Of a stretch of DNA of 64,000 nucleotides, positions 1-64,000 are shown piece by piece. Each line of letters opens with the position of its first letter. Position 1 is the stretch's first letter. The stretch lies in NCBI RefSeq assembly GCF_029212375.1, contig NZ_JARGNU010000011.1, positions 62,001 through 126,000 of the forward strand. The letters run 5' to 3'. The position numbers and the translations under genes are program-made. This stretch comes from Zhongshania sp. Lineage in GTDB: Bacteria > Pseudomonadota > Gammaproteobacteria > Pseudomonadales > Spongiibacteraceae. Under the pieces are notes generated by a model, which saw nothing but the letters and a program-made list of their open reading frames with translations, did no database searches and had not been told where the DNA came from.

Positions 1-998
1 TCGGCGAGAATTTCTCGGCCACCTGCAGTTACCACACCGCATTCAGATAAGCGCGCAATACCGTCTACATCCAGCTCAACATTTGCTCTCGCCATCGCCG
101 CATAATAGTCATCAGACACGAGTATACGCTTGGCGCCCATGGGGTAGTCGGGGGTTAACTTGGCCCGTAATACGGGATCACTAATATATTTTTTTATATA
201 GCGACGGTGCATCCACAGAGCAATGCGCCGATGCAAGCTACGCCCCTGCATTATTGGATAAATCAGCAGCTCATTGCGCAACCAAATACTAAACCGATAG
301 TAGCGAGCCACGAGAGGGATACGCGCCGACAGCCACTGCTCCCACGCCTTATAAGGCCTGTCGAGTTTGGGAATAACCCAGTTCGCACTGCGCTGAAAAA
401 CCGTGAGCTTCGCCACTTGCGGCGCAATTTGCGGAATAAACTGCAGCGCGCTGGCGGCATTGCCAATCACCACCACACGCTTGCCTGCCAGCTCAACACG
501 GTGATCCCACGCCGCCGAATGAAACTGCGGCCCCACAAAGCTAACTTGCCCCGGCAGCCGCGGCGTAAACGGATGATGTAACTGCCCTACCGCAGTAACT
601 AAAAACTGGCACTGCCACTCATCACCGTTAGCGCTGCGCAAATGCCAGCACTGCGCCGCCTCATCATATTGCGCGCTGCCAAGCTCCACGCCAAAATGAA
701 TATGCGCATACAAGCCGTATTTTTTGGCGGTGCCCTTTAAATAATCAAATATCTGCGGCTGTTCAGCCCATTTATATTGCCAGTCAGCATTGTGTTCAAA
801 GGAATAGCTATACAGCGCCGAGGCAATATCGCACTCCGCGCCCGGATAGTGATTCTCTCGCCAAGTACCGCCGACCTCATCGGCCTTTTCCAAAATAACG
901 AAATCGCTAATACCCGCTTTTTGAAGTTGAATGGCCACACCCAAACCTGAAAATCCAGCACCAACTATAATGATTTTACGGGTATTAAGCTTTGTCAC
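1..998 (-). CDS. Flavin-containing / Baeyer-Villiger-type monooxygenase (C-terminus cut off)
   Basis: Reading the minus strand from a GTG at 998 gives about 332 residues with no stop before the window edge. The N-terminus has an FAD-binding GxGxxG (IVGAGFSGLG). A later FVGPQFHSAAW matches the Baeyer-Villiger fingerprint FxGxxxHxxxW. A second Rossmann glycine motif (VVVIGNAASA) should bind NADPH. Such enzymes insert oxygen next to a ketone, giving an ester or lactone, or oxidise soft heteroatoms. GTG 998 is preferred over GTG 1004 because GGAGAG sits just upstream at the right distance. The gene is divergent from the AraC regulator, and a 17-bp box lies about 75 bp upstream. The substrate is unknown. 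Confidence 0.88.
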   Translation of the reverse strand, partial: MTKLNTRKIIIVGAGFSGLGVAIQLQKAGISDFVILEKADEVGGTWRENHYPGAECDIASALYSYSFEHNADWQYKWAEQPQIFDYLKGTAKKYGLYAHIHFGVELGSAQYDEAAQCWHLRSANGDEWQCQFLVTAVGQLHHPFTPRLPGQVSFVGPQFHSAAWDHRVELAGKRVVVIGNAASALQFIPQIAPQVAKLTVFQRSANWVIPKLDRPYKAWEQWLSARIPLVARYYRFSIWLRNELLIYPIMQGRSLHRRIALWMHRRYIKKYISDPVLRAKLTPDYPMGAKRILVSDDYYAAMARANVELDVDGIARLSECGVVTAGGREILA

Positions 999-1071
999 TG
1001 GCACTCTCCACGTGTGTGTTTACTTACTTTCCGCTACGCCGAGCAGTATCCATTCAGAATCTGTGCTAATA

Positions 1072-1088
1072 ATTAGCATTTGACGACA
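1072..1088 (-). promoter_or_regulatory. 17-bp box, copy 1 (candidate AraC-family operator)
   Basis: On the minus strand this reads TGTCGTCAAATGCTAAT. Two near-identical copies lie in direct repeat at 2207-2244, upstream of the TonB receptor. This copy lies between the monooxygenase and the divergent AraC gene. It overlaps a perfect dyad, TGCTAATAATTAGCA. The repetition and position suggest the site bound by the regulator encoded at 1115. Confidence 0.6.
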
Positions 1089-1114
1089 TATATCCGCTAA
1101 ACAGGACATCCACC

Positions 1115-2140
1115 ATGCGCCCCCTTATTCGCTCGTCTTCACTTAGCGGCTATCAAGAGTTGGTTCGTGAATTGGGTGCCGACCCTACGCCTTTTATTAG
1201 CCAATTGAATTTAGACCCAAAACGGCTCGGGGATTTTGACTACTTAATTTTTTACCACCACCTTATGCAAATATTAGAAAACTCTGCCGTCGAACTAAAC
1301 TGCCCCGACTTTGGCTTGCAGCTGTCTAAAAAGCAAAACCTAGAAACCTTGGGCCCAATCGCCATTATGGCTCGCGCCTCCAACACCGTGCGCGATGCCA
1401 TGCTCTGCGTCGCTCGGTATATCTCGTATCACAGCCCCGCATTGAAACTTTCTCTCGATGATAAAACGGCGCCCAACTTCCCGCGCCTAATAGTAGAAAT
1501 AGATGTGCCAGACCTTCCCTATCGACGCCAAACTATTGAGCTTGCCATGGGCTTAACCGCCAATGTGCACGGCCTTCTCACTGAATATCGCTACAAGCCA
1601 GACGCTATCTTGTTTCGACATACTCGTGAGCTCGACATTAATCGCTACCGACGCCACTTTGGCTGCCCCGTTTTATTCGGCCAAGAAACAAACGCCCTAG
1701 TGTTAACCCCAGAACAATTCAATTTACCTATTCGCACGGCCAATACCTTTCAGCGCGAAATGATGACCAACTATGTCGCCAAGAAAAGCCGCACCAATCC
1801 CGTCACGTTATTCGAGCAAACACGGTTTATTGTTAGCCGATTACTCCCCACCCAGCACTGCAACATTAAAAGCGTTGCCGAAGAGTTATTCATGCACCCT
1901 CGCACTCTGCAACGTCGGCTTAAAAGCGAGGGGCATATCTTTGAGCAAGTTCTCGACGATATCCGTCGCACCGAAGCACAGAGTTTTTTGGCCGAACAAC
2001 GTATGCCCATGGCCCAAATTGCTGGCTTACTAGGCTACCAAGAGCAGAGTTCGTTTAATCGAGCAGTAAAGCGCTGGTTTGGCGTTACCCCAAATAGCTA
2101 CAGAAAATCCTTTCAAAACAGGCAAATCCCACCGCAGTAA
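1115..2140 (+). CDS. AraC-family transcriptional regulator (Arabinose_bd + HTH_18 type)
   Basis: This is a 341-residue regulator. An N-terminal ligand-sensing domain of the Arabinose_bd (PF12625) type covers about residues 20-205. A C-terminal double helix-turn-helix covers the last 100 residues, with HPRTLQRRLKSEG in the first HTH and GYQEQSSFNRAVKRWFGVTP in the second. Length and layout fit the OruR/ArgR-like branch, which usually activates catabolic genes in response to a small hydrophobic or amino-acid-derived ligand. It lies between a divergent monooxygenase and a co-oriented TonB receptor. The 17-bp boxes on both sides make those two genes the likely targets. Confidence 0.9.
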   Translation: MRPLIRSSSLSGYQELVRELGADPTPFISQLNLDPKRLGDFDYLIFYHHLMQILENSAVELNCPDFGLQLSKKQNLETLGPIAIMARASNTVRDAMLCVARYISYHSPALKLSLDDKTAPNFPRLIVEIDVPDLPYRRQTIELAMGLTANVHGLLTEYRYKPDAILFRHTRELDINRYRRHFGCPVLFGQETNALVLTPEQFNLPIRTANTFQREMMTNYVAKKSRTNPVTLFEQTRFIVSRLLPTQHCNIKSVAEELFMHPRTLQRRLKSEGHIFEQVLDDIRRTEAQSFLAEQRMPMAQIAGLLGYQEQSSFNRAVKRWFGVTPNSYRKSFQNRQIPPQ

Positions 2141-2206
2141 ACTAGACTCCAGGCCACTTATTCTGCCGTGGAGGCTAAATTAAATGTCATTATTGCCAGC
2201 TCAAAA

Positions 2207-2244
2207 TGTCATCAAATGCTAATATTATGTCGCCAAATACTAAT
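2207..2244 (+). promoter_or_regulatory. 17-bp boxes, copies 2 and 3, in tandem
   Basis: TGTCATCAAATGCTAAT (2207-2223) and TGTCGCCAAATACTAAT (2228-2244) are direct repeats starting 21 bp apart, two helical turns. This is typical of AraC-family activator sites. They lie about 90-130 bp upstream of the TonB receptor start. The third copy is at 1072-1088 on the other strand. Confidence 0.62.
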
Positions 2245-2334
2245 ATATTCACTGTAAACTTCGGCATTGTTCGACCTTAAACTCCACCGACAAAAACAAC
2301 AATATATTTGTATTAATCTGGAAGGATTTTAGCC

Positions 2335-4770
2335 ATGCCAAACCGCTCTCTATTGCCATTATTCAAAGGGAAAAAACTGCTACGCAGCAGTCTCTACATA
2401 GCCATTGCCGCCAGCGCCAACGTCGCAAGCGCAGGGCCCATGCTAGAGGAAGTCCTCGTTACCGCGCAAAAGCGCAGCCAGAGCACCCAAGACATCCCTG
2501 TAGCCGTCACCGGCATGACCGACACCCAACTAGATAAATACGGCTTTGAAAACGCCAGCGACATTGCGGCACAAGTACCCAATATGCAGGTCAGCGGCCC
2601 CTACGGCGACATTCAACCAATATTTTCAATTCGCGGCGTGAGCATGTCTGACTACAGTTCCAACCAAGCCAGCCCGATTGGCGTCTACGTTGACGAAACT
2701 TATCTGGCCCCTGTTTACAGCCATGGCGCTAACTTTTTTGATATAGAGCGCCTAGAAGTACTGCGCGGCCCCCAAGGCACGCTCTACGGTAAAAATACAA
2801 CTGGCGGCGCCATAAATATCATTACCCGCACCCCCCAATTTAGTGACGAACCAAGCAATTACATCAAGCTCGGCGCTGGCAGCTACAATGCAACCAGTGC
2901 CGAAGCTGGCGCAGAAACCCAGCTCATCGACGGAGTTTTAGCCGCGCGCGGCGCCTTAAGTTTTAAACGCGACGACGGTTACGCAGATATTGTTGGCCGC
3001 AGTGAAAATGGCGCCCAAACCGACTTTCAAGGCGGCCGACTTGCCCTACATTTCGCGCCCAACGACACCTGGGACACCGTATTCAAATACACCGTCTCCG
3101 GCAACGACGCCCTTAGCACGCCCGCCCGAAACGAAGGTCGCACCGACCTACTCGGCGCCCCAAACTCAGATTACAACGGATACTCGCGGCAAAGTCGTAA
3201 CTTAGATTTTCACGAAACCGAAGCCAATGAGGTCGGCGCCCTTATAACCAACACCAATATTGCGGGCTTAACCGTTACCTTTGCTGGCGATGGTTACTCG
3301 ATAACCTCAGTAACGTCTTACTACGACGCTGATTATTACCAGAAAGCCGATACTGATGGCTCGCCCAACGATTTGCTCACCATCACATGGTCTTCGGACA
3401 CCATTGGCTACAGCCAGGATCTGCGCTTCGCGTCTGAGTACGAGGGCATGTTCAATATCATCGCCGGTGTCTACTATGGCTACGAAGATCAGTACATGCA
3501 CAATATCTACGATATTTTCGACACCCCACCGGATGTGCGCGTAGGTGTTGCAAAGCCCGATACGGCCCAGCAATACCCCTTCTTGCTAGATTACGGCATG
3601 CTAGATCAACGCATGGAAACCAAAAAAACCAGTCTCGCCGCCTATTCACAAATGCGCTTTGATTTTAGCGACACCTTCGGCATGGACTTAGGTTTGCGCT
3701 ATACCAAAGACGGCAATAAACAAAGCTACTTCAATATTTCCCGCATTGGTTACGACGGCAGCCCGCGCGGCACCTATGTACCCGGCAACACTAGCGGCGT
3801 AGACGACGCGTACATTTCACTACCCTTATCCCAATCGCAACTAGTGGATATTCTCGGCGACCCAACACTATTACTAAACCTGCTAAGCCTTGGCTACACA
3901 CACGGCGCGTATACCCTTGATTCTGGCCCCAAGTTAGAGGCCAACGAAGCAGAGTGGACCGGTAAACTGGGATTTGACTATCGTGTTAATGAAGACGTAA
4001 TGGTCTATGTTAGTGCAAGCCACGGTTACCGCAGCGGCAGTTTCAACGGCGGCGCTTACTACCTTGCTCGGCCCATCGAAACCGCGTACGCATCGCCAGA
4101 ATATATAGATGCCTTTGAACTTGGTTTTAAAGCCGATTTACTAGACAACAGCATGCGCCTAAATGCCGCACTGTTTTCCTATGACTACACCGACCAGCAA
4201 TTTATAAACGTCGTTGGTTTCTCTAACTTCCTTGAAAATGCCGGTAGCTCAAAAATTGCCGGTGCAGAAGCGGAACTATGGGCACGCATAACAGAAAAAC
4301 TCACTTTGCAAATTGGCTTTGGTTATTTGCATACCGAATTTTCTGAGCTCACTTTAGCAAACACCGAAACCATTGCTGACGCTGACGACCGCGTTGACCT
4401 AAGCGGCAACGAACTCATCTCTGCTCCCGAATTTAACTACAGCATCTCGCTGGACTACGACATTTGGGAAAATGAGCAGGGCTACCTAACCACCAACATC
4501 AACGCCAACTTCCAAGATGACCAATGGTATAGCGCCTACAATGATCAATACGGCTACGACGCTATTCGCCAAGACGCGTATTGGTTGTTTAATGCACGAA
4601 CCAGTTGGCACGCTAGCGACGACAGCTATTCAGTGTCGTTGTGGGTAAAAAACCTTATGGATGAAGAATACGACAGCTACGCAATTAATCTGCAAGCGGG
4701 CTTTGGCCACGACAACTACCTTGCGGGCCCACCACGCAGCTACGGCGCCGAAGTTACCTACCGCTTTTAA
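2335..4770 (+). CDS. TonB-dependent outer-membrane receptor
   Basis: This 811-residue protein has a signal peptide (hydrophobic stretch around residues 18-33). A TonB-box region follows (EEVLVTAQKRSQSTQDIPVA), then a plug domain with LRGPQGTLYGKNTTGGAINI around residues 143-162, then a long beta-barrel ending in the aromatic YRF. The LVTAQKR/STQDIPVAV signature marks the subgroup that expands in degraders of hydrophobic compounds, rather than classic siderophore receptors. AGGA-type ribosome site GGAAGGA precedes the ATG. The two tandem 17-bp boxes upstream suggest control by the adjacent AraC regulator. The likely role is energised uptake of the substrate handled by the neighbouring monooxygenase; that substrate is not deducible here. 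Confidence 0.93.
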   Translation: MPNRSLLPLFKGKKLLRSSLYIAIAASANVASAGPMLEEVLVTAQKRSQSTQDIPVAVTGMTDTQLDKYGFENASDIAAQVPNMQVSGPYGDIQPIFSIRGVSMSDYSSNQASPIGVYVDETYLAPVYSHGANFFDIERLEVLRGPQGTLYGKNTTGGAINIITRTPQFSDEPSNYIKLGAGSYNATSAEAGAETQLIDGVLAARGALSFKRDDGYADIVGRSENGAQTDFQGGRLALHFAPNDTWDTVFKYTVSGNDALSTPARNEGRTDLLGAPNSDYNGYSRQSRNLDFHETEANEVGALITNTNIAGLTVTFAGDGYSITSVTSYYDADYYQKADTDGSPNDLLTITWSSDTIGYSQDLRFASEYEGMFNIIAGVYYGYEDQYMHNIYDIFDTPPDVRVGVAKPDTAQQYPFLLDYGMLDQRMETKKTSLAAYSQMRFDFSDTFGMDLGLRYTKDGNKQSYFNISRIGYDGSPRGTYVPGNTSGVDDAYISLPLSQSQLVDILGDPTLLLNLLSLGYTHGAYTLDSGPKLEANEAEWTGKLGFDYRVNEDVMVYVSASHGYRSGSFNGGAYYLARPIETAYASPEYIDAFELGFKADLLDNSMRLNAALFSYDYTDQQFINVVGFSNFLENAGSSKIAGAEAELWARITEKLTLQIGFGYLHTEFSELTLANTETIADADDRVDLSGNELISAPEFNYSISLDYDIWENEQGYLTTNINANFQDDQWYSAYNDQYGYDAIRQDAYWLFNARTSWHASDDSYSVSLWVKNLMDEEYDSYAINLQAGFGHDNYLAGPPRSYGAEVTYRF

Positions 4771-4799
4771 GCTGTAGCAAACTAACGCTAAACCCCGCC

Positions 4800-4833
4800 G
4801 TAAAGTGCTGCGCAAGAACGCGCAGCACTTTAC
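4800..4833 (+). terminator. Perfect 14-bp stem-loop after the TonB receptor
   Basis: GTAAAGTGCTGCGC and its exact complement are separated by the loop AAGAAC, 30 bp after the receptor stop codon. There is no U-tract after the stem. It may be a weak or Rho-assisted terminator or a 3' stability element. Confidence 0.5.
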
Positions 4834-5013
4834 GCCCAGCCCCAATATTTACCATTCTAGCCAAACCCGCCAGCCAGAAATTCAACGCCACCAACAATCA
4901 AACACATCAATTATGCTGCGCAATCTACGTATTGAAAACCAGCCACCGAACTGTGCATTATAGAACGCTGAACTCATCCATTCCGTGACCCCACCGGAAT
5001 AGGAGCCATAGCC

Positions 5014-5724
5014 ATGCACCCCACAAAACTTGCTAACGCCAAGCCCAACCCGACCGCTCTAGGCCAATTATTAGTATCTGGCGGCTTTATTACTGCCAGC
5101 ACCTTGCAACAGGCTTTAAGTACGCAGCGCTGGAGCCAGCGCCGCCTAGGCGACGTGCTAGTTCAACGCCATGAACTCAGCAACATTGAAAAGCAAGCCG
5201 TACTCAAACTACAGAAAACCCTCAAAGAACACACTCACGCGATTAAAGAAAACGGTGAAATGCCGCAATCGCTACAGCTCAGCTTAGGCCAACTGCTTGT
5301 CGAAAATGGCGAAATTACTCACCAGCAACTCAACGCCGCATTAGCCGAGCACAGTCTGCAACACCGCCGTCTTGGCGAGATATTAATTGACCAACAACTA
5401 ATCAGTCCAAGCCGCCTCGCCTGCTGGTTACAATTACAGAAAAAACTATTTAGCGCCGCTGCGGTAGCGGCATGGATAATGACAAGCAGCGGCAATGTGG
5501 CCGCTGGCGAAAACCAGCAAAATCTCTGGCAAAAATTTATTAGTGGCAACTTAATCCCGACCAGCACCACCGACACCAAACACGCATGGGGCCAGCAGAG
5601 TACGGACAACCTGCCAAGATTAAGTATTAAGCACCGCGACCTCAGCGAATTGAGCCGCAGCCGCGACGGCACACTCTCGCTCAGATTTGGCCAAAAAGGC
5701 CTGAATATTGTTAAGCGGTTTTAG
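5014..5724 (+). CDS. Protein with two MshEN/GspE-N-like repeats, function unknown
   Basis: This is 236 residues with two similar modules at about 17-60 and 93-136. Both follow LGQLLV-x2-G-x-IT...L..AL...RRLG(D/E)(V/I)L, the pattern of the N-terminal domain of type II secretion/pilus ATPases. In MshE-type proteins that fold can bind cyclic di-GMP. No ATPase domain follows. After residue 145 there is a hydrophobic stretch (LFSAAAVAAWIMTSSG), then a polar C-terminal tail of about 60 residues, so it may be membrane anchored. It is single, between the TonB receptor and a convergent DUF4345 gene. A role in second-messenger sensing or envelope assembly is inference only. Confidence 0.6.
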   Translation: MHPTKLANAKPNPTALGQLLVSGGFITASTLQQALSTQRWSQRRLGDVLVQRHELSNIEKQAVLKLQKTLKEHTHAIKENGEMPQSLQLSLGQLLVENGEITHQQLNAALAEHSLQHRRLGEILIDQQLISPSRLACWLQLQKKLFSAAAVAAWIMTSSGNVAAGENQQNLWQKFISGNLIPTSTTDTKHAWGQQSTDNLPRLSIKHRDLSELSRSRDGTLSLRFGQKGLNIVKRF

Positions 5725-5833
5725 TTTCCGCAGCCGCATTACGTAATTTTAGCTACCCGCACACCCAAATCACATACTGGCGCTACATGCGCACGAGAGA
5801 TTACCACGCACAGTAATCGGTTAATCACCTATA

Positions 5834-6262
5834 TTACCAAGAAGTCACTTTCGAAAATTTTCTGATGTAATAGAACCAGAACATCAACCCTGGCATAAGA
5901 AAAAGCTCAATTAACAAGGCAATAATGATAAATCCGGAGCCTACCGACGATGCCGGAAAACCGACCATGAATATTGATAATACCCGAGCGATGCCTCCCA
6001 AAAAAACCACAAATAATGCGCCGTTCAGAATTGTGGCGTACTTTTTTACATCTTTGAGACAAACTAATAGCAACACCCCATAAGCAAACCAGATAGTACC
6101 GACAAACCTAATTTGGCTGTCTAGAACAGAGTCCGCTAATGCTAAGTCGTTGATCCCGAGTCCTATCCCTCGCCAAGCAGATGGACCTACAAGTATATCC
6201 ATCAAACCAGTAAGTAAGGGAAGCAAGGCCCAAATGGCTACAACAAACTTAAAAAATTTCAT
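5834..6262 (-). CDS. DUF4345-type small membrane protein
   Basis: This is 142 residues with about four hydrophobic helices. Length, helix spacing and the GLMDILVGPSAWRGIGLG region near residues 19-36 resemble DUF4345 inner-membrane proteins, whose function is not known. It is the last gene of the minus-strand group with the acyl-CoA dehydrogenase at 6340, 77 bp downstream of it. Whether it takes part in the catabolic pathway or is simply a neighbour cannot be told from sequence. Confidence 0.6.
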   Translation of the reverse strand: MKFFKFVVAIWALLPLLTGLMDILVGPSAWRGIGLGINDLALADSVLDSQIRFVGTIWFAYGVLLLVCLKDVKKYATILNGALFVVFLGGIARVLSIFMVGFPASSVGSGFIIIALLIELFLMPGLMFWFYYIRKFSKVTSW

Positions 6263-6339
6263 TCTATTCCCTGCGCATATTCAGCAAAATTGCCCAGGCC
6301 ACCCTCTCGGCGCTGCCTAGGCATTCTCCAAAAGGCTCA

Positions 6340-7485
6340 TTAGCCCCGACCAAGCATTGATCTGGCAATAACTTCTTTCATGATTTCAGAGGTGCCGCCG
6401 TAAATCGTTTGGACTCGTGCATCAACGAAGAATCGAGAAATCGGATATTCCTTTGTGTATCCATAACCGCCAAATAACCGTAGGCATTCATTAACCGTCT
6501 TCCACTGCATTTCCGTAGCCGACAATTTAACTATCGCCGCTTGCTCTACGGTCATTTCGCCGCGTTTATAGGCCGCCGTGCATTTTTCAACATAGGCGGT
6601 GTTTATCTCCAGCTCAGCTTTTACTTCTGCCAACTTAAAGCGAGAATTTTGAAAGGCGCCGACTTTTTGACCAAAGGCACTACGCTGCTGAACATAATCC
6701 AGCGTAATCGCAAGGGCGCCTCGTGCCGCACCAATAGCGCAGGCGGCAATACCCAGTCGCTCTCGCGGTAGCTCTTCCATGAGATAAGTAAAGCCTTTCC
6801 CCTCCTCGCCCAGCAGGGCATTCATGGGGACTCGTAAATCGTTAAAAAATAATTCGGCGGTATCGCTATCGTGCTGACCAAGTTTCTCGATTTGCTTACC
6901 GCGAGAAAATCCTGGTAACGAGGTATCTACCAAGAATAAAGAAACCCCTTTAGCGCCAGCCTTAGGATCAGTTTTTGCTGCAACAATAACCAGATCTGCA
7001 TGAATACCATTGGTAATAAAGACTTTTGAACCATTAAGTATATAGTCATCGCCATCGCGGATAGCAGATGTAGCAAGCGCGGCAAGATCACTGCCGGCGC
7101 CAGGCTCAGTCATTGCAATAGCACCAACAACATCGCCGGAAACCATCGCCGGCAACCACCGATCACACTGCTGCTTTGACCCTATACTCTGAATATAAGG
7201 CGCAACAATATTGGCGTGAATGTTATAGCCAGAAGACAAGCCAGAGTAACCCTTGCATGCAAGCTCCTCAATGATCATCAGAGCGACATCAAAACTCGTA
7301 TCGGCGGCGCCATATTCTTCCGAAAAATCAACACAAAGCATGCCGGCATCGCCAAGCTTCTTCCACAGGGCTTTGGGAACTAAGCCTGAACGCTCCCACG
7401 CTTCAAATTCCGAATCTACCTCTTGCTCTAGAAAGCGCAGCACCATGTCCCTAAATACAAGTAAGTCATCATTTGTCGCCGTCAT
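6340..7485 (-). CDS. Acyl-CoA dehydrogenase (FadE-like, LCAD-type C-terminus)
   Basis: This is 381 residues from ATG 7485. That start follows GGGGGAAT and is preferred over a 22-residue longer reading. Acyl-CoA dehydrogenase signatures are present: AMTEPGAGSDLA (FAD and substrate loop), the helical domain with QQRSAFGQKV, and RLFGGYGYTKEYP. The C-terminus reads YGGTSEIMKE, so the glutamate of the medium-chain YEGT motif is Gly, as in long-chain/isovaleryl-type enzymes. It should oxidise an acyl-CoA thioester to the enoyl-CoA and pass electrons to ETF. It is grouped with the SnoaL-like and StyC-like genes upstream and is about equal in length to the dehydrogenase at 8598. Confidence 0.9.
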   Translation of the reverse strand: MTATNDDLLVFRDMVLRFLEQEVDSEFEAWERSGLVPKALWKKLGDAGMLCVDFSEEYGAADTSFDVALMIIEELACKGYSGLSSGYNIHANIVAPYIQSIGSKQQCDRWLPAMVSGDVVGAIAMTEPGAGSDLAALATSAIRDGDDYILNGSKVFITNGIHADLVIVAAKTDPKAGAKGVSLFLVDTSLPGFSRGKQIEKLGQHDSDTAELFFNDLRVPMNALLGEEGKGFTYLMEELPRERLGIAACAIGAARGALAITLDYVQQRSAFGQKVGAFQNSRFKLAEVKAELEINTAYVEKCTAAYKRGEMTVEQAAIVKLSATEMQWKTVNECLRLFGGYGYTKEYPISRFFVDARVQTIYGGTSEIMKEVIARSMLGRG

Positions 7486-7547
7486 ATTCCCCCCGATCTT
7501 AATAAGATAAACCTCAAAAACTGTAACTCGCTTCGATTGCAGTACCC

Positions 7548-7931
7548 TCACGTCGGTGCTGACAGGCTCTTAGCCATCAATTCCTTTAGCATCATAATGC
7601 CTTGTAAAGGTCGAACCATAACTTTAAATTCTGTAATCTTCCCTAAATCATTAAAATGTATTATATCGACGCCATTTATAAATACCCCGTCCATTTCCAG
7701 TTCGAATTCGAGAACCGCAACGCCATTTTGAATGGTTTCATGGGTGTATACAAAAGTACCGTTGTTAAGTAAAGCCATCGCTGTTGAAAGATATTTTTTA
7801 ACGATCTTTTCGCCACGCTGAGCAGAATGAACTACGGGCGAAAAGAACACCGCATCTTTATCAATAATTTCATCCAATAATGTAGCGTCGAGAAACTCTA
7901 CATACTTGTGCCATTTATCAACTACATTCAT
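7548..7931 (-). CDS. SnoaL/NTF2-like protein
   Basis: This is 127 residues. It looks like a small cone-fold (NTF2-like) protein: an N-terminal helix with YVEFLDATLLDEIIDKDAVFFSP, then alternating strands ending in ITEFKVMVRPLQ. The fold hosts isomerases, dehydratases and hydrolases as well as non-catalytic proteins, so the reaction is not set. It lies 28 bp downstream of the StyC-like gene and 62 bp upstream of an acyl-CoA dehydrogenase, all on the same strand. A role in the same degradation route is inferred. Confidence 0.7.
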   Translation of the reverse strand: MNVVDKWHKYVEFLDATLLDEIIDKDAVFFSPVVHSAQRGEKIVKKYLSTAMALLNNGTFVYTHETIQNGVAVLEFELEMDGVFINGVDIIHFNDLGKITEFKVMVRPLQGIMMLKELMAKSLSAPT

Positions 7932-7959
7932 TGAGCTTTCCCTTACATTAAATTATTAA

Positions 7960-8444
7960 TTACGCTTCTTGCACGCCAAGCAAATGAAAATACAACATTG
8001 CTGACAAGGAGCACATCAAGCTTATTGCACCTAATAGGGCAGGTAAGAATGCGACCACACCCGCCCAATTAGACGCCCCCAATACGTTTTCACCCAGTGT
8101 TAGCCCGCGATTATGAGAAAACATACTAAATAGATAAAACATCGCATTCCCCCACACCGCAACCGCAATCCCAAGAGAAATCAAATTTTCTGCTTTTGGT
8201 CCCACCTGCAGCGCAGTAAGCGAAAACCCCAGCACTATCGCCATTAATCCATTCATCAACATACCGAGATGGAATGTTCGCCAGCCGGTAGATGAACCAA
8301 TAACGTCTAACGTAAAAATGCAGGTAAGGGATCTAATGAGATACCACCGATTAAGGAAAACACCAACATAAACCCGCCGAGCAAAGCAAGCAACAAGGAC
8401 GCAAGACCATGACTTAATAAACGAGAATTTATGCTTTTTGTCAT
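7960..8444 (-). pseudogene. StyC (styrene-oxide isomerase)-like membrane protein, one frameshift
   Basis: From ATG 8444 (AGAGG upstream) the minus strand encodes about 45 residues and then a TAG at 8307-8309. The next frame continues to 7960. Adding one base in the five-base run at 8314-8318 (T on the coding strand) joins them into about 161 residues with four likely membrane helices. The joined product matches what I recall of StyC along its length: GWRTFHLGMLMNG (His and Asn of the haem site region) and NAMFYLFSMFSHNRGLTLG. StyC isomerises an epoxide to an aldehyde in the membrane. The break is either a sequencing error in a homopolymer or a real recent inactivation. Confidence 0.68.
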
Positions 8445-8511
8445 TATTATATTCCTCTAATCAAAGGTATATCACCGCTAATGTAAATAGCAGAATTTTT
8501 CTACTTCGATT

Positions 8512-8533
8512 AAAAAAGCCCGGCGAACCAGGC
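8512..8533 (-). terminator. Rho-independent terminator with UUCG loop
   Basis: On the minus strand GCCTGG, loop TTCG, CCGGGC is followed directly by six T. It lies 65 bp after the stop of the acyl-CoA dehydrogenase at 8598. It therefore ends the nine-gene unit that begins with the P450 and separates it from the StyC-like unit. Confidence 0.85.
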
Positions 8534-8597
8534 AAAAATGGCGAATCTTCACTTTTTATAAAAATCCACCAATGGGGTTAACATTGGCAAACAGTCG

Positions 8598-9743
8598 CTA
8601 TTTAGTATCAAAAACTGACCTTGCAATAATCTCTTTCATAATCTCTGCACTGCCCGCTAAAATTCTACTTACCCGAGCATTCGCGTATAGCTCGCAAATT
8701 TCATACTCCATCATATAGCCAGCACCACCATGAAGCTGAACACCCTCATCGCAAGCTCGCCCTTGCAGTTCGGAGCTTATTAACTTTGCTTGGGCTGCCA
8801 TTTCAGATGTCAACTTGCCAGCATTGTGTTCTGCCACGCAGTGGTCAACAAAGCACTGGGCGATATTGATTTCACTAAAAAGCTGAGCCATTTTAAATCG
8901 GGTATTCTGTAGTTGCGCCAACGATTGCCCAAAGACCTTTCTCTCTATAACGAATAGTTTGGTCACATCAAATGCACGCCTTGCCGCAGCCAAACTGTCG
9001 CAGGCCGCAATTAATCGTTCTTCGGCTAAGCTGTGCATCAAATAATGCATGCCCTTATCTGGATCACCCAATGCAGCGCTCTTTGGCAGTTTAATATCGG
9101 TAAAAAATAATTCACCGGTATCTTGGGCCTTCAGGCCAAGCTTTTTTAGGTTGCGGCCACGAGCGAAACCGGCTTGTGCGGCGTCTACCAGAAACAGACC
9201 AATCTGCCGCGGCTTATCTGGATTGGTTTTAGCCGCAACAATAACAAGGTCGGCGTTAATACCGTTGGAAATATAGGTTTTTGCGCCGTTCAAAAGCCAG
9301 TGGTCACCGCAATCAACCGCGCGTGTTTTCATACCCGCCAAATCACTTCCCGCATCGGGCTCTGTCATAGCAATCGCCAATACAGTTTCGCCGGAAATGC
9401 AGCTGGGTAGGTAACGTTGCTTTTGTTCATCAGAACCAAATTTTTCGATATATGGCCCCACCAAACGGCTGTGTAAGGTGTGAAAAAATCCCACTTCGCC
9501 CCGCACAGCGTCCTCCTCCATCATGATTTGCTGATAGCGGAAATCCTTTAATCCCAAGCCGCCATACTCCTCCGGCGCCCAGCACAGCAAGTAGCCTTGA
9601 TCGCCCATTTTTTTGAACATGTCTTTGGGCACAATGTTGTTTTCGCGCCAGCTTTCCCGATGCGGCAACACTTCTTGCTCAAGAAAGCGTCGATACGCCT
9701 CCCGAAATAGCTGATGATCTTCCTCAAAGCAATATCGATTCAT
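8598..9743 (-). CDS. Acyl-CoA dehydrogenase
   Basis: This is 381 residues with the full family fold. AMTEPDAGSDLAGMKTRA marks the FAD/substrate loop, ERKVFGQSLAQLQNTRFKMA the C-terminal helical domain, and QLHGGAGYMMEYE the late loop. The C-terminal motif is LAGSAEIMKEIIARS, again without the YEGT glutamate. It is the last gene before the terminator at 8512 and follows the larger dehydrogenase by 31 bp. It resembles the dehydrogenase at 6340 closely in layout but not in detail, so the two probably serve different chain lengths or different steps. It is expected in the cytoplasm with ETF as electron acceptor. Confidence 0.92.
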   Translation of the reverse strand: MNRYCFEEDHQLFREAYRRFLEQEVLPHRESWRENNIVPKDMFKKMGDQGYLLCWAPEEYGGLGLKDFRYQQIMMEEDAVRGEVGFFHTLHSRLVGPYIEKFGSDEQKQRYLPSCISGETVLAIAMTEPDAGSDLAGMKTRAVDCGDHWLLNGAKTYISNGINADLVIVAAKTNPDKPRQIGLFLVDAAQAGFARGRNLKKLGLKAQDTGELFFTDIKLPKSAALGDPDKGMHYLMHSLAEERLIAACDSLAAARRAFDVTKLFVIERKVFGQSLAQLQNTRFKMAQLFSEINIAQCFVDHCVAEHNAGKLTSEMAAQAKLISSELQGRACDEGVQLHGGAGYMMEYEICELYANARVSRILAGSAEIMKEIIARSVFDTK

Positions 9744-9774
9744 GGTTTTCCTAAATTATCTCTTATTAATGTGA

Positions 9775-11478
9775 TTACAACTCGGTGCCGAGCCAACTAG
9801 GCTCCGACATATCGATGACGTGCCCATGTATACGCGGCAATATTCTGTCGATATAAAATTTTGCTACATCAACACGCCGACCAAGCTCTCTACGCCGCGA
9901 ACAGGTATTCAACATGCGCAGAGACGCCCAAGCACCGCAGAGATAGCCCAGGCTCATCATGAGATCAAAGCTATTCGCTAGCGCGATATTTTCATTATCT
10001 GTTTTAGCTAAGAGACACCGAACACGTAACTGCAAAGTAGAAATAGCTGCTGCAACGCGCTCTGCATGGCAATTATTGTCGCTGCGAGCGTCGGCAACGG
10101 TGTCGCGTATTTCCGCAAACAAGGCATCAATTGCCTCGCCCCTATCGCGCACTATTTTACGCATTACTAAATCTTCTGACTGAATACCATTGGTGCCTTC
10201 GTAGATTGTCGACACTCGAATATCGCGTAAATACTGCGCAACACCGGTTTCTTCAACATAACCTAGACCACCGTGAATCTGTACTGCCATACCGCAAATT
10301 TCTTGGGCAACTTCGGTAAACCACGCCTTAACGATAGGAATCATTAAGTTAACTCGCGCCTGCTCGAGCGCTGAGTTTTTAATCTCGGCGCAGTCGATGC
10401 GAACCGCCTCGGTGTAAGCAATTGTTCGCATCGCATCAATAAGCGATTTTTGAATAAGTAACATTCGCTTAACATCGGGATGCACTACAAGAAATTTGCC
10501 CTGCTTACGCGAATTTGCATAAGCAAGGCTGGCTTGATACGCCACCTCACTAGCACCCAAGGCCTGAACACCCACTTTTAATCGCGCTTCATTCATCATC
10601 GTGAACATGCAGTTCAAACCACGATTTTCTTCGCCGATTAAATAGCCGACAGCACCCTCATTGTCGCCATAACTCATCACACAAGTGGGGCTGCAATGCA
10701 GGCCTAATTTTTTCTCTACGGCAATACACTTAATGTCATTGCGTATAGTGTATTTGCCTTCTTCATCGGCAAGAAACTTGGGAACAATAAATAATGAAAT
10801 GCCTTTAGTGCCTAGAGGTGCATTAGGTAATCTTGCCAATACGAGGTGGATAATATTATTGCTGACCTGGTGCTCACCCCATGAGATAAAGGATTTCTGG
10901 CCTTTTATTCTGTAATAGTCTGATTCTGGTTTAGCGGCAGTCGCTACTCCCGCCAAATCGGACCCCGCCTGGGGCTCTGTTAACGCCATTACCCCCGACC
11001 ACTCGCCATTTGCCAGTTTTGGCAAATAGCAATGCTTTTGCTGCTCTGTGCCGTGGGACTGAATAGCCATAGCTGAGCCGATGGAGAGAATCACGTGCAT
11101 CGTGACCGACAAATTGGCGGCTGCCCAATTTTCCATTGCCAGTGTATTTACCAGCTCTGGCAGTCCTTGTCCGCCATAGTTGACTGCGGTTCTTAAACCA
11201 AGCCAGCCCCCTGCACCCAGTGCACGAATAGCATCAACAATACTACGGGGAACCAACACCTCGCCATCCACAAAACGAGTGCCCTGCGCATCGGCATCGC
11301 GATTGCAATTAGCTAAATCGGCACTTGCCAATTTACCCGCTTCACTATTAATGGCGAGCAGCGAATCAAGATCAAAGCCCGCCGACGCGAATGCAGGCGA
11401 GCGCTCCAGATCAGCAATTGAGATAAGGTTTTTAAGAACAAAGCTGCTGTCATCACTATTGTGTTGGTACATCAACAA
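9775..11478 (-). CDS. Large acyl-CoA dehydrogenase (DmdC/FadE5-like, with C-terminal extension)
   Basis: This is 567 residues, about 190 longer than the neighbouring dehydrogenases. An N-terminal extension (about 1-75) and a C-terminal helical domain of the PF12806 type (about 450-567) flank the core. The core shows MALTEPQAGSDLAG, QIHGGLGYVEETG and IYEGTNGIQSEDL, so the catalytic glutamate of the YEGT motif is present. Similar enzymes include 3-methylmercaptopropionyl-CoA dehydrogenase and FadE-type dehydrogenases for branched or bulky acyl groups. It starts 6 bp after the CoA ligase gene, which supports co-transcription and action on the ligase product. An alternative start lies two codons downstream. 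Confidence 0.92.
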   Translation of the reverse strand: MLMYQHNSDDSSFVLKNLISIADLERSPAFASAGFDLDSLLAINSEAGKLASADLANCNRDADAQGTRFVDGEVLVPRSIVDAIRALGAGGWLGLRTAVNYGGQGLPELVNTLAMENWAAANLSVTMHVILSIGSAMAIQSHGTEQQKHCYLPKLANGEWSGVMALTEPQAGSDLAGVATAAKPESDYYRIKGQKSFISWGEHQVSNNIIHLVLARLPNAPLGTKGISLFIVPKFLADEEGKYTIRNDIKCIAVEKKLGLHCSPTCVMSYGDNEGAVGYLIGEENRGLNCMFTMMNEARLKVGVQALGASEVAYQASLAYANSRKQGKFLVVHPDVKRMLLIQKSLIDAMRTIAYTEAVRIDCAEIKNSALEQARVNLMIPIVKAWFTEVAQEICGMAVQIHGGLGYVEETGVAQYLRDIRVSTIYEGTNGIQSEDLVMRKIVRDRGEAIDALFAEIRDTVADARSDNNCHAERVAAAISTLQLRVRCLLAKTDNENIALANSFDLMMSLGYLCGAWASLRMLNTCSRRRELGRRVDVAKFYIDRILPRIHGHVIDMSEPSWLGTEL

Positions 11479-11484
11479 TTCACC

Positions 11485-13071
11485 TTAAACTAAGGATTCA
11501 AAATGCGCTTGAATCACTTTGCGCTTCATTTTCAGTGTTGGGGTCAGTAATCCATTTTGAATAGTCCACTCTTCCGGTGTAACAATGATCCGTGGAACAC
11601 GTTCATGAGACGGCAGCGTGGAATTCATGGTAGCTAAAAATTCGGCGATGACGATGTTTAAATCTGCGAGCGACATCAATCGCGCTTTGTCATTCAGATA
11701 CACAAACGCCAAGGGCTGATCCTTGCCGTGTCCAAAAACGCAAATTTGTTGAAACAGGCCCGACTCCATCAACCGGCCTTCCAAAGCAACCGGCTGAATA
11801 AATTTGCCTTTACTCGTTTTAAACGTTTCACCAATTCGACCAGTGACCCAGAGCCGACCATGTTCATCTATGCGGCCTGCATCTCCCGTGTGATACCAGC
11901 CATCCACAAGTACCGATGCGGTTTTCTCTGGTTCTTTGTAGTATCCCGTCATAAGGGCATCGCTGCGAAAGCAAATTTCGTTATCGCTAGTGATTTTCAG
12001 ATCCACACCTATTGCAGGCCTGCCGACACAGCCTGGTATCGGATTCTCTTCGTCACTCCAAAAGCAACCATCGCAAAAGTTTTCAGTCATTGAATAACCT
12101 TCACGCAATGCCAAGCCAATATCTGCAAACCATGTATGAATATCGGGCGAGCAAGGTGCAGAGCCAGTTAAAACTCGCACCGCTTCATTAAGGCCCAGCA
12201 AACGACGCGCTTCAGCGGCGGCTTCTGGCTGTTTGACTTGTTCTGGAGTGCAAGCCAAATTTGCTTCTACATATTCTTTAAATTTAACCCACAGCCGTGG
12301 CACCGACGCAAAGACCGTAGGCTGAATATCACGCAGTTCTTGAAAGAATGAAGCCATGCCAGCAGAGAAGGCAATGACGCCATTACAATACAGCGCATTC
12401 ATTTCCACCATCGCGCGCTCCATGGCGTGGGATAGCGGTAAGTAGGAAAACAGTCGATGTCGGCCGTTAATCGCTGGCATTAGACTTTGTTGCATTCGAG
12501 GAGTAGAGCTAGCCGCCGTGCCGTGGCGAAGCATTACGCCCTTGGGATTGCCCGTTGTGCCAGAGGTGTACAGCATAGTAAATATGCTTTGTGGATCAGG
12601 AATCGGGCATCCCTGATATGGCTCAAAGCCCTGCACAATTTTTTCTAGGCTAGTATCGGTACTTACCGTGCAACCATGAATTGCAACAGTGTGGACGCTA
12701 TTATCAAGAATCTCGGCGATATGCTCATTCACATCAAAGTCGCCTAATACTGCAGCCAAACACCCACTATGCTCAAGAATGTATTTTGAAGAGTCTTTAT
12801 CTTGCCCTGGATAAAGTGGCACACTGATATGACCCGCCAACATAATCGCAAAGTCAGTGACCACCCAATCTGCACAATTTCGAGCAAATACGGCAATACG
12901 GCTCTCGGCAGGCAAGTTCAATGATTTAAAATAGGCGGCGAAGCAGCGGACACGATTAGACACTTCTGCCCATCGATAATCTTGCCAAGAGCCGACGAGT
13001 GACTGACGGAGAAAAACCTCACCAGCATTTTCTTGCTCTCGCTGATAGAACATTTCAAGAGGCGTTTTCAT
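11485..13071 (-). CDS. AMP-forming acyl-CoA synthetase
   Basis: This is 528 residues. The ATP/AMP motif YTSGTTGNPKGVM is near residue 168, and EGYSMTENFCDG and YKEPEKTASVLVDGWYHTGD follow in family order. The C-terminal lobe has GKFIQPVALEGRL and a lysine-rich end (PTLKMKRKV) that could supply the adenylation lysine. It activates a carboxylic acid to its CoA thioester with ATP. Layout resembles long-chain fatty-acyl-CoA ligases (FAA1/FadD15-like), though shorter than many. In the operon it follows the aldehyde and alcohol dehydrogenases and precedes acyl-CoA dehydrogenases, so it links the oxidation steps to beta-oxidation. Confidence 0.92.
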   Translation of the reverse strand: MKTPLEMFYQREQENAGEVFLRQSLVGSWQDYRWAEVSNRVRCFAAYFKSLNLPAESRIAVFARNCADWVVTDFAIMLAGHISVPLYPGQDKDSSKYILEHSGCLAAVLGDFDVNEHIAEILDNSVHTVAIHGCTVSTDTSLEKIVQGFEPYQGCPIPDPQSIFTMLYTSGTTGNPKGVMLRHGTAASSTPRMQQSLMPAINGRHRLFSYLPLSHAMERAMVEMNALYCNGVIAFSAGMASFFQELRDIQPTVFASVPRLWVKFKEYVEANLACTPEQVKQPEAAAEARRLLGLNEAVRVLTGSAPCSPDIHTWFADIGLALREGYSMTENFCDGCFWSDEENPIPGCVGRPAIGVDLKITSDNEICFRSDALMTGYYKEPEKTASVLVDGWYHTGDAGRIDEHGRLWVTGRIGETFKTSKGKFIQPVALEGRLMESGLFQQICVFGHGKDQPLAFVYLNDKARLMSLADLNIVIAEFLATMNSTLPSHERVPRIIVTPEEWTIQNGLLTPTLKMKRKVIQAHFESLV

Positions 13072-13210
13072 ATTATTTTTCCAAATTTAGAGCGAGCGAT
13101 CACCGTAGCAAGCAGCAGCCCGCCCACTCAGACCTATTAAAGTATTTTCGTCTTCACATGTCGCAGTGAGCATTTCGCGTGACGAAACCCTTACACCGCG
13201 ACAATAGGCA

Positions 13211-14407
13211 CTACACCACCAAGGCAATAATCTGACTGATTCTGTCCTGAGGAATGGGGAAAAATACGGCAAAAGGATCCGTCGCAATCGCGAAAGCAAT
13301 TTTCTCGTAATCTTCTGCCGGAATATTATATTTTTTGAAATCCACCGGCACGCCGGTCGCTTCCTGTAACGCTGACATTTTCTCCATTACCGCATCCATC
13401 ACCACTTCGTTGTTATCGCTGGTAATAGCAACATTCAGCGCTTGTGCTAGACGCTTAGCGTTGGGTAAATAGAAGTCCCTCAACACCTGCAAACACACCG
13501 GCAACAGAACCGAGTTCGCATCACCGTGGGGAATATGGTAAATCGCACCAAAAGCATGGGCACAGTTATGTACCGGCACCGCATTTAAAGCTCCCACAAA
13601 AGCGTCTATCGCCATTGAGCTCGCCTGCAACATCGCCGTGCGCGCAGCAACGTCTTTACCGTTGTTGGTCACAATAGGCAGATTATGCTCGATCATCTGC
13701 GCGGCCATAAAACCATGCGCGTCGGTGAAGGGATTAGCGCAAGGTGATGCCACGGCTTCCAACGCGTGGGTCAAGGCGTCCATACCCGTTGATGCAGTAA
13801 GATGCTTAGGCAGGCCCAAGGTAAGATTTGCGTCTAAGACCGCCATATCTGGGTCGAGGAATGGCGCCGCTAAATTACTCTTAATACCCAACTCTTCATT
13901 AAAAAACACCGCGCCAGCACTTACTTCTGCCCCAGTTCCCGCCGTTGTCGCTACGCCAATATGGGGTATACCCATATGTTTGGCAGCAGGCCAAGACTCT
14001 AATTTAATTCCTGATTGCGTCGCATCGCGAATATCGGTCATACCGTGAGCCAAGCCGTACTTCACGCCTTTAGAGGCGTCCTGCACACTGCCACCACCTA
14101 CCGCGAGTATGGCGTCTGCCGCAACTTCGCGTGCATACGCCAGTGCCTGATTGACATTGCTACACGCTGCATCTGGTGCAATATCGGTGTATACACCCAC
14201 TAACTCGGGGCCTGCGCCGTATTGCCCATTTTCAAATACCGACACAATCTGATCGACAACACCTATCTGCTTAAGACCCTGATCCGAAAACAGCACCACC
14301 CGTTTAGCACCCATGCCCTGAAACAAAGCTGGTAAGCGAATAATACTGCCCGGCCCAGAGTGAACAACGGTGCGCATGTTGTACTGCAAATATCCTGTTC
14401 TAGACAT
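13211..14407 (-). CDS. Iron-containing alcohol dehydrogenase
   Basis: This is 398 residues of the group III metal-dependent alcohol dehydrogenase family. The NAD site AVGGGSVQDASKG is near residue 101. GVATTAGTGAEVS follows, and then the metal ligands in DPDMAVLDANL, GMDALTHALEA and VPVHNCAHAFG...HGDAN. The expected reaction is reversible oxidation of a primary or secondary alcohol to the carbonyl. It lies between an aldehyde dehydrogenase (49 bp upstream) and the CoA ligase (139 bp downstream), so it should oxidise the alcohol formed by the P450. Substrate range cannot be read from sequence. Confidence 0.93.
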   Translation of the reverse strand: MSRTGYLQYNMRTVVHSGPGSIIRLPALFQGMGAKRVVLFSDQGLKQIGVVDQIVSVFENGQYGAGPELVGVYTDIAPDAACSNVNQALAYAREVAADAILAVGGGSVQDASKGVKYGLAHGMTDIRDATQSGIKLESWPAAKHMGIPHIGVATTAGTGAEVSAGAVFFNEELGIKSNLAAPFLDPDMAVLDANLTLGLPKHLTASTGMDALTHALEAVASPCANPFTDAHGFMAAQMIEHNLPIVTNNGKDVAARTAMLQASSMAIDAFVGALNAVPVHNCAHAFGAIYHIPHGDANSVLLPVCLQVLRDFYLPNAKRLAQALNVAITSDNNEVVMDAVMEKMSALQEATGVPVDFKKYNIPAEDYEKIAFAIATDPFAVFFPIPQDRISQIIALVV

Positions 14408-14456
14408 AGTAATAGCCTCTTATTCTGTTCTTGAAATTCGGTTTAATTTCTAGCAA

Positions 14457-15977
14457 TTACAAAGAATGTACAATTTTGTACAAAGCCTTATTGGCAACAT
14501 TGGTCTCGAAAGACGTTGTAATGGCCTTGGTTTCAAGATAAGACTCAAAACTATATTTACTAAACTCTCGCCCATAGCCACTCTGCTTATAGCCGCCAAA
14601 GGGCACATCGGTACGCATCATGTGCCAGTCGTTAATCCATACCGAACCGGAATTTAAACGCCGCGCCAGAGCCTGTGCTTCGACTACATTGCTAGTCCAA
14701 ATACCGGCCGATAATCCGTAAATAGTGTCGTTGGCAATTTGCATCGCTTCTTCAGTTGTCGAGAATTTAATCACTGACAAAACTGGCCCAAATATTTCTT
14801 GCTGTGCCACGTTCATACCATTGTCAACGTCTGCAATAATGGTTGGCCTAACAAAGAAGCCACCTTCGCAGTTTGGTACCGACATCTGATCGCCACCACT
14901 AACAATGCGCGCGCCATCTCGCGAAGCCGATTCAATGAAGCTCATTACCTTGCGAAAATGCGACTCGCTGGACATTGGCCCCATTGCGGTCGCCGGATCC
15001 ATCGGGTCACCTACCACAACGGTTTCAGATATTTCTTTAAGACGTTGCAAAAGAGGCTCATAAATACTTTCATGAACGATAAGTCGAGTAGCCGATTCGC
15101 AGGCTTGACCAGAATTAAAATAGACTCCAAATAAAGCACCGTAAGCCGCCCGTTCAATATCAGCATCTGGCATAACAATCGCCGCACCTTTACCACCTAG
15201 CTCAAGGGTGACGCGCTTTAACGTTTCCGCCGCATTGCGCTGCACGCGCTTGCCAATCTCAGTAGAGCCAGTGAAGGATATTTTGTCGATATCTTTATGC
15301 AGAGTCATAGCGTCGCCAAGTTCTGCGCCTGGGCCATTTATCACGTTAACCACACCCGCTGGCACAACCTCACCAATTAACTCTATCAAACGAATTGTTG
15401 AGGTGGGAGTATTGCTTGCAGGTTTAATAACAACGGTATTACCGCAGGCCAGAGCCGGCGCCAACTTCATACAAGCCAATAATATTGGAAAATTCCATGC
15501 GGTAATCAATCCGCAAACCCCAATTGGCTCTTTAATAATCTGACTATGCATTTGCTCTGGGAAGGGGCGAGGTGAAATATATTCTACAAATTGATAAGTC
15601 TTTACCTCCTCCGCCAAGGTCATAAACAGATCAACCACTGCAGGTATATCGAGGCCCAAAATACGCTTTATGGTGCCACCAGATGCCGCCACTTCCAGCG
15701 CTGCTAGCTCGGGCGCATTACTCGCGATTTGCTGAGCAATACGATACAAGACCTTAGATCGATCAGCAGGTTTCATGTTGCGCCATTCCCCTGCTTTAAA
15801 CGCACGACGCGCCGCAGCAACAGCAACATCTAAATCTACCGAGCTAGCATTCTGGACGCGCGCAACGACTTTCCCCGTAGCGGGACTAATAACATCAATA
15901 TATGTCGCCGCCTCGGGGCGGTAGGCCTTACCGTCGATATAAAGATCGAAAACGTTCTCTGAAGATGTAATCGACAT
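14457..15977 (-). CDS. NAD(P)-dependent aldehyde dehydrogenase
   Basis: This is 506 residues, the usual length. The cofactor motif FTGSTEIGKRVQ, the general base in TLELGGKGA and the nucleophile in FNSGQACESATRL are all present, as is EIFGPVLSVIKF. It oxidises an aldehyde to the acid. Within the operon it is flanked by the alcohol dehydrogenase and an enoyl-CoA hydratase (43 bp away). The aldehyde may come from the iron alcohol dehydrogenase or, if the StyC-like protein works, from epoxide isomerisation; both routes would converge on the CoA ligase. Confidence 0.95.
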   Translation of the reverse strand: MSITSSENVFDLYIDGKAYRPEAATYIDVISPATGKVVARVQNASSVDLDVAVAAARRAFKAGEWRNMKPADRSKVLYRIAQQIASNAPELAALEVAASGGTIKRILGLDIPAVVDLFMTLAEEVKTYQFVEYISPRPFPEQMHSQIIKEPIGVCGLITAWNFPILLACMKLAPALACGNTVVIKPASNTPTSTIRLIELIGEVVPAGVVNVINGPGAELGDAMTLHKDIDKISFTGSTEIGKRVQRNAAETLKRVTLELGGKGAAIVMPDADIERAAYGALFGVYFNSGQACESATRLIVHESIYEPLLQRLKEISETVVVGDPMDPATAMGPMSSESHFRKVMSFIESASRDGARIVSGGDQMSVPNCEGGFFVRPTIIADVDNGMNVAQQEIFGPVLSVIKFSTTEEAMQIANDTIYGLSAGIWTSNVVEAQALARRLNSGSVWINDWHMMRTDVPFGGYKQSGYGREFSKYSFESYLETKAITTSFETNVANKALYKIVHSL

Positions 15978-16020
15978 TGCTGTCTCCTTTTATTGTGCTT
16001 CAAATAGAATAAAAATATGA

Positions 16021-16788
16021 CTAACTTGCTGATCCTAAAAACGCCTTCACCGCCGTGGTGAAGGCTATCTTCTTACCCATTTCGCCTTGAGCACACGCTT
16101 CATTCTCAAGTTGTTCATTCCAACTAGTAAGATAACTTTTATCAATAAGGCGTCGCGTCATATGCAAGGTTTCCGGTGAATAAGCCTTTAACTTCGCTGC
16201 TGCGGCCATAGCTTCGACCATCAAAAATTGATCCTCACAAGAAGACCAAATCAAGCCCCAGTCCACCGCTTGGCTTGCACTAATACGCTCGCCGAGCATC
16301 ACTACACCCAATGCCCTTGCCCGTCCTAACAAGCGAGGAGCAAGCCATGTTACGCCCATATCTGGAATCAAGCCGATCTTTGCAAAGGGCATTTGGAAGT
16401 AGGCAGATTGCGCAGCAATTACTACATCTGCGCAAATTGCCAACGAACAACCGCCGCCCACTGCAGGTCCGTTTACCGCACAAATCAATGGTATTGGAAT
16501 ATCACGTAACATTGCCATTAAGGCATTAAAATGGCTTCGTAGAGGCTTAGCTATATTGACATGGCCTTCCTCATCGCGGTGATCCATCGCATCATTAAGA
16601 TCAGCCCCAGCACAAAAGGCGCGGCCCTCACCGCTTAGAATTATTACCTTTGCACCTGCCGCCACCACGTGTTCAATTGCTGCCATCAACTCAGCAATCA
16701 TCGCCGTACCAAAACAGTTCAAATGCGCTGGGCGATTAAGCGCAATTTTTGCAATCGAAGCGTCTATGGATAATGTTATAGCAGACAT
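16021..16788 (-). CDS. Enoyl-CoA hydratase/isomerase (PaaG-like)
   Basis: This is 255 residues of the crotonase superfamily. The oxyanion-hole regions are GRAFCAGADL (near residue 60) and NGPAVGGGCSLAICADVV (near 106). The segment IGLIPDMGVTWLAPRLLGRA closely resembles PaaG-type isomerases, where the Asp in IPD is the acid/base. PaaG homologues isomerise epoxyphenylacetyl-CoA or shift double bonds in enoyl-CoAs, and many close relatives are plain hydratases. It sits 20 bp after the SDR gene, so it probably handles an enoyl-CoA intermediate in the same pathway. Confidence 0.87.
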   Translation of the reverse strand: MSAITLSIDASIAKIALNRPAHLNCFGTAMIAELMAAIEHVVAAGAKVIILSGEGRAFCAGADLNDAMDHRDEEGHVNIAKPLRSHFNALMAMLRDIPIPLICAVNGPAVGGGCSLAICADVVIAAQSAYFQMPFAKIGLIPDMGVTWLAPRLLGRARALGVVMLGERISASQAVDWGLIWSSCEDQFLMVEAMAAAAKLKAYSPETLHMTRRLIDKSYLTSWNEQLENEACAQGEMGKKIAFTTAVKAFLGSAS

Positions 16789-16808
16789 AAATAGCCCAAC
16801 TCGATAGC

Positions 16809-17594
16809 TTACTTAGCGGTTAATGCCATTGTCATATTGCTCGATCCGCCTAACGACCAACCGCCGTCAACGGGAATGATCGCGCCAGAAATGTATGCTG
16901 CTTCGTCAGAGCATAGCCATTGGATAACTTTCGAGATTTCTTCTTTGGTCCCATAACGACCAAGAGGAACACTTTTTGTCCACACCGCTTCGGCCGCTGG
17001 CGTGGGCGCCAAGCGGCGCATGCCTTCGGTATCTGCAATAGGACCCGGCGCGATGGCGTTAACACGAATGCCGTCAGCGCCCCATTCCATGGCGGCGGTT
17101 CTCGTGACTTGATCAATCCCTGCCTTAGCCGCGCAAACATGTATTTGCATCGGCGTTGGCAACCAAGACTGTGGTGCACCAATATTCAAAATTGCGGCAC
17201 CTGGCTTAGTTAAATGCGGGTAAGCTGCCCGCATAACATTAAAGCAACCAAGTAAGTCTATATCGATAACCGTTTTAAAACCGTTACCAGAGAGGTCCGC
17301 TGCAGGAGATGCAAAGTTACCAGCCGCACCCGACACTAGCACGTCGATGCTGCCCCAAGATTCAGCCACTGACGCCATCACATTGTGAAGTGCATCTATA
17401 TCTCGCACGTCGGCGGAAAACCCGAGCGCTTCGCCGGCTACCTCGATTAACGCTGCTACGGCCAAATCAACTTTATCTTGCGACCGGCTCAAAACGGCGA
17501 CTTTAGCGCCTTCGTTAGCAAATGAAAGCGCGGTAGCCAAACTTATTCCACTGGTTCCACCAGCAACGACAACTACTTTATTTTTGAATTTCAT
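16809..17594 (-). CDS. Short-chain dehydrogenase/reductase, 2,4-dienoyl-CoA reductase type
   Basis: This is 261 residues. The cofactor motif is GGTSGIS near residue 12, and SGAAGNFASPAADLS resembles the AAGNF segment of peroxisomal 2,4-dienoyl-CoA reductases. At the usual YxxxK site the sequence is HVCAAKAG: the lysine is kept but the tyrosine is absent, as in that subfamily. It would use NAD(P)H to remove a double bond that blocks beta-oxidation of an unsaturated chain. A normal 3-hydroxyacyl dehydrogenase is less likely because of the missing tyrosine. It lies between rubredoxin (49 bp) and the hydratase (20 bp). Confidence 0.82.
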   Translation of the reverse strand: MKFKNKVVVVAGGTSGISLATALSFANEGAKVAVLSRSQDKVDLAVAALIEVAGEALGFSADVRDIDALHNVMASVAESWGSIDVLVSGAAGNFASPAADLSGNGFKTVIDIDLLGCFNVMRAAYPHLTKPGAAILNIGAPQSWLPTPMQIHVCAAKAGIDQVTRTAAMEWGADGIRVNAIAPGPIADTEGMRRLAPTPAAEAVWTKSVPLGRYGTKEEISKVIQWLCSDEAAYISGAIIPVDGGWSLGGSSNMTMALTAK

Positions 17595-17643
17595 TTCTGC
17601 ATCTCTATCTTTGTCTAATATTATTGATGTACTTAAATAATAA

Positions 17644-17820
17644 TCATTCTTCTAAAACGACAAAATCAGTTTTATCAGACCCGCAAGCTGGGCAAATCCA
17701 GTCATCCGGTAGATCCTCAAATCGTGTTCCTTCGGGGATACCTTCCAAAGGCAAACCTAGCTCTTCGTCGTAAATATCGCCACAGGAAACGCACTGCCAT
17801 TTTTTATATTCAGTCGCCAT
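17644..17820 (-). CDS. Rubredoxin
   Basis: Minus-strand ATG 17820 to TGA 17644 gives 58 residues. Two iron-binding knuckles are visible, QCVSCGDIYDEE and WICPACGSDK, and length is that of a single-domain rubredoxin. It transfers one electron with a Cys4 iron site. It starts 12 bp downstream of the P450 stop, so the two are almost certainly co-transcribed. Rubredoxins normally serve AlkB hydroxylases. Here no AlkB or ferredoxin gene is nearby, so it may be the P450 redox partner, which would be unusual. No rubredoxin reductase is present in the window. Confidence 0.95.
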   Translation of the reverse strand: MATEYKKWQCVSCGDIYDEELGLPLEGIPEGTRFEDLPDDWICPACGSDKTDFVVLEE

Positions 17821-17832
17821 TAGCCACGCTTC

Positions 17833-19131
17833 CTATGCTGCCTTTTTATTAGAAAATTTTACGCGCACGGGTACCGACTTAGGGCCGCAAACAAACTCAG
17901 ATTCCGCCATGACCGGCTCACCTGTAAACTCGACAGACTCAAGGTGAGGAATAAGCTCCTGCCAAAATTTGACCATTTCCAAACGCGCCAAATGCTGACC
18001 AAGACAAATATGACTTCCATAACCAAAGCCGAGATGACGATTCGGCCAGCGTGTGGGATCGAATACATCAGGATTATCTATATTGCGCTCATCAAAATTT
18101 GCACCAACAAATGACAGGTAAACCATATCTCCCTTCTTAATTACTTGATCGTGGAAGGGGTAGTCTTCTGCCGCCGAACGCGTAAATTGCTGCACAGGGC
18201 TAGCCCAGCGAATAGACTCTTCAACAAAACTCTTGATCAGCGCAGGGTCCGCCTTAAGCTGAGGTAATATTTCAGGATTTTTTGCCAACTGCCACATAGA
18301 ATGAGCGGTGGTAGCCGCTGTGCTGTCGTGGCCAGCACTAGCGGCGATGATCAGATACGAAATCATCGCGCGCTCTTCCATGGGCTCACCATAAACCTCA
18401 CCATTAGCAACCACAGACGCCATGTCGTCTCGTGGATTTTTGCGACGATCACCCACCAGCTCCATGAAGTAATCCCGCCATTCGTTATAGGCAAGATCCC
18501 AGGTGCGAATTATTTCTTCTGGATCAGAAGGGTCGGCACCAGGGCGGCATAAATCGGGATCTGCGTAGGTAAACATCCATTGCGTTAAACGAAGATGCAT
18601 TTGATGGTCGGGCTCAGGAATACCGATCATGTTACACACCACTTCCAGCGGATACTGAAACGCAATTTCTTCAGCAAAATCGAATTCAGGCCCCATCTCA
18701 AGCATGCGCGCAACCCACTTTTTCGCGGTCTTACTTACTGTATCCGTTAGCTTGGCTATTTCTTGCGGCATAAACATATTCGCGGTAACAGCGCGGTAAT
18801 CCTTGTGCATGGGCTCATCCATATGCACCAAAGTTTGGAATATATGCGGTTTGCCGCCACTGTATTCCCGCATCATGCGCTCTGCCACCAACGACGCTAA
18901 CGTTTTCGAACGTTGCGCGTTTAAAAATATATCGTCGCGCCGAGTAATCTCCCGAACATCTTCAAAACGCGTAATAATCCAGTGCGGGTCGTAGCCAGGA
19001 ACCTCTGCAATTGCGACCGGATATTCATCACGCAAGGTTTTAAAAATTCGCCTAACTTGGTCGCGATCGCCAAATGTCTTCGGGTTGTAGATAGGAGCAA
19101 CTAACTCCACGGGAATTTTAGGGATACTCAT
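17833..19131 (-). CDS. Cytochrome P450
   Basis: This is 432 residues, soluble bacterial class with no membrane anchor. The I-helix oxygen motif AGHDST is at about 266-271, the ExxR motif (EESIR) at 304-308 and the haem loop FGYGSHICLG at 369-378, with ligand Cys376. Proportions and the FTYADPDL insertion recall CYP108/CYP111-like terpenoid hydroxylases, but the family cannot be fixed by eye. It is the first gene of a nine-gene catabolic unit and is preceded by two 19-bp dyads (19257-19298) shared with the merR region. It probably carries out the first hydroxylation or epoxidation. Confidence 0.96.
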   Translation of the reverse strand: MSIPKIPVELVAPIYNPKTFGDRDQVRRIFKTLRDEYPVAIAEVPGYDPHWIITRFEDVREITRRDDIFLNAQRSKTLASLVAERMMREYSGGKPHIFQTLVHMDEPMHKDYRAVTANMFMPQEIAKLTDTVSKTAKKWVARMLEMGPEFDFAEEIAFQYPLEVVCNMIGIPEPDHQMHLRLTQWMFTYADPDLCRPGADPSDPEEIIRTWDLAYNEWRDYFMELVGDRRKNPRDDMASVVANGEVYGEPMEERAMISYLIIAASAGHDSTAATTAHSMWQLAKNPEILPQLKADPALIKSFVEESIRWASPVQQFTRSAAEDYPFHDQVIKKGDMVYLSFVGANFDERNIDNPDVFDPTRWPNRHLGFGYGSHICLGQHLARLEMVKFWQELIPHLESVEFTGEPVMAESEFVCGPKSVPVRVKFSNKKAA

Positions 19132-19766
19132 TAAACACCTCTCCGAAATCGATAAGTATTCGCCGTTTGACGAACAGCAAAAGCGTGGATAAGCGCAATC
19201 AACTCGCCAGTCGGCAAGTACAGGATAGTTCCATTATTATTGCTCTCAAACCAAATCACGTACTAACATTACGTTTTTTTGCGTATACAGTCAACGCATT
19301 TTTTTGATTTGTTTATTTCAGTCTCCATCTAATTAATAAAAAATCGCTAAGCCACTAAATTAATGAGTGATCTAATTGCAAAATGAGCTCTACCCCTGAG
19401 GCATCCCCACTCCAAAATACATTAACTTATCTGGATGTCGATCGACATTAACAGACCTATAGCGCATCGACACTTATGAAACGCCAGCAAGCTAGTGCCC
19501 TGCCATTATGGCGAGACACCACGAGCTAAGCGCAGCGCTTGTTCCAAATAGTGCTGTTAGCATCTGCGCAAACATGGAAAATAGCTTGTTCCAGCGACGT
19601 TAACCGGCGCCAAAATCCAGAAGAATCCGGCAGGGATCGAGGGGGAAACGGCTTGTGGGTCGGGGCCGAACACCCCCTGAGCGGTCGCGAATGCCGCTGT
19701 ATTTGGCGTCGAGATGCTGCTAATTGTTTATGAACCGAGTCTATTCGCTGAATTAAATAGCGTACC
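19132..19766 (-). other. 635-bp intergenic region upstream of the P450
   Basis: This holds the paired dyads described at 19257-19298 and presumably the P450 promoter. The part nearer the AraC gene (about 19480-19766) is GC-richer and has an open frame on each strand. Neither frame shows a family signature, and the minus-strand one runs into the AraC gene, so I treat both as chance. No RNA gene or hairpin stood out. Confidence 0.5.
19257..19298 (-). promoter_or_regulatory. Two 19-bp dyads (A1, A2), candidate MerR-type operators
   Basis: A1 is CACGTACTAACATTACGTT (19257-19275) and A2 is TGCGTATACAGTCAACGCA (19280-19298), with centres 23 bp apart. The same pair with the same 23-bp spacing occurs at 25725-25766, and a single copy at 26753. 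They lie 126-167 bp upstream of the P450 start. Confidence 0.65.
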
Positions 19767-20804
19767 TTAGCTTTTTTTCCGTTGTTGATAGCGCCACGCT
19801 TTTGGTGACAAACCCGTCCACATTCGAAAAGTTCTAGTAAAGGAAGCCGTTTCGGCAAAGCCAAGGTTTAAGGCCAAATTGGTTATCGTAATATCGCTTT
19901 TTTCTAGATATTCCTTGGCAATTTTTTCTCTAGTCTCGTGCATTAGTGTTATATATGATGTTCCTTCATCTTGCAGTCGTCGCTGTAATTCTCGGGGGTG
20001 AAGATCTAGCGCCTGTGCAATATTATTTAAAGTGCATTCACTCGACGCCAGCATGCGCCCTATTAGGGATTTAAGTTGATCGCTAATACTATTGGGAAAA
20101 TTATTTTTTAAGTGATGAAGATAATTATCAAAGTGCTGTTTAATCATATCTTCATCGGGACGTGGCTTTATTTTTAGAACGGCAGAATTCACAGATATCC
20201 CGTCAAAGGTGCTTGAAAACTGGATGGTAGAAAATATTTTTCGGGAAAATATCTGATCCGATTCTGGCCATTTCTGTTTAAGATGGAGACTTAACACTCC
20301 GCCCTCTGACCCGGAAAGACTGATAAAGATATGTGTCAATTGTCCTAGCGATAATTGATAAAGCTGCGCCATGTCTTCGTTATTATTATTGAGATAGCGA
20401 AACTGAATTTGGGTTTGCTGTCGCTTAGGAATGACAACAATCTCTATGCCACCCGCATGTAGGAATAGAATTCTAGCAAACTTGAGTATTGCGTCTTCTA
20501 CCGTCGGTTCTTGACAGATATTGATCGGTAGCTCACCCAAGACATGCCAATCCTGATGATCCGCCAGCAATGCACCAAATAAAGGTGCATTACAACTGCG
20601 TGATGCCGCTTCTAATAAATGCGCGAGTTTACTTAAGGCCAAAAAGCTATTTGGGTCACGAAACTGGATAGGCCTGAGCCCAGTATTTTGTTTAATGCAA
20701 GTCGGGTTACTCCCTAACTTACGAACGAGTGCATCAAACCCTTCGACAGCACCAGATCGAACTAGATACATTGTTGTTGTCCTGAAAGTCGGTAGACCAT
20801 TCAA
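19767..20804 (-). CDS. AraC-family transcriptional regulator
   Basis: This is 345 residues, same build as the regulator at 1115. An Arabinose_bd-type sensor covers about residues 25-215, and the C-terminal AraC DNA-binding domain contains LDLHPRELQRRLQDEGTS and GFAETASFTRTFRMWTGLSP. It lies upstream of the P450 operon on the same strand with 635 bp between, so it is likely transcribed separately. It is a second candidate regulator of the catabolic genes besides the MerR protein. I found no clear repeat that could be its binding site. Confidence 0.9.
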   Translation of the reverse strand: MNGLPTFRTTTMYLVRSGAVEGFDALVRKLGSNPTCIKQNTGLRPIQFRDPNSFLALSKLAHLLEAASRSCNAPLFGALLADHQDWHVLGELPINICQEPTVEDAILKFARILFLHAGGIEIVVIPKRQQTQIQFRYLNNNNEDMAQLYQLSLGQLTHIFISLSGSEGGVLSLHLKQKWPESDQIFSRKIFSTIQFSSTFDGISVNSAVLKIKPRPDEDMIKQHFDNYLHHLKNNFPNSISDQLKSLIGRMLASSECTLNNIAQALDLHPRELQRRLQDEGTSYITLMHETREKIAKEYLEKSDITITNLALNLGFAETASFTRTFRMWTGLSPKAWRYQQRKKS

Positions 20805-20959
20805 TTTCTGTCACAGCGTAATCATTTAGCACTGCGGGTATCATTTTTCAGAAATTATCGTAGTTCGATTATGTATTACTCACCACTACCTTTCTTAGCG
20901 TTCCTTTAATTCAAAAACAGAATCACGCTAAACACTTTATTTCCATGAACGAAGAGTAC

Positions 20960-20983
20960 AAAAAAGCGCGATAATAACCGCGC
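20960..20983 (-). terminator. Rho-independent terminator
   Basis: On the minus strand GCGCG, an 8-base loop and CGCGC are followed by six T. It lies about 75 bp beyond the stop of the secreted-protein gene at 21058 and upstream of the AraC gene, separating the two. Confidence 0.75.
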
Positions 20984-21057
20984 AATAAGGGTAGAAGAAT
21001 AGGGAGAAAATTAACTCAAACAATAAATCCAAGTATTAAAATCGATCAGGCGTGGAA

Positions 21058-21780
21058 CTAACGTAAGCCACCCAGTATTCCGAGCAACTGAAAATCACTA
21101 CCTCCCAGCCCTGACAGTCCGCCCACAGAAGATAAGCCAATATCACCGAAAGCCCCTAAACCACCAGTCGGCAATTGCAAACCGTTATCACCCAATAGAG
21201 ACTGGACCCCATCATTCAACAACGGAAGGCCGTTATCCGTCAGCAACACACCAATTACCGGAATACCATCTTCTGTCAACGGGCCGCCATCAAAAATATT
21301 AAATACCGACACCTCTAGCAACGGAAGAATGCCTATAGTCTCTAGATTAGTACCAAGATCACCAAGTAATCCCACCGCATTATTCAAGTCCACCAAGTGT
21401 AAGCCATCCAACCCTAGGTCTAAGACAGATTCACCTCCTGCTCCGTATTCTCCACCAGCTCCGAGCAAACTATGGATAGGTCCAGAGAGCGCCGGAATAT
21501 CTGTAGGCAGCACCCCGTCGAGTTTTAAAAGGCCGTCTGGAACAATAAAATAAGGAACGGCAGCTATTAAAAAATCGACATCCCCACCTGGTAATAGCGG
21601 TAAACCTGGCAACGACGGAAGACCACCCGTATAGTCAAATAGCAACCTAGACACCGGAGCTAAATCTAAGCCACCTATTGGCAAAATACTTGCAGGAATC
21701 GGCAACGTCATTTGCGAGCTCTGGGCATTAACGGTGCTTGCCGCAATAGATATTAACATTGTTGCTAATGATTTTTTCAT
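21058..21780 (-). CDS. Leu/Gly-rich secreted protein, unknown function
   Basis: This is 240 residues. A signal peptide is clear: MKK start, hydrophobic core, then VNAQSSQ near residue 19. The mature part is dominated by Leu, Gly, Pro and Asp in loose repeats such as LPGLPLLPGG, LDLGLDGLHL and GGLSGLGGSD, with no cysteine. I do not recognise a family. The large lipoprotein at 36023 has the same style. It lies directly downstream of the TonB receptor gene on the same strand (135 bp gap) and has its own terminator, so a role in surface handling of a hydrophobic substrate is possible but unsupported by any motif. Confidence 0.7.
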   Translation of the reverse strand: MKKSLATMLISIAASTVNAQSSQMTLPIPASILPIGGLDLAPVSRLLFDYTGGLPSLPGLPLLPGGDVDFLIAAVPYFIVPDGLLKLDGVLPTDIPALSGPIHSLLGAGGEYGAGGESVLDLGLDGLHLVDLNNAVGLLGDLGTNLETIGILPLLEVSVFNIFDGGPLTEDGIPVIGVLLTDNGLPLLNDGVQSLLGDNGLQLPTGGLGAFGDIGLSSVGGLSGLGGSDFQLLGILGGLR

Positions 21781-21915
21781 GATTATTACATCCTATTTAT
21801 TGTAAAACACATCATATCGCGGCTATAAATATACGTTATGTATCGAAATGATATGTGACTTATTCCACAACTAATATTTTATCCATGTCGATTTGTCGAA
21901 GTACGACGGATTGCT

Positions 21916-24285
21916 TTAGTTAATCACTGCATCGAAGTCCCACTTCAATTTCAGACCATAGAGCTTCGGAGGAGCCAAGTTTGTTAGACGACCAAAATCA
22001 TTTTCCAACATGGTCGCATAGTAATCTTCACCTTTAATATTATTAACATATCCGGTTACCGTTACGCCCCAAGGTTCGTAAATCCAAGAAAGTCTCGCAC
22101 TCCACAATTCATAGCCAGGCTGCACAAAATACGGTGAGTTTTGCGGGGTAAAGTAATAATCACCCTTATAGGAATAATCTAAACCTCCTTCCAATGCACC
22201 ATAATCACCCAGCTCTAGATACTGGTTAATGGAAACGCTAGAACTCCACTTAGGTGTTCTAGGCACTTGATTGCCCGAGAAATCCCTAGCCGTATCACCA
22301 AGAGGGTTGTCGTTACCAAAGTAAAGGCCGGTATCTTCATCGTACCCCGCACCGTTGGTAAACTCGGTGTATATTGCATCAAGGTAGGTACCACCACCGG
22401 TTAACGCTAAGCCCGGATTCCAATCTGGCATTGGCTGCCATACAAAATCAAACTCGGCACCCTCAACCTGCGACTCACCAGCATTTATAAATCTAACCAC
22501 CCCACCCGACGTTAAGGAAACGATCGATGAAATAGGATCCTCCGTAATCGTTTTAAATACCGCACCATTTAAGCGTACGGTTCCATCGAAAAGATCGGAT
22601 TTAAATCCTAATTCATAAGCTGTAGTGGTTGCTTTTTCTACCAGATCTGGCGCACTAAAAAAGTTTACGAGGTTATACGTTGGACTCTGGTACGCTCGCG
22701 ACGCTGACGTATACAGCTGGATCGAGTCGTTAACAAAATACTGAAAAGCCAAACGCGGCGCCCACGTTTTTTCGTTGATATCTGGCGGACTAAACTCAAG
22801 AATCCGCGTGTTTAATTCCCTGCGATCATGATTTTGATAGTACTCAGCACCCGGATCACCAAACAATGTATTAACGACATCTAAGTAATTACCTGCAACC
22901 CCTCTTGTCTCATCTTGGTAGCGTATACCTAAGGTCATGTTAAACGCCGAGTTGAAACTCCAAGTGCCCTGAGCATAAGCTGAGTCTGCAACCGCACTGA
23001 TAATCCCGGCCGATTCCAACGTCAATTTATTTAGCGACGGCAATAAGTTTGATACCAAATCAGGTAGTTGGTTAAGAAGCGCTCCCGTAACTAGCTCTGG
23101 GCTTATAGAGAAGAATAATGGGTCGAATCCACCTTCCGCCTCAACCCGATATAAACCAGCCGCCCACTCTAGATTGTCAGACATCCATGTATTTTCGTTC
23201 GATGTTACTTGGAGCTCATACGTTTTTTGCTGACTGAACTGGTAATACGTCCAGAAACGCGCGCGATCCTCTTCAGTCCCATCGTAGTCAAGAAAAGCCC
23301 AATCAGTATGGGACTCTTGATCGGAATACAAAAACTTAACATCAACAGGCCCAGGGCTCCATTCCGCTACGGCGCCATATAAGGTTGTAATTGAGCCACT
23401 ACCGCCTTCGATATTATTATGAGTAACTCGATCTGGCTGATCTGGCGTCGCACCAATACCAAACACCATTGAAGGCCTGGAATTCTCATTCCGAAGATTC
23501 CCACCTATAAACTGATTAGTGTATGAGCCAATACCTGTGACACTAAAGGTATCCGTTACATCCCAGGTTAACTTCAATCGGCCGCCGGTAGTGTAATCTT
23601 TCTTCCAACCTTTTTCCTCTTGACCATTAAGCACGTTGTAATCGTAGTTATCATGACGGTCGTCAAAACCTGCCAATGTATAGCTCACCGAATCCGTAAG
23701 ATGAGATGCCAAGTACAATTGGTAAGATTTAGTATTATAATTACCGCTATTTACAGTAAACGATCCAGCATACCCTTCGGCTGGAGCCTTTTTAGATACA
23801 ATGCTAATCGCGCCCCCAACAGCATTTCGACCAAACAGCGTACCCTGCGGCCCCTTTAGTACCTCTACTCGCTCAACTGGCCCCAGCGCATCTTGCTTAC
23901 CATGGGCGTGTACAATATTAATACCATCGATATACGTTGTAATGGCAGGGTCGGCATTAGGGAGAAACGCCTCACTGCCAATACCACGCAGATAAATCAT
24001 GGTGTAGCCATAAATGTAGGTAAACGTGAGCCCTGGCGTTATTTTCTGAAGATCGTGAGTCGTTTCGATACCAAACGCCTCCAATTTCTCCCCGCTGAAC
24101 GCCGAGATTGATATTGGTACGTCTTGAGAGCTCTCCTCGCGCTTCTGAGCAGTAACCACAACCTCTTCTAGCAGCCTATTCGCAGATCTCTTTTTTGTCT
24201 TTGTAGCATCTTCCTCCGCCGAAAATCCTACTGACGGAGCAACCAAGGCACCTGCAATCAGGCAAGAAATTAACTTGACACGCAT
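21916..24285 (-). CDS. TonB-dependent outer-membrane receptor
   Basis: This is 789 residues. A signal peptide ends near FSAEEDA, and the TonB-box region EEVVVTAQKREESSQDVPIS follows. The plug has LKGPQGTLFGRNAVGGAISI, and the long barrel ends in KLKWDFDAVIN rather than a terminal aromatic. It belongs to the same VTAQKR subgroup as the receptor at 2335. It was probably divergent from the merR gene and controlled by the operator pair at 25725. An IS element now sits 87 bp upstream of its start, so its present expression may be altered. Confidence 0.93.
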   Translation of the reverse strand: MRVKLISCLIAGALVAPSVGFSAEEDATKTKKRSANRLLEEVVVTAQKREESSQDVPISISAFSGEKLEAFGIETTHDLQKITPGLTFTYIYGYTMIYLRGIGSEAFLPNADPAITTYIDGINIVHAHGKQDALGPVERVEVLKGPQGTLFGRNAVGGAISIVSKKAPAEGYAGSFTVNSGNYNTKSYQLYLASHLTDSVSYTLAGFDDRHDNYDYNVLNGQEEKGWKKDYTTGGRLKLTWDVTDTFSVTGIGSYTNQFIGGNLRNENSRPSMVFGIGATPDQPDRVTHNNIEGGSGSITTLYGAVAEWSPGPVDVKFLYSDQESHTDWAFLDYDGTEEDRARFWTYYQFSQQKTYELQVTSNENTWMSDNLEWAAGLYRVEAEGGFDPLFFSISPELVTGALLNQLPDLVSNLLPSLNKLTLESAGIISAVADSAYAQGTWSFNSAFNMTLGIRYQDETRGVAGNYLDVVNTLFGDPGAEYYQNHDRRELNTRILEFSPPDINEKTWAPRLAFQYFVNDSIQLYTSASRAYQSPTYNLVNFFSAPDLVEKATTTAYELGFKSDLFDGTVRLNGAVFKTITEDPISSIVSLTSGGVVRFINAGESQVEGAEFDFVWQPMPDWNPGLALTGGGTYLDAIYTEFTNGAGYDEDTGLYFGNDNPLGDTARDFSGNQVPRTPKWSSSVSINQYLELGDYGALEGGLDYSYKGDYYFTPQNSPYFVQPGYELWSARLSWIYEPWGVTVTGYVNNIKGEDYYATMLENDFGRLTNLAPPKLYGLKLKWDFDAVIN

Positions 24286-24363
24286 CTAGACTCTTCCTTT
24301 CTAATTTATTTTTTGGAGGCGCTTAAATCCGAAAATATCGAATTAGCTCTCAAAAAATTATTA

Positions 24364-24372
24364 TTAAATTAT
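24364..24372. repeat. 9-bp target-site duplication, left copy
   Basis: TTAAATTAT directly abuts the left inverted repeat of the IS; the identical sequence abuts the right end at 25646-25654. An intact duplication shows the element was inserted here by transposition without later rearrangement. Confidence 0.85.
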
Positions 24373-25645
24373 CACTGCTGTCCCGTTAACTTTCATATGA
24401 GCTTCAACTGATTGATATCGGGTAGCCTGTCATTAGATGGGTCTCCCCTTAAGAGAGCCATCAGGTCACGTTTATCAAACAAATTAAGCTGCAGTAGCCG
24501 TAATATCTGCTGCATACTTTTTGCAAGCCCTGACTGAAACGCAAGAAATGCAATGAGCAGATAAACGCACATGGCTATCCATATTTGAGTCATCACGGCA
24601 TTCTTGCTCGTGCCAACAAACGATTTGATTTTCAGGTTTTGTTTTATCCATTTAAAGAACAACTCGACATGCCACCGAGCTTTGTAGATATCGGCAATCG
24701 TCTTGGCGGCTAGCTTGAAATTGTTCGTTAAAAACACATAGTGTTTACCCGTATCCGCGTCTTTATAGCCTACCCGCCGTAACTGAACCGGACACTTTTT
24801 AGAGACTTGAGGGCCGGTGAATTCTATCGTTTGATCACACGTTAAGCCTTTGTTTTTCAACACGGATCGACGATCAATAATACGGTATTTTGCATTGTTC
24901 TTAAGCCGGGTAACGAAGAAAATATCCTTGTCTGTCAATTGCTTATACCAAGCATAATCATTGTACGCCTTATCAATGGCAACCATGCTCCCTTTAGGGA
25001 AGTTGAGCATGCGACCCACGGTCACATCGTGTTTCTTTCCCTCCGTAATGGTCACAAACTCCGGTAAATAACCGGCATGGTTCAAGCCGACGTGCAACTT
25101 AACCGCAGCCTTAGTGGTGCGAAAATCAGCCCAGGGGAACGCAGACAAGCACAAGTCGATAGTCGAGGCATCCAGCGAATACAAGGGGTGGTTAAACTTG
25201 AAATTATGATCAGGCGCCACGCCTTGGCAACGCGTTAACAGCTTTCCAAACAACGCTTCATACAAGGCATAGGGTTTGTCTTCATTGATGCGCGACAGGT
25301 TGGATCGCGATAGTTTGGCGCTGCCCAAGTGGTAGAGTCGATGCATTTGCGCCGACATATTATCAACGATGTCACGCAAGCTGTTTCTCCCAGACAATTG
25401 AGCCATCGTCAGTGACACGAACTGCGACCAACGGGAGGCTGTACGAAAGGAGTTGCCTGAATGGTGTTGTTTGGCAAGGGTCTCAAATTCATGTCTCGGA
25501 ACAAGTTTTAGTATTTGTGAAAGAATGGTATTACAATGTGCCATGGCCTGGTTCCCTCTATTAATACAGTGTTTTATAGACAATCTCATTGTATCAATTG
25601 TGGTGGAATCAGGCTTTTTTATTTCTCCTTAACGGGACAGCAGTG
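24373..25645 (-). mobile_element. IS4-family insertion sequence, complete
   Basis: This 1273-bp element is bounded by perfect 17-bp inverted repeats CACTGCTGTCCCGTTAA (24373-24389 and, inverted, 25629-25645). It is flanked by the 9-bp direct repeat TTAAATTAT and contains one intact transposase gene. It lies between the TonB receptor and the merR gene, inside what looks like an original divergent promoter region. Confidence 0.92.
24393..25544 (-). CDS. IS4-family transposase (DDE type)
   Basis: This is 383 residues from ATG 25544, which follows GAGGGA; an upstream ATG at 25589 is in frame but lacks a ribosome site. An N-terminal DUF4372-like region is followed by a DDE domain: YSLDASTIDL (first Asp), MVAIDKAYNDY (second Asp), and YKARWHVELFFKWIK, which fits the IS4 signature Y-x2-R-x3-E-x6-K exactly. 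It is full length with no internal stops, so probably active. It cuts and pastes the element by binding its terminal repeats. Confidence 0.95.
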   Translation of the reverse strand: MAHCNTILSQILKLVPRHEFETLAKQHHSGNSFRTASRWSQFVSLTMAQLSGRNSLRDIVDNMSAQMHRLYHLGSAKLSRSNLSRINEDKPYALYEALFGKLLTRCQGVAPDHNFKFNHPLYSLDASTIDLCLSAFPWADFRTTKAAVKLHVGLNHAGYLPEFVTITEGKKHDVTVGRMLNFPKGSMVAIDKAYNDYAWYKQLTDKDIFFVTRLKNNAKYRIIDRRSVLKNKGLTCDQTIEFTGPQVSKKCPVQLRRVGYKDADTGKHYVFLTNNFKLAAKTIADIYKARWHVELFFKWIKQNLKIKSFVGTSKNAVMTQIWIAMCVYLLIAFLAFQSGLAKSMQQILRLLQLNLFDKRDLMALLRGDPSNDRLPDINQLKLI

Positions 25646-25654
25646 TTAAATTAT
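25646..25654. repeat. 9-bp target-site duplication, right copy
   Basis: TTAAATTAT follows the right inverted repeat and matches the left copy at 24364-24372. Confidence 0.85.
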
Positions 25655-25724
25655 ATGTGTTCACTGCCTTTTAACTAATAGACACCTCTCGGCGGTGCTA
25701 AATTATTATTTGCCACCACCAAAC

Positions 25725-25766
25725 TACGTAACAACATTACGTAAAAATGCGTATTGTGTAAACGCA
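25725..25766 (+). promoter_or_regulatory. Two 19-bp dyads (B1, B2), candidate MerR-type operators
   Basis: B1 TACGTAACAACATTACGTA (25725-25743) and B2 TGCGTATTGTGTAAACGCA (25748-25766) have centres 23 bp apart, the same as the pair upstream of the P450. They lie 119-160 bp upstream of merR. Without the IS they would be roughly 150-190 bp upstream of the TonB receptor start. Confidence 0.68.
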
Positions 25767-25809
25767 TAAATAAATGCCAATTCATTCGATCTTCCTTAAG
25801 CCACCAAAA

Positions 25810-25828
25810 TACGTGTAGAATACACGCA
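25810..25828 (+). promoter_or_regulatory. 19-bp dyad (B3) close to merR
   Basis: TACGTGTAGAATACACGCA has half-sites like those of the other dyads and contains the perfect inner palindrome CGTGTAGAATACACG. It lies 56 bp upstream of the merR start, which fits autoregulation. Confidence 0.55.
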
Positions 25829-25884
25829 CATAGAGACTAAACTTCCTGTTAATTCAGTCAGTTACTCAAACGAGTCCAGTTAGA

Positions 25885-26598
25885 ATGAAAATGCGGGATC
25901 TTGAAAATCGTACCGGCGTCAATCGCGAAACTATACGGGTGTATTTGCGCCACGGCCTCATCCCTGAGCCCGAGCGCCCCAAGCCGAACGTTGCCCTATA
26001 TAATGAAGATCACGTACGCAGCATACTCACCGTTCGCCACCTTCAGAAAGAAAAGCGCCTATCCCTACCACTTATAAAGCGCGCAATTGAAGGGGACAAT
26101 ACTGCACTCCCAGCCGATGCTATTAATGCATTTCCACACTTAGACAGCCTCATCGAGTCCAGAGCTGGGGTTGAACAACGGCTGGTGTCTTTAGCCGCGC
26201 TACAAAAGAGTAACGACTACGCAGAAAGTGATGCCGAGGTCTTAGCGAGTATTGGCGCCCTAGACATTATTCAATATCGCGGCAAGGCACACGTAAGTAC
26301 GATTGACGCCCAATTAATAAGTATTTGGTCAAAAATGCGCGAGGCAGGTTTTACCGAAGAGGCGGGGTTTTCGCCAACCGTTTGTAAAATGCACCTTGAA
26401 GCAGGAGAGGCGCTAGCCCACCGCGAATTAAATGTTTTTTTGCGCACACTTTCCGGCAAAAAGGCCGAGGACCCCACTGCAGACATGGCGCAAGCTGCGC
26501 TTACTCATATGATTGGCTTCGTCGGTATTATTCGCTTAAAAACGGTGATAAATGATCTAAAATCACTTAACACATCGTCGGTCAAAACTAAGAAATAG
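25885..26598 (+). CDS. MerR-family transcriptional regulator
   Basis: This is 237 residues. The N-terminal winged-helix MerR domain spans about residues 1-70 (LENRTGVNRETIRVYLRHGLIP, then RPKPNVALYNEDHV and KRLSLPLIKRAI). The remaining 165 residues are mostly helical, longer than in metal-sensing MerR proteins and without a Cys cluster, so an organic effector is more likely than a metal. Three 19-bp dyads lie just upstream, and matching dyads precede the P450 unit and the FadL-type porin. This makes it the best candidate regulator of the whole uptake and degradation set. ATG 25891 is an alternative start. Confidence 0.88.
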   Translation: MKMRDLENRTGVNRETIRVYLRHGLIPEPERPKPNVALYNEDHVRSILTVRHLQKEKRLSLPLIKRAIEGDNTALPADAINAFPHLDSLIESRAGVEQRLVSLAALQKSNDYAESDAEVLASIGALDIIQYRGKAHVSTIDAQLISIWSKMREAGFTEEAGFSPTVCKMHLEAGEALAHRELNVFLRTLSGKKAEDPTADMAQAALTHMIGFVGIIRLKTVINDLKSLNTSSVKTKK

Positions 26599-26645
26599 GG
26601 CACGCAAGCATTCAAGAACGCTATTAAATACGCTTTTCCACGTAA

Positions 26646-26671
26646 AAGCCTCGGCTCTTAGGCCGAGGCTT
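26646..26671. terminator. Stem-loop after merR
   Basis: AAGCCTCGGC and GCCGAGGCTT form a 10-bp stem around a short loop, 48 bp after the merR stop. There is no U-tract on the plus strand and four T on the minus strand, so terminator strength in the merR direction is uncertain. Confidence 0.5.
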
Positions 26672-26752
26672 AGCACAGCGCAACCACGTAATTAGACCTA
26701 CAGCACAACGTCCGTTTGCCAATCAAACACTCGCCTTGACACGATTCTTGTT

Positions 26753-26771
26753 TGCGTATAACTTATACGCA
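26753..26771 (+). promoter_or_regulatory. 19-bp perfect dyad (C) upstream of the FadL-type porin
   Basis: TGCGTATAACTTATACGCA is a perfect palindrome and the best example of the shared dyad. A TTGACA at 26736-26741 with a 17-base spacer would place the -10 (TAACTT) inside it. A regulator bound here would therefore control access to the porin promoter. The rest of the 385-bp gap (26599-26983) shows nothing else beyond the stem-loop after merR. Confidence 0.68.
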
Positions 26772-26983
26772 TGCTAACAAAATTTGCATTATACGCCCCC
26801 TTTAACAGGCATCGTATTGCACAAACATCTCACAACGGCATTAAAAAACTGCACTATTAGAAATATGGCTTTCATTATCGTTTTATAAAAATAAGTCAAC
26901 GCCTTTAGTACTAGCACACACCCTCTGCGCTATTGCCAACACTATTTAGTTTAGGGCTCTGCCCTGCTTGCATGGATATTACA

Positions 26984-28391
26984 ATGAATAAAACAACTCG
27001 CGATGCCACCGCTAAGCGGTTGCTGACATTTCTCGTTTCCGCTGGTGTCAGCTGTGCAAGTGTTGCCGTTGAATTAGGCAGAATAGAGGGCTTTGGCCCT
27101 GTTTCCCGTGGGTTTGCAGGCGGTGGTGTCGCCCACGCTACCGGCGCGGCGGCCATAATTTTAAATCCAGCTGAGCTTCTATCCAACAAGCCAGGCCACG
27201 AGCTCATGATGCAAGTGTCTGAGATACGTCCCGACATTAATGTTCGCAACGAGCAGACTCATGAAATTGTGCGCACCGCGAAGTTAGGAAATAATCGCGG
27301 CCCCTACGATTTACCAGAAGTAGCCTACAGCTACCGCGGTGACGACTGGGCGTTTGGCGTGGGTATTTTCGCAGCCGCGGGCTTTGGCATTGAATACGGT
27401 CGCGACTCCTTTCTGTCTACAACCAGTACCGGCAATGTTGCCACTGGCCTTGAAACTTCTGCGCGCTTAACGGCGCTGCGAATCCCAATCGCATTCGCTT
27501 GGCAGCCAACCGCGACCGTCCGCCTAGGTGCGGCCTTGGATATTGTTAATTTAGGCATTAATGTCGCAACGCTCTACGACGCTAAACAAGTAAAAATGCT
27601 GGTTCAGCAAGACCGCGCCTCTGGTGGACTGGCCACCATAGTAGGCGCTCTTCCCACGCTTGCCGGTGTGCATCTTAATTTCGTTAACGATCATCCGATC
27701 GCCGGCGGACTGTCGGGCTGGGGAATTGGCGGCAGACTCGGCGCCTCATGGCAAATGAGCCCGCAAACGAGTGTTGCTCTGGCCTATGAGTTCGAAACTC
27801 GGTTAACCGACAAGGGGTAAAGGTCGGCTGACGGCTGTCGATATTTTAAATAATCAAATCCCTGTAGATGGCCAAGGCCGGTTTGAAGATATGCAATTGC
27901 CCGCGGCATTTGTTGTTGGCGTGTCTCACCAAGCGACACCAAGCTTAGCCGTGGTCGCTGACCTGCGCAGAACCTATTGGAAAAATATGCTGGGCGATGC
28001 CCGCTTTTCCTATCGGGCCGAAGGCGGGCTTTTCAATGGGCAGGCGTTAAACGCAGTACTGCCACTGGGCTTTAATAATATTACTTCTGTAACGCTCGGA
28101 ACGGAGTGGTCGCCCAACGATCAATGGACCTTTCGCGGGGGCGCGTCCCACGCAGTGCAGCAACTGGTTAAAGACAACAATTTTAGCGGCACGTTTCCAA
28201 CACTAACCCGCAACCACCTCGTTGCCAATGCTAGCTACCTTTGGCAATCGCAACATGAATTCACGCTTGGCTGTACCTACGCGTGGACGCCTCCAGTGCA
28301 CAATCCTGGCAACGATATTGCGAGCATCCCGCCCATAAAAGGCCGGAATTACCAAGTAACGCCGGTTATTTCATATCGAGTTGCGCTCTAA
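26984..28391 (+). pseudogene. FadL/OmpP1-family outer-membrane transporter, one frameshift
   Basis: The first frame starts at ATG 26984 (26972 is an alternative), has a signal peptide, and carries the FadL-type N-terminus GFGPVSRGFAGGGVAHATGA...NPAEL. It stops at a TAA (27818-27820) right after GGGG at 27814-27817. Removing one G there restores reading (DKGKGRLTAVDILNNQ...) into the second frame, which ends at 28391 in a beta-strand-like ISYRVAL. The joined product is about 468 residues, a normal FadL length. This family moves fatty acids and aromatic hydrocarbons across the outer membrane. Sequencing error or a true mutation are both possible. A shared 19-bp operator lies upstream. Confidence 0.8.
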
Positions 28392-28400
28392 GGGTGAGCC

Positions 28401-29009
28401 TCAAAAACGAAAGTTTACTGTTAGGCCAAAATTGCTTCCGTCAATATCGGAATTCCTAAAGATACTATCGACCGCGTATGAAATATGCGTGTAGCGCAGC
28501 CCAAGCCAAACTTTGCTCAGCACTTGGTAGTCGTATTCTAAAACGGCGCCATATGCTGTTTCAAAATTAACGGTCTCACGCCCCGTGCCGTCAATGTCAA
28601 TTTCAGCACTGGGCGATAAATGCATAGTTAAACCGCCACCAAAGCGATGCCTGTCGGCGCGACGAAATATCAAAACATCTATGGGATAGCGCTCAAAGCT
28701 GGCATCGCCATTTTCCGCAGAAACATCATCAAAATGATAGTTTGCCGCTAATTGCAGCTCAAAATTTTCGTTGCTCAAAAACACAACACCGACACCAAGG
28801 AGGATTTCACCTCCCGCCGTTATCTTATCCTTACCACCGCGCTCATACTCCACATCAATTAAATCATCACCCCCGCTGGTGTACCCTGCAGTCACAATAA
28901 AGTCAGCTTTGGTGCCATCGTCAAGAAGCGAGCTAGCGCCCTCGGCCAAAACTGGCGTTGTGGCTAACGCTAGGGTAAGTGATAAGAGAAAAAATGCGAT
29001 TTTATTCAT
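28401..29009 (-). CDS. Small outer-membrane beta-barrel protein
   Basis: This is 202 residues. A signal peptide ends at PVLAEGA near residue 23. The rest is alternating strands and acidic loops (VEYERGGKDKITAGGEILLGVG, VWLGLRYTHISY) ending in LTVNFRF, with the terminal Phe expected for BAM-inserted barrels. Size suits an eight-stranded OmpA/OmpW-like barrel, but no specific family is evident. It is convergent with the FadL-type gene (9 bp between stops) and downstream of hmp on the same strand with a stem-loop between. Confidence 0.75.
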   Translation of the reverse strand: MNKIAFFLLSLTLALATTPVLAEGASSLLDDGTKADFIVTAGYTSGGDDLIDVEYERGGKDKITAGGEILLGVGVVFLSNENFELQLAANYHFDDVSAENGDASFERYPIDVLIFRRADRHRFGGGLTMHLSPSAEIDIDGTGRETVNFETAYGAVLEYDYQVLSKVWLGLRYTHISYAVDSIFRNSDIDGSNFGLTVNFRF

Positions 29010-29095
29010 TAGCTACCGTCCATGTAGGATCAAAAATTGGACCGTAGTTTACTCCATTGCGGCGAATGCCTACCTTATATTTTTACACGTAAGTT

Positions 29096-29121
29096 AAGGT
29101 GCTTTAAAAATAAAGCACCTT
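29096..29121. terminator. Stem-loop downstream of hmp
   Basis: AAGGTGCTTTA and TAAAGCACCTT form an 11-bp stem with loop AAAA, 27 bp beyond the hmp stop. The T-run is better on the plus strand (TTTAT after the stem), so direction is not certain; position suggests it ends hmp transcripts. Confidence 0.55.
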
Positions 29122-29147
29122 TTATACATACCGAGCTAGCTGCAATA

Positions 29148-30332
29148 TCACGCCGCCGAATCGAGGGCTTCTAATGGACCAAAAAATTCATATTGAATAT
29201 TAGCCACCGGCACCTCTAGATCTTTCAATGCGCTGTAGGCAGCAACCATAAACCCCTTAGGCCCCAACAAATATACATCTACATTGCGATCTACCGGCAG
29301 TAAATTAGTTAACAGCGCGTGATTAATCTGACCTTCAAAATGCGGCTTATCACCGGCCTCTGGCTTTTCATAACAGTAACTCACCTTGAGCTTGTCATTG
29401 CCTTCGGCCAGCTCATCGACCTTCTGCTTAAAGGCGTGATGCTTGCCATTCATTGCCGCGTGAATAAAATGCACTTCGCGCCCCGCCGTAAGCGCCGGAT
29501 TCAGCATACTCATCGCTGGCGTTATACCCACGCCACCAGTTAACAATACTAAAGGGCGCGCTTCGCTGTTAAGCGTAAAGCTGCCTGCAGGTGGCGTTAA
29601 CTTAACAATATCGCCTTTATTAAGATTGTCTTGCAGCGCATTAGAGACCACACCGTTTGGCTCGCGCTTTACGCTGATGCGGTAATAGTCGTTACCAGGT
29701 TGATCAGACAAGCTGTAATTTCTGCGCACCGCCTCACCGTTAACGTCGGTGATAATAGTAATGTATTGCCCTGGCAAGTAGCTGCAAATGGCCTTGCCAT
29801 CAACAGGCGAGAAATAAAAGGAAGTAATAACATCACTCTCTTTCTGTTTATCCACCAATACAAACTCACGCTCTCCGCGCCAGCCACCATTACGCTGCTC
29901 ATTGTGCTGATAAACTTGCTCTTCGGCACCAATCAATAAGTCTGCAAGCTGCTGATAGGCCTCTGCCCATGCGGCAATTATTTCGTCGCTGGCCACATCA
30001 CCCAATACTTCTTTAATGGCCGCCAACAAACACTCGCCAACAATGGGGTAATGCTCCGGCAATATATTTAGTGCCACATGCTTTTGGACGATTAAAGCCA
30101 CCGCATCACCCAATACCTCGAGCCGATCCAGATTACTCGCGTAGGCGACAACGGCATTGGCTAACGCTCTGGGCTGGGTACCTTGAACTTGGTGGGCCTG
30201 ATTAAAATAGGCTTTAACCGCGGGGTAGCGGTTAAACATCAGCGGGTAAAAAACCGCAGTGATTTCATCAACCTTGGGGCCGACTGCAGGTAGCGAAGCT
30301 TTAACCAAATCTTTACTGTGTTGTGACAACAT
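29148..30332 (-). CDS. hmp: Nitric oxide dioxygenase (flavohaemoglobin)
   Basis: This is 394 residues, the family length. The N-terminal globin domain (about 1-140) contains the proximal-His region VQKHVALNILPEHYPIVG. The FAD-binding barrel has RRNYSLSDQPGNDYYRISVKRE near residue 205, and the NAD domain has VLLTGGVGITPAMSML and YEFFGPLEAL at the end. It oxidises NO with O2 to nitrate using NAD(P)H, in the cytoplasm. It is divergent from norR, and a short palindrome (AACGTAACGTT, 30456-30466) lies between them. Activation by NorR in response to NO is expected. I could not define a convincing sigma-54 promoter. Confidence 0.97.
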   Translation of the reverse strand: MLSQHSKDLVKASLPAVGPKVDEITAVFYPLMFNRYPAVKAYFNQAHQVQGTQPRALANAVVAYASNLDRLEVLGDAVALIVQKHVALNILPEHYPIVGECLLAAIKEVLGDVASDEIIAAWAEAYQQLADLLIGAEEQVYQHNEQRNGGWRGEREFVLVDKQKESDVITSFYFSPVDGKAICSYLPGQYITIITDVNGEAVRRNYSLSDQPGNDYYRISVKREPNGVVSNALQDNLNKGDIVKLTPPAGSFTLNSEARPLVLLTGGVGITPAMSMLNPALTAGREVHFIHAAMNGKHHAFKQKVDELAEGNDKLKVSYCYEKPEAGDKPHFEGQINHALLTNLLPVDRNVDVYLLGPKGFMVAAYSALKDLEVPVANIQYEFFGPLEALDSAA

Positions 30333-30518
30333 TGAGCGCTCTCCAGGTAATTTTCGACTTTGCGCGGCCTAATCCATTCTCTAAGAATAGCGACCTTGCA
30401 TATACCTTATCAATTACCATACCAACAACTAACTTATTGATTTTAAAAAACTAATAACGTAACGTTGTCACTTAGACACGCCGCAGAGGTTGTTTTTTTG
30501 ACAACACACGAGGTTAAT

Positions 30519-32060
30519 ATGACAACCAGCCAATTTACCCAGTCTTTGCTCGCGATCGTTTCTGACCTATCGCAACCCTTATCTGAAGGCGAACGCTACC
30601 AGCGCCTGCTGCGCGCGGTAAAACAAGTGTTTCCCTGCGATGCCACCGCCCTGCTACGGCTTGAGCAAAACAGGCTTATTCCGCTCGCCATTAATGGGCT
30701 TAGCGAAGACACTCTCGGACGGCAATTTGATATTGACCAGCATCCTCGCCTAGCCGCTATTTTATTGAGTCGCAATCCCGTGCGTTTTGATGCCGACTCG
30801 CCCTTACCTGACCCTTACGACGGTTTAATCGACGTTGGCAGAGATGGCCTACACGTACATGACTGCATGGGCGTAGCACTGCATATTGACGGTAAACCTT
30901 GGGGCGTGCTCACCCTTGACGCCGCGGCCACCGGCACTTTTGACGATACCCGCACCACGGAGCTCGAAGCCTTTATTCGGCTAGCCGAAGCCACCGTAAA
31001 AGCGGCAGAGTTAATACGCAGTTTAGAGACGCGCCTACAGCACGAGCACCAAGTAGTGCAAGCGGTATTGGCCGAACGCAGCGGGCAAACCATGGTAGGC
31101 AAAAGCGACGCCATGCAGGTTTTGCGGCGTGAAATTGGCGTAGTTGCCGAATCGGATCTTTCGGTGCTCATTTGTGGCGAAACGGGCGTCGGCAAAGAGC
31201 TAGTTGCCCAGCAGATACATCAACACTCGAATCGTGCAGACGCCGCGCTTGTCTATGTAAACTGCGCAGCGCTACCAGAAAACTTAATAGAAAGTGAGTT
31301 GTTCGGCCATGTCAAAGGTGCCTTCTCGGGCGCCACCCACTCCCGCGCAGGCAAGTTTGAACTGGCCAATGGCGGCACCTTGTTTCTAGATGAAGTGGGT
31401 GAAATTCCGATTGCGGCGCAAGCTAAGTTATTGCGCGCTTTGCAAAGTGGCGAGATTCAGCGCATTGGCAATGATCAGCCGCTATCAGTGGATGTGCGAA
31501 TCATTGCCGCCACCAATCGCAATTTAAAAGAAGAAGTGTCTGCGGGCCGCTTTCGGGCAGACCTCTACCATCGCCTTAGCGTATACCCCATTCAGGTCCC
31601 CCCCCTGCGGGAGCGGCAGCGCGATGTATTACTGCTCGCCGGCTTTTTTGTAGAGCAACAACGACGACGTCTCGGCTTGCAAGCTGTGCGCATAGAACCC
31701 AGCGCCCAAACCGAATTACTACGTTACGACTGGCCTGGCAATATTCGCGAGCTAGAACACACCATCAGCCGCGCCATGCTCAAGGCAAAAAGCCTCCACC
31801 CAACAACGCCATCCTTGCTACACATTTGCAACACCGACTTAAACCTAAACCCAAGCAGTACGCCGATCGTTAGCAGCGGCGTCAGCGATGCGCTCGCCGC
31901 GCCGGAAGTCGTGAACTTAAAACAAGCAACCGACGATTTTCAGCGTCAAATCATTTCGCAATCTTTAGCCAGTAATAATGGCAACCAAGCGCAAGCCGCC
32001 AAGGATATAGGTATGGATAGGAGTAATTTTTACAGACTAAGAAAGCGCTTAAATATTTAA
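30519..32060 (+). CDS. norR: NorR, NO-responsive sigma-54-dependent activator
   Basis: This is 513 residues from ATG 30519, which follows GAGGTTAAT; an in-frame ATG 54 bp earlier is less likely. An N-terminal GAF domain (about 20-170) would hold the NO-sensing iron. The central AAA+ domain has Walker A GETGVGKELV and the sigma-54 contact loop ESELFGHVKGAFSGAT. A Fis-type HTH is at the end (NNGNQAQAAKDIGMDRSNFYRL). Divergent placement next to hmp matches the NorR/FhpR arrangement of other proteobacteria, so hmp is the expected target. Confidence 0.95.
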   Translation: MTTSQFTQSLLAIVSDLSQPLSEGERYQRLLRAVKQVFPCDATALLRLEQNRLIPLAINGLSEDTLGRQFDIDQHPRLAAILLSRNPVRFDADSPLPDPYDGLIDVGRDGLHVHDCMGVALHIDGKPWGVLTLDAAATGTFDDTRTTELEAFIRLAEATVKAAELIRSLETRLQHEHQVVQAVLAERSGQTMVGKSDAMQVLRREIGVVAESDLSVLICGETGVGKELVAQQIHQHSNRADAALVYVNCAALPENLIESELFGHVKGAFSGATHSRAGKFELANGGTLFLDEVGEIPIAAQAKLLRALQSGEIQRIGNDQPLSVDVRIIAATNRNLKEEVSAGRFRADLYHRLSVYPIQVPPLRERQRDVLLLAGFFVEQQRRRLGLQAVRIEPSAQTELLRYDWPGNIRELEHTISRAMLKAKSLHPTTPSLLHICNTDLNLNPSSTPIVSSGVSDALAAPEVVNLKQATDDFQRQIISQSLASNNGNQAQAAKDIGMDRSNFYRLRKRLNI

Positions 32061-32160
32061 GGCATTCCGATGTCGTTCACACGAAGGACTCATGCAGGCA
32101 ATTCATCAGAGTAAATCGTAAACCTCAGCCGAACCCGAGGCCCGACTTACTCGTCAAAAC

Positions 32161-33018
32161 TCAATCGTCTTCATTGGCCTCGCGAATCCGCTCGCGGCGC
32201 TCGGCCTCTTCTGCCATCACGGCTTTGATTTCCATTAACACCGCATCCACGTCGGCAGCTTCGCCGCTGTCTTCAAATAGGCCAGTTAACTCGGTGTCTT
32301 CGTTGAGCTCGCCCTCTTCATACAGCGCCCAAATTTCATCGGCGTAGCGGGTTTGCAATAACTCTGGGGCGTATTGACCGTAATATTCAGTCATATTATT
32401 CACGTCCCGCGCCAACATGCTATGGGCATTATTATTGCCAGCGGCATCCACGGCCTGGGGTAAATCAATGATTACCGGACCATATTCATCGACCAGCACA
32501 TTAAATTCAGATAAATCGCCGTGAACCAGACCTGCGCAAAGCATAAGCTTAACGTAGTGCATAACCACCGCATGATCTTCTATGGCTTGTTCGGCAGACA
32601 TCGACACATCATTTAGGCGCGGCGCAACCCCACCCTCTTCGTCAGTCACCAGCTCCATAAGCAGCACGCCATCAAAACAACCATAGGGCTGCGGCACCCG
32701 CACCCCAGCTTTAGCTAGGCGGTAGAGGGCATCAACTTCGGCGTTGTGCCAAGCATCTTCCTGCTGTTTACGACCAAATTTCGAGCCTTTTTCCATCGCT
32801 CGGGCGCGGCGACTATTGCGAACTTTACGGCCTTCTTGGTAGAGCACCGCCTGCTTAAAGCTGCGCTGAGCAGCCTCTTTATAGACTTTGGCACAGCGAA
32901 TTTCTTCGCCGCAGCGCACCACATAAACCGATGCCTCTTTGCCGCTCATTAAAGGCCTAAGTACTTCGTCAACAATGCCATCGTCAATCAGCGGCTGGAT
33001 ACGTTTCGGTGTTTTCAT
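32161..33018 (-). CDS. RIO-type serine protein kinase
   Basis: This is 285 residues. RIO kinase features are visible: a nucleotide loop MSGKEASVYVVRCG near residue 25, the catalytic loop GLVHGDLSEFNVLVDE near 158, and the metal loop PVIIDLPQAVD, where DFPQ is more usual. The C-terminus is strongly acidic. Bacterial RIO1-like kinases are common in gammaproteobacteria, with autophosphorylation reported but few known targets. It is single, convergent with norR. A ribosome-related role is suggested by its eukaryotic relatives only. Confidence 0.92.
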   Translation of the reverse strand: MKTPKRIQPLIDDGIVDEVLRPLMSGKEASVYVVRCGEEIRCAKVYKEAAQRSFKQAVLYQEGRKVRNSRRARAMEKGSKFGRKQQEDAWHNAEVDALYRLAKAGVRVPQPYGCFDGVLLMELVTDEEGGVAPRLNDVSMSAEQAIEDHAVVMHYVKLMLCAGLVHGDLSEFNVLVDEYGPVIIDLPQAVDAAGNNNAHSMLARDVNNMTEYYGQYAPELLQTRYADEIWALYEEGELNEDTELTGLFEDSGEAADVDAVLMEIKAVMAEEAERRERIREANEDD

Positions 33019-33480
33019 TGCGCCCTTTTTAGGTCTTGGTAAAGACCGTTGGAAAATAGCTGAGAGTCAGCGCCGTGCAGCCATTGTAAATGGCTGAGCT
33101 GAATTAGGCGACCGGCGCCATGCACTCAGTTGTTACAGCTAAAGCTTAATGGGTTTTCTTAATGAAGGCACTGATAATGACAATAAGCCTGTCATTTAGG
33201 CAAACGTCAAAATGCTAAGGGTAAATTTACCTACAGTAGCGACCATGATCGCCACCAACAAGCGTCACCGCACAAGCAGGCAGCTCGCCGCTCAAGCAAT
33301 TGGCTTACATGGAAGCCCACATAGCGCTCATTAAAACTTACCCACGCCAAAAGCGGGGGTATTTTACGGTGTATAGCGGTGAGAAACGACTTTAAATTTC
33401 AGATTGGCGCAACTCAACACCAAAGAGAAGGGGTTCTCGACAAGCGCCGCGATTTCAGCGCTCGCCGCGACGAGCAACGA
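33019..33480 (-). other. 462-bp intergenic region between bactofilin and RIO kinase genes
   Basis: Two minus-strand genes flank it: the bactofilin gene ends here and the RIO gene begins beyond it. It must hold the RIO promoter. I see no conserved RNA, strong hairpin or gene-like frame; a short plus-strand frame from 33404 runs into the bactofilin gene and looks like chance. Confidence 0.4.
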
Positions 33481-33927
33481 TCAGGCGGTTTTATTTCCCC
33501 ATTCGCTGCTCTTGCTGTCAGTACCGGCAACCGGAACTGACGATTCGGCCACCGACTTTAACTGCGGGGTATCATGCTTCTTTACTTGGCTGGCGCCAAC
33601 AAATTGACCGCCCGATTCAATCACTAGCTCCCGCACTTTTATCTCGCCACTCACTTGACCAGACGCCACAATCTCCAAGCGCTCAGCATCTACCTTGCCA
33701 TCGAGAATACCGCTAACCAAAACTCGCTTGGCGCTAACATCCCCAGTATAGCGCCCACTACTGCCAATGGTAACATCACCCTCGGAGCTCAAATTACCTT
33801 CCATAACGCCATCTAAATGAAAGTTATCCGTTAACTTGACGTCGCCGTTAAGGGTGGTGCCAGCTGCGACCACCGTCGTTCGGGGGCTACTGTCTGTTTT
33901 CTTAGCGTTTTTGCCAGAGAATCCCAT
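33481..33927 (-). CDS. Bactofilin (cytoskeletal polymer)
   Basis: This is 148 residues from ATG 33927, chosen because GAGGAA precedes it; a longer frame to 33978 has no such site. The central 100 residues form the right-handed beta-helix pattern of DUF583: VVAAGTTLNGDVKLTDNFHLDGVMEGNLSSEGDVTIG and repeats of G-x-V/I-x-G-x-V. Bactofilins polymerise without nucleotide at the membrane and position cell-wall enzymes. The start overlaps the end of the M23 peptidase gene by 97 bp, an unusually long overlap but in the common peptidase-bactofilin order. Confidence 0.93.
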   Translation of the reverse strand: MGFSGKNAKKTDSSPRTTVVAAGTTLNGDVKLTDNFHLDGVMEGNLSSEGDVTIGSSGRYTGDVSAKRVLVSGILDGKVDAERLEIVASGQVSGEIKVRELVIESGGQFVGASQVKKHDTPQLKSVAESSVPVAGTDSKSSEWGNKTA

Positions 33928-34781
33928 TTGATTTTTTCCTCGCGAGTAAAAAGTACGTCGTAATTTTCCCATGACCACTCCATAAAAGGTCCTGGCGCCA
34001 AACGCCGATGCAAATGCCGTACCTCGTAATGGAGATGAGGCGCGCTAGACATCCCGGTATTACCGCTATATCCCAATAAATCACCCTGCCGAACGTAATC
34101 ACCCATGGCCACCGCAGTTTTACTGAGATGACCATAAAGAGTGGTAAACCCAAAGTTGTGATTCAATTTGATCAAGCGGCCAAAGCCGCTGTTATTCATG
34201 CCTGCCGACTCCACCACACCGTCTGCGGTAGCGTATACCGGCGTGCCAACGCTAGCCCGCAAATCGGCGCCACCATGCAGCGCCATACGGCCAAGCACGG
34301 GGTGATTGCGCATACCAAAGCGACTCGTGACATAGGCTTCAGACAGCGGGTAGCCGCTGGGGATAGTACTGAGCATAAAGCGCTTTTCTGAGGCAGTTTG
34401 ACTGGCGGTATCTAAACGCTGATAAAGTGCAGTATCAGGCTCAGGACTAAGCCCCATCAGCGTTTCAATGGTACCCAACTCGTCGCTCATCACCGACAAG
34501 GCCACCACTTTCTCTTCTACCGTGGCCTGCAATAACTTCTGCTCGCTCAATAAGCTCTGATTTTCTTCCTTTATCAGCGCTTGATAAGCCTGCAATTTAT
34601 CTACTTCTTTATTTAGACTGCCAAGCTGATAAGACAAAAAGTAGATCGCCAAAAACCCACCTAAAAAGCAGGTTGCTGCGAAAATACCGACGCCAGCCAT
34701 AAATCGGCGCATCAATTGGGTAACGGTGTAATGCTTTGCACCGCTATAACTTGTTATTGTTATTCCGTAGTGCTCTCGCAT
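33831..34781 (-). CDS. M23-family peptidoglycan endopeptidase
   Basis: This is 316 residues. There is one N-terminal membrane helix (about 30-52), then a coiled coil of some 60 residues (LNKEVDKLQAYQALIKEEN). The LytM/M23 domain has the zinc motifs LHGGADLRA (HxxxD) and SAPHLHYEV (HxH), so it should be active rather than an EnvC-like degenerate form. It would act in the periplasm on cross-bridges. Coupling with bactofilin by a 97-bp overlap points to a cell-shape module like the CcmA/Csd pair of Helicobacter. Confidence 0.94.
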   Translation of the reverse strand: MREHYGITITSYSGAKHYTVTQLMRRFMAGVGIFAATCFLGGFLAIYFLSYQLGSLNKEVDKLQAYQALIKEENQSLLSEQKLLQATVEEKVVALSVMSDELGTIETLMGLSPEPDTALYQRLDTASQTASEKRFMLSTIPSGYPLSEAYVTSRFGMRNHPVLGRMALHGGADLRASVGTPVYATADGVVESAGMNNSGFGRLIKLNHNFGFTTLYGHLSKTAVAMGDYVRQGDLLGYSGNTGMSSAPHLHYEVRHLHRRLAPGPFMEWSWENYDVLFTREEKIKWDSLAKTLRKQTVAPERRWSQLAPPLTATSS

Positions 34782-35057
34782 TCAATTTCTCGTGTATCAG
34801 GATGCCAAAAACACCGTTTTAAGCTTGGGTAAATAAAGCTTCCACCGTGCAGGCCTGCCCTATCGGACGACAATGTTTGCAGGCACAAACCATGCCCAAG
34901 TCAATACAGCTGCGCAGATTATGTTATTAGTTCGCATTAGATGCAAATTGTGCGTTAATTCAAGCTATTACCAAGGCAAACCAGACACCCCATTAAGAGC
35001 AAGACCGACAGCTAAGCAGCCCGTCGCCTTATATGGAATACACTAGGAAAAACACCG

Positions 35058-35978
35058 TTGAGCGCACTTATCCCCCTCGTTAGCAACCCCGTATACAGCT
35101 ACCCCTTCGACGCCCGCCACCGTTTCCCTATGGAAAAATTCTCTTTATTATTTAATTACTTACGCGCCAAAGGAATTGCCACCGAGCACAATACTTTCCG
35201 GCCTGGTCGGGTGCGTAACGATATATTAGCGCTCGCCCACTGCCCCGCCTATATTCATGACTTTTGCCATAACCAGCTCAGCCCCAGTGCAAACCGCCGC
35301 ATGGGCCTACCGTGGAGCGAGGGCTTGCGCCAGCGCAGCCTTATTTCACCCAACGGCACCTTACTCACCGCCCAACTGGCCCTAAAACACGGCATAGCCT
35401 GCCACCTTGCCGGTGGCACCCACCACGCCCACTACAATTTTGCCTCTGGGTTTTGTATTTTTAACGATCTTGCCGTAACCGCCCGCACCCTATTAGCCCA
35501 AAACAAAGTACAGCGCGTATTGATATTCGACTGCGATGTGCATCAAGGCGATGGCACCGCCAGTATCTTGCAAAGCGACCCCGCCGCATTTACCTGTTCG
35601 GTGCACTGCGACAAAAATTTTCCCGCGCGCAAGGCCCGTAGCGACCTCGACATAGAAGTGGGCGTAGCGTGTGGTGATAGGGAGTATTTAGATCTCGTTG
35701 TTAATGGTCTTGAGCACGCCTTACAACTATCTCGACCCGATATTGTACTTTACGATGCTGGTGTCGATATTTATCAACACGACCCCCTTGGTTTACTAAA
35801 CATTAGTATCGCAGGAATTCGCGAACGCGATCGGCGAGTATTAACAAGCTGCGTAGAACACGGCATTCCCGTCGCCACGGTTATCGGCGGCGGCTATGAC
35901 CGCAATCAGCAAGCGCTAGCAGAAAGGCATGCCATTGTAGTAGAAGAGGCGGCTAAATTATTTGCTGGCTTAAATTGA
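35058..35978 (+). CDS. Histone-deacetylase-superfamily hydrolase
   Basis: This is 306 residues from a TTG start that follows AGGAAAAA. Zinc-hydrolase motifs are present: LAGGTHHAHYNFASGFCIFND, LIFDCDVHQGDGTA (metal Asp/His) and YDAGVDIYQHDPLG (second metal Asp), then IGGGYDRN. It resembles class IV HDAC-like bacterial proteins. Substrates in bacteria are small acetylated amines or acetyl-lysine, not determinable here. Neighbours are unrelated (M23 peptidase upstream, lipoprotein downstream), so it is probably a single-gene unit closed by the next terminator. Confidence 0.92.
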   Translation: MSALIPLVSNPVYSYPFDARHRFPMEKFSLLFNYLRAKGIATEHNTFRPGRVRNDILALAHCPAYIHDFCHNQLSPSANRRMGLPWSEGLRQRSLISPNGTLLTAQLALKHGIACHLAGGTHHAHYNFASGFCIFNDLAVTARTLLAQNKVQRVLIFDCDVHQGDGTASILQSDPAAFTCSVHCDKNFPARKARSDLDIEVGVACGDREYLDLVVNGLEHALQLSRPDIVLYDAGVDIYQHDPLGLLNISIAGIRERDRRVLTSCVEHGIPVATVIGGGYDRNQQALAERHAIVVEEAAKLFAGLN

Positions 35979-36008
35979 AAAAGCGGCCAAAAGGCCGCTT
36001 AAAATTTA
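35979..36008. terminator. Bidirectional terminator between convergent genes
   Basis: AAGCGGCC, loop AAAA, GGCCGCTT, with A-rich flank before and AAAATTT after, directly after the HDAC-like stop and 15 bp before the lipoprotein stop on the other strand. It can serve both transcripts. Confidence 0.75.
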
Positions 36009-36022
36009 ACTTACTAGCAGAC

Positions 36023-37405
36023 TTATTGTTGGGCTGGTGTAAAAAACCCTACCAACAAACCTTGGAAAGCCACTAAAGGATCAGTGCTTGGGCTTAGTGT
36101 TAATATTGCGAGTAAATCACTCACCAAACTGCAGGTAACGGCAAGCGGAGTAGCGGCAAGCGGACAAGCACCACCACCAGCCAACGCAGACGTAACGGGA
36201 ACCAGCAGGATATCTAGCGGTGTGCCGGTTAAACCCTCACCACCTTGCGAAGACAATGCCGCCTGAATGGGTGCCAATGGATCCAATACTGCGTCTAGAG
36301 GAGTGCCCGTTGTACCTGTTGTACCACCGTCACCAGAATCACTACCACCCCCGAGGGCATCAACGATAGTAGACAGCAAGCCGCCAAGCAAGCTATCGGT
36401 CAGCGGAGCAAATAAGCCTTCGCTACCACCACTAAACAGTGCAGTGAAATCCCCTTCCGTTAAACCACTAAGATCACCGCCCAGCAAACCAGTTAACGCA
36501 GCAACAGCCGCTTCAATCTGACTACTAATAACAGGACCTTGGTCTGCCTGCTCTTCAATAAAGAGTATTGGCACAACTTTGAGTAAAACATTATTCAACA
36601 AATTATCTAATGTACTACTCACTGCTGCCGCAGTTAAATCGGAGTCCATGGATTCCAGTGCCGCTACAGTAATCGCCAAATCGCTGAGCGCCTCATCCAA
36701 AGTCACCAGCAAGCCACCCAATACGGGAGCGCCAGCTACTTGGCCAGACGGATCCTGTGCAACTACCGATGCCAACCCCTCACTAAAGGCTGTACTTAAT
36801 TGCTGTATTAATACCGCCGCTGATAGAGGTACGCCGCTGCCGCCGCCATTCGCGCCAGCTAACACTGGTGCTAATGCGTCGCCAAGCGGTGCCAAAGGTG
36901 TGCCAGCTAAAGGATTACTGCCACTTTCACCACCGCTGCCACTAGTGCAGCTCGCGCCAGTTAGTGACGCCAGTGCCGCCGGAAGGTCTGCCGCCAACTC
37001 AGTCACAGCTGCTTGCAAACCGGTATCAGAATCAGTGAGTAATGCCGCTGGGTCTTGCAGGCTGGCGGGATCTACGTGGACAAGAATTGAATCTAAAATA
37101 TCGAGCACATCAGTGACAACAAAACCGCCAACACAATTAATTGCGCCCTCTAACGGTGTGCCTGCTGCGGCACTGGCAAGAGGCGTAATAACCTGCTCAG
37201 ACAAAGGCTGCTGAACCGCATCTAGAGGGCCGTCAACCTCAGAGTAACTAGAAGTAACCGGCTGTTCTTGCTCTTGCTCTTCAGCCGGTGGAGTGTTGTT
37301 GCTAGGTTTATTGCTGCTACTACTGCTGCTACCGCAACCCGTTAGCGCCAAGCTGGCGCTAAAACCCACCGCGAGCAGGGTTTTACTCAAGAAAAAATAC
37401 TTCAT
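36023..37405 (-). CDS. Large Leu/Gly/Ala-rich lipoprotein, unknown function
   Basis: This is 460 residues from ATG 37405 (GGAG upstream); 47 extra residues could be read but would bury the signal. The lipoprotein signal has lipobox LTGC followed by GSSSSSSN, a flexible tether. The mature part has many recurring bits (GTPL-x-, LLGG-L, TPLAPLGDAL, LDPLAPIQAAL) and few charged residues, with four or so cysteines. No known domain is recognised. It resembles the secreted protein at 21058 in style. The product is likely anchored in the outer membrane. A structural or storage-surface role is speculation. Confidence 0.72.
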   Translation of the reverse strand: MKYFFLSKTLLAVGFSASLALTGCGSSSSSSNKPSNNTPPAEEQEQEQPVTSSYSEVDGPLDAVQQPLSEQVITPLASAAAGTPLEGAINCVGGFVVTDVLDILDSILVHVDPASLQDPAALLTDSDTGLQAAVTELAADLPAALASLTGASCTSGSGGESGSNPLAGTPLAPLGDALAPVLAGANGGGSGVPLSAAVLIQQLSTAFSEGLASVVAQDPSGQVAGAPVLGGLLVTLDEALSDLAITVAALESMDSDLTAAAVSSTLDNLLNNVLLKVVPILFIEEQADQGPVISSQIEAAVAALTGLLGGDLSGLTEGDFTALFSGGSEGLFAPLTDSLLGGLLSTIVDALGGGSDSGDGGTTGTTGTPLDAVLDPLAPIQAALSSQGGEGLTGTPLDILLVPVTSALAGGGACPLAATPLAVTCSLVSDLLAILTLSPSTDPLVAFQGLLVGFFTPAQQ

Positions 37406-37708
37406 CCTAAATACTCCGTTAATTAGCTTGAACAACATCATCAATATCAGCTTAAAAACACGTCCATTTACTCTGCCCTTCAGCGGATTCTTGTATTTAT
37501 TATAGCGTCTGAGCGTGTTACTGGCATTAGAACAAAAATGTGACATAGATAAAGTAAGGGAAAACCGAGGATTGGCGCCTTAAATTGAGACTCACATCAC
37601 AAGCCCTAAGGATTTTAGTTAGCGTAGATCGCTGTGTTCCTTAAAAACTGCATCGCGATTTACACCTTATTAAGGAATAATGGCGATTTTACATGGAATT
37701 TATGCAAT

Positions 37709-38173
37709 ATGCCCAACATCTATGACTGGGACAATCTTGGCCCATTTACTGTCGATTTTAGTGTTGAAGCCAAGCATATTGACGGAATAGGCCATGTTAA
37801 TAACGCGGTTTATGTTGACTGGTGCCAACAAGCGGGCTGGCGACACTCAGTTGCACTGGGGCTCAATTTAGACGATTACCGCAGTCTCGATGCCGCAATG
37901 GTAATTCGTCGCGCCGATTACGACTACATTTTGTCAGCCTACGCGGGCGAAGAATGTGTAATGGGCACTTGGCTTACCGCCAACGACGGCAGGCTTATTA
38001 TGGCGCGCCACTTCCAACTCGTCCGCAAATCCGATGGTAAAACGCTATTGCGGGGCAATTGGCAACTGGTTTGCATTCGCATGAGCAATGGCAAACCGCG
38101 CCGTATGCCGCCCGAATTCAATAGCCGTTATGGCGACGCCGTGATTAGCACACCAACTAAGCATTCCGTGTAG
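37709..38173 (+). CDS. 4-hydroxybenzoyl-CoA-thioesterase-like hotdog protein
   Basis: This is 154 residues from ATG 37709; an upstream ATG at 37634 adds 25 residues without a hotdog counterpart. The segment KHIDGIGHVNNAVYVDWCQQAGW is the classical hotdog thioesterase active-site region (HVNN-x-x-Y). A fold-sized domain of about 130 residues follows. It would hydrolyse acyl-CoA or acyl-ACP thioesters. It heads a run of small plus-strand genes but is functionally unlinked to them so far as can be seen. Confidence 0.86.
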   Translation: MPNIYDWDNLGPFTVDFSVEAKHIDGIGHVNNAVYVDWCQQAGWRHSVALGLNLDDYRSLDAAMVIRRADYDYILSAYAGEECVMGTWLTANDGRLIMARHFQLVRKSDGKTLLRGNWQLVCIRMSNGKPRRMPPEFNSRYGDAVISTPTKHSV

Positions 38174-38220
38174 AATAAGGCTTACACCTATTTCATGCCC
38201 TTTATAGAGAGAACCCAACG

Positions 38221-38592
38221 GTGACCAATCAATACGCCGAACACCCCGCCATGTTTCGGAATAATCCCTTAGGATTCATCCTAGCGGTTATTCTTATTCC
38301 CGCTGCCATCGGCATACTTATATTAATGGTGTGGTATTTGCGGTGTAAGTCTACCAAGCTGGAAATCAACGGCAATGAAGTCATTCTGGAAACAGGCTTA
38401 ATGAGCAAAGAGCGCACCGAACTGTCGGTGAGCGGTATTCGCACTGTAAAAATTAAGCAGTCCTTTTTTAATCGCCTATTTAAAGTTGGCACCGTGTCTA
38501 TATACACCGCCGGCGACAACCCCGAAATTCAAGCGGCCGGCATGCCCCGCCCCGAAGTGTTTCGCGAACTGGTCAAAGCTGCGCAAGCCTGA
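38221..38592 (+). CDS. Bacterial PH-domain membrane protein
   Basis: This is 123 residues from a GTG start. One or two hydrophobic helices (about 18-42) precede a bacterial PH (bPH2/YdbT-like) domain: TKLEINGNEVILETGLMSKERTELSVSGIRTVKIKQSFFNRLFKVGTV. Such domains sit at the membrane face. It is followed at 11 bp by another small membrane protein, so the pair may act together. Confidence 0.8.
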   Translation: MTNQYAEHPAMFRNNPLGFILAVILIPAAIGILILMVWYLRCKSTKLEINGNEVILETGLMSKERTELSVSGIRTVKIKQSFFNRLFKVGTVSIYTAGDNPEIQAAGMPRPEVFRELVKAAQA

Positions 38593-38603
38593 GGACGCCA
38601 AGC

Positions 38604-38915
38604 ATGAGCGATAAAATGCCCAGCGACGACCGCCAAGCCGTCAAGATGGCAGTAGCGTCAATTGTGATCCTTGCCCTGCTCGGCGTCGCGACCATGCTAT
38701 TCCTACCGCTGCTTGGCGCGTTTATCGACCAGCACTTTAGCGCCGGCATGGGTTTAAAAGACGCCGCTGTGGTGGCGTTTTTCACCACCGTTGTCACCCT
38801 TGTGATCTTTGCTGTGGCCGCCGGCGACGGTCTGTTGGGCGAGCTGCAATTTATGCTCAGCGGCTTCTTCGGCTTTTTCTTGGTGTTGTGGCTGCTAATT
38901 GCGTGGATCTTTTAA
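38604..38915 (+). CDS. Small integral membrane protein, unknown
   Basis: This is 103 residues with three hydrophobic helices (about 15-38, 50-72 and 80-102) ending at IAWIF. No motif is recognised. It lies 11 bp after the PH-domain gene and 27 bp before the DUF3301 gene on the same strand, suggesting a small envelope operon. Confidence 0.7.
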   Translation: MSDKMPSDDRQAVKMAVASIVILALLGVATMLFLPLLGAFIDQHFSAGMGLKDAAVVAFFTTVVTLVIFAVAAGDGLLGELQFMLSGFFGFFLVLWLLIAWIF

Positions 38916-38942
38916 TGGGCAAAATCCCGCTGGAATTTCGCC

Positions 38943-39275
38943 ATGTTTGACCTCGGCGACCTCACCCTAACGTTTTGCTTTTTTGGCGTGCTCGCTTATT
39001 TTTGGCGCGCCCAAGGCACCCGCGAACTCGCACTGCGCGCCACCCGAAAACACCTAGACCAGCAGCAACTACAGCTATTAGACGGCCATGTCGCACTACG
39101 TGCGGTGTGGTGCAAGCGTGACGCTAATGGCCAAATTAAACTCTGGCGCCGCTATATATTTGAATTTACCGCCACCGGTCACGAGCGCTACAAAGGCCAG
39201 GTCGTTACCCTCGGCAATCGCATTGAAGGCTTTGAGCTGGAACCCCACCGTTTCCCTAACGACATAATTCACTAG
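38943..39275 (+). CDS. DUF3301 family protein
   Basis: This is 110 residues. An N-terminal hydrophobic helix (LTLTFCFFGVLAYFW) is followed by a basic helix and the strand-rich part typical of DUF3301: LDGHVALRAVWCKRDANGQIKLWRRYIFEF and a late GNRIEGFELEPHR. The family is widespread in gammaproteobacteria and has no known function. It ends 34 bp before the ABC exporter gene. Confidence 0.85.
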   Translation: MFDLGDLTLTFCFFGVLAYFWRAQGTRELALRATRKHLDQQQLQLLDGHVALRAVWCKRDANGQIKLWRRYIFEFTATGHERYKGQVVTLGNRIEGFELEPHRFPNDIIH

Positions 39276-39309
39276 GCCGCCCCGCGCCGCCGAATATAAG
39301 AAACTCTCT

Positions 39310-41106
39310 ATGCGCCACGGCACTAGTTTTAATTCCGAACAAGATGTTAATTGGAAAACCCTAAAAGAGCTGATTCCCTACCTGTTGGCATTTCGCCAGC
39401 GGATTGGCTTTGCCCTGCTCTGCCTCGTGGCGGCCAAAGTCGCCAGCGTCGGCCTACCGTTTATACTCAAACATATTGTTGACCAGCTCGACAGCAAAGA
39501 TCAGCCCGCCATTGTCATCCTGCCCTTGGCACTGTTGCTCGCCTACGGCGCGCTGCGCTTTGCCAATGTGTTATTTGGCGAATTGCGCGACACCGCCTTT
39601 GGTCGTGTCACTGAAAGTGCCATGCGCAATATCGGCCTCACGGTCTTTAAACATCTGCACTCCTTAGATTTAGATTTTCACCTCAATCGCCGCACTGGCG
39701 GTTTGTCTCGCGACATCGAGCGCGGCACCAATGGCATTAATTTTCTGCTGCGCTTTATGGTATTCAATATTGTGCCCACCTTTATTGAGATTGGCTTGGT
39801 GGTGGTATTGCTCGGCTGGCGCTACAGTATTTGGTTTGCCCTTATCGTACTGATTGCCGTGGTTTGCTATGTGGCGTTTTCCATTTATGCCACCGAGCGA
39901 CGTACCACTTATATTCGCCGCGCCAATGAGGCCGAGTCGCGCAGCAGCAGCCGCGCAGTAGACAGCTTGCTCAATTTTGAAACCGTCAAATATTTTGGCA
40001 ATGAACACTACGAAGCTCAGCGCTATGACGAAGAGCTGGCCAGCTGGCAATTGGCGCGCCGTCAAAACCGCCTCAGCCTGTTTGCCCTCAACGCCGGCCA
40101 AGCCCTGATTATTGCCGCTGCGATGACCGCCGCGATGGTCCTCGCCGCCAGTCAGGTGCAGGCCGAGAAAATGACCCTCGGCGACTTTGTGCTGATCAAC
40201 GCCTTTATGATGCAAATCTTTATGCCCCTCAATTTCCTCGGCTTTGTCTACCGCGAAATGAAAGGCTCTATGGCCAATATCGAAGCCATGTTTGCCCTGC
40301 TTCGCCAGCGGCCCAACATCAATGATGTGGCCAATGCCCCCGCCCTGCAATTGCAGGACGGCTGTATCGAAGTCGAAAACCTCTATTTTCAGTACCACGA
40401 CGACCGACCCATTCTCAATAACATTAGTTTCAAGGTTGCCGCCAAACAAAAAGTCGCCATTGTTGGCAGCAGCGGCGCGGGCAAATCCACCCTGCTCAAA
40501 TTATTGTTCCGGTTTTACGACGCCAGTGGTGGTCGAATTCTGATCGACGGCCAAGATATTAAAAACGTTAGCCAAGCGTCACTGCGGACCGCGTTGGGCA
40601 TCGTGCCCCAAGACACTGTGCTGTTTAATATGTCGATTCTCGAAAACATTCGCTACGGCCGCATCGACGCCAGCGACGAAGATATCCACGAGGCCATTCG
40701 CATGGCCCACCTCAGCGACTTTATCGCCCGTCTGCCCAAGGGCGTCGACACCTTGGTTGGCGAGCGTGGATTAAAACTCTCTGGCGGCGAAAAACAGCGC
40801 GTGGCCATCGCCCGCGCCCTGCTCAAAAAATCACCGATTATGATTTTTGACGAAGCCACCTCGTCATTAGACAGCGCCTCCGAGCGCCTTATTTTAGAGG
40901 CCATAAAAGATATCGCCCGCGAGCACACCATGCTGGTAATTGCCCACCGCCTCTCTACCGTGGTCGACGCCGACCATATTTTGGTGCTAGACCAAGGTGA
41001 AATTATCGAGCAGGGCAATCACGAGTCCCTGTTAGCACAACAGGGACAATACGCCCACCTGTGGTTGATGCAGCAGCGCGAGCGCACGCCCGCCGTCACT
41101 GAGTGA
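39310..41106 (+). CDS. Atm1-type ABC exporter (half transporter)
   Basis: This is 598 residues: six transmembrane helices in the first 320 residues fused to one ATPase domain. Walker A is VGSSGAGKSTLLKLLF, the signature LSGGEKQRVAIARALL, and Walker B IMIFDEATSSLD. The transmembrane part has HLHSLDLDFHLNRRTGGLSRDIERGT, a segment characteristic of ATM1/HMT1 exporters. Those export glutathione-linked sulfur or metal conjugates. It would act as a homodimer in the inner membrane. Gene order does not identify the cargo. Confidence 0.92.
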   Translation: MRHGTSFNSEQDVNWKTLKELIPYLLAFRQRIGFALLCLVAAKVASVGLPFILKHIVDQLDSKDQPAIVILPLALLLAYGALRFANVLFGELRDTAFGRVTESAMRNIGLTVFKHLHSLDLDFHLNRRTGGLSRDIERGTNGINFLLRFMVFNIVPTFIEIGLVVVLLGWRYSIWFALIVLIAVVCYVAFSIYATERRTTYIRRANEAESRSSSRAVDSLLNFETVKYFGNEHYEAQRYDEELASWQLARRQNRLSLFALNAGQALIIAAAMTAAMVLAASQVQAEKMTLGDFVLINAFMMQIFMPLNFLGFVYREMKGSMANIEAMFALLRQRPNINDVANAPALQLQDGCIEVENLYFQYHDDRPILNNISFKVAAKQKVAIVGSSGAGKSTLLKLLFRFYDASGGRILIDGQDIKNVSQASLRTALGIVPQDTVLFNMSILENIRYGRIDASDEDIHEAIRMAHLSDFIARLPKGVDTLVGERGLKLSGGEKQRVAIARALLKKSPIMIFDEATSSLDSASERLILEAIKDIAREHTMLVIAHRLSTVVDADHILVLDQGEIIEQGNHESLLAQQGQYAHLWLMQQRERTPAVTE

Positions 41107-41226
41107 TTGCCTGAGGTTGGTGAGTCTTATAGTCTGGAGGCAGATTGATGCGCGGCGTATTATTAGTGTCGCGGCGTCACCGCTCAAAATCGCGCACCGC
41201 GCCGCTACCGGAGTAATCAGTAAGCA

Positions 41227-42696
41227 ATGAACGACAGCCACGACCTGCGCCTGATTATTGAATCGCGAATACCCGTAATTATTATCGAAACTTGGGAAGA
41301 GCGCCGCGCCTTGTCGCTGCTTACCAAGCTTGGTATTCAGCAAGGCTTACCGGTGTTTTCATGGTCGGTCACCGATGGCCTGCGCCGCGCCGATTTTGAC
41401 CAAGCCGCCAATCTGCCCCACACCGCAGAACCCGAAGCAGTGCTAAAGCATATTCGCAGTCTCGACAGCGCGGGAATTTACGCACTCTGCGACTTCCACC
41501 CCTACCTAAATGACGAGCCCCGCAATATTCGCCTCATCAAAGAAATTGCCATGCTCGCCGAAGACAGTGGCAAACGGCTTATTTTTATCAGCCACGCCTT
41601 TAGCATTCCCAGCGAATTTAAACGCCACAGCGCCCGCTTCAGCTTGTCGATGCCAGAGGACCACAAACTGCGCGCCGCCATTTACAAAGAAGCCCAAAAC
41701 TTCAGCAGCACCACCGGTCGCAAGGTAAAGACCGACCGCGACGCGCTCGACAAGCTCATCAATAATTTACGTGGCCTATCCCTAGACGACGCTCGCAAGC
41801 TGGCCCGCGGCGCGATTTTTCAAGACGGCGCCATCACCCACTCAGACCTCAGCAGCGTAAACAAAGCCAAGTTTGAACTGCTGGATATGGACGGCGTATT
41901 AAGCTTTGAATACGACACCGAAAACTTTGCCAATGTTGGCGGCCTGAGCAAACTTAAAGACTGGCTAGGCAAACGCGAACAGGCATTCCAACAGGGCGGC
42001 GCCGATTCGCCCAAGGGAATTATGCTAGTCGGTGTGCAGGGCGGCGGCAAAAGTCTCGCCGCCAAAGCGGTCGCCGGTTTATGGGGAATGCCGCTGCTGC
42101 GCATGGACATGGGTGCACTCTACAATAAATTTTTTGGCGAGTCGGAACGCAATGTGCGCGAAGCACTTAAGCTTGCCGAGACCATGGCGCCCTGCGTGTT
42201 ATGGATAGACGAAATTGAAAAAGGCATCGGCAGCGACGATCACGACGGCGGCACTTCCAAGCGAATATTAGCCACGCTGCTAACGTGGATGGCCGAGCGC
42301 CAACACCCAGTATTTGTGGTTGCCACTGCCAATAATATTCAGCGCCTACCCCCAGAGCTGATTCGCAAAGGCCGCCTCGACGAGGTATTTTTTGTCGACC
42401 TGCCCTCAGAACAAGTGCGCCAACAGATCTTTGCCATTCATATTGAAAAACGCGGTTACCCGCTAGCCAATTTCCGCTGTTTGGAGCTGAGCACCGCCAG
42501 CGCCGGCTTTACCGGCGCCGAGATTGAACAGGCCATTGTCGCCGCGCGCTACTCGGCCAAGGCTCGCAATGAAGACCTGTGCACTGCCCATATTCTGGCC
42601 GAAATCGATGCCACCGTGCCGCTATCCATCACCATGAGCGAACAACTCGACGCCCTGCGCGCGTGGTGCCAAAGTAGAGCAGTAGCGGCAGACTGA
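41227..42696 (+). CDS. Ycf46-like AAA+ ATPase
   Basis: This is 489 residues. The N-terminal half (about 1-220) has the non-catalytic RecA-like region usual for Ycf46 proteins (IPVIIIETWEERRALSLL). The AAA+ core follows: Walker A GVQGGGKSLAAKAV near 270, Walker B CVLWIDEIEKG near 325, sensor and arginine-finger region NIQRLPPELIRKGRLDEVFF. Ycf46 of cyanobacteria is linked to carbon/photosynthesis regulation; in heterotrophs the role is not known. It follows the ABC gene by 120 bp with no obvious partner. Confidence 0.88.
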   Translation: MNDSHDLRLIIESRIPVIIIETWEERRALSLLTKLGIQQGLPVFSWSVTDGLRRADFDQAANLPHTAEPEAVLKHIRSLDSAGIYALCDFHPYLNDEPRNIRLIKEIAMLAEDSGKRLIFISHAFSIPSEFKRHSARFSLSMPEDHKLRAAIYKEAQNFSSTTGRKVKTDRDALDKLINNLRGLSLDDARKLARGAIFQDGAITHSDLSSVNKAKFELLDMDGVLSFEYDTENFANVGGLSKLKDWLGKREQAFQQGGADSPKGIMLVGVQGGGKSLAAKAVAGLWGMPLLRMDMGALYNKFFGESERNVREALKLAETMAPCVLWIDEIEKGIGSDDHDGGTSKRILATLLTWMAERQHPVFVVATANNIQRLPPELIRKGRLDEVFFVDLPSEQVRQQIFAIHIEKRGYPLANFRCLELSTASAGFTGAEIEQAIVAARYSAKARNEDLCTAHILAEIDATVPLSITMSEQLDALRAWCQSRAVAAD

Positions 42697-42738
42697 TAAA
42701 TAGCGGCTCACCAGCGCAGGCAAAATGGCATAATAACG

Positions 42739-42759
42739 AGCAGGCACAGCGCCTGCTTT
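42739..42759 (+). terminator. Stem-loop terminator after the AAA+ gene
   Basis: AGCAGGC, loop ACAGC, GCCTGCT then TTC. It lies 43 bp after the AAA+ stop and before rlmA; the short U-tract makes it moderate in strength. Confidence 0.55.
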
Positions 42760-42798
42760 CTCGCATCACACTGCTGCATTACTACCAACGGATTATCC

Positions 42799-43659
42799 AT
42801 GCCGCTACTCGCTTTAGAACATTTGCTCTGCCCACTCGACCAGCACCCCTTGCACCGCGACGGCAAAACTTGGCGCTGTAGCAACAACCACTGCTTCGAT
42901 ATAGCCAAGCAGGGCTATGTTAATTTACTGCCGGTGCAGAACAAAAAATCCCTCGATCCCGGCGACAGCCAAATCATGATTCAGGCCCGCCGCCAGTTTT
43001 TAGACAGCGGCGCCTATGCCCCCCTCGGCCAAGCTCTGGCAGAAGCCGTTGCTGAGCTCTGCGGCCAACACAGCGAGCTCGCCATTCTCGATGCCGGCTG
43101 TGGCGAGGGCTATTATCTCAACACCGTGTGCACGAATTTACTCAACGCCAGACCCGAACTCGCCCTCACCGCCACCGGCTTAGACATTTCCAAATGGGCG
43201 GTGCGCACCACCCGCAGCCGTAACTCCGGCATCAACGGTTTAGTGGCCAGCAACCGGCAAATTCCCCTGCCCGACAACAGCCAAGATATTCTGCTCTGCA
43301 CCTTTGGCTTTCCGGTATTCAGTGAATTTCAGCGGGTAGTCAAAGCCGGCGGCCATATTGTGATGGTCGACCCCGGCCCCGAGCATTTGATTGAACTGCG
43401 CCAGCAAATTTACGAAGAAATCCGACGTTCGCCCCACGCCAGCCTCGCGGCGGGACTCAATGACAAATGGCAACTAAGCAGCGATACCGCACTGCGCTTT
43501 AGCACCCCTAAACTCAGCGCCGAATTATTTGAGCAACTGCTGATTATGACCCCCCATCTCTACCGCGCCAGCAAAGCTGGCCGCGAGCGCGCCGCCAAAC
43601 TCGAAGACTTAGCGCTAAGCGCGGATGTAAGTATTCGGGTCATCAGCCATCAAGCCTAG
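42799..43659 (+). CDS. rlmA: 23S rRNA (guanine-N1)-methyltransferase RlmA-type
   Basis: This is 286 residues. An N-terminal zinc-binding module (LLCPLDQHPL ... WRCSNNHCFD) is followed by DIAKQGYVNLLPVQNKKSLDPGD, a segment near-diagnostic for RlmA/RrmA. The SAM-binding motif ILDAGCGEGYYL comes next, then a Rossmann-type methyltransferase fold. It methylates N1 of G745 (E. coli numbering) in 23S rRNA helix 35. The related TlrB of Gram-positives methylates G748, but the match is better to RlmA. Confidence 0.93.
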   Translation: MPLLALEHLLCPLDQHPLHRDGKTWRCSNNHCFDIAKQGYVNLLPVQNKKSLDPGDSQIMIQARRQFLDSGAYAPLGQALAEAVAELCGQHSELAILDAGCGEGYYLNTVCTNLLNARPELALTATGLDISKWAVRTTRSRNSGINGLVASNRQIPLPDNSQDILLCTFGFPVFSEFQRVVKAGGHIVMVDPGPEHLIELRQQIYEEIRRSPHASLAAGLNDKWQLSSDTALRFSTPKLSAELFEQLLIMTPHLYRASKAGRERAAKLEDLALSADVSIRVISHQA

Positions 43660-43860
43660 GGGCTACTGAAAATCCTTGCTGCAGTGAACGTGGCCTACTT
43701 ATTGCTGTCATTTATACAGCTTCTCAAATAAGCGGGGCGACAACATCAGCGCGTCACCTTTTGGCCGTATGCTTGTCGATCCGCGTATTCAGGGGCCTTT
43801 AGGCGAGCCTCTACGCGAACCAATAAAATGTGTTGCCACACAATAATGGATGGATTCACT

Positions 43861-45288
43861 ATGCAGCAACTCAACGGCCTCGACGCCCTTTTCGCCCACA
43901 ACGAGCGCCAGCACGCGCCAATGCATATAGCGGCGCTGATGGTTTACACCCCAAAAACCGTTAAACACAAAAAATTTCGCCTGCAAGAAGTGCGGGGCAG
44001 CATTGAGCAGCGGCTATCGCTGTCAGCCATTTTCCGGCGGCGCCTGCTCACCGTGGCCTATAATCTCGACCAGCCTTATTGGCTGGAAGATATAAATTTC
44101 AAACTCGACAATCACATCAAAAGCCACGAACTCAGCGCCAAGGCCACTGACCAAGATTTCGAACACTTTCTCGCCGAACTCCACGCCCAGCCTATGAACA
44201 TGCAGCGCCCGCTCTGGGAAGCCCACATCATTAATGGCATGGATTGCCTGCCCGGCTACGCCAAGGGCAGCTTTGGCCTGTATATGAAGGTGCATCACGC
44301 CGCCTTAGATGGCGTATCCGGCACCGATATTCTCGCTGCCCTGCACGGCTTAAAACCCCGCGCATTCAACGCCGCGGCCACCACCGACACGTGGCAGGGC
44401 GAAACGCCGCCAAGCAATTGGAGCGTAGCCCGCAAGGCCTACATCAATAATCTGCGCAAGCCCCTGGAACTCATTCAGCAAGCCCGCCAGCTTATGCCTA
44501 TGCTGCGCAAAGAGCGCGACGCAGAACCCCGCGATCACGCCGCCCCTGTTAGCTGGCAAAAATCACCCTTTAATGCTCGCATCGACGCCCAGCGCAATGT
44601 GCTGCTGGTGCGTTTTGACTTTGCTAGGCTTCGCGCAATTCGCCGCCACTATCCGCACACCACCGTCAATCACGTCATTCTATGTATTGTCGGTGGCGCC
44701 CTGCGCAATTACTTAATTGCCCAAAACAAACTCCCCAGCAACTCACTGGCATCGGTAATTCCCGTCAATATTCGCAGCCGCGACCAAGACAACTGCGGCA
44801 ACGCGATTAGTATGCTGATTGGCAATTTACGCACCGACATCGAAGATCCACTGCAGCGTTTATTAGCGGTGCGCGACGGCGCTAATTCAGCCAAAAAGCT
44901 CAGTGACAATATTGGTCGCAGTACCTTGAGCAACGTCTGCCGCGCCCTGCCCAGCAGTGTCGAAGCCGGTGTACTGCGCGCCCTGTCGGCCCTCGCTTAC
45001 TGGCCCGGCGGGGTCGCCATGCCCGCGTGCACCTTTGTGAGCAATGTACCTGGACCACCAGTGCCGCTGTATTTTAACGACGCCAAATTAGTGGATATGC
45101 TCGGCCTCGGTTTAATTATGGATCACGTTGGCCTGTTCCATGTGGTGATGAGCTACAACGGCGTAATGACCCTGTCGGTACTCAGCAGCCCCAAAACCCT
45201 GCATGAGCCCGAGCTCTACCGCCGCTGCCTGCTTGAGTCCTTTGCCGCGTTGGATAACAGCGTAAAATCCGCCGCCACAACGAACTAA
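43861..45288 (+). CDS. Wax ester synthase / diacylglycerol acyltransferase (WS/DGAT)
   Basis: This is 475 residues from ATG 43861 (MQQLNGLDALF, the family N-terminus); two earlier in-frame ATGs add 5 and 11 residues. The active-site motif VHHAALDG (HHxxxDG) is near residue 145, and PLWEAHII, the PVNIRSR-type region near residue 300 and NVPGPP near 400 all fit. It esterifies fatty alcohols or diacylglycerol with acyl-CoA, making storage lipid at the inner membrane face. This is consistent with a lipid- or hydrocarbon-using organism. The gene stands alone. Confidence 0.94.
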   Translation: MQQLNGLDALFAHNERQHAPMHIAALMVYTPKTVKHKKFRLQEVRGSIEQRLSLSAIFRRRLLTVAYNLDQPYWLEDINFKLDNHIKSHELSAKATDQDFEHFLAELHAQPMNMQRPLWEAHIINGMDCLPGYAKGSFGLYMKVHHAALDGVSGTDILAALHGLKPRAFNAAATTDTWQGETPPSNWSVARKAYINNLRKPLELIQQARQLMPMLRKERDAEPRDHAAPVSWQKSPFNARIDAQRNVLLVRFDFARLRAIRRHYPHTTVNHVILCIVGGALRNYLIAQNKLPSNSLASVIPVNIRSRDQDNCGNAISMLIGNLRTDIEDPLQRLLAVRDGANSAKKLSDNIGRSTLSNVCRALPSSVEAGVLRALSALAYWPGGVAMPACTFVSNVPGPPVPLYFNDAKLVDMLGLGLIMDHVGLFHVVMSYNGVMTLSVLSSPKTLHEPELYRRCLLESFAALDNSVKSAATTN

Positions 45289-45380
45289 TCTGAATTTGGC
45301 CTTGAAATTAGTGAGCAAATCCCCATTTCTAATGTCACATAAACGGATATAAAAACTCGCTCGCTAAGGGACCTCCCTCG

Positions 45381-46337
45381 ATGACGGAAAAACACGCTAT
45401 CGGCCAGTTGCGCAACTGGCTGACTTCGCAAATTATTGGCCAGCAAAGCTTGGTCGACCGCTTACTTATCGCCCTGCTGGCCGACGGCCATTTATTGGTC
45501 GAGGGTGCACCTGGGCTGGCTAAAACTAAAGCGATTAAAACCTTGTCTGACGGTATCGCGGCCAGTTTTCAGCGCATTCAGTTTACCCCCGACTTGTTGC
45601 CCGGCGATGTTACCGGCAGTGATATTTACCGGCCAGAAACCGGTGCCTTTGAATTTCAGCCCGGCCCGATATTTCACAACTTAGTCTTGGCCGACGAAAT
45701 CAACCGTGCGCCCGCCAAGGTGCAATCGGCGCTGCTAGAAGCCATGGCCGAGCGTCAGGTCAGCGTGGGCAGCAACACCCTGCAGCTGCCGCCCTTGTTT
45801 CTGGTAATGGCCACCCAAAACCCTTTGGAGCAGGAAGGCACCTACCCGCTGCCAGAAGCCCAGCTCGACCGCTTTTTAATGCACGTTAACGTCGCCTACC
45901 CCGATGCGGCGGCAGAACTGGAAATTCTGCGCCGCGTGCGCGCCGAAGCCAAAGGCGAGATTAGCCAGCCCGAGCCTCTCAGCCAAGACATCTTGCTAGC
46001 GGCCCGCGAGCAGATACTCAATTTACACATGGCCGAAGCGGTAGAGGAATACATGGTGCAGCTGGTTATTGCCAGCCGTGAACCCGCCCGCCTCGACGCC
46101 GAGTTAGCCGGCTGGTTAGAAGTGGGCGCCAGCCCCCGCGCCACCATTGCCCTCGACCGCTGCGCCCGCGCCCACGCCTGGCTCAACGACCGCGACTACG
46201 TTAGCCCCGACGACGTGCAAGCCATTGCCCACGACGTATTGCGCCACCGCCTTATTCTCAGCTTTGAAGCCGAGGCCGACGGCATTCGTAAAGACCATAT
46301 TATCGACCGCCTGCTGCAGGTGGTGCCGGTGGCATGA
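45381..46337 (+). CDS. MoxR-family AAA+ ATPase
   Basis: This is 318 residues. Walker A EGAPGLAKTKAIKTL is near residue 40, and the MoxR segment LADEINRAPAKVQSALLEAMAERQVSV follows near 105, then ATQNPLEQEGTYPLPEAQLDRF. MoxR ATPases are chaperone-like and work with VWA proteins to mature or load partner complexes. It is first in an operon whose next gene overlaps by 4 bp and which ends with BatD. Confidence 0.96.
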   Translation: MTEKHAIGQLRNWLTSQIIGQQSLVDRLLIALLADGHLLVEGAPGLAKTKAIKTLSDGIAASFQRIQFTPDLLPGDVTGSDIYRPETGAFEFQPGPIFHNLVLADEINRAPAKVQSALLEAMAERQVSVGSNTLQLPPLFLVMATQNPLEQEGTYPLPEAQLDRFLMHVNVAYPDAAAELEILRRVRAEAKGEISQPEPLSQDILLAAREQILNLHMAEAVEEYMVQLVIASREPARLDAELAGWLEVGASPRATIALDRCARAHAWLNDRDYVSPDDVQAIAHDVLRHRLILSFEAEADGIRKDHIIDRLLQVVPVA

Positions 46338-47290
46338 GCAGCCTGCCACGGGGCAATTTTAGCGCGCCGGTTCAGGGCGCCATTGTGGATCAGCAGGCGC
46401 TGATCCACACCCGTTTTGCCGGCGCACAATTGCGCGCCACCCCCAAGCGTCGCCATTTTGCCAAACAGAGTGGCAGCCACGCCTCACCGGTAAAAGGCAG
46501 GGGCTTGGCCTTTCATCATGTGCGGGAATATCAGGGTGGCGACGAAATTCGTCATATCGACTGGCGAGTCACCGCGCGCACCGCCAAAGCCCACACCAAA
46601 ATATTTGAAGAGGAAAAAGAGCGCCCAGTAGTGCTCTGCCTAGACCAGCGCAACAGCATGTTTTTTGGCAGTCGCCACTGTTTCAAATCGGTGCTCGCCT
46701 GCCACGTTGCGGCCACCCTCGCTTGGGCCGGCTTAGACAATAACGATCGGGTTGGCGGCTTGGTATTTACCGACAACCAGCACCGCGAAGTACGGCCGCG
46801 GCGCAGTCACCGCGCAGTGTTAAATTTTATACACACCGCCGCCAGCTACAATCAGCAATTGGCCGACACCAGTGCAAGCGGCGATGAGCTTATCGATGCG
46901 CCGCAAAGTCTCGCCAAGGCCTTTGAAGAATTGCGCCGCATCACTAGGCCCGGTTCCACGGTATATGTCGTCAGCGATTTTAACGGTTTTGAACAAGACG
47001 CCGAGCGCCAGCTTCATCTCATTGCGCGACACAACGATGTTATCGCCATTGCGATTCAAGACCCACTCGAAGACAACCTACCTAGTGCGGGCATGTATTC
47101 GGTCAGCAATGGGCGGGAGCGTTTGCAGTTAATGGTTAACCCCGCGCTGCGCCAACAATTTCACGAGCGCCGCGAGCAATCCCAACTGCGACTAAAAGCC
47201 AGCTTGCGCCGCGCCGGTATTCATCATATTTCGCTGGCAACCGATGCGCCGTTTTTTGACACCTTGCAACGGGGCATGATGGGCAAATGA
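46334..47290 (+). CDS. DUF58 domain protein
   Basis: This is 318 residues, soluble. The DUF58 hallmark EYQGGDEIRHIDWRVTART is near residue 75, and a degenerate VWA-like fold follows (RPVVLCLDQRNSMFFGS and TVYVVSDFNGFE), in which the MIDAS DxSxS reads DQRNS. The ATG overlaps the moxR stop by 4 bp. In this conserved operon the DUF58 protein is thought to couple MoxR to the membrane VWA proteins. Confidence 0.93.
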   Translation: MSSLPRGNFSAPVQGAIVDQQALIHTRFAGAQLRATPKRRHFAKQSGSHASPVKGRGLAFHHVREYQGGDEIRHIDWRVTARTAKAHTKIFEEEKERPVVLCLDQRNSMFFGSRHCFKSVLACHVAATLAWAGLDNNDRVGGLVFTDNQHREVRPRRSHRAVLNFIHTAASYNQQLADTSASGDELIDAPQSLAKAFEELRRITRPGSTVYVVSDFNGFEQDAERQLHLIARHNDVIAIAIQDPLEDNLPSAGMYSVSNGRERLQLMVNPALRQQFHERREQSQLRLKASLRRAGIHHISLATDAPFFDTLQRGMMGK

Positions 47291-47312
47291 ATCTCGTCAT
47301 GACAACACCACT

Positions 47313-47831
47313 ATGAATACGCCTAGCCCAACACAGCTCCCAGCGGGTGCAAATCCCCTAGACCAGCTAGCGGATATTCATCTGCCCCCCGCCGTTCCCA
47401 ACTTTCCTTGGGCACTGGGCTGGTGGGTAGTAATTATAGTATGCCTTTGTTTAATTGCAGCCGCTTACTGGCTGTGGCGGCACTACCGCCGACGCGGCGC
47501 CTACCGCCGCGCCGCGCAATTAGAATTAGCCGCCCTAAAGGCCATCGACAACGACGCCGAGTTTGCCCGCCAGCTCAATCAATTATTGCGAAGAGTTGCT
47601 ATTCATTGCCAACAATCTAAACCCGCTGCGCCTGCACTAGCTGGCCTCAGTGGCGAGCAATGGCAAACCTTTATTTACTATGGCTGCGGCGCTAAACCCG
47701 CGTTTACCGAGGCCAATCTCGATGCCTTGTTTGCGGCAGCCTATCAGGCTCACGCCGCGCCCCTAGATCGCCAGCAGCTGCTTAAGCAAGCGCAGCAGTG
47801 GATCGCCCGTCATCGGAGCCATTATGTTTGA
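47313..47831 (+). CDS. DUF4381 membrane protein
   Basis: This is 172 residues with one transmembrane helix (about 31-53: ALGWWVVIIVCLCLIAAAYWLW) after a DIHLPPAVPNFPWA lead, then a basic stretch and a helical cytoplasmic domain. This is the DUF4381 layout found between DUF58 and the VWA genes of Bat operons. It overlaps the next gene by 8 bp. Confidence 0.9.
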   Translation: MNTPSPTQLPAGANPLDQLADIHLPPAVPNFPWALGWWVVIIVCLCLIAAAYWLWRHYRRRGAYRRAAQLELAALKAIDNDAEFARQLNQLLRRVAIHCQQSKPAAPALAGLSGEQWQTFIYYGCGAKPAFTEANLDALFAAAYQAHAAPLDRQQLLKQAQQWIARHRSHYV

Positions 47832-48870
47832 ATTGCAATGGCCATGGATTTTTGTGCTACTACCGCTACCCCTGCTAGTGCGCTGGCTGTCTAAAGCGCA
47901 AACCAGCGCCAGCGGCGCCGCACTGCGGGTGCCGTTTTTTAGCCAATTGCGCAGCTTAAGTGGCGAGCAATCGGCCCCCGTACACAGCAGTAATAAATTC
48001 GATTTACTGCTGATGTTACTGCTATGGATCGCCCTCTTGCTGGCCAGCGCCAGACCAATTTGGATTGGCGACGCCGTTGCCATGCCCACTAAGGGCCGCG
48101 ATCTTATGCTCGCAGTAGACATCTCCGGCTCAATGTCGCAAGAAGACATGGTTATTCAAGATGAAGCGCTGCCGCGGATCACTGTTGTTAAAGCGGTCGT
48201 TAATCAATTTGTACAACAGCGCCGCGGCGACAAGCTCGGCCTGATCCTGTTTGGCAGTCAGCCCTATATTCAGTCACCCCTGACCTTCGACCTCGACACC
48301 GTTAACACCTTAATGGACGAGGCCCAAGTTGGCTTTGCGGGTAAACAAACCGCCATCGGCGACGCCATTGGCTTTGCCATAAAGCGCCTGCGCGAACGAC
48401 CAGAAAACAGCCGAGTCGTGGTGCTCCTCACCGACGGCGCCGACACTGCCAGCAATTTAAACCCCCTCGAAGCCAGCAAATTAGCCGCTGCCGAAAACAT
48501 TAAGATCTACACCATCGGTGTTGGCGCCACCGAGATGCGTGTACCCGGTATATTTGGCAGCAACTTTGGCGCGCGCACCGTCAACCCGTCGGCCGATCTA
48601 GATGAAGACACCCTGCAAAGCATTGCCGACACCACCGGCGGCGCCTATTACCGCGCCCGCAACCCCGCTGAATTACAGGCCGCGTATGCCGCCATCGCCG
48701 CTTTAGAACCTATTGACCAAGAGCAGGAGATGCTCCGCCCCGAGCGCTCGCTGCTGCACTGGCCGCTGCTCTTCGCCGCCGGCCTGTGGCTGCTATTAGC
48801 GCTCAAGCGCAATCTACCCGAACTCGCGCCCCGCAAGCCTGCGCCAAACCAAAATGGGGGCACGCTATGA
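47824..48870 (+). CDS. BatA-like VWA-domain membrane protein
   Basis: This is 348 residues. Two N-terminal hydrophobic segments and one at the C-terminus frame a VWA domain with an intact MIDAS (AVDISGSMSQ, DxSxS) near residue 98. FGSQPYIQSPLTFDLDTV and VLLTDGADTASN follow in order. The VWA face binds a metal and a partner protein, so this is probably the membrane partner of the MoxR ATPase. The stop overlaps the next gene by ATGA. Confidence 0.94.
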   Translation: MFELQWPWIFVLLPLPLLVRWLSKAQTSASGAALRVPFFSQLRSLSGEQSAPVHSSNKFDLLLMLLLWIALLLASARPIWIGDAVAMPTKGRDLMLAVDISGSMSQEDMVIQDEALPRITVVKAVVNQFVQQRRGDKLGLILFGSQPYIQSPLTFDLDTVNTLMDEAQVGFAGKQTAIGDAIGFAIKRLRERPENSRVVVLLTDGADTASNLNPLEASKLAAAENIKIYTIGVGATEMRVPGIFGSNFGARTVNPSADLDEDTLQSIADTTGGAYYRARNPAELQAAYAAIAALEPIDQEQEMLRPERSLLHWPLLFAAGLWLLLALKRNLPELAPRKPAPNQNGGTL

Positions 48871-50828
48871 CGCTGCCAAGCTTGCACTGGATACGTCCCG
48901 ACTTACTGTGGACAGCGATTCCCCTAATCATCGCCGCCTTGCTCCTCGCGCGGCAAAGCCGCCAGCAGGGCGCTTGGCAAAAGCATATCGACCCCAGCCT
49001 ACTACCCTATTTGCTTGACGGTAAAAGTGGCGCCAAACCCGCTCGGTCACTGACATTATTATTTTTGCTTAGCGCCATCGCTTGGCTCGCCTTACTTGGC
49101 CCCGCTTGGGAGCAAGCCCCCACCCCGCTCTACAAAAACACCGAGGGCATGGTGGTGGTGCTGGATTTATCTCCGTCGATGTTGGCGGAAGATATTCAAC
49201 CCTCGCGCATTCGCCAGGCACGCTTCAAACTCCGCGATCTATTGCAGCTGCGCCAAGATGGTCAAACCGGCTTAGTGGTATTCGCCGCGGATGCCTTTGT
49301 GGTGGCACCGCTCACCGACGACGTAAACACCTTGCTCACGCTGATTCCCGGCCTGCACCCAGGCATGATGCCGCAGATTGGCAGCAATCCACTGGCCGGC
49401 GTAACACTCGCCAAAGACTTGTTAGACCAAAACGGTGGCAGCGGCAGAATTCTGCTTATTACAGACGGCATCAATAAAGCGCAGTTAAATGGCTTGCAGA
49501 AATTCCTCGACGACAGCCCCTACCCGCTCTCGGTATTGGCGGTTGGCACTCGCGACGGCGCCCCCATCCCCCTGCCCGAGGGCGGCTTTGCCAAAGACAG
49601 CAGCGGTAATATTATTGTGCCCGCCCTTAGCGTTAGCGAGCTGCGCGCCTTAGCGAGTTCAGGCAATGGCGATTATCGCGAACTCAGCTTAGACGACAGC
49701 GATATCCGCGCCTTAAACCCCGACGACGCCAGTAGCGCAGAGAGCGCCACCGGCAAAAATTCCGAGCGTCAATTTGACCAATGGAAAGACGCTGGCGCGT
49801 GGCTAGTCTTATTGCTATTGCCATTGAGCCTACTCGGTTTTCGGCGCAGCTGGCTACCCAATCTACTGCTACCGCTGCTATTGCCGCTACTATTACTTGC
49901 CCAGCCAAACACCGCCAATGCCCTAGAATTTAATGACCTATGGCAAACCCCAGACCAGCGCGGCGCAGCCTTATTAGAGCGCGACCCCGCCGCGGCTGCC
50001 GAGCATTTTAAAGACCCCGCGTGGCGGGCCAGTGCCCAGTATCGCGCCGGCGATTATGCCGCAGCCGCCGAGAGCTATGCCCAACTTAGCGGTAGCGATG
50101 CCGCCTATAATCGCGGCAATGCGCTAGCAAAGGCTGGCAAACTAAACGAAGCCATCGCCGCCTTCGAGGAAGCACTGGCACAAGACCCCGACATGAGCGA
50201 TGCCCAGCGCAATAAAGCCATTGTCGAGGATTTGAAAAAGCAGCAAGAACAGCAGCAGGACCAGTCACAAGACCAATCCCAGAAAGGCGACGGCGACAAA
50301 TCAGATAAAGATCAACAGTCTGAATCATCTGATCAGCAAGACCAAGATGGCAAAGACAGCAACCAGAAAGAAAATCAAGACGGCAAGCAAGGCGACTCGT
50401 CGCAACAAGATAAATCTGAGCAGCAAAATTCTGATCAAAAAAATAACGGTAAGAATGATCAGCAAAACGACAAGTCAGAATCCCAAGACGCTACCGAGCA
50501 AGATCAAACCGAAAGCAGTGCTGATCAAGAAAAACAGCAGCAAGCGGAGCAGCGCAAGTCTGAACTCGCCGACGACTACGCCAAACAAGCTGCCGAGCAA
50601 AAGCCTGGAGAAGACGCTCCAGACGCCGACCCCAAGGAAAACGGCAAGCCCGCCGGCGCAGTAGAGTCCCAAGCGCCGCTGAGCGAAGCTGACCAATCAA
50701 AAGAGCAATGGCTGCGCAAAATACCGGATAACCCCGACAATTTATTGCGCAACAAATTTCAGTATCAACACCAGCTCCGCCAACATCGCGGCGAGCAAAT
50801 CGAGAGGGAGGATTATGCGCCTTATTAA
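48867..50828 (+). CDS. BatB/BatC-like VWA + TPR protein with long charged tail
   Basis: This is 653 residues from ATG 48867 (ATGA overlap with the previous stop). N-terminal membrane helices and a VWA domain with DLSPSM MIDAS (near 98) are followed by another hydrophobic region (about 315-350). TPR-like repeats come next (YRAGDYAAAAESYAQLS, NRGNALAKAGKLNEAIAAFE). The last 200 residues are extremely rich in Gln, Asp, Lys, Ser and Glu and almost surely disordered. This combines BatB and BatC of Bacteroides in one chain, a common proteobacterial form. Confidence 0.94.
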   Translation: MTLPSLHWIRPDLLWTAIPLIIAALLLARQSRQQGAWQKHIDPSLLPYLLDGKSGAKPARSLTLLFLLSAIAWLALLGPAWEQAPTPLYKNTEGMVVVLDLSPSMLAEDIQPSRIRQARFKLRDLLQLRQDGQTGLVVFAADAFVVAPLTDDVNTLLTLIPGLHPGMMPQIGSNPLAGVTLAKDLLDQNGGSGRILLITDGINKAQLNGLQKFLDDSPYPLSVLAVGTRDGAPIPLPEGGFAKDSSGNIIVPALSVSELRALASSGNGDYRELSLDDSDIRALNPDDASSAESATGKNSERQFDQWKDAGAWLVLLLLPLSLLGFRRSWLPNLLLPLLLPLLLLAQPNTANALEFNDLWQTPDQRGAALLERDPAAAAEHFKDPAWRASAQYRAGDYAAAAESYAQLSGSDAAYNRGNALAKAGKLNEAIAAFEEALAQDPDMSDAQRNKAIVEDLKKQQEQQQDQSQDQSQKGDGDKSDKDQQSESSDQQDQDGKDSNQKENQDGKQGDSSQQDKSEQQNSDQKNNGKNDQQNDKSESQDATEQDQTESSADQEKQQQAEQRKSELADDYAKQAAEQKPGEDAPDADPKENGKPAGAVESQAPLSEADQSKEQWLRKIPDNPDNLLRNKFQYQHQLRQHRGEQIEREDYAPY

Positions 50829-52614
50829 TCCCATTAGCCTTGCCCGCACCCACTACGCCACAGCGAGCACCACCCAGCCTATGAAGCGACATTCAGCCCA
50901 CCGCCACTTTGGCGCACTGCAATTGGTGCTTATTTTATTCAGCATACTAAGCGGCATGCCAAGCGCGTTTGCCGACACCAGTGTGCGCGCCAGTGTTGAT
51001 CGCAACCAAATATCCAGCGAAGAAACCTTTATATTATCGCTGGTCGCCGACAGTATTTTATTCACTGACGAACCCGACATCAGCGCGCTGGAAAATGATT
51101 TTCACGTTATTAGACGCCAGCAAAGCAGCCGCACCAATATCATCAACGGCAAGGTAAATAGCAGTCGCCAATGGGACTACACCCTCGCCCCCAAGCGCGA
51201 GGGCAATTTAACCATCCCCGCCATTACGATGGGCAAATACCAGACCAGGGCGCTGACCATATCCGTGAGCAAAGCGAGCAGCCAATCGCGGGGCAGTAAT
51301 GGCGACAGCGTGTATTTAGAATCCGACGTCACCCCGCGCTCAGCCTATGTGCAGGGTGAGCTGCAATACACGGTGAAAATCTTTACCTCGGTGAATTTCT
51401 TAGACGCTTCGTTAGAAGCACCCGAAGTGGATAACGCGGTAATTGAAGCCACCGGCGAGCAGCGTTATCAAACCTTGGTAGACGGCCGCTACTACCAAGT
51501 TATTGAACGTCATTATTCAATCTATCCGCAAACCAGTGGCGACCTGACAATTCCGGCACTTACCTTGCAGGCGCGGGTTGAGGGCTATCGACCGTCAATG
51601 CTCGACCCTGGCCGCCTCGTAGTAAAACGTAGCCAAGAACATCGACTCAAAATTATGCCGCCACCAGCAGAGTTTAAGGGCGCAGTGTGGTTGCCCGCCA
51701 AGGAGTTAGTGCTCAATGAAAACTGGAGTAAAGACCCCGACAATATTCGAGTTGGCGACTCCATCACCCGCACGGTAAGTATTCAGGCCGACGGTTTACT
51801 TGGCTCGCAGTTACCGAGTTTGCCCATTTATACATTGAGCAATGCCAAGCTCTACCCCGACCAAGCCAAGATAGAAAAAGGCGACGAACAGTCGAAATGG
51901 ACCGGCATCCGCAGCGAGTCGATGGCGATTATTCCCACCAAAGCCGGCGAATTTATTCTGCCCGAGGTGCGGATTCCCTGGTGGAACACCAAAACCAACA
52001 AAGCCGAAGTAGCCGTCTTAGCCGAGCGCCGCATTACGGTGAGACCGGCACTACTCGGCAATGGTAATACCGAAGCCACACCAAACAACTTGGCGGCAGG
52101 CGGCACCGGCCAAGCGGCCAACACAGCGAGCAATCCGAACCCCAATAATGACGACGCAACGAGCACCGCTACCAGCCCGCTACTGTGGTCGCTTATCGCC
52201 CTGCTCTGCCTCAGCAATGCCGCGTTTGCCGCTGCGTGGTATCGCGCTCGCCACAGCACGCTAAACGCTGCCAACAGCAACAAAGCAGAGGGAAAAACAA
52301 CGAGTGAAAGCCAGGCATTTAGCCAATTGAAAAAGTGTGTGCAGAGCGACGCCACAGCGCCAGTGCTGCGCTCGGCCTTAATTCACTGGGCGCAGGCTCA
52401 TTACCAGCAGAGCTTAAGCCTAAGCCAATTGGCGCAGCGCGCCAGCGAATTAAAACCCTATTGCGATGCCCTTGATGCCCAATTATTTTCCCAGCAAGGT
52501 GGCGGAGTCGACCCCAATGCGCTCCTTGAAGCGGTTAAATCCCTGCGCGGTAGAGCCGCCAAAAGGAGCGCAGAGACCGCCCCATTAGCGCCACTGTATC
52601 CGTCTAAGGTTTAA
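50815..52614 (+). CDS. BatD-like protein
   Basis: This is 599 residues. ATG 50815 follows an excellent ribosome site (GGGAGGA) inside the end of the previous gene (14-bp overlap). The secretion signal begins only near residue 23 (MKRHSAHRHFGALQLVLILF), so the second ATG at 50881 is possible but has no ribosome site. The periplasmic part has the BatD start DTSVRASVDRNQISSEETFIL and beta-sandwich repeats. One transmembrane helix is near 460-480, and a cytoplasmic tail follows. It closes the operon and meets the convergent transporter gene with a 4-bp overlap of stops. Confidence 0.92.
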   Translation: MRLINPISLARTHYATASTTQPMKRHSAHRHFGALQLVLILFSILSGMPSAFADTSVRASVDRNQISSEETFILSLVADSILFTDEPDISALENDFHVIRRQQSSRTNIINGKVNSSRQWDYTLAPKREGNLTIPAITMGKYQTRALTISVSKASSQSRGSNGDSVYLESDVTPRSAYVQGELQYTVKIFTSVNFLDASLEAPEVDNAVIEATGEQRYQTLVDGRYYQVIERHYSIYPQTSGDLTIPALTLQARVEGYRPSMLDPGRLVVKRSQEHRLKIMPPPAEFKGAVWLPAKELVLNENWSKDPDNIRVGDSITRTVSIQADGLLGSQLPSLPIYTLSNAKLYPDQAKIEKGDEQSKWTGIRSESMAIIPTKAGEFILPEVRIPWWNTKTNKAEVAVLAERRITVRPALLGNGNTEATPNNLAAGGTGQAANTASNPNPNNDDATSTATSPLLWSLIALLCLSNAAFAAAWYRARHSTLNAANSNKAEGKTTSESQAFSQLKKCVQSDATAPVLRSALIHWAQAHYQQSLSLSQLAQRASELKPYCDALDAQLFSQQGGGVDPNALLEAVKSLRGRAAKRSAETAPLAPLYPSKV

Positions 52615-53489
52615 GCGCGGTGCTCAGGTTCTGGCGGATTGCGCAATACCAGCACGCCGCCTATCACCACGCACACAATGCCGACAAGGGTTAGTTGGTC
52701 GGGAATATGATCCCAAATCAGCCAATCTAAAAGGCCGCTAAACACCACCGCAAAATAGCTGATCGGCGCCGACACCGACGCCGAAATATAGCGGTAGGCC
52801 AAGGTATAAAGCACAAAACCCAAATAAATCACCACGCCCATATACAATAAGCCCAGCCACGCCGAGCTGGGAATGGGCTGATAATTAAATAGGAAGAAGG
52901 GCAGGCTAACGATGACCGAAATTAAAAAATAGTAAAACAAAATTCTATTTTGAGGCTCGCCCTGCATTAATTCGCGGGTGCTCACCATCGACACCGCCAA
53001 TCCCAGCGCCGACAACAAGGCCAAGACATGCCACAGGCTAAAGCCGGCAAAACCCGGCTTTAGTACCAGTATTACCCCAACAAACCCCACCACCAAGGGC
53101 GGCCAGGCATGGCGGCTCACTCGCTGCTTAAACCACAGTAAAAGCACCAATGGCACCATCAGTGGCGCCGAGGCCCGCAACAAGGTCGCCTCAACCAGTG
53201 CGATATGCGTTAGCGCGAGGTAAAACAAATAGAAACACGCACAGCCGCTAATGCCGCGAATTAAGTGTAAACCCGGCCGCGTAGTCACTAGGCCCGCTCG
53301 CCCAGAGCGTAATATAGCGGGCAGCGCAAACAGAAAGCTTAGGCCGTACTGCACCATAACAATGCTAGAAACATGGACTTCTTGGGAAACGTGCTTACCC
53401 ACCGCCGCCACCGTACTGGATAAAAACACGGTAATTAACGACAGCGACAATCCAGTTAGCAATTGCTTTTGAGGGGCAGAAATAATCAA
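52611..53489 (-). CDS. EamA/DMT-family transporter
   Basis: This is 292 residues with about ten hydrophobic helices in two repeated halves, the drug/metabolite transporter build. GISGCACFYLFYLALTHIALVEATLLRASAPLMV is the usual first EamA repeat centre. The substrate is unknown; relatives export amino acids, nucleobases or small metabolites. It is a single gene, convergent with the Bat operon. Confidence 0.9.
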   Translation of the reverse strand: MIISAPQKQLLTGLSLSLITVFLSSTVAAVGKHVSQEVHVSSIVMVQYGLSFLFALPAILRSGRAGLVTTRPGLHLIRGISGCACFYLFYLALTHIALVEATLLRASAPLMVPLVLLLWFKQRVSRHAWPPLVVGFVGVILVLKPGFAGFSLWHVLALLSALGLAVSMVSTRELMQGEPQNRILFYYFLISVIVSLPFFLFNYQPIPSSAWLGLLYMGVVIYLGFVLYTLAYRYISASVSAPISYFAVVFSGLLDWLIWDHIPDQLTLVGIVCVVIGGVLVLRNPPEPEHRA

Positions 53490-53597
53490 TGACTAATCTC
53501 TAAAGTCCGGCAGATAGCACACCCACCTCGCCGAGGCAGTATTAGGCTGGCACTATAAAGAGAGCGCTGGCATTTAGCCAGTCCGTAATGGGGACGC

Positions 53598-53640
53598 AAA
53601 AAAGCCCGCAACCCACGCAAGATCACGTGGGTGCGGGCTT
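53598..53640 (-). terminator. Strong terminator after the HvfA-like gene
   Basis: AAGCCCGCA-ACCCACG pairs with CGTGGGT-GCGGGCTT, a stem of about 16 bp around a short loop. The minus-strand transcript ends in six U. It lies 25 bp after the stop of the gene at 53665. Confidence 0.88.
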
Positions 53641-53664
53641 AGTCATGCCAATATGAAGCGAAAT

Positions 53665-54009
53665 TTACTTGTTAGCGCCGCACTTGGCTTCGCCACATTT
53701 GCCTTCTTTAGCGGCTTTATCGGCGCCACATTTGGCTTCAGCAGCCGCTTTATCGGCGCCGCATTTAGCTTCGCCACATTTGCCTTCTTTGGCCGCCTTA
53801 TTAGCACCACACTTGGCTTCTTTGGCCGCTTTATCGGCGCCGCACTTAGCTTCACCACATTTGCCTTCAGCGTCTTTGGCGTAATTCGCCAACTGATAGC
53901 CACTGCTCATTACTTTGGCGGCAAAGGGGTTGGTATCAGCTACAGCAACTGAGGCCATAGAAGAAGCGAGCATTGCCGCACCAAACGCAGTCATTGCAGT
54001 TTTTTTCAT
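53665..54009 (-). CDS. hvfA: HvfA-like Cys-repeat RiPP metallophore precursor
   Basis: This is 114 residues. A signal peptide is cut after A24 (VAVA/DTNPF). NPFAAKVMSSGYQLA matches the conserved leader of HvfA proteins. Residues 48-114 are 2.5 copies of a 27-residue repeat with eight cysteines (51, 56, 67, 78, 83, 94, 105, 110), each in EGKCG or EAKCG. In HvfA peptides the cysteines of such motifs are converted by an MNIO (DUF692) enzyme and its HvfC partner into copper-binding groups. Neither gene is in the window. The gene is divergent from an HvfX/DoxX gene and shares with it a pair of ECF-type promoters, and it has its own strong terminator. Confidence 0.82.
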   Translation of the reverse strand: MKKTAMTAFGAAMLASSMASVAVADTNPFAAKVMSSGYQLANYAKDAEGKCGEAKCGADKAAKEAKCGANKAAKEGKCGEAKCGADKAAAEAKCGADKAAKEGKCGEAKCGANK

Positions 54010-54071
54010 GTTGTCGTCACCTTGATAAATTAATTGTTTAAATTGGTCGCCGTATGACGACTCTGCTCATT

Positions 54072-54098
54072 AGAGGTATTCCACCAGCCAGTGTTACA
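54072..54098 (-). promoter_or_regulatory. ECF-type promoter for the HvfA-like gene
   Basis: On the minus strand TGTAAC (54098-54093), 16 bases, then CCTCT (54076-54072). The -10 is about 63 bp from the start codon at 54009. It mirrors the plus-strand promoter at 54130. Confidence 0.62.
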
Positions 54099-54129
54099 AA
54101 CCCCGCAAAAATAATTCACTCTTTTTTTC

Positions 54130-54156
54130 TGTAACAAGTTTGCCCGCCCTGCGTCT
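54130..54156 (+). promoter_or_regulatory. ECF-type promoter for the HvfX gene
   Basis: TGTAAC (54130-54135), 16 bases, then CGTCT (54152-54156). The box sequences and spacing are those expected for an ECF sigma factor, and a sigma gene lies 80 bp after the hvfX stop. The -10 is 55 bp upstream of the hvfX ATG. Confidence 0.65.
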
Positions 54157-54211
54157 CATTGCCAATCGTACAGCACAAGCTGCATTGCCAATATTCTACG
54201 GAGTTTAGTTC

Positions 54212-54841
54212 ATGGTAGATTTTTTTAACTACGTAAACCGCAGTCAAGATTACATCGCGCGCGCATTTCGGCCCCTCGACGGACTGCCAGCCCTTGGCTT
54301 AAGGCTGTATTTGGTGCCCGTTTTTTGGATGGCAGGCAGCAGCAAAATGGCGAGTTTTAGCGCCACTGCCGAGTGGTTTGGCAACCCTGACTGGGGCTTG
54401 GGGCTGCCCTTTCCCACCCTGTTAGCATTTTTAGCCACCGCCACGGAGCTAGCCGGCGCACTGTTGCTATTGTTAGGCCTTGCAACCCGTTGGATTGCCA
54501 TTCCCCTCGCGATCACCATGATTGTGGCGGCATTGAGCGTGCACTGGCAATTTGGCTGGCAGGCCATTGCCGATGCCAGTGCGCCCTTTGCCAACGAGAG
54601 AGTTGTGGAATCGGTAGACAAACTCGCCGCGGCCCGCTCGCTACTCGAGGCCCACGGCAATTACGACTGGCTCACGTCGAGCGGCAATATTGTTATTCTC
54701 AATAACGGCATTGAGTTTGCTGCGACCTACCTAATAATGCTACTGGCTCTAATCGCCTTAGGCGGCGGCCGCTATGTGAGCGTCGATTACTGGCTAAACC
54801 GCAAATTTCGGCCGGTGTTAACGGATAAAACGAGTCATTAA
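54212..54841 (+). CDS. hvfX: HvfX-like DoxX-family membrane protein
   Basis: This is 209 residues with four hydrophobic helices of the DoxX/SURF4 type: GLRLYLVPVFWMAGSSKM near residue 30, TATELAGALLLLLGLATRWI near 75, IMLLALIALGGGRYVSVDYW near 180. The longer central loop (about 112-155) is usual for the HvfX branch found with HvfA/B/C copper-RiPP genes. It may supply redox or export functions for the modified peptide at the membrane. It is divergent from the HvfA-like gene, followed by the sigma/anti-sigma pair, and likely in one transcript with them. Confidence 0.82.
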   Translation: MVDFFNYVNRSQDYIARAFRPLDGLPALGLRLYLVPVFWMAGSSKMASFSATAEWFGNPDWGLGLPFPTLLAFLATATELAGALLLLLGLATRWIAIPLAITMIVAALSVHWQFGWQAIADASAPFANERVVESVDKLAAARSLLEAHGNYDWLTSSGNIVILNNGIEFAATYLIMLLALIALGGGRYVSVDYWLNRKFRPVLTDKTSH

Positions 54842-54921
54842 ACTTTATTTTTACAGTAAATTGCCGCCGCTTGGTTGCGTGCACACAGGGGGATCAGTGA
54901 CACTATGGGCTTAATCTGGGT

Positions 54922-55548
54922 TTGGATGCCACAGTGCCACAGTCTGTTATTGATCAACAGTTTATTGAGCGCCTGCAAGCCGGTGACAATAGCGCCTTTA
55001 AAACGCTAATCAGCATTTATCACAGCAAGTTGCTAATTGTTGCTAGAGCGATCGCGGGCGATGTGTTTGCCGAAGATGTAACCCAAGAGGCATGGGCATC
55101 TATTTACAAGGCCATTGGCAAATTTGAGGGGCGCTCGAGCCTGTCGACGTGGATGATTCAAATTGTAAGTAACGAGGCCAAGTCGCGGCTGCGGCGAGAA
55201 AAACGTCACAGTAGCTATGGGGATATTGACGACATCCAAACCAGTGTCGACCCAGCCAATTTTGACAGCAGCGGCCACTGGAGTAGCCCGCCGTCGCGCT
55301 GGGAAATAAACACCCCAGAGTTAATGCTACAGGAAGACCAATTGCGCCGCTGTATAGAGCACACCTTAACGATATTGCCAGAAAACCAAAAGGCGGTGTT
55401 TTTATTGCGCGATGTTGAACAAACCGAATTGAATGATATCGCCGAAATTCTCGCCATTAGCGAAGCCAATGTGCGGGTTATTTTACACCGCGCCCGCCTC
55501 AAACTTATGGCCGTCATTAACCACTACCAGGAGACCGGGGAATGCTGA
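54922..55548 (+). CDS. ECF-type RNA polymerase sigma factor
   Basis: This is 208 residues. Region 2 has AGDVFAEDVTQEAWASIYKAIGKFEGRSSLSTWM near residue 45, and region 4 has LPENQKAVFLLRDVEQTELNDIAEILAISEANVRVILHRAR near 155. A longer linker than usual separates them. No ATG is available in frame: TTG 54922 is used here, and GTG 54934 is an alternative. The stop overlaps the anti-sigma start by 7 bp. It probably drives the two TGTAAC-N16-CNTCT promoters upstream, making a self-contained stress-response unit. Confidence 0.92.
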   Translation: MDATVPQSVIDQQFIERLQAGDNSAFKTLISIYHSKLLIVARAIAGDVFAEDVTQEAWASIYKAIGKFEGRSSLSTWMIQIVSNEAKSRLRREKRHSSYGDIDDIQTSVDPANFDSSGHWSSPPSRWEINTPELMLQEDQLRRCIEHTLTILPENQKAVFLLRDVEQTELNDIAEILAISEANVRVILHRARLKLMAVINHYQETGEC

Positions 55549-55793
55549 ACTGCCAACAGTTTACCGATCTCGCCAGCGACCATCTCGACGAGCAATGCCG
55601 AGGCTGGAAACGCATTGATATTCGTCTGCATCTTATTATTTGCCGGCACTGCCGACGCTTTAACCGCCACCTAGACCGCAGCCGCCGCACCGGCGCAACG
55701 CTGGCTAAGCAACTCTGGCGAACTGACGCTGCCAGCAGCGAGAAAATTTTCTCTAACATTCAGCAAACGAACAAGCCAACTGGCGACAGCTAG
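55542..55793 (+). CDS. Zinc-finger anti-sigma factor (short)
   Basis: This is 83 residues. A zf-HC2-like zinc motif HLIICRHC (HxxxCxxC) lies near residue 30, after a start MLNCQQFTDLASDHLDEQ typical of such proteins. No membrane helix follows, so it would be a soluble redox or metal-sensitive anti-sigma rather than a membrane-anchored one. It overlaps the sigma gene by 7 bp and meets the convergent kinase gene with a 4-bp overlap. Metal or oxidant release of the zinc is a plausible trigger. Confidence 0.82.
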   Translation: MLNCQQFTDLASDHLDEQCRGWKRIDIRLHLIICRHCRRFNRHLDRSRRTGATLAKQLWRTDAASSEKIFSNIQQTNKPTGDS

Positions 55794-57034
55794 CTAAGTT
55801 CGCCAGCCGGTAAATATACGCGGAACTCGGCACCTTTGCCCAACTCACTAACAAGCTCAATACGTCCTTCATTTTCCTCAATAATTCGCCGGCATATGGC
55901 CAAGCCTATTCCGGTGCCTTCGTAAACTTCCTCGGCGTGAAGCCGCTCGAACACCCCAAAAACCCGTTGATGATAAGGGCTGGCAATACCAATTCCGTTA
56001 TCGCGAATAAAAAAGCCGACCTCGCCGTCATTCACCACGTCTAACGGTCCAATTTCGATTATTGGTGGCTGCTGATTGCGACTAAATTTAACCGCATTCC
56101 CTAAAAGCTCGGAGATTAATTGATGTAAAGCTGGCGGTGATATATTAACCACCCCCAAGGGCTGCCGGCGCAATTGCACGGCGTATTTTGTTAGGCTCGC
56201 GTTGTGTTCAAAAATGACACGGTCAAAATACACATCCAGCTCAATGGCACCAGACGGCACCAGCGAATGCGACGCGCAGTATTTTTGTAGATCGTCGATC
56301 ATCACTGTCATGCGCTGCGCGGAGCTAACCATGGTTTGCAGCCACTTAGACTCATCCTCACCCAAACTCTCAAGCAGCCGCTCATTTAATAATTGACCAA
56401 ATACCGAAATCGAGCGTAATGGCTCTTTAATATCGTGGGCGGTTACTCGCGCGTATTCTTCCAAGGCGGCATTTGAGCGCTCGAGTGAGGCATGATTTTT
56501 TTCCAGTAAAGTTTTCATCACCCGCGTTTCGGCCAGCTCTTTGGTGCGCTCAGCAATCAGCGCTTCCAAATCTTTCGTTAATCCCTCTACTTGCTGCTTT
56601 TGTCGGCTATTTTCCTCGGCCTCATCACGAAGTTGTTGATTCAGCGCCAGTAATTGAACATTACTCGGAATGGCCAAGGCTTTTGGTATTAATGGCCACA
56701 CCATTATTGCGGTGCCCACCGAGGCGATGGCGGTTATCAATTTTACGCTGCCACTTAGCCAGTACGCGCCGTACCAAACATTAAATATATTAATCAGGTG
56801 AGTCGCGCCACAGGCAAATATGAATATCGCAAACATAACAAAAATATAATTAAATTTGAGATCGTCGCGCTTGCGCACCAGATAAACCAGCGCCAGAGGA
56901 ATGGTGAAATACGATAAACTAATCAAGGCATCACTAATCACATGAAGACGAACCAAGTCTTCATTCCACAAATAGCAATGACCATGAGGGGGCATCTCGG
57001 GCCCCAATAATTTTGTTAAAAATCCGTTATTCAT
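55790..57034 (-). CDS. Sensor histidine kinase with ETR1-like ethylene-binding membrane domain
   Basis: This is 414 residues. The N-terminus has three helices (about 30-55, 62-85, 93-118). Asp35, Tyr42, Cys75 and His79 lie in VISDALISLSYFTIP and ACGATHLINIF, and spacing from Asp to Cys (40) and Cys to His (4) equals that of plant ETR1 (Asp25, Cys65, His69), where Cys and His hold Cu(I) and ethylene binds. A coiled coil of about 60 residues follows, then HisKA with TAHDIKEPLRSI (His200), and HATPase_c with NAVKFSRN, DNGIGI and GTGIGLAICRRI. No GAF domain is present. It lacks an adjacent response regulator. It is convergent with the sigma/anti-sigma genes. Confidence 0.88.
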   Translation of the reverse strand: MNNGFLTKLLGPEMPPHGHCYLWNEDLVRLHVISDALISLSYFTIPLALVYLVRKRDDLKFNYIFVMFAIFIFACGATHLINIFNVWYGAYWLSGSVKLITAIASVGTAIMVWPLIPKALAIPSNVQLLALNQQLRDEAEENSRQKQQVEGLTKDLEALIAERTKELAETRVMKTLLEKNHASLERSNAALEEYARVTAHDIKEPLRSISVFGQLLNERLLESLGEDESKWLQTMVSSAQRMTVMIDDLQKYCASHSLVPSGAIELDVYFDRVIFEHNASLTKYAVQLRRQPLGVVNISPPALHQLISELLGNAVKFSRNQQPPIIEIGPLDVVNDGEVGFFIRDNGIGIASPYHQRVFGVFERLHAEEVYEGTGIGLAICRRIIEENEGRIELVSELGKGAEFRVYLPAGELS

Positions 57035-57196
57035 AAGCCTTTTTATTCCATAAAGCGACCAAACCTACTTAGCCAATCGCTCGACGTATTAACTACGTCG
57101 TAAGCCCTACTTAACATTGCTCTTGTTATACCAATACTTAGCAAGACAGAGTAACTGGGGATTCCACTTAGACGTTAATGTTTGAACCACTAGAAT

Positions 57197-57826
57197 TTAG
57201 CCCTTATCGGGGTAGCTTCCATCCTGCGCGGGGTATTTTGCGGTAATTTTCCGATAGCGCGCCTGAATATTAGCCAGATCTTGAGCAAAGTCTCCGTTTG
57301 GGTAATACGGGGGAAATAGCGAAATCGTTTTCTTAGCGTAGTCCAAACCAGCAGCAATTACCGGCACCTTGGCCGCCACCGCAATATGGTAGAAGCCTCC
57401 CTTCCAACGCGTGACTTTACTACGAGTACCCTCCGGCGCAATAACCAGCACCATATTATCGGTTTTTCTAAATAAATCAGCTAGTTGTGTAACAAAATCA
57501 TGTTGGGAATCGCGCTCAACAGCGACGCCGCCCAGCCAGCGCAACAAAACACCGAGCGGTCCAACAAATAGCTGATGTTTACCCATAAAGCGAATTTGGC
57601 GCCCCAAACTGCTGGCCACCGCCACCATCAAGAAAAAGTCCCAATTACTGGTATGCGGCGCAACAATCATTACGTATTTACTCGGCGAAGGCTGCTCCGT
57701 AGGTAACTGCCATGCGCGCATGCTCATTAAGGCCCTACTCACCAAGCTCACCATTTTAAGTAAGCTCGGATAGCTGCATATTGTCTTCCCTTGAACCAAG
57801 GCAACGCCATTATTTACTATTGTCAT
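57197..57826 (-). CDS. PlsC-family acyltransferase
   Basis: This is 209 residues. The acyltransferase motif I is APHTSNWD (HxxxxD) near residue 55 and motif III is VIAPEGTRSKVTRWKGGF near 128; the motif PVIAAGLDY follows. It would acylate lysophosphatidate or a related lipid at the inner membrane. Such short forms are often called glycerol acyltransferases, and exact substrate is open. A single gene with unrelated neighbours. Confidence 0.9.
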   Translation of the reverse strand: MTIVNNGVALVQGKTICSYPSLLKMVSLVSRALMSMRAWQLPTEQPSPSKYVMIVAPHTSNWDFFLMVAVASSLGRQIRFMGKHQLFVGPLGVLLRWLGGVAVERDSQHDFVTQLADLFRKTDNMVLVIAPEGTRSKVTRWKGGFYHIAVAAKVPVIAAGLDYAKKTISLFPPYYPNGDFAQDLANIQARYRKITAKYPAQDGSYPDKG

Positions 57827-57898
57827 AAGCGCCTATTTCCAATGACCACACTTGCGATGGCGTAATCCAAGCGCGGGATATTACACAAAACCGCCGAA

Positions 57899-59140
57899 AT
57901 GCGCTTGCCCCCACTTATACGCTCTACTATTCTCCCCAACAGTATAGACATTCATCCACGCTGCAGCGGGCAACCGAGCATAGTTAGCAAATTCCAATGG
58001 GGGCCATTTTTGCCAACGTCAACATTCAGGCTATATCGCGTATTACCCCTTTGTGGCCTGCTACTCTTCGCCACCTCGGCTCATGCAGCAACAGGCGATT
58101 ACCAACTTAGCCCCTTACACAGCAATCCCGCCGCCGTCGCACTAGGCAGTGAAATTAATGAAACCCTGTTGCAAATGGATGGCTATATCTTTGTTGACGA
58201 CAGCGATGGCCTAGTGCAAAACATAAAAGATGCCTACGATGAAGGGCGAGCACTGCAGGGTCGCTCCCGCGGCTTACTGGTGATTCCCGGTGATGAAAGC
58301 GCACTGGTGGAAAGTCTTGAAGCCATGCGTGATGACACCAATGGTATTAAGGTGGGCGGGCATTTCAGCTTAAGCACCCAAGCGCCAGCATGGCATATTA
58401 TTGGTGGCTCAGAATTTCGCGGTACAGAACGTTTTAACTACGACGACGGCGACGCCAATCGCCTGCGCTTTGCAACGGTTTTGGGCTTATTTAGCTTTGG
58501 CGAGCTGCAGTCGTCGATGGAAGTATCGGTGCTGTGGTTTAATTTTCTGGGCGCAAACTACCGCTTTAATATTGATGGCTTGCCGAACACCCAATTTGGA
58601 ATCACCGCCAAACTGCAAAATATCAGCCTGATTGAACGCAGCATTCTTATTTCAGAATACGATGAAGAAAAAATCTTCGATGCCGATCGCGATGTGGATC
58701 ACAATCTGCAGTTGAACGCCGACCTTGGCGTTAGCCACCAGCTGGGCGACTGGACCATGGGACTGAGTGTTAAAGATATTTACCAACAAGCGATGCGCAG
58801 CACTCTTGGCACGGTTTACCAACAGCGCAGCCAATTCACCAGTCATATTGGCTACCAAACAACGTGGGGGGCGGTTCAGCTGAACGCCGACCTGAGCCCG
58901 CAAACTGGCTTTGGCGAGATTCCCTCTCAGCGCATTTATGATTTAAACAGCAGCATCCCCCTGAGTGAGCGGGTATCGCTGCTGTTGGCGTATCGTTGGT
59001 TCGACAATCCCTATAATAACGATGCACCCACCATTGGCCTGCATTACAGCTTGGCGCAGCTACTGCATATTACCGCGCAATTTAGCTACGCCGGCAACAA
59101 TGAACTGGGCGGCAGCATCAATCTACAGCTTCCGCTTTAA
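57899..59140 (+). CDS. TraF_2-like outer-membrane beta-barrel protein
   Basis: This is up to 413 residues. The usual signal peptide appears only at about residues 44-64 (RLYRVLPLCGLLLFATSAHA), so the true start is probably downstream of ATG 57899 at a non-ATG codon. The mature part has the pattern LSPLHSNPAAVALG, GRSRGLLVIPGDESALVESLEAM and many barrel strands ending in INLQLPL, resembling the F-plasmid TraF-like family PF13729. Those proteins occur widely on chromosomes with no conjugation genes, as here. The function is unknown; it is FadL-like in architecture. Confidence 0.72.
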   Translation: MRLPPLIRSTILPNSIDIHPRCSGQPSIVSKFQWGPFLPTSTFRLYRVLPLCGLLLFATSAHAATGDYQLSPLHSNPAAVALGSEINETLLQMDGYIFVDDSDGLVQNIKDAYDEGRALQGRSRGLLVIPGDESALVESLEAMRDDTNGIKVGGHFSLSTQAPAWHIIGGSEFRGTERFNYDDGDANRLRFATVLGLFSFGELQSSMEVSVLWFNFLGANYRFNIDGLPNTQFGITAKLQNISLIERSILISEYDEEKIFDADRDVDHNLQLNADLGVSHQLGDWTMGLSVKDIYQQAMRSTLGTVYQQRSQFTSHIGYQTTWGAVQLNADLSPQTGFGEIPSQRIYDLNSSIPLSERVSLLLAYRWFDNPYNNDAPTIGLHYSLAQLLHITAQFSYAGNNELGGSINLQLPL

Positions 59141-59143
59141 GGT

Positions 59144-60781
59144 TTAAGCTGCGTCAGCTTTAGCGGGGATATAGCTCATGGCGTGCTCTGTTAATGCCGT
59201 AATCGTCAGCGACGGATTTACGCCGAGATTAGACGACAGCATAGAGCCGTCGCACACCAGCATATTGCGGTAGCCGAACACCCGGTTTTGACTGTCGATA
59301 ACGCCCTCATCGCGGCTGCTGGCCATTCCCACACCACCCATACAATGCGCGGTAGCGGGAATATTAAACAAAACCTCCGTTATCAAACTGCCCGCCATGC
59401 CGCCGAGACGACGCGCCGTGCGCAAAGCAAATTCACTGGCCTCGGGAATATGCGCAGGTATAGGGTCACCCACGCTGACCATGCGCTTGCGCCACGGCCA
59501 ATACCAAGCCCGCCGATACTGCATATCAATATGGCCATCAAGGGTCTGCATGCACAGTAAAATAATAGTCTGGCGGGCTAAGCCAAAGGGAATCAACGAC
59601 GCTATCGCTTGCTTTGGGCTTTTTATTAATAACTTCAACATAGTAAAAAGCCAGTTAAACACCCGCCGCCAATCGGGCTTGCCCCGAGTCATCGCGGTAA
59701 CCAGCAGGCCCATGGCATCTGATCCACGCGGGTAGCGAGTCGCTTCGATATGGGTTTTATCGTCAAGATAAATACCCGAGCCAATGGCAATACCGGCATC
59801 CATATTTTGCTCGCCGGGCAGGCGCACACCAATTAAAGACTCGGCATTGGTTCTAACCCGCCGCCCTAATTGGCTGGAGATATTCGGCAGCGAACCCTTG
59901 TCGCGAAGTTTAAACATCAGATCTTGAGTGCCCAGCGACGACGCCGCAAACACCACCGCCCGCGCTCGCCAGCGACGGGTTTTGCGAAACAGCAGCGAGG
60001 TGCTAAATACCGTGGTGATTTCATAGCCGTCTTCACCGTCGGCCTTACCATTAAGGGGCACCACATTTACCACCTTGGTTTCGGCAAACACCTGGGTGCC
60101 CTGCTTCTCGGCAAAATACAGATAATTTTTATCGAGACTATTTTTAGCGTTATAACGGCAGCCCACCATACAGCCACCGCAGGCTATACAGCTATTTCGC
60201 TCAGGACCTTCGCCATCAAAATAAGGGTCTGGGTAGGATTTACCCTGCGCCTCACCTTCATCGCCAAAGAACACCCCAACCTGGGTTTTATAAAACGATT
60301 CGCCACAACCCCAGTCTTCGGCGGCCTCTTTTAACAAATGATCGGCGGGGCCAAGGATGCGATTCTCGGTAACGCCGAGCATTTTCTGGGCGCTCGCGTA
60401 GTGCGCCGGCATTTCGGCCTGCCAATCTTTTAAACCCGCCCAGCTACCCTGTTGCCAAATCTCGGGCTTGGGCACCAACAACGTATTGGCGTAGGTAATC
60501 GAGCCGCCGCCCACCGCGTTGCCGTGCAACACCAACACATGCTTAAACCAGCGCAGATTAAAAAAGCCTTTCAGCCCCAGCATTGGTCGCCACAGCCAGC
60601 GATGAAAATGCCAATTTGAACGAGGATAGGTTTCGGCGCTCCAGCGGCGGCCCATTTCCATCATGCCAACCTTATAGCCCTTTTGGCTCAGGCGATGCGC
60701 TGCCGTAGAGCCGCCAAAACCGGAACCAATAACCAGATAATCGAAATCATAATCCACAGCCAGATAACTCCCCGCGCTCAC
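59144..60781 (-). CDS. GMC-family oxidoreductase (cholesterol-oxidase-like)
   Basis: This is 545 residues. The FAD-binding start is VIGSGFGGSTAAHRL (GxGxxG) near residue 17. A Cys cluster CIACGGCMVGC (near 196) is followed by RYNAKNSLDKNYL, characteristic of the ChoD-like GMC subgroup. The C-terminal GMC domain has PATAHCMGGVGM and LGVNPSLTITALTEHAM, with the active His. It oxidises a hydroxyl, possibly on a sterol or long-chain alcohol, using FAD. It is divergent from a TetR regulator, and two matched operators lie in the 108-bp gap, so TetR control is likely. Confidence 0.93.
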   Translation of the reverse strand: MSAGSYLAVDYDFDYLVIGSGFGGSTAAHRLSQKGYKVGMMEMGRRWSAETYPRSNWHFHRWLWRPMLGLKGFFNLRWFKHVLVLHGNAVGGGSITYANTLLVPKPEIWQQGSWAGLKDWQAEMPAHYASAQKMLGVTENRILGPADHLLKEAAEDWGCGESFYKTQVGVFFGDEGEAQGKSYPDPYFDGEGPERNSCIACGGCMVGCRYNAKNSLDKNYLYFAEKQGTQVFAETKVVNVVPLNGKADGEDGYEITTVFSTSLLFRKTRRWRARAVVFAASSLGTQDLMFKLRDKGSLPNISSQLGRRVRTNAESLIGVRLPGEQNMDAGIAIGSGIYLDDKTHIEATRYPRGSDAMGLLVTAMTRGKPDWRRVFNWLFTMLKLLIKSPKQAIASLIPFGLARQTIILLCMQTLDGHIDMQYRRAWYWPWRKRMVSVGDPIPAHIPEASEFALRTARRLGGMAGSLITEVLFNIPATAHCMGGVGMASSRDEGVIDSQNRVFGYRNMLVCDGSMLSSNLGVNPSLTITALTEHAMSYIPAKADAA

Positions 60782-60834
60782 TAAGTCGGCAGCAATTTAG
60801 ATAACCGTCACCGCGTTATTACGCAATCAACATT

Positions 60835-60879
60835 TGACAACACAGCATGTCACTTTACATCTGACAGTGACGCATGTCA
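60835..60879. promoter_or_regulatory. Two TetR-type operators between GMC and tetR genes
   Basis: TGACAACACAGCATGTCA (60835-60852) and TGACAGTGACGCATGTCA (60862-60879) share the inverted half-sites TGACA...TGTCA and the GCATGTCA end. Starts are 27 bp apart, filling most of the divergent promoter region. The second ends 10 bp before the tetR ATG. Confidence 0.7.
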
Positions 60880-60889
60880 AAATTACCAA

Positions 60890-61534
60890 ATGACTGAAAC
60901 CAACCTAAAACCCCGCCGCTACCGCGGCGCCAGTGGCGACCAACGCCGCGCAGAACGCTGCCAACAACTCCTAGATGCCGGCCTTTATGTTTTTGGCGAC
61001 ATTGGCTACCCCGCCAGCAGTGTGCGCAGCATTTGCGCCGCAGCAGGGCTAACCGAGCGTTATTTTTACGAGTCATTCGCCAACAAAGAGGCCTTGCTTG
61101 CCAAGGTTTACCAAGCGCAAACCGACTACCTAAAAGAAATCATGCTGTGCGCCTTTGCCAAGGCCGAACGCAATAGCGAAGCCTTTGCCCGCGCCGGACT
61201 GCACGCCTTTTTTGATACCTTGCAAGATAAGCCAGCGGTTGCACGCCTGCTGTTATTTGAAATTCTCGGCGTGAGCGACACCCTAGACCAACTCTACTAC
61301 GAAGCCATGGAGGAGTTTGCAGTGCTGATTCGCTCACTGGCCAGCTCGCTGGGGCTTGCCGATATTAGCGCGAGGCCAAATCAAGATATTATTTACGCTG
61401 GCCTCGTGGGCGCAGTCATTCAAATTGCGCGCCGCTGGGCACTGACCGGCTATAGCGATCCGATTGATGCCATTATTAACAGCAGCCTTTTCCTCTTTGT
61501 TGCCACCGCCAACTACGCGGCGCCCACGGTATAA
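60890..61534 (+). CDS. TetR-family transcriptional regulator
   Basis: This is 214 residues. The N-terminal helix-turn-helix covers about 20-65 (QLLDAGLYVFGDIGYPASSVRSICAAAGLTERYFYESFANKEALL). The ligand domain is all helical with no known motif. It probably represses itself and the divergent GMC oxidase through the paired TGACA-N8-TGTCA sites, released by a lipid-like ligand. Confidence 0.92.
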   Translation: MTETNLKPRRYRGASGDQRRAERCQQLLDAGLYVFGDIGYPASSVRSICAAAGLTERYFYESFANKEALLAKVYQAQTDYLKEIMLCAFAKAERNSEAFARAGLHAFFDTLQDKPAVARLLLFEILGVSDTLDQLYYEAMEEFAVLIRSLASSLGLADISARPNQDIIYAGLVGAVIQIARRWALTGYSDPIDAIINSSLFLFVATANYAAPTV

Positions 61535-61866
61535 ACCCCACTAACAAAGCACGCTTAACAAGCACTCATAGCGCGCTATGTGGCGCTCTTAGCGTCGCTA
61601 CGCCTAGTTCAACCGCGCTAAAACATCAAAAAATTCAACCCCCAAATACACCGCGTAAAGGCCAGAACTGCACTATAGTTAATGTGTTGTTACTATTTTG
61701 TTACAAATAGCGACTTTTATGTAATAGCGTGATAGTTTACAGAGTAAACATAATACTAACGATTTACCAAAGCTTGGCAGTTATCCCAAATAATAAGCAG
61801 CGCAGTATCCATTATCCACTGGCACGCCCCCTATTGGCTGTGCCACCAAACATTGCAGGTTAGCCG
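61535..61866. other. 332-bp intergenic region with three palindromes
   Basis: No gene is seen. It has a 14-bp palindrome CATAGCGCGCTATG (61567-61580), an 18-bp dyad CTATTTTGTTACAAATAG (61693-61710) and a perfect dyad GTTTACAGAGTAAAC (61735-61749). The last two lie 118-174 bp upstream of the lipoprotein gene and may be operators for it. Confidence 0.4.
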
Positions 61867-64000
61867 ATGAAAATGCACTTCCCAGCCCTCATCATTTGTT
61901 CCGCCGTCTTAGTATCGGCCTGCGGCGGTTCTAGTTCGTCCAGTAGTCGTAGTAATACCCCACCCACCACAGATAGCGCGCCACAGAATCGCTATGCCAT
62001 GGCCAATGGCTGCTACGCCCTGCAATCAGCACAAACCGACAAATACACCGTCGCCGCAAGTGATGGCAGCTACAGCAACACTGCCGCTAGCGTCGCTACG
62101 GCCGAAGCCTTTTATATGCAAGCGGCAACCCTCGGCAAATATCTGTTTTACAGCAAAGATAAGCGCTTACTCACCGCTGGCACCGCTACCATCAGCGGCG
62201 AGCCAACGGCGAGTGATGCCGCAATTTGGACAATTGATCAGACCCCATCAAGTAATACATTCAGCATCGTATCCGAAAGCACCTCGCAAACCCTGCAGCT
62301 CGACGACAGCGGCAAACTAATTGCAGGGCCGTCCACCACCGAGCCCGCCGCTCAATTTAACTTTACACCCAGTACCAGCTGCACTAACTACCCAGAAATG
62401 CCAACCTCGATTAGCGGCGAAACCTTTAAGGGCAATGGCGCCGACAAACCCATTATTGGCTTTGCCGATGTTCACACCCATATGGGTATGTCTAGCGAGA
62501 TGTCTTACGCTGGCGACGTTGGCCCCTCGGCCGGCGGCGTACTTTACGGCCAAGTTATTCATCGCTTTGGCGTCGATCACGCACTGGAAGATTGCGAAGA
62601 GTTCCACGGCCCCAACGGTATTCGCGATGCTAACAATATTCTTGAAACCGACCCCACCGGCAACCACGAAACCAAGGGCTGGCCGACGTTTGTGGATTGG
62701 CCGCAACGCAATTTCTTAACCCACCAAGTGATGTACTACAAATGGGTGGAGCGCGCCTACTTGGCCGGTTTGCGAGTGATGGTTAACCACGGCACCAATA
62801 TTGCGGCGCTGTGCAAAGTAGGCCAAACGTATTCACTCATGCCAGACACCGACTGCGACGACATGAGCGTTGCCACCAAGCAAGTTGAATACCTATATGA
62901 AGTACAAGACTATATCGACGCTCAATCTGGCGGCCCCAGCAAAGGCTGGTACCGCATTGTAAAATCCCCTCAAGAAGCGCGCGACGTTATTAACGACGGT
63001 AAAATGGCGGTGATTCTCGGGGTGGAAGTCGCTCAGGTATTTGACTGCGGCGTGACCTTTTTACCTGGCGGCGGCGAACAGCGGCGCTGCGACAAAGCCC
63101 AAATTGACGCCGAAATTCAGCGCTTGTGGGACTTAGGCGTTCGCCATGTTTACCCCTACCACGATATTGATAGCTCCTTGGGCGGCACTGGCATTTTCAG
63201 CGGCGACGTTATTAACTTCCTCAACTTCTTAGATACTGGCGCTTTTTGGAAAACCACCGAATGCCGCAGCTACCCCGTTGACGAGCCCTCGGTTCGCACC
63301 CCCGGCACCGAGATGACCACCGCCATTCCGGGCAGCGGCAGCGACCCACTGTCGCAGGCTATTTTTGACGCCACCGGCGGACTCACGCCACTCTACCCGC
63401 CAGGCAAACGCTGCAACCAGCGCACCGTTACCGACTTAGGTGAATACGCGCTGCGCGCCCTCATGACCCGCGGCATGGTGATTGATATTGACCACGCCGC
63501 CTACCACAGCAAAGACATTATGCTCGACATAGCCGATGAGCAAACACCTAAATACCCGCTAGCTTCATCCCACGATGCCCACGGCGGCCTCACTAGCGAC
63601 CAAGTGGTGCGCATGCTAAAAAATGGCGGCGTTGTTTATCCCTACAAAGGCAACGGCATTAAGCACAAAGCGTTTTTAGAGAAACTAAAGTTCTGGCGCG
63701 CCAAAGCGGGCATTAGCGACTCAGACCAAGTGTTAGGCTTAGGTTACGGCGCCGACGGCAATGGCTTTGGCGGCCACCCCGGCCCCCGTGGCGGCGATTC
63801 TGAGCCAGTGCAATATCCCTTTCCACTATTTAGCGGCGACGACTGGGGACCACAGTTTGCCAACTTTAAAACCGTAAATGTAAATATGCTATTGATCCCC
63901 GAAAGCGGTAAATACTGGCATATTGATGAAACCGGCATGTCGCATTACGGCTTGGTCGCCGACTTTGTAGAGGAAGTGCGCCTAGAAGGCGGCAAAGAAG
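61867..64000 (+). CDS. Secreted lipoprotein, amidohydrolase/peptidase-like (C-terminus cut off)
   Basis: The frame is open from ATG 61867 to the window end, 711 residues. Lipobox VSACGG (Cys19) is followed by a Ser-rich tether. An N-terminal domain of about 150 residues (NGCYALQSA, repeated strand pattern) may be a beta-trefoil. From about residue 190 a metal-hydrolase style begins: FADVHTHMG, a later VNHG, VEVAQVF, IDIDHAAYHS and SSHDAHGG, together resembling renal-dipeptidase/amidohydrolase metal sites. Exact family and substrate are not recognised. It would act at the outer membrane or outside the cell. Confidence 0.75.
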   Translation, partial: MKMHFPALIICSAVLVSACGGSSSSSSRSNTPPTTDSAPQNRYAMANGCYALQSAQTDKYTVAASDGSYSNTAASVATAEAFYMQAATLGKYLFYSKDKRLLTAGTATISGEPTASDAAIWTIDQTPSSNTFSIVSESTSQTLQLDDSGKLIAGPSTTEPAAQFNFTPSTSCTNYPEMPTSISGETFKGNGADKPIIGFADVHTHMGMSSEMSYAGDVGPSAGGVLYGQVIHRFGVDHALEDCEEFHGPNGIRDANNILETDPTGNHETKGWPTFVDWPQRNFLTHQVMYYKWVERAYLAGLRVMVNHGTNIAALCKVGQTYSLMPDTDCDDMSVATKQVEYLYEVQDYIDAQSGGPSKGWYRIVKSPQEARDVINDGKMAVILGVEVAQVFDCGVTFLPGGGEQRRCDKAQIDAEIQRLWDLGVRHVYPYHDIDSSLGGTGIFSGDVINFLNFLDTGAFWKTTECRSYPVDEPSVRTPGTEMTTAIPGSGSDPLSQAIFDATGGLTPLYPPGKRCNQRTVTDLGEYALRALMTRGMVIDIDHAAYHSKDIMLDIADEQTPKYPLASSHDAHGGLTSDQVVRMLKNGGVVYPYKGNGIKHKAFLEKLKFWRAKAGISDSDQVLGLGYGADGNGFGGHPGPRGGDSEPVQYPFPLFSGDDWGPQFANFKTVNVNMLLIPESGKYWHIDETGMSHYGLVADFVEEVRLEGGKE

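Follow-up and report, generated by a model that had tools for sequence, protein, structure and literature searches.

An hvfA-hvfX locus with its own ECF sigma and anti-sigma genes in Zhongshania sp., probably one half of a two-locus Hvf system

The window, which is the whole stretch of 64,000 nt of Zhongshania sp. DNA analysed here (contig C6, positions 62001-126000, of a 3.8 Mb genome assembled in 29 contigs), holds a gene for a cysteine-rich precursor, hvfA1, and, divergently from it, a gene for a DoxX-family membrane protein followed by those for an ECF sigma factor and an anti-sigma factor. The initial annotation had proposed these four genes, and their ORFs have been confirmed in the following arrangement, in which a terminator-like site and two predicted promoters are included:

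53605..53627, minus strand: terminator-like hairpin with a T run, 3' of hvfA1 (consensus scan; weak)
53665..54009, minus strand: hvfA1, 114-aa precursor (NF050137 profile and motif counts)
54072..54098 (C6:116072-116098), minus strand: hvfA1 promoter, TGTAAC-N16-CCTCT (genome pattern match; matrix score 19.1)
54130..54156 (C6:116130-116156), plus strand: hvfX promoter, TGTAAC-N16-CGTCT (genome pattern match; conserved in the genus)
54212..54841, plus strand: hvfX, DoxX-family membrane protein of 209 aa (NF050144, 233.9 bits, cut-off 80; DoxX, 76.5 bits)
54922..55548, plus strand: ECF sigma factor of 208 aa, TTG start (Sigma70_r2 and Sigma70_r4_2; sigma70-ECF superfamily, 99.7 bits)
55542..55793, plus strand: anti-sigma factor of 83 aa (zf-HC2, 24.0 bits, cut-off 22.2; NF052368, 55.1 bits, cut-off 50)

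The product of hvfA1 exhibits an N-terminal signal peptide (judged by eye) and the leader NPFAAKVMSSGYQLA, and its eight Cys residues are distributed among three EGKCG and five EAKCG motifs. The 27-residue period previously described for this peptide is real, but it is not strict, as 37 of the 41 core residues (90%) recur at lag 27. HvfA1 reaches 91.4 bits against NF050137, the NCBIfam HvfA family domain (cut-off 19.5), and, with 39.6 bits, stays below the cut-off (95) of NF050188, the narrow HvfA equivalog. Profile searches uphold the family call made for HvfA (NF050137) and HvfX (NF050144), and likewise that of the ECF sigma and anti-sigma factors. The hairpin located 3' of hvfA1 is considered weak because 12 such sites occur between positions 52400 and 56000, the shuffle mean being 5.4.

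The ECF sigma gene starts 80 nt after hvfX, with which it is probably co-transcribed, and it directly adjoins hvfX in 16 of 18 genomes of the genus. The anti-sigma gene overlaps the sigma gene by 7 nt, and its product holds, as read from the sequence, an H-x3-C-x2-C motif at residues 30-37. A small anti-sigma factor with this motif beside an ECF sigma factor is what we take to define a zinc-finger anti-sigma (ZAS)/ECF pair, and the two proteins of the window correspond to this definition by the zf-HC2 and NF052368 matches and by the motif.

The initial annotation had also noticed that no maturase lies nearby, and this holds for the window, where neither an MNIO nor a DUF2063 gene was found. 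The concern that the maturase might be missing was removed by the search of the whole genome for DUF692 and DUF2063, which revealed one HvfB and one HvfC on contig C1. The sole MNIO match of the genome (C1:391260-392042; PF05114, 332.1 bits) corresponds to a protein of 294 aa that scores 419 bits with the HvfB equivalog NF003818 (cut-off 360), and the sole DUF2063 match (C1:392123-392383; PF09836) to a protein of 248 aa that scores 306.5 bits with the HvfC equivalog NF050145 (cut-off 142). Adjoining hvfB there is a second precursor gene, hvfA2 (173 aa, 12 Cys), and the three genes hvfA2-hvfB-hvfC likely form one operon. The HvfA domain matches of the whole genome fall at the places of hvfA1 and hvfA2 only, and no match to DUF2282, the Buf1 bufferin precursor, was obtained in it. 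The adjacency of precursor and maturase, which is usual but not obligatory, is absent between hvfA1 on C6 and hvfB on C1.

Both loci also have a promoter type in common. The sequence TGTAAC-N16-CGTCT found upstream of hvfX is likewise observed upstream of hvfA2BC, a coincidence first spotted by eye. In the 3.8 Mb of the genome, the pattern TGTAAC-N16-CSTCT has five exact matches, located before hvfX, hvfA1, hvfA2BC and a DUF1223 gene and, in one case, inside a coding sequence, while the reversed control pattern has three. The hvfX promoter probably also serves the sigma and anti-sigma genes, and TGTAAC-N16-CGTC is conserved upstream of hvfX in all 16 hvfX-sigma loci of the genus. These 16 promoters were used to build a matrix, whose background was taken from the 122,880 positions of the window only, that is, from one genome of 50% G+C (the relatives checked range from 48 to 58%), with a maximum of 12.7. 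Scanning of relatives that are not independent of each other placed 19 of the 21 family maturase upstreams (up to 950 nt before the MNIO match) above this maximum, the two others being those of G016 (10.6) and G020 (9.7). Of 128 control blocks, each of 950 nt and taken from the window, none reached 12.7 and five reached at least 10, so that the scores of G016 and G020 could be due to chance. All 14 hvfA1 upstreams also exceed the background maximum (13.0 to 20.2), and the two hvfX loci without hvfA1 show no matrix match on the hvfA1 strand (-8.2 in G014 and -0.7 in G019).

The element is not in excess genome-wide, since the CGTCT form has 51 exact matches in the 21 genomes and the reversed control 63. 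By place, 15 of the 51 matches lie before hvfX, eight before the maturase operon, nine before a DUF1223 gene and 19 elsewhere. As the exact matches are no commoner than those of the control, it is their location, and only their location, that constitutes the promoter evidence. The initial annotation had anticipated that a maturase gene elsewhere with the same promoter would make this a split but ordinary Hvf locus, and this is the situation encountered on C1.

The genome encodes a further HvfX-family protein on contig C5 (198.6 bits), in the proximity of ORFs that are presumably MoeB/ThiF-, PrmC-, PrfA- and HemA-like. This paralog has been rejected as a part of the system, because the exact promoter pattern is missing from the 12-kb stretch around it and none of the ten ortholog upstreams examined (out of 16 such genes) matches the matrix, the best score being 2.9.

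An MNIO match is present in all 21 family genomes, and the hvfX-sigma-antisigma locus in 16 of the 18 genus genomes, the exceptions being G015, which has no HvfX match, and G020, in which the locus is joined to the maturase genes. hvfA1 is found in 14 of these 16 loci, and 14 of the 18 genus genomes have an HvfA on the maturase side. The pattern of presence and absence observed is that ten genomes hold HvfA at both loci, four at the hvfX locus only (G011, G012, G016 and G018), four at the maturase locus only (G014, G015, G019 and G020) and none at neither. The NPF...GY leader is common to HvfA1 and the maturase-side precursors.

In the four genomes with hvfA1 only, the MNIO match is preceded, at a distance of 124-164 nt, by the top promoter match (weak in G016), no HvfA-type gene was found between them, and the profile search yielded no further HvfA domains. 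In G018 this search gave no HvfA domain at all, and the HvfA-like gene was recognised by reading the hvfX locus. G011, G016 and G018 each have just one MNIO and lack any match to DUF2282, while in G012 an additional, divergent MNIO adjoins a DUF2282 gene; DUF2282 matches appear in three of the 21 family genomes (G012, G003 and G002), by position beside additional MNIO matches. In the MNIO tree, the genomes with hvfA1 only group two by two, both pairs having an ultrafast bootstrap of 100%, and two changes are required on the tree; taken by themselves, its strongly supported branches may also be compatible with hvfA2 having been lost once. The fact that the only E-x-K-C-G precursor found in these four genomes is the one predicted at the hvfX locus argues for modification in trans. 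Two of the four give this argument less weight: G016, due to its weak promoter score, and G012, due to its second MNIO and DUF2282 gene.

It had also been suggested that the abundance of EAKCG over EGKCG in HvfA1 may alter the modification, a suggestion that is not supported. HvfA2, next to the maturase, carries six EGKCG, five EAKCG and one EAQCG motifs, and in the natural FonA fragment SGEAKCGEGKCGEK a loss of 4 Da is reported at each Lys-Cys motif, EAKCG included (PMC13097082). Thus, the motif mix offers no ground for expecting another chemistry. EAKCG has been rejected as a sign of altered modification because both motifs appear in the sums for the 14 hvfA1 genes (57 EGKCG, 46 EAKCG and 7 ESKCG) and for the 17 maturase-side genes of the family (98 EGKCG, 50 EAKCG and 1 ESKCG, variant motifs being outside the counts), and the mix varies within the hvfX locus itself, from ten EGKCG out of ten (G011 and G012) down to none (G016).

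Several known systems resemble the one described here. The RpoE2-regulated DoxX cluster of Haemophilus influenzae is, as we assume from its gene content, hvf. RpoE2, which has a 67-aa anti-sigma factor, is reported to regulate this cluster (with COG3767, COG3220/UPF0276 and DUF2063 genes), which according to the locus tags sits away from rpoE2 (PMC7907618). The parts of Hvf/oxazolin in H. influenzae (hvfA, hvfB, hvfC and hvfX) are found here by profile, so the Zhongshania genome contains the E-x-K-C-G precursor, HvfB, HvfC and HvfX of a captophorin system. Such systems are further characterised by a 5-thiooxazole on Cys and by copper binding. Unlike in H. influenzae, the precursor is present twice, one copy lying with hvfX, sigma and anti-sigma genes away from hvfBC. 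The captophorins fontiphorin, oxazolin and gonophorin (PMC13097082) and the bulbicupramide of Microbulbifer (PMC12538549) are likewise described with a Lys-Cys 5-mer precursor, an MNIO and a DUF2063 partner; the cluster of Microbulbifer consists of mmrA-B-C, and the main text of that report mentions neither a sigma factor nor DoxX, which are both present here. Buf1 bufferins are reported to combine, as here, an MNIO-modified precursor with a signal peptide and sigma-factor genes (PMC12452194). They differ in having DUF2282 and an NrsF anti-sigma factor, while the anti-sigma factor of this genome is of the zf-HC2 type and gave no NrsF Pfam match. The identification of the sigma factor with SigAb of Acinetobacter has been rejected, because the -35 (GTCAAC) and -10 (CGTT) elements given for SigAb differ from those found here (PMC12153292).

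According to these data, the locus probably belongs to a captophorin/oxazolin (Hvf) system that is divided between two loci and forms a single ECF regulon. From the linkage of the element to the sigma gene, we infer that the promoter is recognised by this sigma factor, and the modification of HvfA1, its chemistry, the metal and the signal are proposed in the same spirit. In this signal-transduction pathway, the zinc-finger anti-sigma factor would free the sigma factor in response to a signal that may be copper or oxidative stress, and the freed sigma factor would direct the transcription of hvfA1, of hvfX-sigma-antisigma and, far from both, of hvfA2-hvfB-hvfC, always from this type of promoter. 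HvfB and HvfC would then modify the Cys residues of HvfA1 (in trans) and HvfA2 in the cytoplasm, and the peptides, exported by Sec, would buffer copper in the periplasm together with HvfX.

The initial annotation had left three fates for the peptide. Modification in trans is favoured by the evidence above, while modification by another enzyme and metal binding without modification are not. In the latter case, HvfA1 would be an unmodified Cys-rich metal binder that retains the family leader, HvfA2 being the sole true substrate of HvfBC. It is consistent with this that the 1.5 kb on either side of each of the 16 hvfX-sigma loci yielded no MNIO, and also that many precursors are reported to be unlinked to MNIO genes and may be either modified from another locus or left unmodified; Buf_EGKCG genes are counted there in 2,583 genomes, 67 of them without an MNIO, so unlinked precursors as such are already known (PMC12452194). 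Nevertheless, the lone MNIO of G011, G016 and G018 is accompanied by no other match to an E-x-K-C-G or DUF2282 precursor, the two types covered by the search, and an unmodified HvfA1 would leave the maturase kept in these genomes without a recognised substrate. Besides, HvfA1 matches HvfA2 in leader and motifs and has the promoter type in common with it, which makes an unmodified HvfA1 unlikely.

It is equally improbable that the promoter common to these genes is a general element of the envelope-stress response, recognised by another sigma factor and only incidentally linked to this sigma gene, although the DUF1223 gene carries it as well. This alternative can be weighed with named hvfX loci, of which the best 80 of at least 593 pattern stretches were analysed, some of the stretches being short; 53 of these 80 have an MNIO match within the stretch and 27 do not. 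Among the MNIO loci of these best 80, an element of at least 12.7 precedes the MNIO in 20 of the 27 with a sigma match within 7 kb and in five of the 25 without one, a further locus being too short; the five would fit this alternative. Among the loci of the same 80 without MNIO, such an element precedes hvfX in none of the 17 without a sigma match within 7 kb and in just four of the ten with one, a low proportion that would also fit an element read by another sigma factor. Taken together, the element above the background maximum tracks the sigma match in both sets. With the laxer cut-offs of 10 and 9.5, which were picked once the scores were known and give more favourable counts than 12.7, the proportions in the best 80 of at least 593 become 24/27 versus 5/25 for MNIO loci and 8/10 versus 1/17 for loci without MNIO.

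The joined loci of relatives also bear on this question. In G020, the genes for sigma, anti-sigma, hvfA, hvfB, hvfC and hvfX are consecutive, and several named Pseudomonas and Acinetobacter loci likewise contain the gene set found here within about 4 kb, without the maturase being split off as it is in this genome. The G020 sigma factor shares 40% identity with that of the window, and the G020 MNIO 61% with the one on C1. The promoter element is missing before the sigma and hvfA genes of G020; that the element is absent where the sigma factor diverges argues against an incidental linkage. The sigma matches in the Acinetobacter loci are merely 27 to 35% identical and may be other ECF sigma factors. 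Among the best 80 of at least 593, the layout of the window (hvfA, hvfX and sigma without MNIO, 10 kb on each side) appears in Zhongshania sp. BJYM1 and Spongiibacter marinus; L137, the third such locus, lies on a contig of just 3.8 kb and is little informative. By HvfX, the nearest named relative in this set is Zhongshania sp. BJYM1 (75%), although records nearer to the window may be missing from it.

That the two loci are truly adjacent and were broken apart by the assembly, with its 29 contigs, has practically no probability, as three genomes assembled in a single contig each, G004, G014 and G018, show distances of ~1.87, 0.26 and 2.26 Mb between the two loci, and the split is therefore no assembly effect.

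The two-locus regulon may extend further. The DUF1223 gene, located 3' of one of the exact promoter matches (149 bits, cut-off 30.7), encodes a protein with a CSSC motif and has relatives in 12 of the 21 family genomes, this one included. Nine of the 12 upstreams exceed the background maximum, two come near it (12.2 and 11.5) and one, from the other genus of the family set, lacks the element (2.6). Judged from these upstream sequences, the DUF1223 gene is a probable further member of the regulon. One of the nine promoter-positive genes, that of G006, holds two in-frame stops. More tentatively, and with less confidence than in the two-locus reading itself, one maturase pair might serve two specialised, unlinked precursor paralogs, of which lineages keep both or either, with the DUF1223 protein, through its CSSC thiol motif, as a regulon partner acting on the peptides or their copper.

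The layout is a variant of a known system; its new aspects are the link through the promoter, the pattern of precursor presence and absence, and the DUF1223 gene as a probable member. The literature search, whose results were partly diluted by unrelated papers, found no earlier report of the split regulon, nor of DUF1223 in connection with copper or a sigma factor. For the E-x-K-C-G type, natural examples suited to a test exist in the genus, namely single maturases for which the sole recognised precursor is encoded at the distant hvfX-sigma locus, together with a promoter that connects both loci, and the split layout makes modification in trans directly testable. The promoter could in turn be used to match other unlinked precursors with their maturases and to uncover more components of the pathway, as with the DUF1223 gene.

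The hvf-type promoter (TGTAAC-N16-C(G/C)TCT), described by a matrix trained on 16 hvfX promoters, also occurs elsewhere in the Zhongshania genome:

L067:1501-2361 (G000:C3:273691 onward), DUF1223 gene with a CSSC motif, hvf-type promoter upstream
L070:1501-1527 (G000:C29:145763), exact promoter-pattern match on the strand opposite to the enclosing lipoprotein-like ORF

Upstream of DUF1223, the matrix score exceeds the background maximum in 9 of 12 cases among the family genomes. The match inside the lipoprotein-like ORF has a near-identical counterpart in the relative G018, and both perhaps represent conserved coding sequence.

Two further genes concern the surroundings of hvfA1 and the family of HvfX:

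52611-53489, minus strand, EamA/DMT-type transporter ORF (named by eye), downstream of hvfA1
L071:5305-6243, minus strand, second HvfX-family protein (NF050144, 198.6 bits)

Homologs of the transporter ORF occur in the hvfX flank at 12 of the 16 hvfX-sigma loci, including that of G014, a genome lacking hvfA1. In H. influenzae, a DMT-type gene is also located next to rpoE2 (PMC7907618). The second HvfX-family gene lies in a housekeeping-like neighbourhood, and a family-profile match by itself is no proof that its product takes part in maturing the peptide.

The relative G020 carries a joined locus:

L072:3227-6852, sigma, anti-sigma, hvfA, hvfB, hvfC and hvfX

Its proteins are divergent (sigma 40%, MNIO 61%) and its MNIO sits on a long branch of the MNIO tree; the locus was perhaps acquired from another lineage.

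Among the best 80 of at least 593 pattern stretches, Acinetobacter loci (L075-L079, L081, L083 and others) show hvfX and hvfA divergent as in the window, but there, unlike in the window, hvfA is followed by an MNIO and a sigma of weak similarity. The promoter-like elements of these loci read TGTAAT-N16-CGTCTAA upstream of the MNIO and TGTAA(G/T)-N16-CGACTAA upstream of hvfX. In the same 80, L096 (Simiduia), L111 (Gilvimarinus) and L124 (a Pseudomonadales MAG) match hvfX and sigma, with neither MNIO nor HvfA detected inside ~10 kb. Their TGTAAC-N16 elements score 9.6, 19.5 and 22.5, respectively (background maximum 12.7 over window positions), and these loci are possibly further split systems.
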